From: a virus
IMG/VR virus record: IMGVR_UViG_3300030105_003319
Span: 1-27,343 of that record
Reading direction: 5' to 3' (one strand)
Length of the DNA stretch: 27,343 nt
Shown piece by piece: positions 1 through 27,343 of this stretch (positions within the stretch are counted from its first letter, which is position 1; each line of letters opens with the position of its first letter). The position numbers were made by a program, and so were the translations under genes. The notes beneath the pieces are model-generated. The model was given only the letters and a program-made list of their open reading frames with translations, did no database searches and was not told the DNA's origin.

Positions 1-854
1 TGTGCAGCGTAGGCTTCCCCACCTTTTAAATCTGGCTTTTCATTAAAGCTTTCTGCGTCTTCGACTGTTGTGTTTAATAAAACACCAACACCGCTTTCTG
101 ATACTCCTGGGAAGTACTTTAAAATTAATCCAATCATTAAGTCCTGGACGTCTTCTTCTGTGCCAAACGATCCAATAGGAGCCTCAACATTAAAACCTGC
201 TGGAGTTGCTTCTGCTGTATAACCAGCACCATTCAAAACACTAATTAACTTTCTCGTAATCTCATCTTGATTATCTAAACCTTGTAAAGTAACATCTACA
301 TCATCAAAGTCTAGTATAGTACCTTCTAAGTCTTTAGAAGTAAGACCTTTGGCAAGAGCAACCACTTCGTCAGTTACTTCATCTTCCAATTCCATAGCAT
401 CCGGATCCTCAGGTGTATCCTCTACTGGAGCTTCAACATATTTTTTACCTTGTAAGTTAGTAAGACCAAAGTTAAGCATATTCTTAGCGTTTAGCTTAAT
501 GTGATTAATAATTTCACCACTTTCTTGCTTACTACCGAATAGTTTGTTATGAGCTTCAGGGTTAATTTCCTTTAATGTATTTGAAATATAGTTAGATGAT
601 GTCGCTTTTTTGGCTAAAGCCTGAAATTGCTCATCATTAATGTAATCTTTATCATAGAGAGCTCTAAGTACTATTAGGTTTTTAACTCTTGAAACAGCGC
701 CAACAGCTTTTCCGGTTCGCTCATTGCGATAAGCTTTAAGCATCATGTTTAATCCATCTTCACCACTAGCAGCACCTTTGACGGTTTGCTTGAAGCTATC
801 TGCCATCTCGCTAAGGGTTTCCATCCTATTAAATAGATTGTTGAACGAACTCAT
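1..854 (-). CDS. Unknown protein, 3'-truncated by the window edge
   Basis: An open frame runs on the minus strand from ATG at 854 to the left edge without a stop, giving at least 284 codons (begins MSSFNNLFNRMETLSEMADS). The product is mostly helical and polar. It has an acidic stretch around residues 140-160 (EDTPEDPDAMELEDE), then a C-terminal part rich in Gly, Val and Asp. I see no signal peptide, membrane segment or catalytic motif and do not recognise the family. A CATAAATA motif lies 9 nt upstream of the start, as expected for a T4-type late gene, so a virion or assembly role is a reasonable inference. It runs opposite to the replication block that follows, and the two starts diverge from about 855-937. 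Confidence 0.8.
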   Translation of the reverse strand, partial: MSSFNNLFNRMETLSEMADSFKQTVKGAASGEDGLNMMLKAYRNERTGKAVGAVSRVKNLIVLRALYDKDYINDEQFQALAKKATSSNYISNTLKEINPEAHNKLFGSKQESGEIINHIKLNAKNMLNFGLTNLQGKKYVEAPVEDTPEDPDAMELEDEVTDEVVALAKGLTSKDLEGTILDFDDVDVTLQGLDNQDEITRKLISVLNGAGYTAEATPAGFNVEAPIGSFGTEEDVQDLMIGLILKYFPGVSESGVGVLLNTTVEDAESFNEKPDLKGGEAYAA

Positions 855-863
855 ATATGATAT

Positions 864-871
864 TATTTATG
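864..871 (-). promoter_or_regulatory. T4-like late promoter motif CATAAATA
   Basis: CATAAATA on the minus strand matches the T4/cyanophage late consensus NATAAATA and lies 9 nt before the ATG at 854. The same motif with the same following bases (CATAAATAATA) precedes the plus-strand gene at 12096. Confidence 0.55.
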
Positions 872-898
872 CAACTATTGTAGGAATAATAGAAAAAG

Positions 899-927
899 TT
901 GCAAATTAAAAGGAACTACCGTATAAT
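899..927 (+). promoter_or_regulatory. Sigma70-like promoter, TTGCAA-17-TATAAT
   Basis: TTGCAA at 899-904 and TATAAT at 922-927 are separated by 17 nt. The ATG at 938 follows 10 nt after the -10, so the predicted leader is only a few nucleotides. The segment around the -10 is almost identical to 13139-13160. Confidence 0.65.
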
Positions 928-937
928 TAATATAGAG

Positions 938-1324
938 ATGAAGTTAAGTTATAAGGATTTTAATAAAATGAACGATAAAGAGCTTCGAGCTCTACCTGGA
1001 GTCGGGAGGAAGACAGCAACAAACATCGTATGTAACCGACCTTATCGCAGTAGTGAGGACTTATTCAAGATCAGAGGTCTTGGTACAAATACACTTAAAC
1101 AACTCGGTATCGAAAAGACTAAAAAGAAACGTAAAAAGTGGATCAATATAGATGGTGTTCAGTACCCACATTATACATTTGGATTTCATGAAGTAACAGG
1201 TGTTATGGATTTTTTCTGGCGTATTCCTAAAGAGTATCGTCTATATTATGGTAGGGAAGAAGAAAGTAAGGTAATAACTGCTAATTACCGTAAGGAACAA
1301 GACATCACACTTGAAAAGCTATAA
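938..1324 (+). CDS. Small helix-hairpin-helix DNA-binding protein (ComEA-like HhH)
   Basis: The 128-residue product carries a tandem helix-hairpin-helix in its first half. LPGVGRKTA at about residues 17-25 is the first hairpin, and FKIRGLGTNTL at about 43-53 is the second. This is the arrangement seen in ComEA-type HhH domains that bind the DNA backbone without sequence specificity. A very basic linker (KKTKKKRKKW type) follows, then an unrecognised aromatic C-terminal half. I chose ATG 938 because the only longer alternative, TTG 899, coincides with the -35 hexamer. A further in-frame ATG lies at 968. Its position at the head of the replication block suggests a nucleic-acid role, but the exact function is unknown. 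Confidence 0.75.
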   Translation: MKLSYKDFNKMNDKELRALPGVGRKTATNIVCNRPYRSSEDLFKIRGLGTNTLKQLGIEKTKKKRKKWINIDGVQYPHYTFGFHEVTGVMDFFWRIPKEYRLYYGREEESKVITANYRKEQDITLEKL

Positions 1325-1338
1325 GAATAGACTATATA
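1311..1338 (+). promoter_or_regulatory. Sigma70-like promoter, TTGAAA-16-TATATA
   Basis: TTGAAA at 1311-1316 lies inside the end of the HhH gene. A 16-nt spacer and TATATA at 1333-1338 follow, and the ATG at 1346 is 7 nt further on. Confidence 0.5.
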
Positions 1339-1345
1339 TTACAGT

Positions 1346-2014
1346 ATGTGTGCGATATTTGGAACGCCAAGTGAATCAATGTTAGAAGTCTTATACGAGG
1401 CTAATAAAAATCGTGGTACATTTGCGAGTAGTTGCGTTCAATTAACGTATGATGATCAGTATGTCTTTAAGAAAGAAGGTGAAATTAACTTTAATGATAT
1501 TAACTTATCTAAAAGAACCAAGTATTACTTAGGTCACGTACAATCACCTACATCAGCACAACGTAAGTGGACTTATGAAACGTCTCATCCGTTTGATACT
1601 ATGTCATGGATGGCGTTTCATAACGGTGTAATTACTAATGAACGAGAAATTAGAAAGAAGTACCTACCGTTTATTGAGAATCCGGTTGATACATCGGTAG
1701 TAGTTAATTTAATTCAGAAGTTTATGGAAGATGATCGTTCGAATAGTACGAATCCTGTAAAATATATTAGACAAGCATTAGAATTACTTAAAGGATCATT
1801 TGCTTTATCAATGGTTGATTGTGATACTAATGAGTTGTATATTGCACGTGTTGGTTCAATATTACATTATAATAAGCTAGGCAGTTTCTCGACATTACCA
1901 GGTAAAGACTATACCGAACTTAAGGAAGGTGTCATAATGAGACTTAATAAAACTACGAATCGATTTAACAAGGTTGGTACTTTTAAGCACGAATCACCAT
2001 TTATGTTTTTATAA
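1346..2014 (+). CDS. Class II glutamine amidotransferase (Ntn-hydrolase), stand-alone
   Basis: The 222-residue protein begins MCAIFG, so Cys2 becomes the N-terminal nucleophile after Met removal, as in class II (GlmS/PurF/AsnB-type) glutaminase domains. Supporting motifs in order are NRGTFASS (22-29), comparable to the NRGxDxSG segment, GHVQSPTS (63-70), and FHNGVITN (91-98), with Asn93-Gly94 as the expected oxyanion hole. The family hydrolyses glutamine and channels ammonia to a synthase domain. Here no synthase domain is fused, so the acceptor enzyme must be separate or the domain has another use. The stop overlaps the region just before the glycosyltransferase start (1 nt apart), which suggests co-translation. 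A role in making an aminated sugar or base is inference. Confidence 0.85.
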   Translation: MCAIFGTPSESMLEVLYEANKNRGTFASSCVQLTYDDQYVFKKEGEINFNDINLSKRTKYYLGHVQSPTSAQRKWTYETSHPFDTMSWMAFHNGVITNEREIRKKYLPFIENPVDTSVVVNLIQKFMEDDRSNSTNPVKYIRQALELLKGSFALSMVDCDTNELYIARVGSILHYNKLGSFSTLPGKDYTELKEGVIMRLNKTTNRFNKVGTFKHESPFMFL

Positions 2015-2015
2015 T

Positions 2016-2696
2016 ATGGATAATAAATTATTTATTTGCTCTGCTACTAAAGGTAAGAAAGAAGATACCCTACTTTGGCAAACTAAAGATATAGACTTAG
2101 ATGTATACTTTAAGGAGGGTAATAAGGACTCTCTGCAAAAAGTATACAATAAAGCTATTGACTTTGCTATTAAAGAGAATCTAGATCATATTATCTTATG
2201 TCATGACGATATTATACTAGAGAATTTTGATTACGAAAAACTTAAGACCCATTTTAAAAAATACGATGTACTGGGAGTAGCCGGTGCATCACAAATTAAT
2301 ATTCAAAAGCCTGCTCTATGGCATCTTATGGGTGGAGGATTTGGTAGTGGTAATCTTCATGGCGCAGTAGCTCACTTAAGTGGTCACCAAAAGTCAATGA
2401 CTGCTTTCGGACCATACCCACATCAAGCATTAATTATGGATGGTGTGTTTTTAGCTATCTCAAGAAAAGTTTTTAAGAAGATTCGCTTTGATGAAACGTG
2501 TCCAGCAGGGTTTCACTTTTACGATATTGCATATACTCTTGATGCTTCACTTTCAGGATTTAAATGCGGTGTAGTTGATGCATACATTACACATGCCTCA
2601 TCAGGGCTCCAATCTTACACAGATGAATGGAAAGGTGGCCAATCCTGGTTTCTTGAGAAGTATAATAAGTATGCTGGAAAGATTGTCAAGGTTTAG
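2016..2696 (+). CDS. GT2-like glycosyltransferase
   Basis: The 226-residue product has a GT-A-like layout: an N-terminal beta strand (KLFICSATKG), a helix, then LDHIILCHDDIIL (57-69) containing the acidic pair expected for metal/nucleotide-sugar binding (Asp64-Asp65). DVLGVAGAS, MDGVFLAIS with Asp142, and FDETCPAGFHFYDIAYTLDAS follow, the last being a typical acceptor-side acidic/aromatic segment. This pattern resembles the small Glyco_tranf_2_5-type proteins, from memory of the family. I start it at ATG 2016, one base after the TAA of the amidotransferase, rather than at the longer GTG at 1974, which would overlap that gene by 41 nt. Candidate acceptors are phage DNA, a virion protein or the host envelope; the sequence does not decide between them. 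Confidence 0.8.
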   Translation: MDNKLFICSATKGKKEDTLLWQTKDIDLDVYFKEGNKDSLQKVYNKAIDFAIKENLDHIILCHDDIILENFDYEKLKTHFKKYDVLGVAGASQINIQKPALWHLMGGGFGSGNLHGAVAHLSGHQKSMTAFGPYPHQALIMDGVFLAISRKVFKKIRFDETCPAGFHFYDIAYTLDASLSGFKCGVVDAYITHASSGLQSYTDEWKGGQSWFLEKYNKYAGKIVKV

Positions 2697-2697
2697 C

Positions 2698-2725
2698 TTG
2701 ATTATGATCCGTAATACTTTATACT
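2698..2725 (+). promoter_or_regulatory. Sigma70-like promoter, TTGATT-16-TATACT
   Basis: TTGATT at 2698-2703, a 16-nt spacer, and TATACT at 2720-2725, then 7 nt to the helicase ATG at 2733. The predicted start of transcription falls at or next to the ATG. Confidence 0.6.
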
Positions 2726-2732
2726 AATAAAG

Positions 2733-4037
2733 ATGGCAAGACTTTGTTTAGATACATTTGAGAATGTTCTCATGTTTCAATCGCTGACAGATAGCGGTTA
2801 CTTAAGTACTATAGCCGATCATGTAAAGCCAGAATACTTTAAGAATAAAGATATTGCTAATGTTTTTAGTATCATTAAGGACTTTAATGAGAAGAGGAAT
2901 AAGATTCCTACTAATACAGAGATCAAGTCTTATCTTATTACAGATGAGCAAAAAGAGTCTTTCAAGAGACTAGTTAAGTCGTTTTCTGATATTGATAAGG
3001 GGTTAGATAAAGACGAGTTGTATGAGAATACGGAGCAGTTCTTAAAAGAGAAAGCTGTATATTATACAATGCTAAATGTAGCTGAGGATGTTGCATCTGG
3101 TGAAGTAGATACTTCGAAGGTATTAGATAAATTTGAGAAGAGTTGTAACATTAGTCTTGTTACTGACTTAGGTTTAGATATTCATGGTGATATTGATCAT
3201 ATCATCGAAGATATGAATAACGTTGAAGATAAAATACCTTCTACTTGGGAATGGCTTGATGATGCTTTAGATGGAGGCTTTTTACAAGCTGGTAAATCGT
3301 TGTATGTTTTTGCTGGTGAGACTAATATTGGTAAGTCTATCTTTCTTGGTAATGTAGCTACTAATATTGCTAATCAAGGTAAGAATGTCCTGCTTATTAC
3401 CTTAGAGATGTCTGAGCTACTTTACGCAAGACGTATTTGTACTAATATATCTAAGATTCCTATGAAAGAAATGGCTGTTAATGGTGCATCATTACGAGCA
3501 GCTATTAAAGAAGAGCCAGGTCAGATCTTTATTAAGGAGTTTCCACCCTCGACTGTTACCCCAGGTCAGATACAAGCTTATATTAAAAAGTTTGGTGATC
3601 AAGGTATTAAGTTAGATGCGATTGTTATTGATTATCTTAATTTAATTCACTCTGCTGTAGGTACTAACTCTTATGAGCGTATTAAGAACGTTACTGAGAA
3701 GTGTCGAGCAATGTCCTACCTATTTAACTGTCCTATTATTAGCGCTACTCAATTGAATAGGGCTGGCTTTGATCAAGATAACCCTGACTTAGCTACTATC
3801 TCTGAATCTATTGGCTTAGCTGCTACTGCAGATGTTATTATGTCTATCTTTCAAAACGATGAAGATAGAGACGTTGGTATTATTAGGTTAGGTATGATGA
3901 AGAACCGATATGGTCCTCGTGGTATGACTCAAGCAATGAGGATTAAGTACGAGACTCTAACTATTGAGCAAGCCGATGATGTTGATCTTGAGGAAGATGA
4001 TACTGCTCTACAGTCCCTAGCAGCATTCAGTAGTTGA
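2733..4037 (+). CDS. 41: Replicative DNA helicase, DnaB/gp41 family
   Basis: The 434-residue protein has the two-domain DnaB layout. An N-terminal helical domain (to about residue 150) is followed by a RecA-like motor domain. The motor domain holds Walker A GETNIGKS (195-202), the motif ITLEMS (222-227) typical of DnaB-type helicases, Walker B IVIDYLNL (297-304), and ISATQLNR (336-343) with the conserved Gln340. SESIGLAATADVIM corresponds to the region before the arginine finger. It is close in length to T4 gp41. As a hexamer it would unwind DNA 5'-3' on the lagging strand and pair with the primase encoded at 9843. The C-terminus is acidic, which may serve partner contacts. It has its own promoter just upstream. 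Confidence 0.93.
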   Translation: MARLCLDTFENVLMFQSLTDSGYLSTIADHVKPEYFKNKDIANVFSIIKDFNEKRNKIPTNTEIKSYLITDEQKESFKRLVKSFSDIDKGLDKDELYENTEQFLKEKAVYYTMLNVAEDVASGEVDTSKVLDKFEKSCNISLVTDLGLDIHGDIDHIIEDMNNVEDKIPSTWEWLDDALDGGFLQAGKSLYVFAGETNIGKSIFLGNVATNIANQGKNVLLITLEMSELLYARRICTNISKIPMKEMAVNGASLRAAIKEEPGQIFIKEFPPSTVTPGQIQAYIKKFGDQGIKLDAIVIDYLNLIHSAVGTNSYERIKNVTEKCRAMSYLFNCPIISATQLNRAGFDQDNPDLATISESIGLAATADVIMSIFQNDEDRDVGIIRLGMMKNRYGPRGMTQAMRIKYETLTIEQADDVDLEEDDTALQSLAAFSS

Positions 4038-4061
4038 TTTACACAAAATGTAGGCTAAATA
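4034..4061 (+). promoter_or_regulatory. Sigma70-like promoter, TTGATT-16-TAAATA
   Basis: TTGATT at 4034-4039, overlapping the helicase stop codon, then 16 nt and TAAATA at 4056-4061, and 6 nt to the GTG at 4068. The -10 is part of GCTAAATA, so this site could instead act as a late-type promoter. Confidence 0.5.
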
Positions 4062-4067
4062 TTCCTG

Positions 4068-4943
4068 GTGAATATATTGATCTTTACAGATAACGATCTC
4101 GATGGCGCAGGCTCGGCATTATTATTAAAGAAGCTGTTTACCGGTCATGAAGTTATTATCGTTGATACTACAGAGTGGAATATTTTAAACGAGTTTAAAA
4201 GTCGTTGGAATACATTAGACCATTTTAATAAGATATTTGTTTGTGATCTTGCCTTAAGTGAAGAACAAGCTGAAGCAATTAATCGTGACAATGTTGTAAT
4301 AATAGATCATCATGCATCACATGCTGAGCATATTGCAAAGTATACTAAGGCTAAAACTATACTAAAAGAGTATAGTTCATGTACAAAGTTAATTGCTGAT
4401 AAGTTTGAAGCTAAATTAAACTTAACAGACGCTCAAAAAGAGCTTGTTGAGCTTATTGATCAATATGATAGTTGGTCATTTGACTTTCCAAAGGAAATTG
4501 ATCCTGCAAAGCTAAATGCAATCTACTATGGTTATAATAGACCAAAAGTAACCCAGTTTATTAAAGCATTTGCTGACGGTTTAAGAGAATATACCCCTCA
4601 TGAAAAAGGCTCTATAAAATTATTTTTTAAGCGTTTTGTAGAGCAACTTGATAGTCCGAAGTTTGTTGTGCGTGGTAAAGAGAATAAGATTGTATCAACG
4701 TTTGTAACTACGACAGTTAATGAAGTAGCAAATTACATAATTGATAAGTATGATGCAGATATTGCGATCATGGTTAACTTGGATCGTAAGATTGTTACAT
4801 TTAGAAAGAGAAAAGGATGCAAAACTCATTTAGGTGAGTTAGCGGAAAAGCTCTGTGATGGTGGTGGTTCACATAACTTGGCTGGAGGTAAGCTTGAAGA
4901 CAAGTTTATGGCTTTTAGTCAAAAATTTACCCCTATTGAATAA
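4068..4943 (+). CDS. DHH/DHHA1 phosphoesterase (RecJ/NrnA-type)
   Basis: The 291-residue product shows the DHH superfamily metal-binding motifs in order: TDNDLDG (7-13), VCD with Asp60, IDHHASH (79-85), and LIDQYDSW (129-136). The C-terminal GGGSHNLAGG (265-274) is the DHHA1 substrate-binding loop. The length fits the compact NrnA/phage-type members rather than full RecJ, which is much longer. Known activities in the family are 5'-3' ssDNA exonuclease, nano-RNA or pAp hydrolysis, and cyclic-dinucleotide cleavage. Residues alone do not separate these. The start is GTG, placed 6 nt after a -10-like TAAATA. It sits between helicase and SSB genes and overlaps the next gene as TAATG, so a replication or RNA-primer/nucleotide-recycling role is likely. 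Confidence 0.88.
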   Translation: MNILIFTDNDLDGAGSALLLKKLFTGHEVIIVDTTEWNILNEFKSRWNTLDHFNKIFVCDLALSEEQAEAINRDNVVIIDHHASHAEHIAKYTKAKTILKEYSSCTKLIADKFEAKLNLTDAQKELVELIDQYDSWSFDFPKEIDPAKLNAIYYGYNRPKVTQFIKAFADGLREYTPHEKGSIKLFFKRFVEQLDSPKFVVRGKENKIVSTFVTTTVNEVANYIIDKYDADIAIMVNLDRKIVTFRKRKGCKTHLGELAEKLCDGGGSHNLAGGKLEDKFMAFSQKFTPIE

Positions 4944-5242
4944 TGCAGCCACCGAAGATAGAGTCACCATCCGGTAATATAGCTACGCAAGAAGTAGAAC
5001 ACCTACTTTTGTGTTTTTGTACTTTTTGTTGTTTACTAAAAGGTAAGAAGTTATCACCACAGAATGTATTTGTATTAATACTTAAAGAATCGAAGCTGCG
5101 AAATATACTTAAGGTACTACTAACTGTTGAAAATAACTTCGAACTAGTTACTTTATTCCTTAAGTTCGAACCACAGATTGCTGAATCCAAGTATATAACC
5201 AAATACTTGAATCAAAATAAGACAATCTTTCAAGAGGATTAG
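4943..5242 (+). CDS. Small unknown protein in the T4 gene 33 position
   Basis: This is a 99-residue product whose start overlaps the previous stop (TAATG). It has a Cys-rich hydrophobic segment at about 20-34 (LLLCFCTFCCLLKG) and a helical C-terminal half rich in Leu and Lys. I do not recognise the family. In T4 the genes transcribed in order 33-59-32 lie next to each other. Here a 99-residue ORF, a 216-residue ORF and gp32 occur in that order, so a late-transcription co-activator (gp33-like) is a positional guess only; no sequence similarity is visible. An 89-residue ORF lies on the opposite strand, but the coupled start and gap-free tiling favour the plus frame. Confidence 0.6.
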   Translation: MQPPKIESPSGNIATQEVEHLLLCFCTFCCLLKGKKLSPQNVFVLILKESKLRNILKVLLTVENNFELVTLFLKFEPQIAESKYITKYLNQNKTIFQED

Positions 5243-5270
5243 TTGATTATTCTAACTCAGCGTCTATAAT
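5243..5270 (+). promoter_or_regulatory. Sigma70-like promoter, TTGATT-16-TATAAT
   Basis: TTGATT at 5243-5248 immediately after the preceding gene, a 16-nt spacer, TATAAT at 5265-5270, then 8 nt to the ATG at 5279. One of the clearest promoters in the window. Confidence 0.7.
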
Positions 5271-5278
5271 ACCTATAG

Positions 5279-5929
5279 ATGGTAAGTGAGCGTGAGAAGC
5301 AGATATATAATAGCTACTTATATGCTACTAGATCTGCTAAAAACCAACCTACTAAGTTTAGAAAAGACTTTAGTAAATTAAAAGATGAGGATTTCATCGC
5401 TCTTAAAAAGTTATCAGGCTTTTTCAATAAGCATACACATATTAACTATAGAGATTGGTTTGGCGCGCCATTTGAAGTATACTCTAAAGATGAGTACTTT
5501 GATTTAAGATTTTTTAATACACGCAAAGCGTTAAGATGCTACTCGTTGTATATAAAAGAAAAAGAACTATCTAATCCTGATACAGAAGAGAATATTAATA
5601 CTCTTAAGGAAGGTTTAAAGTTTATTTATAATTACTGCCGTGATAGTAATATCTCTGTTGATGAATATAAAACACATATAACAGGTAATATGCCGACTTG
5701 CCTCTTGCATTTACAAGAACATAGGTTAACATTCTACTTAATACATGCATTGGAGGTTGAACATACAATTAAGTCAGTTGAGAATAGCGTTCTTAACTTT
5801 ATTGTTCAAGACTTCCATACAGTTTTCGCGCGTACGCGCACAAAGTTCTCTGGCTCTGCAACATACAAGTTAAAGGCCAAAGATGGTATAACCAAAATAA
5901 CAACAATAGTTGAAACAAAACAAAAATAG
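5279..5929 (+). CDS. Unknown protein in the T4 gene 59 position
   Basis: The 216-residue protein (begins MVSEREKQIYNSYLYATRSA) is basic at its N-terminus and mainly helical. Notable segments are KLKDEDFIALKKLSGFF, WFGAPFEVYSKDEYFDLRFF and FTVFARTRTKF-like aromatic/basic stretches near the C-terminus. Its length (T4 gp59 is 217 residues) and its place immediately upstream of gp32 fit the helicase loader gp59. I see no convincing residue match, however, so the assignment is positional and tentative. It carries its own strong promoter, with TATAAT 8 nt before the ATG. A GC-only 12-nt palindrome, GCGCGTACGCGC, lies inside the gene at 5828-5839. Confidence 0.75.
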   Translation: MVSEREKQIYNSYLYATRSAKNQPTKFRKDFSKLKDEDFIALKKLSGFFNKHTHINYRDWFGAPFEVYSKDEYFDLRFFNTRKALRCYSLYIKEKELSNPDTEENINTLKEGLKFIYNYCRDSNISVDEYKTHITGNMPTCLLHLQEHRLTFYLIHALEVEHTIKSVENSVLNFIVQDFHTVFARTRTKFSGSATYKLKAKDGITKITTIVETKQK

Positions 5930-5937
5930 TATAGAAT
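5910..5937 (+). promoter_or_regulatory. Sigma70-like promoter, TTGAAA-16-TAGAAT
   Basis: TTGAAA at 5910-5915, 16 nt, TAGAAT at 5932-5937, 9 nt to the gp32 ATG at 5947. A second TATAAT at 5937-5942 overlaps but gives a poor 21-nt spacer. Confidence 0.45.
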
Positions 5938-5946
5938 ATAATAATT

Positions 5947-6792
5947 ATGAGTGCGTTTAATATGTCCATGTTCGAAAGTATCAAAGGTGCCTTGGCTTCT
6001 GATTCAAAAAAGCAATCCAAGTTCTCTGAGATGATTCAATGTAAGCCCGGTAATACATATACCGTTCGCTTACTTCCTTACTCTCCATCCCCGGTAGACA
6101 CCTTCTTCCATTATTATAATATGGGTTGGGTATCTTTCGCTAATGGTCAGTATGTCCAGACTCTATCTCCTCAAACGTTTGAAGAGAGATGCCCTATTCA
6201 AGAAGAGCGTTTCCGTCTCTCTCGTATGGGTACTGATGAAGAGAAAGAGAAGGCAAGTGTTCTCCGTCGTATGGAGAAGTGGCTTGTTAATGTCTTTGTT
6301 GTAGATGATCCTACTAACCCAGATAATAACGGAAAGGTAAAGCTCCTTCGTTACGGGAAGCAGCTTCAGAAGATTATTCATGAAGCTATTGAAGGTGAAG
6401 ACTCAGAAGAGTTCGGTGCTAAGGTATTTGATCTTGGTGATAATGGTGTTAACTTTAAAGTTAAGGTCGAGCAGCAAGGTGATTATCCTACTTATGTTAG
6501 CTCACGCTTTACTGGTGTAGGTAATCTTGGTCTAGATGAAGAGAAGCAAAAGAGTATTTATGATAGTGTTCATAACCTTAAGGAAGTATTTACTCTTAAG
6601 TCTACTGACGAGCTTAAGCAAATGCTTGATGAGCACTTCCATGTACGTGATTCATCTGCTGATAGTGCTCCAGTTATTGAGAGTGCTTCACCTCCTTTCA
6701 CCCCTGATCCAGCACCAGTTGCTGCACCAACCTCAGCACCGGTAGCAGATACTTCGGATGCTGACATCGATGACCTCCTAGCTGACCTTTAG
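5947..6792 (+). CDS. 32: Single-stranded DNA-binding protein gp32
   Basis: The 281-residue protein has the gp32 layout: a short N-terminal cooperativity segment (1-20), an OB-fold core containing the hallmark KWLVNVFVVDDPTNPDNNGK, followed by RYGKQLQKII. The tail is flexible and Ala/Pro-rich (about 225-268), ending in the acidic motif DIDDLLADL that in T4 binds partner replication proteins. T4 gp32 holds zinc with His64, Cys77, Cys87 and Cys90. Here the matching region (55-85) keeps a His (55) and one Cys (82, in CPIQ) but lacks the other two Cys, so zinc binding is probably lost. It protects ssDNA in replication and recombination and coordinates helicase loading. It is followed 4 nt later by the next gene. 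Confidence 0.93.
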   Translation: MSAFNMSMFESIKGALASDSKKQSKFSEMIQCKPGNTYTVRLLPYSPSPVDTFFHYYNMGWVSFANGQYVQTLSPQTFEERCPIQEERFRLSRMGTDEEKEKASVLRRMEKWLVNVFVVDDPTNPDNNGKVKLLRYGKQLQKIIHEAIEGEDSEEFGAKVFDLGDNGVNFKVKVEQQGDYPTYVSSRFTGVGNLGLDEEKQKSIYDSVHNLKEVFTLKSTDELKQMLDEHFHVRDSSADSAPVIESASPPFTPDPAPVAAPTSAPVADTSDADIDDLLADL

Positions 6793-6796
6793 TATT

Positions 6797-7366
6797 ATGG
6801 AACCGAATATGACACCAGAGGCAAAGGCCGCAGTCATGAATCTCATGGGTACCACTTACGGTCAAATGAAAAAGCATGACGATATGATTGTTGGACAGTC
6901 GGGCAACTTAAGCCCAGCCGCTCAACAGATGCAAGCCGCAGTTAAGAATCTTGCGCAAGTACCTACTATATCTCAAGAGCAATATGCAGCACAGCAAGCT
7001 GGTCGACCAATGCCACAACCTGCACCGCAAGCTGCTCCTGCACCGCAAGCTGCTCCTGCAGCACCTGCACATACTGCAGTACCAGCTATGGTAACACCAG
7101 AGCAAGCAATGGCTGAGCTACATCAAGCACCAAGACCACTTCCTGTTGCTGCAACGTTTCATCGAGATACTGTAGCTGCTATTACTGCACCAGCTGTACA
7201 ACAAGAGCAGACAATGGAGTTTGACTTTAGTGAGCCGAGCCAGATGGATAAATTGCTTGATGCTGTTAAAGAAAGCAACTTGCTATTAAAAGATATTAAG
7301 CTACAATTAGAGAAAGTAGATGTCCGACCAAAACGCAAAGCAGTTAAATCTAAAATCGCCCAGTGA
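6797..7366 (+). CDS. Unknown Ala/Pro/Gln-rich protein
   Basis: This 189-residue protein starts 4 nt after gp32. It has a short helical head (MEPNMTPEAKAAVMNLMG), a low-complexity Pro-Ala-Gln linker at about 70-100, and a C-terminal amphipathic helix with coiled-coil character (MDKLLDAVKESNLLLKDIKLQLEKV, quoted in part: DKLLDAVKESNLLLK). The tail is basic (RPKRKAVKSK). An 18-nt tandem duplication at 7022-7057 generates the repeated APQAAP units. The last 47 nt overlap the clamp gene in another frame. The family is not recognised. The linker-plus-helix plan and the position between SSB and clamp suggest a replication accessory or scaffold, which is inference only. Confidence 0.75.
   Translation: MEPNMTPEAKAAVMNLMGTTYGQMKKHDDMIVGQSGNLSPAAQQMQAAVKNLAQVPTISQEQYAAQQAGRPMPQPAPQAAPAPQAAPAAPAHTAVPAMVTPEQAMAELHQAPRPLPVAATFHRDTVAAITAPAVQQEQTMEFDFSEPSQMDKLLDAVKESNLLLKDIKLQLEKVDVRPKRKAVKSKIAQ
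7022..7057 (+). repeat. 18-nt perfect tandem duplication in the Ala/Pro linker
   Basis: GCACCGCAAGCTGCTCCT occurs twice head to tail (7022-7039 and 7040-7057), in frame, duplicating six residues of the Pro/Ala/Gln linker. It is consistent with recent slippage. Confidence 0.9.
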
Positions 7367-8051
7367 ATTTCTAAAGTTCTTAGACTCTTTATCAAAAATA
7401 AGTGAAAGTGCTATTATTACTGTAGATCGAGAAAAAGTATCAAGTTTAGTATCATCACCTGACAGTACGTTAATTCTACATGCGCAGGTAAATATGGAAT
7501 CCGAGTTCTACGAAACTCTTAATATTCCTGATGTTAAAAAGTTAACTAGAATTATTGATACTGTTGGTGGTACTGACTTAAGACTTAGCATTAATTCTAA
7601 TAATATTGAGTATAAGGGCAATGGTCTTAAGTTTAAGTACCATCTATTTGATGAGGGATTTTTAACCAAACCTAGCTTGAATCTAGATAAAATTAATGCA
7701 TTTACTTATAACGTTGAGTTCGACTTAACTAAAGATATATTGCAGAAGATCTTTAAGGGAGCTACATTTGCATCAGAAACTAATAAGATTTATTTCTATT
7801 CAGAGGGCGGCAAGCTTATGGCTGAGTTAACTGATAGGTCACGTCATAATACTGATAATTTTGGATTACAAGTAGCTGATGTCGACTTCGAACTTAGCCC
7901 TATCCCGGTTAATTTTGATAACATTAGATTGTTAACTAATATTAGTGATGTGTTTAAAGTACGTATTAATACCGAATTCGGTGTTGTAGTATTTGAGACA
8001 GAAGCAGCAGGTATTAAACTGAAATATATTATATCATCTTTAACAACATAA
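7320..8051 (+). CDS. 45: Sliding clamp, gp45-like
   Basis: The 243-residue protein has alternating beta strands and helices in a two-fold repeated pattern. It is close in length to T4 gp45 (228), with about ten extra N-terminal residues. Segments such as SEFLKFLDSLSKISESAIITVDREKVSSL, shortened here to FLDSLSKISESAIITVD, match the clamp opening (helix, then strand). FDLTKDILQKIFKGATFA followed by KIYFYSEGGKLMAELTDR matches the second clamp domain. The C-terminus GVVVFETEAAGIKLKYIISS resembles the last strands of gp45. A trimeric ring would tether the polymerase and, in T4, also activate late transcription. The start lies 47 nt inside the previous gene. No clamp loader (44/62) or polymerase (43) is found in this window. 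Confidence 0.78.
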   Translation: MSDQNAKQLNLKSPSEFLKFLDSLSKISESAIITVDREKVSSLVSSPDSTLILHAQVNMESEFYETLNIPDVKKLTRIIDTVGGTDLRLSINSNNIEYKGNGLKFKYHLFDEGFLTKPSLNLDKINAFTYNVEFDLTKDILQKIFKGATFASETNKIYFYSEGGKLMAELTDRSRHNTDNFGLQVADVDFELSPIPVNFDNIRLLTNISDVFKVRINTEFGVVVFETEAAGIKLKYIISSLTT

Positions 8052-8434
8052 TGTTATCTGATAAAAATAAGAATAAGTTAAGAACGCCTGGCTACTTTAT
8101 TAAACGCCTAAAGGATAGTGGTTTTGTAACCCTTAGAATGTTCGATAAGTATGGTGATCATGATTCACGTAGGTGGACAGTCCTTGTTGACCCTGGTGGG
8201 GTGTCTGTTTACGTGACTTGCTTTGAAAACCTACCGTTTAAAGGAGAGTTCTTATTTAGTTTTTCAGATGGTAATCAAAGATTTAAAAGAGGTTACGTTT
8301 TAAAGACTAATTCCATTGAAGTTGTTGTACAGCGGTTACTGGATCATGGATGTCAACAAGTTGAACAAAATGATTTTTTGATTAAATATAATAAGGATGG
8401 AAGAGAACAATCAGGAACCGGAGAGTGTGGATGA
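8051..8434 (+). CDS. Unknown 127-residue protein
   Basis: Its start overlaps the clamp stop (TAATG), so translation is probably coupled. The product begins MLSDKNKNKLRTPGYFIKRL and looks like a compact alpha/beta fold. It contains a region of strands (RRWTVLVDPGGVSVYVTCFE), a basic GNQRFKRGYVL loop and a closing helix IEVVVQRLLDHG. No catalytic motif, signal peptide or membrane segment is visible. I do not recognise the family. Its last 38 nt overlap the next gene. Confidence 0.75.
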   Translation: MLSDKNKNKLRTPGYFIKRLKDSGFVTLRMFDKYGDHDSRRWTVLVDPGGVSVYVTCFENLPFKGEFLFSFSDGNQRFKRGYVLKTNSIEVVVQRLLDHGCQQVEQNDFLIKYNKDGREQSGTGECG

Positions 8435-8726
8435 TGAAGTTAGAGAGCTGATTAACGCAGCTCTCAACCTCCAACCTGAGAATTTGCAAAAATATAAAAG
8501 TGAAAAAGAACTTCGAGAGAGGTTAAAATCGGTTGTATCCGAATATCTAGATTCTTACTACATATTTGGGTATGATATCGAGGGTAAAACAGTATTAGTT
8601 AAAGGCGCGCATTCAGATCAACAATTAGATGCGTTAGATACTTTAGCAATGCGATTACTTATAGCCGGTAATTTAGGTGGCACTTACGGATCCGGTGGCT
8701 ATAATAAAGGTGATGGACCCAACTAA
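8397..8726 (+). CDS. Unknown acidic 109-residue protein
   Basis: The product starts with an acidic, Glu-rich segment (MEENNQEPESVDDEVREL). A helix, a central YYIFGYDIEGKTVLVKGA strand pair, another helix (QQLDALDTLAMRLLI) and a Gly-rich tail follow. It overlaps the previous gene by 38 nt and the next by 14 nt, which supports its being translated as part of the operon. Function is unknown. Confidence 0.7.
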   Translation: MEENNQEPESVDDEVRELINAALNLQPENLQKYKSEKELRERLKSVVSEYLDSYYIFGYDIEGKTVLVKGAHSDQQLDALDTLAMRLLIAGNLGGTYGSGGYNKGDGPN

Positions 8727-8961
8727 GAAGCAAGAGTTATACGCTGTAAATAACGGTGATTATGTTGGTCAGATGTTTGCTGTTATTGCAGTAGATAAAA
8801 ATAACGTTTATTGTTTAAGTATGCCAAATATGGAAAACGTTGAGGTTCCTGTTGATAAGTTTGAGCTCGGAAGGAACACAGATATAATTACATTAGTAGA
8901 AAAGCTTTCTAGAGATATCTGGAAGACTTGTGAAGCTCAATACAACAATAATAATAAATGA
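8713..8961 (+). CDS. Unknown 82-residue protein
   Basis: I start this gene at ATG 8713 (MDPTKKQELYAVNN), preceded by AAAGG, one of the few Shine-Dalgarno-like sequences in the window. The longer GTG at 8677 would add 12 residues and a 50-nt overlap. The product is a small beta-rich fold (YVGQMFAVIAVDKNNVYCLSM, in part: GQMFAVIAVDKNNVYCL) with a C-terminal helix, ending in an Asn run (YNNNNK). Its stop overlaps the exonuclease start as ATGA. Function is unknown. Confidence 0.7.
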   Translation: MDPTKKQELYAVNNGDYVGQMFAVIAVDKNNVYCLSMPNMENVEVPVDKFELGRNTDIITLVEKLSRDIWKTCEAQYNNNNK

Positions 8962-9830
8962 GTAAGACCTTAATCATAGATGGTAATAACCTTATTCATC
9001 GCACTTATTGGACTGCAAAGAATCAGGTTAAGAAATATAATGAAGGTAATTTAGATAAAGTTGCGGGATTGCATATCTACTTTACTCTTAATGCTATATT
9101 CTCATATGTAAGAAAGTATAAACCTACACAGACTATCTGTGTATGGGATTATAAGCCTGATTATAAACCTAATGTTCGTAAAGATCAGGTAGCTGGTTAT
9201 AAAGGTAATAGGTCAAAAGATAGCTCACCTCATGAACAAAACGAGACTATTACGAGACTATTATCACATATTGGTATTAGCTCAATCTTCCCGCGGGAAC
9301 GAGAAGCAGATGATATTGTAGCTTATATTTGTAAGACGTTTGAAGGCAAAAAGGTTATTGCATCAGTTGATAAAGACTTCTTACAGCTTATAGATAATAA
9401 TACTATTATGTTTGATCCTATCCGTAAGCGTGAGTATAGTCATGATACATTTGTTGATGATACAGGCTATACTATGGATGAATGGCTACCTGCAAAGTGC
9501 TTATTAGGTGATAAATCTGATAATGTACCAGGTATACCACGCTTTGGTAAGGTAAGAGTGCGTAAATGGCTCGACAAAGAGCTACAACTTACTAATGAGC
9601 AAGAAGAGATCTTAGAGAAAAATATGACTGTGTTTAATCTTTGCGAAGTAATGACCCATAAAGCAGAAGCTGACTACTATCAAGATCAACTTAATGTAGA
9701 GACTAACTATGCTTGGTCAGAATTTCTATATGAGTGTGAAGAGCTTGAACTTAATAATATTCTTAAGAAGAAAGAAGATTGGTATAGTACTTTTATATTG
9801 AGTCATAGGTTGACTTCAATGTTTAGTTAG
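8958..9830 (+). CDS. rnh: 5'-3' exonuclease / RNase H (flap endonuclease family)
   Basis: The 290-residue protein matches the T4 RNase H / FEN-1 superfamily (T4 Rnh is 305). Acidic metal ligands appear in order: IIDGNN with Asp8, VWDYKPDYKP with Asp64, REREADDIVAYI with Glu116, Asp118 and Asp119, SVDKDFLQLI with Asp138 and Asp140, and GDKSDNVPGIP with Asp185 and Asp188, the helix-three-turn-helix signature. A Lys/Arg helical arch region (VRKDQVAGYKGNR) lies at 73-85. It would remove RNA primers and adjacent DNA from Okazaki fragments. Its start overlaps the previous stop (ATGA). The 16 nt around the start (CAATAATAATAAATGA) recur at the start of the gene at 13217. Confidence 0.92.
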   Translation: MSKTLIIDGNNLIHRTYWTAKNQVKKYNEGNLDKVAGLHIYFTLNAIFSYVRKYKPTQTICVWDYKPDYKPNVRKDQVAGYKGNRSKDSSPHEQNETITRLLSHIGISSIFPREREADDIVAYICKTFEGKKVIASVDKDFLQLIDNNTIMFDPIRKREYSHDTFVDDTGYTMDEWLPAKCLLGDKSDNVPGIPRFGKVRVRKWLDKELQLTNEQEEILEKNMTVFNLCEVMTHKAEADYYQDQLNVETNYAWSEFLYECEELELNNILKKKEDWYSTFILSHRLTSMFS

Positions 9831-9837
9831 TTATAAT
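9810..9837 (+). promoter_or_regulatory. Sigma70-like promoter, TTGACT-16-TATAAT
   Basis: TTGACT at 9810-9815, 16 nt, TATAAT at 9832-9837, 5 nt to the primase GTG at 9843. It lies across the end of the exonuclease gene. Confidence 0.65.
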
Positions 9838-9842
9838 TAGTT

Positions 9843-10883
9843 GTGATACTAACACTTCCAAGAGAGTATGTTGTAGCTAAATTCTACGAGTATGGTAGAA
9901 GTCCATACTACAATAGATTCAATAACGTGTATCAGTGTTCATGCCCTGTGTGCATGGAGTCACCGAAGAAAAAACGTTGTTACTATATTCCAGATAATGA
10001 TAATATTTTCTGTCATAACTGTGGTTGGAGTAGTAAGCCATTTAAATGGATTAAAGAAGTAAGTAACTGCAGTAACTCGGATATCATTGAAGAGGTAAAA
10101 GACTATGAAGTAACTATAGATATAACTAAGGATGATGAAGTTGTAGCGAAAATACACACAGAGACTTTACCTAAAGATAGTATCAATCTATCTGATCCTT
10201 TGCAAAGAGATTATTATAGTCAAGATAAGATGTTTAACATGGCTAATGAAGTGATTCATAATAGACGTCTAGATACCGCTGTTAATAGACCAGATAACTT
10301 GTACCTTTCGCTTTGTGATATGGTTCATAAGAATAGATTGGTTATACCTTTTATTAATGAAAGAGAAGAAATTGAGTTCTACCAAACAAGAACCTTACGA
10401 CCTCAAGATAATAGGACAAAGCCAAAGTATCTCGGAAAGGTAGGTAGTGAAAAGACATTGTTTAATATTAATAAAGTATCAAGTGATCATGATAAGGTGT
10501 ATATCTTTGAAGGTCCTCTAAATGCTTTCTTTACTAAGAACTCAGTAGCTGTAGCTGGTATTACAGAACGTGGTAAGTCATTTACCAAACGTCAAGAAGA
10601 GCAGTACAGTGGCCATCTTAAATGGTATGATAAGGTGTGGATCCTCGACTCTCAGTGGGTTGACCGGGCTTCATTGATAAAGTCTGAGGTATTGCTTAAA
10701 CAGGGGGAGAGCGTGTTTATATGGCCGGAAAAGTTCGGTAAACGCTTCAAAGACTTTAATGATATTGCAATGCATTGCAATGTAGATGAGATTAGCTGGG
10801 ATTTTATCGAAAAGAATACTTTTAAAGACCTTAAAGGTATTATTAGGATGACCGAAATTAAAAAATACTTCAATGGAAAATAA
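9843..10883 (+). CDS. 61: DNA primase, gp61-like
   Basis: The 346-residue product matches T4 gp61 (342) in length and plan. An N-terminal zinc-binding domain has CPVC (34-37) and CHNC (57-60), a central linker follows, and then a TOPRIM-like catalytic core. The core has VYIFEGPLNAF (about 219-229, metal-binding Glu) and KVWILDSQWVDRAS (about 263-276, the DxD-like acidic motif). FNDIAMH near the C-terminus fits the usual TOPRIM end. It synthesises RNA primers at the fork with the gp41 helicase encoded at 2733. The start is GTG, fixed by a promoter whose -10 ends 6 nt upstream. The 3' end overlaps the next gene by 11 nt. Confidence 0.88.
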   Translation: MILTLPREYVVAKFYEYGRSPYYNRFNNVYQCSCPVCMESPKKKRCYYIPDNDNIFCHNCGWSSKPFKWIKEVSNCSNSDIIEEVKDYEVTIDITKDDEVVAKIHTETLPKDSINLSDPLQRDYYSQDKMFNMANEVIHNRRLDTAVNRPDNLYLSLCDMVHKNRLVIPFINEREEIEFYQTRTLRPQDNRTKPKYLGKVGSEKTLFNINKVSSDHDKVYIFEGPLNAFFTKNSVAVAGITERGKSFTKRQEEQYSGHLKWYDKVWILDSQWVDRASLIKSEVLLKQGESVFIWPEKFGKRFKDFNDIAMHCNVDEISWDFIEKNTFKDLKGIIRMTEIKKYFNGK

Positions 10884-11637
10884 TAAAATGTTATATTGTG
10901 GATCATGCAGATATATGTATGATTTCACGTGGAATTCATTTATAGGTAGGTTGCACACCACTCGTGAAATTGGTTCAGTTTTAATGGGGACTGGTATCGA
11001 CTTAATTGATCAGTTTCCACAAGAGTATTTTACGTATGTTTTTGGAGATATACATAATGCTATTGCTTCTACTAATGTTCCTTGCACAACTGCAGGATTT
11101 GAACGAAAGTTACCAGATCTTAAAGATATTAAAGATGTTATTATCGAAGTTTCATCTAATGTAGTAGGTAAAGCATATATTAAAGGTAGGACAGTATATG
11201 TAAATACGTTTTATGTAGATAGAGATGCAGATAAAACTATAGATTCACCGGGAAGAGTTATAAGTCGGGAGATACGTGATGCATCACGAGTAGTAATTCT
11301 ATCACCTAAAGATTTAGAAATAGACTTAATGCTTATTAGAGACTTGATTAAAGAGAAGTTTCACCCGGAAGCACGTCTTCATGTTATACCACCTCTTAAT
11401 CTTCGCACAGGGGGCAATAATAGTCACTATATCCGAACCCGTGCAGCTAATACGTATGCACTAGAAGCTGCTTGTAATCAGCACAAAATAAACTTCTACA
11501 ATGTAGGTAAACATCTAGAAGACGTTTGTAAAACTCCTACATTAGAGAAGTTTCAACCTACAAGAGCTCATTATGATGAAGATCTCTTTGAAGAGTATGT
11601 TAGGCCTTATCTAGAAGAGCAGATTAGACCCCTTTGA
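10873..11637 (+). CDS. Unknown protein with N-terminal GSC motif, possible SGNH/GSCFA-like fold
   Basis: The product is 254 residues from ATG 10873, or 249 from ATG 10888, which starts MLYCGSCRYMYDF and leaves no overlap. It has an early strand-turn CGSCRYMY, then FIGRLHTTREIG, a central VVILSPKDLEIDLML, RLHVIPPLNLRTGG, a helix AANTYALEAACNQHKINFYNVG, and a terminal AHYDEDLFEEYVRPYL. This order (GSC near the N-terminus, strands, a late Asp/His helix) resembles SGNH/GSCFA-type hydrolases. Gly-Ser-Cys would provide the Ser nucleophile and HYD the late acidic/His residues. The match is by eye and uncertain. The gene converges on the minus-strand gene at 11624 with a 14-nt tail overlap. Confidence 0.7.
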   Translation: MENNKMLYCGSCRYMYDFTWNSFIGRLHTTREIGSVLMGTGIDLIDQFPQEYFTYVFGDIHNAIASTNVPCTTAGFERKLPDLKDIKDVIIEVSSNVVGKAYIKGRTVYVNTFYVDRDADKTIDSPGRVISREIRDASRVVILSPKDLEIDLMLIRDLIKEKFHPEARLHVIPPLNLRTGGNNSHYIRTRAANTYALEAACNQHKINFYNVGKHLEDVCKTPTLEKFQPTRAHYDEDLFEEYVRPYLEEQIRPL

Positions 11638-12061
11638 GTATTGGGTTCTCTGACTGTGCAAGATAGCCTCGAAAGGTCTCATTAAGAGCAGCAAGATCGG
11701 TAGCTACTTTAGATACTCGGCGTTGCTCACCTTGCATCTTATCAAAAAGTGTGTCTGGCTCAGCATTACCTATAGCATATGAAATTGAGGTAGGATCTTC
11801 ACTATCATTAAGCTTTTTAAGGAACGCATCACCACTTGCTATCCAACCCTTGAGAGTGTTAACCATAGCAGCATTTGCTTCACCCATTGCTTCTGCAGCT
11901 CTAACAGCTGGATCAACTCCCGCAAGCTCAGTATCTGCTTCTGTATCTACATCAAAATCTTCTGATGAAGTATCATCGTCAAGCTCAAGCTCGAAAGCTT
12001 CTTTCTCGTCTTCGATATCCTCTGTGATAGCTTTTAAGAATCTCTTTTCAAATTTACTCAT
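11624..12061 (-). CDS. Small acidic unknown protein, late-type
   Basis: The 145-residue product begins MSKFEKRFLKAITEDI. An N-terminal amphipathic helix precedes a strongly acidic stretch (about 16-48, ELELDDDTSSEDFDVDTEAD, in part). The C-terminal two thirds are helical (AAEAMGEANAAMVNTLKGW, RRVSKVATDLAALNETFRGY). I use ATG 12061 rather than the longer ATG at 12097, because the latter would start upstream of the promoter motif and overlap the divergent gene. ACTAAATA sits 5 nt upstream. Orientation, small size, acidic hinge and late motif suggest a virion-core or assembly protein, which is inference. Family not recognised. Confidence 0.72.
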   Translation of the reverse strand: MSKFEKRFLKAITEDIEDEKEAFELELDDDTSSEDFDVDTEADTELAGVDPAVRAAEAMGEANAAMVNTLKGWIASGDAFLKKLNDSEDPTSISYAIGNAEPDTLFDKMQGEQRRVSKVATDLAALNETFRGYLAQSENPILKGV

Positions 12062-12066
12062 GTTAA

Positions 12067-12074
12067 TATTTAGT
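12067..12074 (-). promoter_or_regulatory. T4-like late promoter motif ACTAAATA
   Basis: Minus-strand ACTAAATA ends 5 nt before the ATG at 12061. It is back-to-back with the plus-strand motif at 12081-12088. Confidence 0.45.
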
Positions 12075-12080
12075 CTCGGG

Positions 12081-12088
12081 CATAAATA
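12081..12088 (+). promoter_or_regulatory. T4-like late promoter motif CATAAATA
   Basis: CATAAATA followed by AT-rich sequence, 7 nt before the ATG at 12096. The 11-nt CATAAATAATA string is shared with the minus-strand motif at 864-871. Confidence 0.55.
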
Positions 12089-12095
12089 ATAATAC

Positions 12096-12422
12096 ATGAA
12101 TGTTGCAAGTAATCCGTATTATGTTGGTCCGGTCAAGAATCCTGTTAATGCTCAACCAAGTGTTAAAGATCAGGAACTTAAATATAAGGACGACGAAAAA
12201 TTTCAAAAAGCCCCTCCTATTATGCCACACGAACTCGAACAGATCACTGCTACACTTGGAAATACCTTCGTATCACTTGCTGACCTACAACGTATGTTAG
12301 AGAATATCAAACAAAATGAGACTGTAGATGAAAAGTATGTAAGTCAGTTACAAGACAAGATTGATCGCATTAATAATCTTATTCTTGAACTACCAGAAGA
12401 ACTTGCTAAACTCTCATTATAG
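12096..12422 (+). CDS. Unknown 108-residue helical protein, late-type
   Basis: The N-terminal third is extended and Pro/Asn/Lys-rich (MNVASNPYYVGPVKNPVN). The rest is predicted helical with heptad-like spacing (HELEQITATLGNTFVSLADL, LQDKIDRINNLILELPEELA), consistent with a small coiled coil. No known motif is recognised. A late-type promoter lies 7 nt upstream, and the divergent neighbour at 12061 has its own motif in the same 34-nt gap. A structural or chaperone role is possible but unproven. Confidence 0.72.
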   Translation: MNVASNPYYVGPVKNPVNAQPSVKDQELKYKDDEKFQKAPPIMPHELEQITATLGNTFVSLADLQRMLENIKQNETVDEKYVSQLQDKIDRINNLILELPEELAKLSL

Positions 12423-12425
12423 TAG

Positions 12426-12453
12426 TTGCAACCACTGAAAAAGATACTATACT
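12426..12453 (+). promoter_or_regulatory. Sigma70-like promoter, TTGCAA-16-TATACT
   Basis: TTGCAA at 12426-12431, 16 nt, TATACT at 12448-12453, 7 nt to ATG 12461. The -10 forms half of a 14-nt palindrome, TATACTATAGTATA (12448-12461), that reaches the start codon and could be an operator. Confidence 0.6.
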
Positions 12454-12460
12454 ATAGTAT

Positions 12461-12832
12461 ATGTTTAGATCTCTCTTACTAACAGCAATCGTATCAACAT
12501 TATTTGCGTTCGGGTTAGCAAACGTTATGGGATTCTGGCATGCATATGCACTTATAACAGGAGTACAGTTTGTTGCCTTTTGGCTTATTAATTCCTTTAA
12601 TGTAACTAATAAAGAATCTCTATATGCAGAGTTTGAAGGTGAGATGGATGCTGTGTTATCCTTAAGTAGGGTATCAGCTCTATGCCCATGTGGTGATTAT
12701 ACTTTTGATGTAGATGTGTTCGCAAATACGGAAAATGTATTTAAGTGTCCGAAATGTAATAATAATGTAGAGCTTGGAATGATGAAGATACCTGTCCTAC
12801 AAACTAACCCAAATGAGGTAACAGGAGAATAA
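12461..12832 (+). CDS. Two-TM membrane protein with C-terminal zinc ribbon
   Basis: This 123-residue product starts with two hydrophobic segments, at about 3-22 (LLLTAIVSTLFAFGLANVMG) and 27-45 (AYALITGVQFVAFWLIN). They are predicted to form a helical hairpin in the inner membrane. The C-terminal half contains two Cys pairs, CPCG (about 75-78) and CPKC (about 96-99), spaced as in a zinc ribbon. The tail is likely cytoplasmic by the usual zinc-ribbon location. The family is not recognised. It opens the envelope cassette (lipoprotein and outer-membrane barrel downstream) and has its own promoter. Confidence 0.78.
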   Translation: MFRSLLLTAIVSTLFAFGLANVMGFWHAYALITGVQFVAFWLINSFNVTNKESLYAEFEGEMDAVLSLSRVSALCPCGDYTFDVDVFANTENVFKCPKCNNNVELGMMKIPVLQTNPNEVTGE

Positions 12833-12835
12833 ATA
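12828..12835 (+). promoter_or_regulatory. T4-like late promoter motif AATAAATA
   Basis: AATAAATA overlapping the stop of the previous gene, 5 nt before the ATG at 12841. The spacing equals that at 12067 and 24422. Confidence 0.4.
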
Positions 12836-12840
12836 TTTAT

Positions 12841-13116
12841 ATGTGTAAATTTATAACTGCATTTATTGCATTATTTCTGGTAAGCTGTGATGGTACATAT
12901 ACATCTTATTCTTATGCCCCGACTCCTACAACTACTGTAAGGTATATACCTACTCAAACTTTATTCGCATGCGAACAGCTTAGGTATACAACAAGTCGGT
13001 ATTATGCTCCTTATTATGGGACATATCGTTATAGAACCTACTGTCCTCCAACTTATCGATATACCCCGCGCGCGGTTCATAGGCATATATCAAAGCCTGT
13101 GCGTGTGCGTAAGTAA
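12841..13116 (+). CDS. Tyr-rich small lipoprotein
   Basis: The 91-residue precursor begins MCKFITAFIALFLVSC. A short basic n-region, a hydrophobic core and lipobox LVSC put the lipidated Cys at residue 16. Asp follows at +2, which in Escherichia coli favours inner-membrane retention; whether the host uses that rule is unknown. The mature part is unusually rich in Tyr, Thr, Pro and Arg (for example YRYRTYCPPTYRYTP) and has two more Cys. It is likely a surface-exposed or periplasmic anchored peptide. Its size and character match superinfection-exclusion or lysis-spanin lipoproteins in general, but no specific family is recognised and no partner spanin is adjacent. Confidence 0.75.
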   Translation: MCKFITAFIALFLVSCDGTYTSYSYAPTPTTTVRYIPTQTLFACEQLRYTTSRYYAPYYGTYRYRTYCPPTYRYTPRAVHRHISKPVRVRK

Positions 13117-13138
13117 CTATGAGAGTAAAGCTAAGCCA

Positions 13139-13160
13139 TAAGGAACTATCGTATAATTAG
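13139..13160 (+). promoter_or_regulatory. Duplicate of the 908-930 promoter block
   Basis: The block AAGGAACTAYCGTATAAT occurs here and at 910-927, followed in both by TTA and an RGTATRGAG-like stretch. TATAAT is at 13152-13157. There is no good -35 at 16-17 nt. Two tiny ORFs follow (13163-13180 and 13170-13202). Confidence 0.55.
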
Positions 13161-13216
13161 GTATGGAGAATGATGAATAATCAATCGAAATACGAACTAT
13201 AATACAATAATAATAA

Positions 13217-13462
13217 ATGAATAAGAATATTACTCTAAATAAGAAAGACGGTACTACAGAAGAGATGACTCAAGAAGCTTTTTCGCGATGGGCATGCCTA
13301 GTTGAAGGTATTCAAGCAGTAGATCAGAAGTTAGTATCTGCAAACGTACCTGATTCTGATACGAAGTGGGTAAAGCCGCTCGCATTTGAGAAATATATTC
13401 AAGAACGGTATCACTCTATGCTGCGTGACGTTGAGGTTGAGCACGAGCTAGGTAATATTTAA
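13217..13462 (+). CDS. Unknown 81-residue protein
   Basis: The product begins MNKNITLNKKDGTTEEMTQE and appears mainly helical (FSRWACLVEGIQAVDQKL, YIQERYHSMLRDVEVEHELG). It has no signal peptide or known motif. The start region contains TATAAT at 13198-13203 (13 nt upstream) without a clear -35, and the CAATAATAATAAATGA string shared with the exonuclease start at 8958. The tRNA gene follows within 10 nt. Function is unknown. Confidence 0.68.
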   Translation: MNKNITLNKKDGTTEEMTQEAFSRWACLVEGIQAVDQKLVSANVPDSDTKWVKPLAFEKYIQERYHSMLRDVEVEHELGNI

Positions 13463-13471
13463 AATTTTTAT

Positions 13472-13546
13472 TCCGGAGTAGCTCAGCGGTAGAGCGGGGG
13501 ACTGTTAATCCTTAGGCCGTAGGTTCGAACCCTACCTCCGGAGCCA
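13472..13546 (+). tRNA. tRNA-Asn (anticodon GTT)
   Basis: A complete cloverleaf can be drawn. The acceptor stem TCCGGAG (13472-13478) pairs with CTCCGGA (13536-13542). The D arm is GCTC-AGCGGTA-GAGC. The anticodon stem GGGGA/TCCTT (two G-U pairs) has loop CTGTTAA and anticodon GTT at 13504-13506. The T arm is GTAGG-TTCGAAC-CCTAC. The discriminator is G and the CCA end is encoded (13544-13546). GTT reads AAC/AAU, so it supplies Asn, abundant in the AT-rich genes here. Confidence 0.95.
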
Positions 13547-13555
13547 ATTTAAACG

Positions 13556-13583
13556 TTGCATATTGAACTTTATATCATACAAT
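13556..13583 (+). promoter_or_regulatory. Sigma70-like promoter, TTGCAT-16-TACAAT
   Basis: TTGCAT at 13556-13561 just after the tRNA, 16 nt, TACAAT at 13578-13583, then 9 nt to the ATG at 13593. Confidence 0.5.
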
Positions 13584-13592
13584 AATTACGAT

Positions 13593-14312
13593 ATGCTAAA
13601 AACTATTATATTAACAACGTTGGCTGCAGTTGGCTTTGCCTCTGCAGATATTACAGTACCTCCAATTGAGGTGTCCTATACTTATAGGGATACAGATGTT
13701 TGGCGTGGTGCGAAGTTCGGTGAGAGTGATAAAGTAACCGGTGTTAGCACTGGGTATGATTTTGACTTTGCACGATTGGAAGCATCATTCTCCTACGCTG
13801 ATAATTCTCTACTTAATAACACTAACCTATCTGTTGGATTTACTCGTGATTTCTCATTTGAAGGAGTTGGAGAGTTTACTGCAGGGGTAGCTTATAAGCG
13901 CTATACAGGTGGAACAGACCTCGCTGGTGATGTAACTAGCGAAATTGGAGTTTCAATTGCTAAAGAGTTTTTCCTCGCTGATGTATCAGGTACTCAGTAC
14001 TTTACTACAGAAGGTAATGGATTGGGATACTTTGAACTTAATGCTAAACGATCAGTTGACCCATTTCCATTTATTGATGGTACAGAGTTTCTTGTTGATG
14101 TAGCTGCTACCGTTGGTTATAGCTTTGATGAGTCTGAGTTTACTCATACACAACTAACCGTTAGTAAAGATTACGAGCTAAATTATTTCGGCGGTATTAC
14201 ACTTACACCGTTCGTTACTTTTGTGAACGCTGCATCTGATACTGCTGGTACTATCTACGCTAGCTCTGATGACGAAACACTTGCAGGAGTTTCCTTTAGT
14301 AAGTCCTTTTAA
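13593..14312 (+). CDS. Outer-membrane beta-barrel protein with signal peptide
   Basis: From ATG 13593 the 239-residue precursor has a clear Sec signal peptide (MLKTIILTTLAAVGFASA, cleavage expected after Ala18). The mature part alternates polar and aromatic residues in about eight to twelve amphipathic strands (VSYTYRDTDVWRGAKFG, FDFARLEASFSYADN, VAATVGYSF, GITLTPFVTFV) and ends in Phe, the usual beta-barrel assembly signal. The opening DVWRG pattern resembles the TIGR02001/gcw_chp family of proteobacterial outer-membrane proteins, by memory. The longer TTG start at 13563 lies inside the promoter, so I reject it. Expressed by the phage, it could alter host permeability or block receptors for competing phages; that is inference. 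Confidence 0.85.
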   Translation: MLKTIILTTLAAVGFASADITVPPIEVSYTYRDTDVWRGAKFGESDKVTGVSTGYDFDFARLEASFSYADNSLLNNTNLSVGFTRDFSFEGVGEFTAGVAYKRYTGGTDLAGDVTSEIGVSIAKEFFLADVSGTQYFTTEGNGLGYFELNAKRSVDPFPFIDGTEFLVDVAATVGYSFDESEFTHTQLTVSKDYELNYFGGITLTPFVTFVNAASDTAGTIYASSDDETLAGVSFSKSF

Positions 14313-14325
14313 GTAAGTCCTTTTA
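14298..14325 (+). repeat. 14-nt tandem duplication at the barrel gene stop
   Basis: AGTAAGTCCTTTTA is repeated exactly (14298-14311, 14312-14325). The first copy encodes the final Ser-Lys-Ser-Phe and part of the stop; the second is downstream. This is probably a slippage duplication. Confidence 0.85.
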
Positions 14326-14342
14326 ATAAACTAAACTAAATT

Positions 14343-14380
14343 AAAAAACCCCTTGTACGATATCGTACAAGGGGTTTTTT
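14343..14380. terminator. Bidirectional intrinsic terminator, perfect 38-nt palindrome
   Basis: Six A, then CCCCTTGTACGAT and its exact complement, then six T: a 38-nt palindrome (centre GATATC) with a U tract in both directions. It lies between the convergent barrel gene (+) and the fibre gene (-), and serves as a terminator for both. Confidence 0.92.
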
Positions 14381-14391
14381 GTATTAATTTA

Positions 14392-17300
14392 TTAGCAACA
14401 GCAAACACAACAACTTGGTTGCGGCGGTGCTGGTGTCTGTGTAGGTGTAACTGTAGGTGTAACTGTGTTAGACGGCGTCTGAGTAACTGTATTAGACGGT
14501 GTATTAGTAGGCGTCTGAGTAACCGTAGCAGTATTAGTTGGTGTCTGAGTCATCGTATTACTAGGTGTATGCGATGATGTCTGTGTAGCAGTATGAGTTG
14601 GTGTTTGCGTAGCAGTATTTGATATAGTAGTTGACGGGGTAGGTGTCTTTGTAGCAGTTTTAGTAGGCGTCTGAGTAACCGTAGCAGTATTAGTTGGCGT
14701 CTGAGTAATCGTATTACTTGGTGTTTGCGTAGCAGTATGTGTTCTAGTAGTTGTCGGAGTAGGTGTCGGTGTACTTGTTTTACTAGGTGTTATACTCGGT
14801 GTAACACACGCTGTAGGTGTAATCGTATTGGTTGGCGTTTGTGTAACTGTGTTACTTGGTGTGTTTGTAGCAGTATGAGTTGGTGTCGTTGTATTAGTTG
14901 CTGTATTAGTAGGTGTTTTTGTTGCAGTATGAGTAGGTGTTTTTGTTGCAGTATGAGTAGGTGTTTTTGTTGCAGTTTTGGTCGGTGTTCCTGTAGCCGT
15001 TTTAGTAGGTGTCTGCGTTTTTGTTGGTGTCTGTGTAGCTGTATGAGTTGGTGTGGGACTACCGGTGTTAGTAGGTGTAGCAGTATGAGTTGGCGTCTTA
15101 GTAGCAGTATGAGTAGGTGTCTGTGTTGGTGTCTGTGTATTTGTAGCAGTATGAGTAGGTGTAGGTGTATTTGTTTCAGTTGCAGTTGCAGAAGCGTTTA
15201 CCGAACGTGAAGTGGTTGGTGTTGGGGACTGCGTACTAGTATTAGTAGGAGTAGGAGTCTTTGTAGCAGTATTAGACGGTGTAGGGGTCTTTGTTCCGGT
15301 ATTTGTTGGGGTCTTTGTATTTGTTGCTGTATTGGTTGGCGTCTGTGTAGTGGTATGTGATGGTGTATTAGACGGTGTCTTTGTAGCAGTATTAGTAGGC
15401 GTTTGTGTAACTGTATTACTAGGTGTGTTTGTAGCGGTATTAGTAGGCGTCTGTGTTGGTGTCTGTGTCTTAGTAGCAGTATGAGTTGGTGTCTTAGTAG
15501 CAGTACGAGTAGGTGTATTTGTAGCAGTACGAGTAGGTGTCTGTGTTTTTGTAGCAGTATTAGACGGGGTAGGAGTGTTTGTAGCAGTATGAGTTGGCGT
15601 TCCGGTAACCGTACCACTTGGCGTTTGTGTAGCAGTATGAGTAGGTGTTTGGGTTGTAGTATGTGACGGTGTAATAGATGGTGTTTGTGTAGCAGTACGA
15701 GTTGGTGTCTTAGTAGCAGTATGAGTAGGTGTATCTGTAGCAGTACGAGTAGGTGTCTGTGTCTTCGTAGCTGTGTTAGTTGGTGTTTGCGTAACAGTAT
15801 TAGTTGGCGTCTTTGAAGCAGTTCTTGTTGGCGTCCCTGTTTTAGTTGGAGTCCGTGTAACACTTGCTGTGTTAGTTGGTGTCTTTGTAGCAGTGTTTGA
15901 TGGTGTTCCTGTTTTAGTTGGAGTCTGCGTCCTAGTTCCGGTATTAGTCGGTGTAGGAGTACCAGTGTTACTAGGCGTGTTTGTAGCAGTATGAGTTGGC
16001 GTCTTTGTATTAGTTGCTGTATTAGTTGGCGTCTGCGTAGCAGTATTACTTGGCGTGTTTGTAGCAGTATTACTTGGCGTGTTTGTATTAGTTGCTGTAT
16101 TAGTTGGCGTCTGCGTTTTTGTAGCAGTAGGAGTAGGGGTCCCTGTTTTACTTGGAGTAATAGTAGCAGTAGGTGTAGTAGGAGGCGTAGGGTTAGGTGT
16201 TGGTGTACCTGATTGTGTTCTAGTAGTTGACGGTGTAGGGGTCTGTGTACCTGTTTTAGTAGGTGTTTTTGTAGCAGTATTAGTTGGTGTCTGTGAACGT
16301 GTTGTAGATTGTGTAGTTGTCGGTGTAGGAGTTTTTGTTGGTGTTATAGGTGGAGTCGGCTCAGCTGTTGGTGTTGCTGTTCCTGAATTTGTAGTTGTCT
16401 GTGTTGGTGTATTGGTAGGTGTCTTGGTAGGTGTCTTGGTTTGTGTAGGTGTAACTGTACCTGTATTCGTAGGAGTACCAGTTTTTGTAGCAGTATTAGT
16501 AGGCGTTTGTGTAACTGTATTACTTGGTGTAGCAGTAGGTGTAGCAGGACCATTAGATGGTGTCTGTGTCTGAGTAGCAGTACCGGTTTGTGTCGGTGTA
16601 CTAGTATTAGTAGGCGTAGGAGTTTTTGTCCCGGTACTTGTTGGTGTCTGTGTTTTTGTAGATGTTGGGGTTGCAGATGGGCATATTTCCGGGCATTCTA
16701 GTGTATAAGTCCACGCTGGTTTATCATGTACCGGGGATGTAATTGTTACAATAGCTTCATCAGTTACAAACCGTGCAACTCTAGCTTGTAAAGTTCCTGA
16801 TGTAGTATTTTTTACATCAGGGAAACCGTCGGCGGATATTAAAAGTCCAGGAAATTCATTAGCAACGTAGCCTAGATCGATTAAAGCATCAATAAATGCC
16901 TGCCTTTTACTACCACTAAAGTTATAAGATGAATGGCCAATAAACCCAGAATCAAAAATCTCTTCACCTTCATAGGTAACTACAAACCTATCCGGCCCAT
17001 CAACAACATTATACTTAAGACTAACACATCTTTCAAAAGTCTTTGATGAAGTAACACTCGGCGTAGGGGAAAAACTAGGGGTTCCAGTCTGTGTAGGTGT
17101 GCTAGTAACTTTAGATGTAGGTGTAACTGTTTGCGTAGCTGTACTACTCGGTGTAACACCGAAAGTTAGTGTTGTAGTTTGGGTCTGTGTAGGTGTATGT
17201 GTAGGTGTCTGTGTTGGTGTATCTGTCTGAGGTGGTGTAATACTTACAACTAGCGAATTACTAGGTGTCTGTGTCGTTGTTTGACAAGGAGTACCTGGCA

Positions 17301-18819
17301 CGGGACATGTATTTGATGCAGTAGGTGTTGCTGAGCCTGTTGATGTAGGAGTATTAGATAGCACGACAGGACAACCAGAAGGTATACCTGGACTACCCGA
17401 TGGTGGTGAAGGTATACTAGACCCACAGCAGGTTCCGGTATTACTCGGTGTTGGTGTTTGGGTTGCAGCGGGTATTGCCGGTCCTGTAGCAGAATGACTA
17501 ATTGTTGGTGTAGGTGTTGGTGAAGCAGAAACATCATTAACAGTTACTTTAAGTATTTTATCCGCTCCTTTAGCTATATAATATATAGTATTACCGATAG
17601 TGATGCCATCTGAAAAATAACCGTCTGATCCTTCACCTCCACCAGCTTGAACAAGTGTATCAGTTATGTCATGGTAACTAATGACGTCAGTAGCTGGGTT
17701 TATCCAAATAAGATACGGTGCGTCGACGGGCACAGAATAAACAAAACCATTAGGACCTAAAACTGAGTTAAGGGATTTTTCAGCAAAATCACCGGAAGGT
17801 AATTCAACTTCAAACTCATCAATTGCAGTAATAAGGGCTGGAGGAAGTGCGATTTCTGTTGTAGAATCATCTGATGTATCAATCTTAAGAATAGCATTTG
17901 CACGCTTAGGCATTGCATAAATGCTATTATTTGACGCTAATGTACCACCAGAATACATGTTAAAGAAAGGAAATGGATCCAGATTTTTTGTAGCTGAATT
18001 GATTGGATTAGTATTAGGGGTTAGACAACCTGTAATTACATCACTACCAAAACTTACTTTCTCTGCATCTGGCTTAGTCGTATCTATTATAAGAATAGCT
18101 TCACTAGACATTGGTGTTCCATAAATCTTATTGTTACCACCACTAGTAGCACCACAAAATCTTCTATAAACATCATCTACAATACCTTCATCTACAGCTG
18201 TATTTCGTATACTATGTATTGGACCAGCTGTTGGTGTTTCTGGAAAAGGTAAATCAGCACCTACAGCATCAGAACTAGTAACCATGGTCCGGACCTTTGC
18301 AGGTCCTGTAAAAGGTACCATATATAAGCACTCACTTGCACCTGACCCCCCTAGCACACCTCCTGCTGCTTGAAGACTGCAACGTGAATTACAATTAGAA
18401 AAGTAACTTTGACTAACTGTAACTGGTGATACTGCAGTATCGATAACTAATGGACCGGTGATAGCGTTAAGCGGGTTAGCGTAAATCTTACCACTAGTTG
18501 TCTCTAAAATCCCTCCACTATACTTATGTGATTGATCGCTTAGCGAAGGATCAACTAATCCAAGATCAGCAAACTTATTAACAGTTGTATCAGTTCCTGG
18601 ATCGAACTTTGTTATATATTGAGCATCATCAGGTATAAGGTAAAGCTTTCTATCAAGACCAAGAACAGCGCCTTGAAACTTTGATCCTGTTGTGCAGCCG
18701 GCTGTTGTGCAACCAGTAGGTAACGTATCCGCAAGACTTGAACCAACAAAATCGAATGTGAGGTTTGACCCCAGCGTGTTAGGTGTAATGGTTGGTGTAT
18801 ATGAAGGGTGAAATGACAT
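14392..18819 (-). CDS. Giant Thr/Pro-repeat tail fibre with N-terminal propeller and Cys tail
   Basis: The 1475-residue protein has four parts. Residues about 1-425 form repeated strand blades with recurring KIYxxP/IYAMP/FVYSVP and LKID/LIWINP motifs, consistent with a beta-propeller. About 427-590 is a Ser/Thr/Pro linker that includes TCCGSS. About 595-711 is a folded module (ERCVSLKY to LECPEICP) related to one in the neighbouring protein at 18823. From about 712 to 1468 there is a very long degenerate TPTxTxTxTPT repeat with Thr at nearly every second position. The protein ends SCCVCCC. There is no signal peptide. The start lies 3 nt after the stop of the upstream gene. The repeat stalk is probably an extended rod, perhaps glycosylated; the six cysteines may crosslink or bind metal. 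Confidence 0.85.
14400..16680 (-). repeat. Degenerate Thr-Pro coding repeat array
   Basis: Hundreds of ACN and CCN codons on the minus strand produce low-complexity sequence that is GT-rich on the plus strand. Units such as [11 protein letters not shown] vary in spacing and codon, so this is a protein-level repeat rather than an exact DNA repeat. It creates several spurious ORFs in other frames and could support recombination or slippage. Confidence 0.9.
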
Positions 18820-18822
18820 GAC

Positions 18823-21105
18823 TTATGAATATTCTGGAAAGACTACTTTTCTAAGTGTTTCGTGTTGTTGTGTTAAGCCACATAAGTAGCTATCTTCCGT
18901 ACCGCAAGATAATGTGTAAAATGGGCAACCGATGAAAGCTATCCAATTTGTTGATGATAAGGGTGAATATACATTTAATGTAATTCGTGAAGAATCAGTA
19001 TCTTTATAAAAGTAACTACTCCCCGCCGCCTTGGTAGAATCAACCAACGGATAACCGTCAGCTGCTATAGCACTTAAAGGCAATTCTATGTCTGATCCAT
19101 GTGAATAGCTCGACAAAAGACCAGTAATAAAAGTGGAACGAGCCGATCCGTTGTAATTATATATACTATTACCTACATACCCTGTGTCATATACCGGGTT
19201 ATTTTCATACATGTATACAAATCTTGTAGGAAGTTTAAAATTTGGTGTATTCCACTGTAGATTAACATCACCAATAAAGGCAGAAATAGAATACAGAGTA
19301 GAAGAAGGAAAAAAGTCACCTTCCGCGTCGGCATCTGTAGCACTTAATCCACAGCTAATATCAGGACACCCAACTTCAGGTTCAATACCCAAGAAAGGTA
19401 AAGGTTGTTTAGCTTCTGTAAGAGGGGTAGCACCGTCCGGCTCACTTAAGCTAATTGAAGATAGTATAAATGGTACGATAGGTTCAAAATTAAAATTAGC
19501 CGCACTTGCTTCAGTAGTAGGAGCTTTACCCTCTACATGAAAATTAGATACAATTACTTCACCTCTTACAGTACCAGCAGATAAAGGCTTAACAACAGTA
19601 AAGCCTGGTCTGTATCTACTAAGAGATGTAAATGGTAATCTTGTAATATTAGATGTAAGTAAGTTAGTATAAAATATATCACCTTGTGATTTATAATCTA
19701 CTTGTATCTTACTACCATAATTTCCTAACCTTGCTCTTATAGTTTTAACTCCATCACTTATAAGGTTAAATGCACTTACAGTACCTACCCCGGTTAAATA
19801 GCTGTAATTACTATCACGAACAGAAATACTATTAGCGACTATATCAGCTGCACCAATACCATCACGCGTTTGTGAATTTGAATAGGTAGATGATAGTGCA
19901 AAAATACCAAGAGAGTCTATACCTATTCCTAACACTGCGCCATCTAAAGATTTATTCGCTAAATTTGTTGCAGATAAATCTTTAATACCAGAATAACCTA
20001 AATTAGAACCAACACCTCCTCCGGATAAAGCAGTATCTGCATCTTGTAGAAACATACAAAACCCTAATTCATCAGCCGGTGAAGAATTACTTAATTCATA
20101 TGTAAACGACCAAGTTATATCATATTCCGGTGATAACCCTTCTTCGAAAATTGCTACGGATGTTGCAGATAATGGTAATCCGTTCCACTGTTGTAAAAAG
20201 GAGTCGAGATTTACATCTGTCATAGTATATCCAGATGCTGGAAATCCTGATGCTAAAGCTGCGTAAGTAGTATCAACATCAGTAATCATTCGATTTAGAT
20301 CGTTATAGTTACGCGCGCTGCTAATATAAGGCCCGGTATTAACACCGTACCAAGTTCCTAATACAACCACTTCGTTATTTAGAAGCATCATTACCGGGCT
20401 ACCAGAGTCACCTCCAGAGATCGGTGCATAAAAAGTAGATGCTGGTGCAGTACTAGGTACTCCAGTTTTAAAAGTAGCATAAGCACTCAATCCGTAGTTA
20501 TTAGGATCATCATCTTCAAGACTACCAAAATTAATTTGTGATAATGTGCGTACAGCAGCATCTTCATGTTGATTAGTGTTAAGAATTAATGCATCGCTAA
20601 TAGAAGAGTCCCATGTTGTAGCATTAAGAGTGAACTCAGTTGGATTAAAATACCGGTATGAATCTTTTGGTAAGACTTTAACTATATCAATTGAAGTTGG
20701 TAAGTCGGCTTCAAGAAGACCTATACTATAATCACCGTTTCCGAATCCGGAATACGGAGCGTTTTTAGTTGCAACTATCTTACGCGTAATTAAGGTATTA
20801 TCTTTTGTTACGAAGTAAACCTCATCTTCATATACATATTTAGCATGCTTTGCATACAAAATATGCCTTTTTGTAATTGCAGTTCCACCTAAGAGTTTTT
20901 CATGACCTTGACTCGTTCTATTATTCCATGCAACTAAACCAGTTATACCGGAGACATTATGAACCCAGCTATTTGTATTTCGAGATAGACTTTCTACCGC
21001 GGTATAATTACTAAATAATACCTTATCGGTAGCTGGATTCTTTCCGGTAATAGCAGAAAGAATAGAGCTGGTCGAAATCTCTTGTATTAGTGGTAAATTA
21101 GACAT
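18823..21105 (-). CDS. Adhesin with trypsin-like protease and lectin-like domains
   Basis: The 760-residue product has an N-terminal chymotrypsin-fold serine protease (about 50-270). The catalytic residues read as His87 (LYAKHAKY), Asp125 (NGDYSIGLL) and Ser234 in GGDSGSP, the hallmark of the family. From about 310 to 530 a jelly-roll-like region (WSFTYELS, GFCMFLQDADTALSGGGVG, VLGIGIDSLGIFALS) resembles L-type/concanavalin lectins. Residues about 620-727 carry the module shared with the giant fibre at 14392, and a short Cys-containing tail follows. I choose ATG 21105 because AAAGGTG lies 5 nt upstream; the alternative GTG 21111 falls inside that ribosome site. A late-like ATTAAATA lies upstream. 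The protease may process fibres or host surface proteins; substrate unknown. Confidence 0.82.
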   Translation of the reverse strand: MSNLPLIQEISTSSILSAITGKNPATDKVLFSNYTAVESLSRNTNSWVHNVSGITGLVAWNNRTSQGHEKLLGGTAITKRHILYAKHAKYVYEDEVYFVTKDNTLITRKIVATKNAPYSGFGNGDYSIGLLEADLPTSIDIVKVLPKDSYRYFNPTEFTLNATTWDSSISDALILNTNQHEDAAVRTLSQINFGSLEDDDPNNYGLSAYATFKTGVPSTAPASTFYAPISGGDSGSPVMMLLNNEVVVLGTWYGVNTGPYISSARNYNDLNRMITDVDTTYAALASGFPASGYTMTDVNLDSFLQQWNGLPLSATSVAIFEEGLSPEYDITWSFTYELSNSSPADELGFCMFLQDADTALSGGGVGSNLGYSGIKDLSATNLANKSLDGAVLGIGIDSLGIFALSSTYSNSQTRDGIGAADIVANSISVRDSNYSYLTGVGTVSAFNLISDGVKTIRARLGNYGSKIQVDYKSQGDIFYTNLLTSNITRLPFTSLSRYRPGFTVVKPLSAGTVRGEVIVSNFHVEGKAPTTEASAANFNFEPIVPFILSSISLSEPDGATPLTEAKQPLPFLGIEPEVGCPDISCGLSATDADAEGDFFPSSTLYSISAFIGDVNLQWNTPNFKLPTRFVYMYENNPVYDTGYVGNSIYNYNGSARSTFITGLLSSYSHGSDIELPLSAIAADGYPLVDSTKAAGSSYFYKDTDSSRITLNVYSPLSSTNWIAFIGCPFYTLSCGTEDSYLCGLTQQHETLRKVVFPEYS

Positions 21106-21108
21106 TAA

Positions 21109-21122
21109 CACCTTTATTTAAT
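21109..21122 (-). promoter_or_regulatory. Late-like ATTAAATA plus Shine-Dalgarno AAAGGTG
   Basis: ATTAAATA (21115-21122) partly overlaps AAAGGTG (21109-21115), which is spaced correctly for ATG 21105. This is one of only two clear ribosome sites in the window. The late motif is 9 nt before the ATG. Confidence 0.45.
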
Positions 21123-21158
21123 CTGGTGTATGTCAGATACAAGTAGAATAAATAGAAT

Positions 21159-22754
21159 TTACATTCCCCATTCGAATTTAACTAAGCCAGCTTTAGTATT
21201 AATACTTACACCTTTGTGACCTCCACCACCAGCTCCAGGAGCTTGGTCTGATCCCCAGAAAGATGCAGGACCACTAGTCCGGTAGTCTTCACCACCATCA
21301 GTTTTCCACCCACCAGATCCACCTTCTATAACATAACCACCGATAATATATGGACTACTAGTGTTTAATGTACCTTTATTACCACCATTTAGAGAAGCTG
21401 CTGTATGTATATTAGCACTAAGACTAGCAGCTCCATTACTTATTAATAGATTAACTCCACCAACTACGATTTTACTTAAGTTTCCAGCAGAATTAGCAGT
21501 AGTTTGACCAGCGCCTACAGTTACAGTAACAGTAGTACCAGGTTGAGCAGAAAGTATAGCATATACTGTTGCTGCAGCTCCACCTGTACGTAGTCCGCCT
21601 TTAGCACCAGAACCTGTAACCCATACTTTTGTATGCTCAGCTACGGTTGTAAATGTACTTGTACCGGCTGAGTCAACTACTGTAATACCTGGAGGAACTG
21701 GACCAATCTTAATTGCACCAGCTAGAGTATTTATAGGGACACCATTACCTACTGCTACATTATTGTTAGTAGCAGTTAACCCACCGTTAATTGTTAGTGT
21801 AGAAGTAACTACTGTATCAGGAAGTGCTTTAATATAATAACTTACTGCTTTGGTTGTGTATGTACTACCGGTAGAGTTAAGAGTACCATTACTAAAGCTC
21901 GCCACATCCGCTTGCCCTACATGTACAACATCCTCATAGTTAGGTAGGTTAAAGTTATTACCAGAGCCACCATATGTAGCATGAATAACACTTGAAAGTA
22001 CACCATATGTTGTATTAGATACTGACGCGCCATTGCAAAGTAACCACCCAACAGGAAATGCTTTACCACTAGCAGCAGCCATAATAGTACCAACAGGTAT
22101 AAAGGCGCTAGCTGAATTAACATAAAACTGACCTGTATTAAGCGGTGCTGACCATGAAAGTTGACCGGTAGAATTAGTACCTAAAAATGCATTATTAGCA
22201 ACTCCACCTACAGGGAAGCTATACTGAACAGCGTTAATATTGAGCTTCTCTGGTAGCTTAAGATGAGTGGCAGTATTAGTGTTAATTTGATCTGTCTTAA
22301 TCTGAGTAGCGCTTAATGAAATTCTACCAGATACTAATTCGAGTGAATTACCAAGAGCATCAGTATGAAAGTTATTAGCTGATAGTGTACCTACAATTAT
22401 AGTACCAGTTACCTCATTAATAGTAATTGTACTATTACCTGCTGCTAGTACTTGTGAAACTTTTACCCAAGCGTTTGAAACGTAAGCATAAAGAGATCTA
22501 GTTGTTGAATTAAAGGCTATATCACCTTCTACCATACCAGTTATAGTTAAATGATTAGTAACAGACCCTTTAAACTTATTACCTGTTATAATACCACCTA
22601 AAGTCTGACCATCACCTACAAACAAACGTTTACCATCTGTAGTATAGCCTAACTCTCCTTGATTTAGGGTTATATTTTGACGATCCGTATCCTGCCCGCG
22701 CCGGACTAATAGCTTTAAGAGGGTGTTTTCGAGAATTTCAATTTTCTTTGACAT
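21159..22754 (-). CDS. Tail fibre: Mtd-N-like head, collar domain, Gly-rich tip
   Basis: The 531-residue protein starts with an Mtd-N-type attachment head (about 12-55: LVRRGQDTDRQNITL, GELGYTTDGKRLFVGDG). A beta-structured stalk follows. Then comes a phage tail-collar domain at about 216-280 (IPVGTIMAAASGKAFPVGWL, LCNGA, NFNLPNY). The C-terminal glycine-rich tip (about 371-531) contains GSGAKGG, GGSGGWKTDGGE and APGAGGGGHKG, ending FEWGM. It resembles Gly-rich receptor-binding tips such as those of T-even-type adhesins. The head is paralogous to that of the next gene. The tip is the likely receptor contact. The upstream gene ends 12 nt before the start. Confidence 0.83.
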   Translation of the reverse strand: MSKKIEILENTLLKLLVRRGQDTDRQNITLNQGELGYTTDGKRLFVGDGQTLGGIITGNKFKGSVTNHLTITGMVEGDIAFNSTTRSLYAYVSNAWVKVSQVLAAGNSTITINEVTGTIIVGTLSANNFHTDALGNSLELVSGRISLSATQIKTDQINTNTATHLKLPEKLNINAVQYSFPVGGVANNAFLGTNSTGQLSWSAPLNTGQFYVNSASAFIPVGTIMAAASGKAFPVGWLLCNGASVSNTTYGVLSSVIHATYGGSGNNFNLPNYEDVVHVGQADVASFSNGTLNSTGSTYTTKAVSYYIKALPDTVVTSTLTINGGLTATNNNVAVGNGVPINTLAGAIKIGPVPPGITVVDSAGTSTFTTVAEHTKVWVTGSGAKGGLRTGGAAATVYAILSAQPGTTVTVTVGAGQTTANSAGNLSKIVVGGVNLLISNGAASLSANIHTAASLNGGNKGTLNTSSPYIIGGYVIEGGSGGWKTDGGEDYRTSGPASFWGSDQAPGAGGGGHKGVSINTKAGLVKFEWGM

Positions 22755-22766
22755 AATATTATTTTA

Positions 22767-23795
22767 TCAATAGTTGTATACAGGAATTGCTAGCCTACCA
22801 CATGTACCAGAGTTAATTGTAATAAATCCAGCAGAGCATAGACATACTTGGACTGCTGCAATATTACTACCAGCATCAGCACAAAAACTTCCAGATTGTG
22901 CACATACAATTGTTCGCCCGGTGACGGTCGTATCAATAAGATCTCCAAAAAAGGATTTACCGCACCCAGACGTGTCTGTACCTGAAAAGTTTTGAGTAAT
23001 TGAGTTACTCGTACTAGTAACTCTGCCATACTGGTCATAACATGTCGTGTTAAACGGTTTACTCTCACCAGCACCAAGAGTAACCATACCAAGACAATTT
23101 GATGTCATCTGTAAACCATTACCAACTGTACTCTGATTAAGTGCGCAAGCACAAACTGTACAACCAGGTGCATTAACTATCTCTAATTTTCCTCCAGGGA
23201 AACCAAATGATGGGCATGTAAAGAGGCCTATTTGATTACCTCCTCCTCCGCTTAAACCATTACCAATACAGCTAGTAGGAACTGGCGCGCCTAAAACACT
23301 AAGTTGACCTGTAGTAGAGTTTACTCTTATAGATGTGCCATCAACAGCAGCTGAAAGCCCTTGAACTGGGTTAAGAGTAATACCGCCGTTAGTAGCTACA
23401 ACATCCGAATTTAACGACGTCGCTGATATAGCACCAGTAACAACATGAAGCTTGTTGTTAACATCATAGCTAATAGATGCAGTATCTGTTTGCGATCCTA
23501 TAAAAGCCCAATTAGAAAGTATAGAGTAATCAGTACCAGAAAGTTGAAATAGTAAATTATCTTCATATACTAAATCATTTTGTACTGCTTCAGCAAGAGA
23601 TGTTTTTGCACTAGATGTCAGTGGTGCATATACTAAATTTCCAGCAACATGCCCTCCTGCGGTAAAGCCATCTCCAACCCAGACCCTTTTTCGATCTGTA
23701 GTATATCCTAATTCACCCTGCTCAAGGATGACTGACTGACGTTGTGAGTCAGTACCTCTTCTTAATTTTAGTTTTACGATTTCGACGTCAGGCAT
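22767..23795 (-). CDS. Tail fibre with Mtd-N-like head and Cys-rich C-terminus
   Basis: The 342-residue product shares its N-terminal 50 residues in pattern with the previous fibre (LRRGTDSQRQSVILEQGELG, YTTDRKRVWVGDG). This indicates the same virion docking site. The middle is a beta stalk (ISYDVNNKLHVVTGAISATSL, in part). The C-terminal half contains 13 Cys, including GCTVCACAL and VCLCSAG, spaced irregularly. Disulfide-rich adhesive tips could explain the Cys, but many phage virions mature in the reducing cytoplasm, so this is open. The function is receptor binding by analogy. The start is ATG 23795, 12 nt after the upstream gene; no clear ribosome site or late motif is seen. Confidence 0.78.
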   Translation of the reverse strand: MPDVEIVKLKLRRGTDSQRQSVILEQGELGYTTDRKRVWVGDGFTAGGHVAGNLVYAPLTSSAKTSLAEAVQNDLVYEDNLLFQLSGTDYSILSNWAFIGSQTDTASISYDVNNKLHVVTGAISATSLNSDVVATNGGITLNPVQGLSAAVDGTSIRVNSTTGQLSVLGAPVPTSCIGNGLSGGGGNQIGLFTCPSFGFPGGKLEIVNAPGCTVCACALNQSTVGNGLQMTSNCLGMVTLGAGESKPFNTTCYDQYGRVTSTSNSITQNFSGTDTSGCGKSFFGDLIDTTVTGRTIVCAQSGSFCADAGSNIAAVQVCLCSAGFITINSGTCGRLAIPVYNY

Positions 23796-23807
23796 TTTTT
23801 AAAATTG

Positions 23808-24416
23808 TTAAGTTGTTCTTTGCCACACATACAATCCGAATGATGGTGGTATATTGTTATGTGGTGTTCCACTACCGGTAGTTTTAACTATATCATTTGA
23901 TAATCTATCATTACCATTGTTAGAGTTACCAGATTGAATTGTATCACCTCCTAGAGAAACTGAACCACCATTAGAAAACTTAGCCTCATGCCCGTGTGCA
24001 GGCAACTCAGCTGTTATTAGTTGATGGTTATATTTACCAATTGTGTTAGCACCAGCTGGTATTGATTTAGATTCTGTACCATCATTACCAGTACCTTCAC
24101 CGGCTATAAAACGGCCCTCTGATATCTGTATCCAAGAGGTTCCAGTAAAACGTGTCCCCGGGTTATTGTTATTTTGTGAAAATATAACCGCCCCTACTGG
24201 GTAGATTGCATCAGCGATAGCAGCTTTAAACGAAGCACCTAATGTACCGTCTACATCAATACCTTTCCCTGCTCTTCCTACCTTAAGAGCACTTTTATTA
24301 CCAAACCCATCATAAATATCCGCTTGCTCTTTATCCGGTAAAGCTGCACCGCAAGCATGCAGTACACCAACGTAAGTCTCGCTAATGTTAGTATTTGTTA
24401 AAGAGGTACTTGCCAT
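23808..24416 (-). CDS. Collar/short-tail-fibre-like protein
   Basis: From ATG 24416 the product is 202 residues. The C-terminal part carries signature segments of tail-fibre tips of the collar type: IYPVGAVIFSQNNNNPGTRF, SWIQISEGRFIAGEG, LPAHGHEA and HNNIPPSFGLYVWQR. The His-rich LPAHGHEA and the terminal NIPPSFGLYVWQR are common in such tips, and His residues can hold iron in the T4 short fibre gp12/L-type tips. The first 60 residues are a docking region. The longer start at 24449 would overlap the late motif, so I use the inner ATG, 5 nt after CATAAATA (24422-24429). Confidence 0.82.
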   Translation of the reverse strand: MASTSLTNTNISETYVGVLHACGAALPDKEQADIYDGFGNKSALKVGRAGKGIDVDGTLGASFKAAIADAIYPVGAVIFSQNNNNPGTRFTGTSWIQISEGRFIAGEGTGNDGTESKSIPAGANTIGKYNHQLITAELPAHGHEAKFSNGGSVSLGGDTIQSGNSNNGNDRLSNDIVKTTGSGTPHNNIPPSFGLYVWQRTT

Positions 24417-24421
24417 ATATA

Positions 24422-24429
24422 TATTTATG
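24422..24429 (-). promoter_or_regulatory. T4-like late promoter motif CATAAATA
   Basis: Minus-strand CATAAATA, 5 nt before the ATG at 24416. The spacing is that seen at 12067 and 12828. Confidence 0.5.
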
Positions 24430-24449
24430 TCAATGGCAGTATTAAGCAA

Positions 24450-26435
24450 TTAAATTTCTATGGAATCAACCAGAGTAAATGAAGGCTGCACGGTAGCTTC
24501 AACATTTACTTGAACTATATTAATTAGTTTTTGTTGTAGATCATAAATTAAGTTAAAACACCTATTTAAAACCCCTGTAAGGTTTTCTTCATTACTATGT
24601 ATATACAAATTCTCGATACTTTGTGTTAAGAGCTGTTTAAAATCGATTTCATAATTATAATCATCTAATTCAAGAATATCGTTTTTAAACTTTCCAGTAA
24701 ATCTACCTACAATATTATTTTTAATATTAAGAGTATCATTAAGAACCTTATAAAGCTCTGTATTTACTATAGATTGTTGTATAAAACTATCAGGATTTAA
24801 AGAAAATCCTGCACTACCGTAATTATTATAATTAAAATCCTTTAATACTCTTTGATATGCTGAAGAAGTTGGCTCATCAAAGAAAAATAACCTACCAGTC
24901 GTTAGCATAATAGCCCTATCGAATGAACTAGTGCCGGGAAAAATAGAAAATGAGGTTATATTATCATCTAAAAGACCATTTACTTCTGTTGTTTCCTGAA
25001 GACCTCCTACGATAGTACCTAGATTCCAATTAAATTTAGCAGTAGAAAAACTAATATCATTAAAATTCCATCTATTGTTAATAGTTGCGATTGATTCAGT
25101 ATTTACTACTTTTTGAGTAGTATCAGCATAGTTAAGTAAGTATAGTCGTTGTGTACGAAATTTACCAATAATCTCTACCGGTCTAGTTTTAAACTTTTTA
25201 TAAATAGTTTTATTTGTACCAAAGTACCAGTAGTTACTATCAGTACCAGAGAATGATAGTGAGTTAACCTCTTCATTATCTTCAATCGCAAGAGTATCAT
25301 TCATTATAAACTCCTCTTTAAAGCGATAACCCTCTCCACTAAATCGATATAGAAATGTAGTTCTAACAGTAATATCATCTGTCGTTATGTCTCTAAAAGT
25401 AACAACATATAATGAACCAAAATCTGGATCAAAGTTCATTGCACCAAAAGTCTCTTTATTAAAGTTAATTGACGTTATTCTAGTTATAAAGTTAAGTTCA
25501 TTATCAAAGAGTTTAATTACTCTGTTACCAGAATCGAAAACAGCGAGCTCTGTACTACTAGCTGCTAATTTAGTAGGTCTATCAAATTTAGTTTGTCGGG
25601 TTTCACCTCCAAAACCTCCAATTAGTTCAATATAATTTCTTCGGTTACGAAGTGAACTATCATTATTAACATAACCAGCTATATCATACTTTAAAACTAC
25701 ATTATTACCAGTATCAGCAAGATATAAGAAATCTTTTGTAGAAGCTAGTCCACCAATTTCGTTAAAAGCAAGATCATTTTCCTTACTTTCATAACCAGTA
25801 GAATCTTCAACTATAGTGAGTTTGTCATCATCACCAGTTAAGCAAATTAAATTAGTCGTAGTAGCAGCAAATAAAGCGAACGGGTTATTAGTACTAAGAG
25901 ATTTAACGTTAGTCTGTGCTGTTGCTGCTACTATATTACCGAAAGCACTCAAGTAATAATTTTGAGCGAATTTTTTATTACTAATATAATCAGGATTATT
26001 ATTATCTGAAATATTAATCGTAAATTCTTGCGTATTTACTGAAGACACAGTAGCATATCGTAAAGTACTTGCAAACGGTAATTTGTTAGACGGTATAAAT
26101 AATTTAGAGTATACAAAAGTATTATTATCTCTTAACTTTTCTAACTTATACTTAAAAAGATCGTAATTAAAGTTATCGTTAAGATTAAAAAGACATTTAT
26201 CTCTTGTATTAGGTAGGGTTAAATCGATATCACTTACTACCCTATCTTTAAAATATTCAGTATAAAGGAGATCCGTTCTATATGTACTTTTAGGTACTAA
26301 TGTCTTACCAGTAGATGGCTCTTTTACAACACCATCAGCAGTTTCAGCAAAACCATAGAAATCACTGCCAGTTAATGTAAACATATCACCGGAAGTATAA
26401 ATCTTTTTGTAGCTATAATAATTAGGAATTGCCAT
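24450..26435 (-). CDS. Beta-propeller (NHL-like) tail/baseplate protein
   Basis: The 661-residue product has an N-terminal region of about 150 residues, then repeated NHL-type blades (IGGLASTKDFLYLADTGNNV, RPTKLAASSTELAVFDSGN, YVVTFRD, NYWYFGTNKTIYKKF). A long beta-rich middle follows, and a C-terminal helical segment (IENLYIHSNEENLTGVLNRC). NHL propellers usually make protein or glycan contacts. The expected role is a tail-tip or baseplate component that presents the fibres encoded downstream. I start at ATG 26435 (MAIPNYYSYKK); an upstream in-frame TTG is at 26441. It overlaps the previous gene by 14 nt. Its family match is by pattern, so confidence in function is moderate. Confidence 0.75.
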   Translation of the reverse strand: MAIPNYYSYKKIYTSGDMFTLTGSDFYGFAETADGVVKEPSTGKTLVPKSTYRTDLLYTEYFKDRVVSDIDLTLPNTRDKCLFNLNDNFNYDLFKYKLEKLRDNNTFVYSKLFIPSNKLPFASTLRYATVSSVNTQEFTINISDNNNPDYISNKKFAQNYYLSAFGNIVAATAQTNVKSLSTNNPFALFAATTTNLICLTGDDDKLTIVEDSTGYESKENDLAFNEIGGLASTKDFLYLADTGNNVVLKYDIAGYVNNDSSLRNRRNYIELIGGFGGETRQTKFDRPTKLAASSTELAVFDSGNRVIKLFDNELNFITRITSINFNKETFGAMNFDPDFGSLYVVTFRDITTDDITVRTTFLYRFSGEGYRFKEEFIMNDTLAIEDNEEVNSLSFSGTDSNYWYFGTNKTIYKKFKTRPVEIIGKFRTQRLYLLNYADTTQKVVNTESIATINNRWNFNDISFSTAKFNWNLGTIVGGLQETTEVNGLLDDNITSFSIFPGTSSFDRAIMLTTGRLFFFDEPTSSAYQRVLKDFNYNNYGSAGFSLNPDSFIQQSIVNTELYKVLNDTLNIKNNIVGRFTGKFKNDILELDDYNYEIDFKQLLTQSIENLYIHSNEENLTGVLNRCFNLIYDLQQKLINIVQVNVEATVQPSFTLVDSIEI

Positions 26436-27343
26436 GATCAATGAATGTTATGTTATTAATTTTTGTACCAACCGGTAAAAACTGTTTAGCTTCTGCCAAT
26501 ATACTAGTTTTAATCTGATCTCTAACTTCTGTACTTGTAATGTTAAGATCTCTAACAATTACGTCTATTAAGTTAGATGAATTATGTCTATTAAACTTAA
26601 AAAACTGCTGTATTTCGGTTTTAGATGTTCTTTGTCCACCTGGTAAAGATAAAGTAATATCATCTACGTCTTTAGATGATAAATAAATTGCGTATATTTC
26701 TTCTTTACTGATGGCTCTATCATAAATGAGCGGATTACGTATAGTCAAATCTTTAGAGTAATAATAATTAGGTTGCCTTAAATAAGTAGCGAGATCCAGG
26801 TTGCTTTGAAAGCCAGTTGACCCTATGAAAAACTCATCGGAGAAAATATCTTGAATTTGATACTTCCCAGGTTGAAACGTTTGATTGTCATATAAATCAC
26901 CATTTATATATAGAGTAGAATTCCCTTGTAACGTATCAAGTCTATATGTAAAGTTATAAAATCCAGGTTCAAACGAACTTGGCTGAAACGATATAGTTTG
27001 ATTTAGTATATCCTCTGTATTTAGATAATTTGTCAAGCTTAACTTAAAATCGAGAGATGTTTTATCGTATATACGGTTAAGAGCGTTGTAATTTGTTAAG
27101 TTGCCTTTTTTAGTATTATCTGCCACTGATACACCAGATAAAGCAGCAGCTGTTAACGTTGGGAATGTACCTTTTGCTAAGTATAAATTATTAGCATTGT
27201 CTTTTGCCAGACATACCGGGTAAGTAAATTGATCACCTTTAATATACTCATTTACCCAATCTATTGATATAAATGAACCTCCGGATAATGATACAGCTTT
27301 TGAAGCTATTGGTATATCGATAGAACTAATATTAGCAGTGTAG
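26422..27343 (-). CDS. LamG/concanavalin-like tail protein, 5'-truncated by the window edge
   Basis: The frame stays open to the right edge, so the real start lies beyond 27343; GTG 27126 is an internal codon. At least 307 residues are present. The opening visible part contains ISIDWVNEYIKGDQFTYPV and LAKDNANNLYLAKGTFP. The middle has a LamG-type jelly roll: FYNFTYRLDTLQGNSTLYIN, GDLYDNQTF, EFFIGSTG and IRNPLIYDRAISKEEIYAIY, the last being the classic closing motif of LamG-type domains. The C-terminus is a helix plus strand (VRDQIKTSILAEAKQFLPVG). It is a tail or baseplate protein with a carbohydrate-binding-type fold; ligand unknown. It overlaps the next gene by 14 nt, implying coupled expression. 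Confidence 0.78.
   Translation of the reverse strand, partial: YTANISSIDIPIASKAVSLSGGSFISIDWVNEYIKGDQFTYPVCLAKDNANNLYLAKGTFPTLTAAALSGVSVADNTKKGNLTNYNALNRIYDKTSLDFKLSLTNYLNTEDILNQTISFQPSSFEPGFYNFTYRLDTLQGNSTLYINGDLYDNQTFQPGKYQIQDIFSDEFFIGSTGFQSNLDLATYLRQPNYYYSKDLTIRNPLIYDRAISKEEIYAIYLSSKDVDDITLSLPGGQRTSKTEIQQFFKFNRHNSSNLIDVIVRDLNITSTEVRDQIKTSILAEAKQFLPVGTKINNITFIDHGNS

Follow-up and report, generated by a model that had tools for sequence, protein, structure and literature searches.

A tail protein from a virus begins with about 306 residues that form a predicted chymotrypsin-fold serine protease domain with an intact predicted catalytic triad, and this protease is a mobile module, grafted onto structural tail proteins as varied as fibres, baseplate wedges, sheath stabilisers and spikes. 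The gene (18823..21105, minus strand; 760 aa from an ATG start at 21105) lies in the window, our term for the whole stretch of DNA analysed, which is a linear IMG/VR record of 27,343 bp. Its open reading frame (18823..21111, minus strand) has no internal stops, and an in-frame GTG at 21111 would give 762 aa (2 aa more). Residues H87, D125 and S234 are numbered from the ATG, and would be 89, 127 and 236 if counted from the GTG.

The window probably derives from a T4-superfamily phage, because its SSB (phrog_224), sliding-clamp (phrog_223) and Gp10_C matches are T4-type. Around the protease gene, and likewise on the minus strand, domain matches identify a baseplate protein with a T4 Gp10_C domain (23808..24449), a tail fibre with an Mtd_N domain (22767..23795) and a tail fibre with Mtd_N and Phage Collar domains (21159..22754). 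Downstream lies an open reading frame for a Ser/Thr/Pro-rich protein of 1,475 aa (14392..18819, minus strand), which has a repeat-rich N-terminal part and a very long Thr/Pro/Ser-rich tail with repeats; its orthologue on contig L003 is of strongly different length (905 aa). A tRNA-Asn gene (anticodon gtt; 13472-13546) separates the early genes from the tail cluster.

Domain structure of the tail protein

The protease module spans residues ~7-306 (20188..21087, minus strand), as delimited by an AF2 model, VIA-align and homologue alignments. Its predicted catalytic residues, with minus-strand codons at 20845..20847 (His87), 20731..20733 (Asp125) and 20404..20406 (Ser234), lie within S1-like motifs: RHILYAKHA, GDYSIGLLE and GGDSGSP, respectively. 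Modelled on a 52-row alignment of the full protein, the domain reached a pLDDT of mostly 80-98 across residues 10-300 and exceeded 90 over most of the protease module, with ~30-84 outside the protease region; a 4-row alignment gave a pLDDT of 43. Against the PDB, VIA-align ranked chymotrypsin 1dlk first (Z 17.2, 3.0 A over 187 residues, model residues 24-277), closely followed by thrombins, and in Foldseek the model matched chymotrypsins and trypsins (best E 2.9e-6, to a chymotrypsin). A profile of the family also found trypsins as its best matches among PDB sequences (E 3.5e-4). The Asp is offset by two residues in that alignment, and we therefore base the assignment of Asp125 on conservation and motif. 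Counting back from Ser234 in the sequence, we saw no Asp at the position of the trypsin S1 pocket, and trypsin-like specificity is therefore not predicted. The earlier note had read a complete His87/Asp125/Ser234 triad with GDSGSP and a chymotrypsin-type domain from the letters. The triad is present in the open reading frame, and examination of the two points on which that reading could have failed, a missing fold and an unconserved triad, found the double beta-barrel in the model and the three residues in all homologues compared (see below).

By sequence, this domain stands apart from known families. The window protein had zero matches to Pfam, PHROG and NCBIfam models, including PF00089 (Trypsin) and PF13365 (Trypsin_2); among 46 family members, five matched PF00089 weakly (best E 2.6e-4) and one matched PF13365 (E 0.0047). 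The family thus belongs to clan PA/S1 by fold and triad and is a separate family by sequence, missed by the libraries searched. A limited literature search, covering few subscription papers, found no description of it.

The protease is followed by a putative L-type-lectin-like domain at residues ~311-530 (19516..20175, minus strand), which is kept in contigs L003, L005, L016-L019 and L022. Foldseek matched legume lectins with a probability of 1.00 (peanut lectin, E 9.4e-6; soybean agglutinin, E 2.3e-5); because its list gives no aligned model range, these matches were placed at residues 311-530 by elimination, in a region of moderate pLDDT (~45-84). The VIA-align matches listed all fall on the protease, so the absence of lectins among them does not count against the lectin assignment. 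Nearer the C terminus, a module at residues ~595-729 (18919..19323, minus strand) is common to the downstream gene (33% identity to 16687-17082, E 6e-14). Taken together, the model, the lectin matches and this shared module support the architecture first proposed for the protein, in which a protease, a lectin-like domain and a shared module are combined within a tail-fibre locus.

Sister contigs with and without the protease

A comparison with sister contig L003 by blastn shows how cleanly the protease can be absent. The upstream fibre gene is shared, with 82% of nucleotides identical across the aligned block, after which L003 skips exactly 918 bp of the window (306 codons, in-frame; 20178..21095, minus strand), bounded by TACCACTA / TACCATTA, an 8-bp repeat that is found at the L003 joint. 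We found no mobile element at this insertion, only the short direct repeat. L016 and L017 start as L003 does, and L022, which also lacks the protease, keeps the same gene cluster. In a lectin tree, the window groups with L003, L016 and L017, and L005 also carries the protease-lectin fusion. The simplest reading is that the protease was lost in the L003 group; its transfer into the window lineage could also have produced this pattern.

These contigs bear on whether the protease matures the fibres, one of two functions suggested in the earlier note. Phages do use assembly proteases, and the module here forms the N terminus of a fibre-cluster protein and is followed by a linker modelled with low confidence (residues 305-314, pLDDT ~50), so that during virion assembly it might clip its own polypeptide or the neighbouring fibres, possibly freeing the lectin portion. 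However, no copy of the module was detected elsewhere on contigs L003, L016, L017 and L022, which may be incomplete, yet all four keep the gene cluster, and the neighbouring fibres, lectin and C-terminal module are retained at ~58-81% identity in L003, L016 and L017. The module also occurs on unrelated structural proteins that share no common substrate neighbour. We therefore downgraded fibre maturation as the main role and regard it as unlikely. Because the sisters lack the module precisely while the flanking fibres stay conserved, the protease instead appears to be accessory, and the neighbouring fibres, lectin and C-terminal module appear to be made without needing it. A natural comparison is already at hand between sister phages that carry the module and those that lack it.

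Distribution and proposed role of the module

Iterative searches found the protease module in 87 IMG/VR contigs (the window counted, each contig once, several being near-duplicates), whereas protease-domain queries from several branches matched only 1 of 50,697 annotated phage records (MW202510.1). The description of such proteases as rare in phages thus holds for annotated records and fails for uncultured phages. The earliest relatives found were MW202510.1, an annotated, uncultured phage, and IMG/VR contigs.

The proteins that carry the module differ widely. It forms the N terminus of the lectin protein in the window and in L005-L007, and the N terminus of an orthologue or look-alike of the downstream gene in L018-L021 and L035 (the last by sequence reading). 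In L009 (1079-2653; phrog_227) and L037 (2545-4212; PF16724) it lies at the C terminus of a T4 gp15-type sheath stabiliser. A third gp15-type fusion (L062, 3834-5774) is distant from these two in the protease tree, and this fusion therefore probably arose more than once. Elsewhere the module sits inside a baseplate-wedge-like protein (PF23786/phrog_17744; L008, L039, L040 and L042), whose gene comes after a gp6 homologue in L008, or at the C terminus of a tail-spike-like protein without a family match (L038 and L041, by sequence reading). It also follows a Big_2 domain (L044), fn3 and DUF285 (L058 and L059), or an Mtd_N-like start, recognized by sequence reading, among similar fibres (L067 and L068). 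An 898-aa protein in L045 (6854-9550) contains two tandem protease modules, with GDSG intact in both.

Bacterial relatives were found in few genomes. An earlier family profile found nothing in genome contigs, and a later profile search of such contigs found three protease copies in one Bacteroidales genome; a 296-genome sample of that phylum returned the same genome and one weak match, with no others. By eye, both Bacteroidales copies that could be read from the start have hydrophobic, signal-like N termini, and the C-terminal tails of all three copies look like T9SS sorting domains (for example, L117 6842-8032, which combines a signal-like N terminus, the protease module and a T9SS-like tail; the two further copies are in the same genome). 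Because these homologues look secreted and were found, the weak match aside, in one genome of 296, the protease seems to be an extracellular enzyme and mainly a phage property.

From the fusion partners and gene neighbours we infer that the protease is located in the virion. We give slightly better than even credence to a role in which it is displayed outside the particle as an optional extracellular enzyme, cutting proteins on the host cell or in its surroundings. In the window, the module would be tethered to an L-type-lectin-like protein of the fibre cluster; the lectin-like domain could keep it close to a glycan-covered surface, where it might cut outer-membrane or S-layer proteins, pili or a proteinaceous matrix, as a proteolytic counterpart to polysaccharide depolymerases. 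Cleavage of a host surface protein at adsorption, the other function suggested previously, would fit both the fusion partners and the secreted-looking bacterial relatives. A general clearing function without a fixed receptor geometry is favoured because the attachment points vary and include the neck protein gp15. Because gp15 fusions place the protease near the head-tail neck and not at the tail tip, some carriers may not bring it into contact with the host surface. The earlier view of the protein as a new receptor-engagement system was too specific: given that the mobile module occurs on distal-baseplate and neck proteins, conservation does not extend to a fixed protease-lectin receptor machine.

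The same variation in particle location (baseplate, neck or fibre), which suggests that precise contact geometry is not needed, and the secreted appearance of the bacterial homologues would also suit an enzyme that is released or acts in the medium after lysis, on free debris, decoy vesicles, host proteins or matrix, instead of at adsorption. We consider this rather unlikely, because the joining of a lectin-like domain to the protease in the window suggests a surface-directed role. Activity inside the infected cell, in host takeover or defence evasion, with the tail fusion being incidental, is very unlikely: although the protease is made in the cytoplasm and the window protein has no visible signal peptide, fusions to structural proteins recur in unrelated phages and stand-alone versions are few (5 of 76 complete open reading frames).

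Conservation of the catalytic residues favours the enzymatic role that we prefer. H87, D125 and S234 are intact in 60 of 60 homologues (less than 90% identical to each other), an alignment in which seven columns are fully invariant. Parts of the domain were included in our search patterns (for example, GTLI[ST]PRH and YTDQ[EQ][ER]K), and the conservation of G74, R80 and H81, which they span, was therefore partly selected for; the triad residues lie outside these patterns. One early window-derived pattern, KHAKYVYE, does include H87, and it returned zero protease homologues. In the ten homologue pairs for which dN/dS was computable, values of 0.08-0.30 show that the module is under purifying selection. 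The glycine at the Gly193 position, present in the GGDSGSP of the window, is kept in 52 of the 60 homologues and replaced by Tyr or Phe (YDSG or FDSG) in seven, which may impair the oxyanion hole. These seven changes would be in line with a pseudo-enzyme whose fold serves only as a binding module, a reading that the invariant triad and purifying selection make barely credible.

Comparison with known systems

The module resembles chymotrypsin and trypsin (clan PA, S1) in its model fold, in the order His-Asp-Ser, and in the GDSGxP at the serine and RH(I/V)L..xH at the histidine. It differs from them in its low identity (~15% in structural alignments), and in that the usual S1 disulfide cysteines are not seen and an N-terminal activation cut is not evident in the window domain. 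Earlier work has described trypsin-like proteins encoded by phages, among them one in Sinorhizobium phage phiM9 (PMC10783043), a member of the T4 superfamily. Its protein Sm_phiM9_102 (AKE44730.1) is annotated with a trypsin-like serine protease domain, but is a stand-alone protein of 230 aa, encoded beside gp23 and unfused to a tail protein. We rejected it as a relative of the window protease (hhalign probability 0.4%). By contrast, UOF78081.1 from podovirus ct3Et533 (MW202510.1), the product of a tail-region gene, belongs to the same family (27% identity over 251 aa, triad in register); there, the protease is C-terminal in another protein with no lectin domain seen, annotated as 'hypothetical protein'. 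The Hap autotransporter adhesin (PDB 3syj; Foldseek E 2.9e-5), a bacterial surface adhesin with an S1-fold protease, is similar in plan only: it is an autotransporter of bacteria, and its adhesive part differs.

In its proposed role, the module resembles the tail-spike depolymerases, virion-borne enzymes that open the way at the host surface. These have an unrelated fold and target polysaccharide, whereas the window protease would target protein; a review of tail-spike depolymerases names 'protease' once, solely for resistance to it (PMC6966330). The known surface-clearing virion enzymes are mostly polysaccharide, lipid-ester or peptidoglycan hydrolases, a list that protein degradation would join. 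A tail-borne S1-fold family that is nearly invisible to annotation would also explain a class of 'hypothetical' tail proteins. We tentatively suggest, giving it a little less than an even chance, that this undescribed, phage-centred S1-fold family serves as an enzyme head that is swapped among fibre, baseplate and neck proteins of the virion, and that its members are protein-degrading depolymerases comparable to the tail spikes that degrade polysaccharides.
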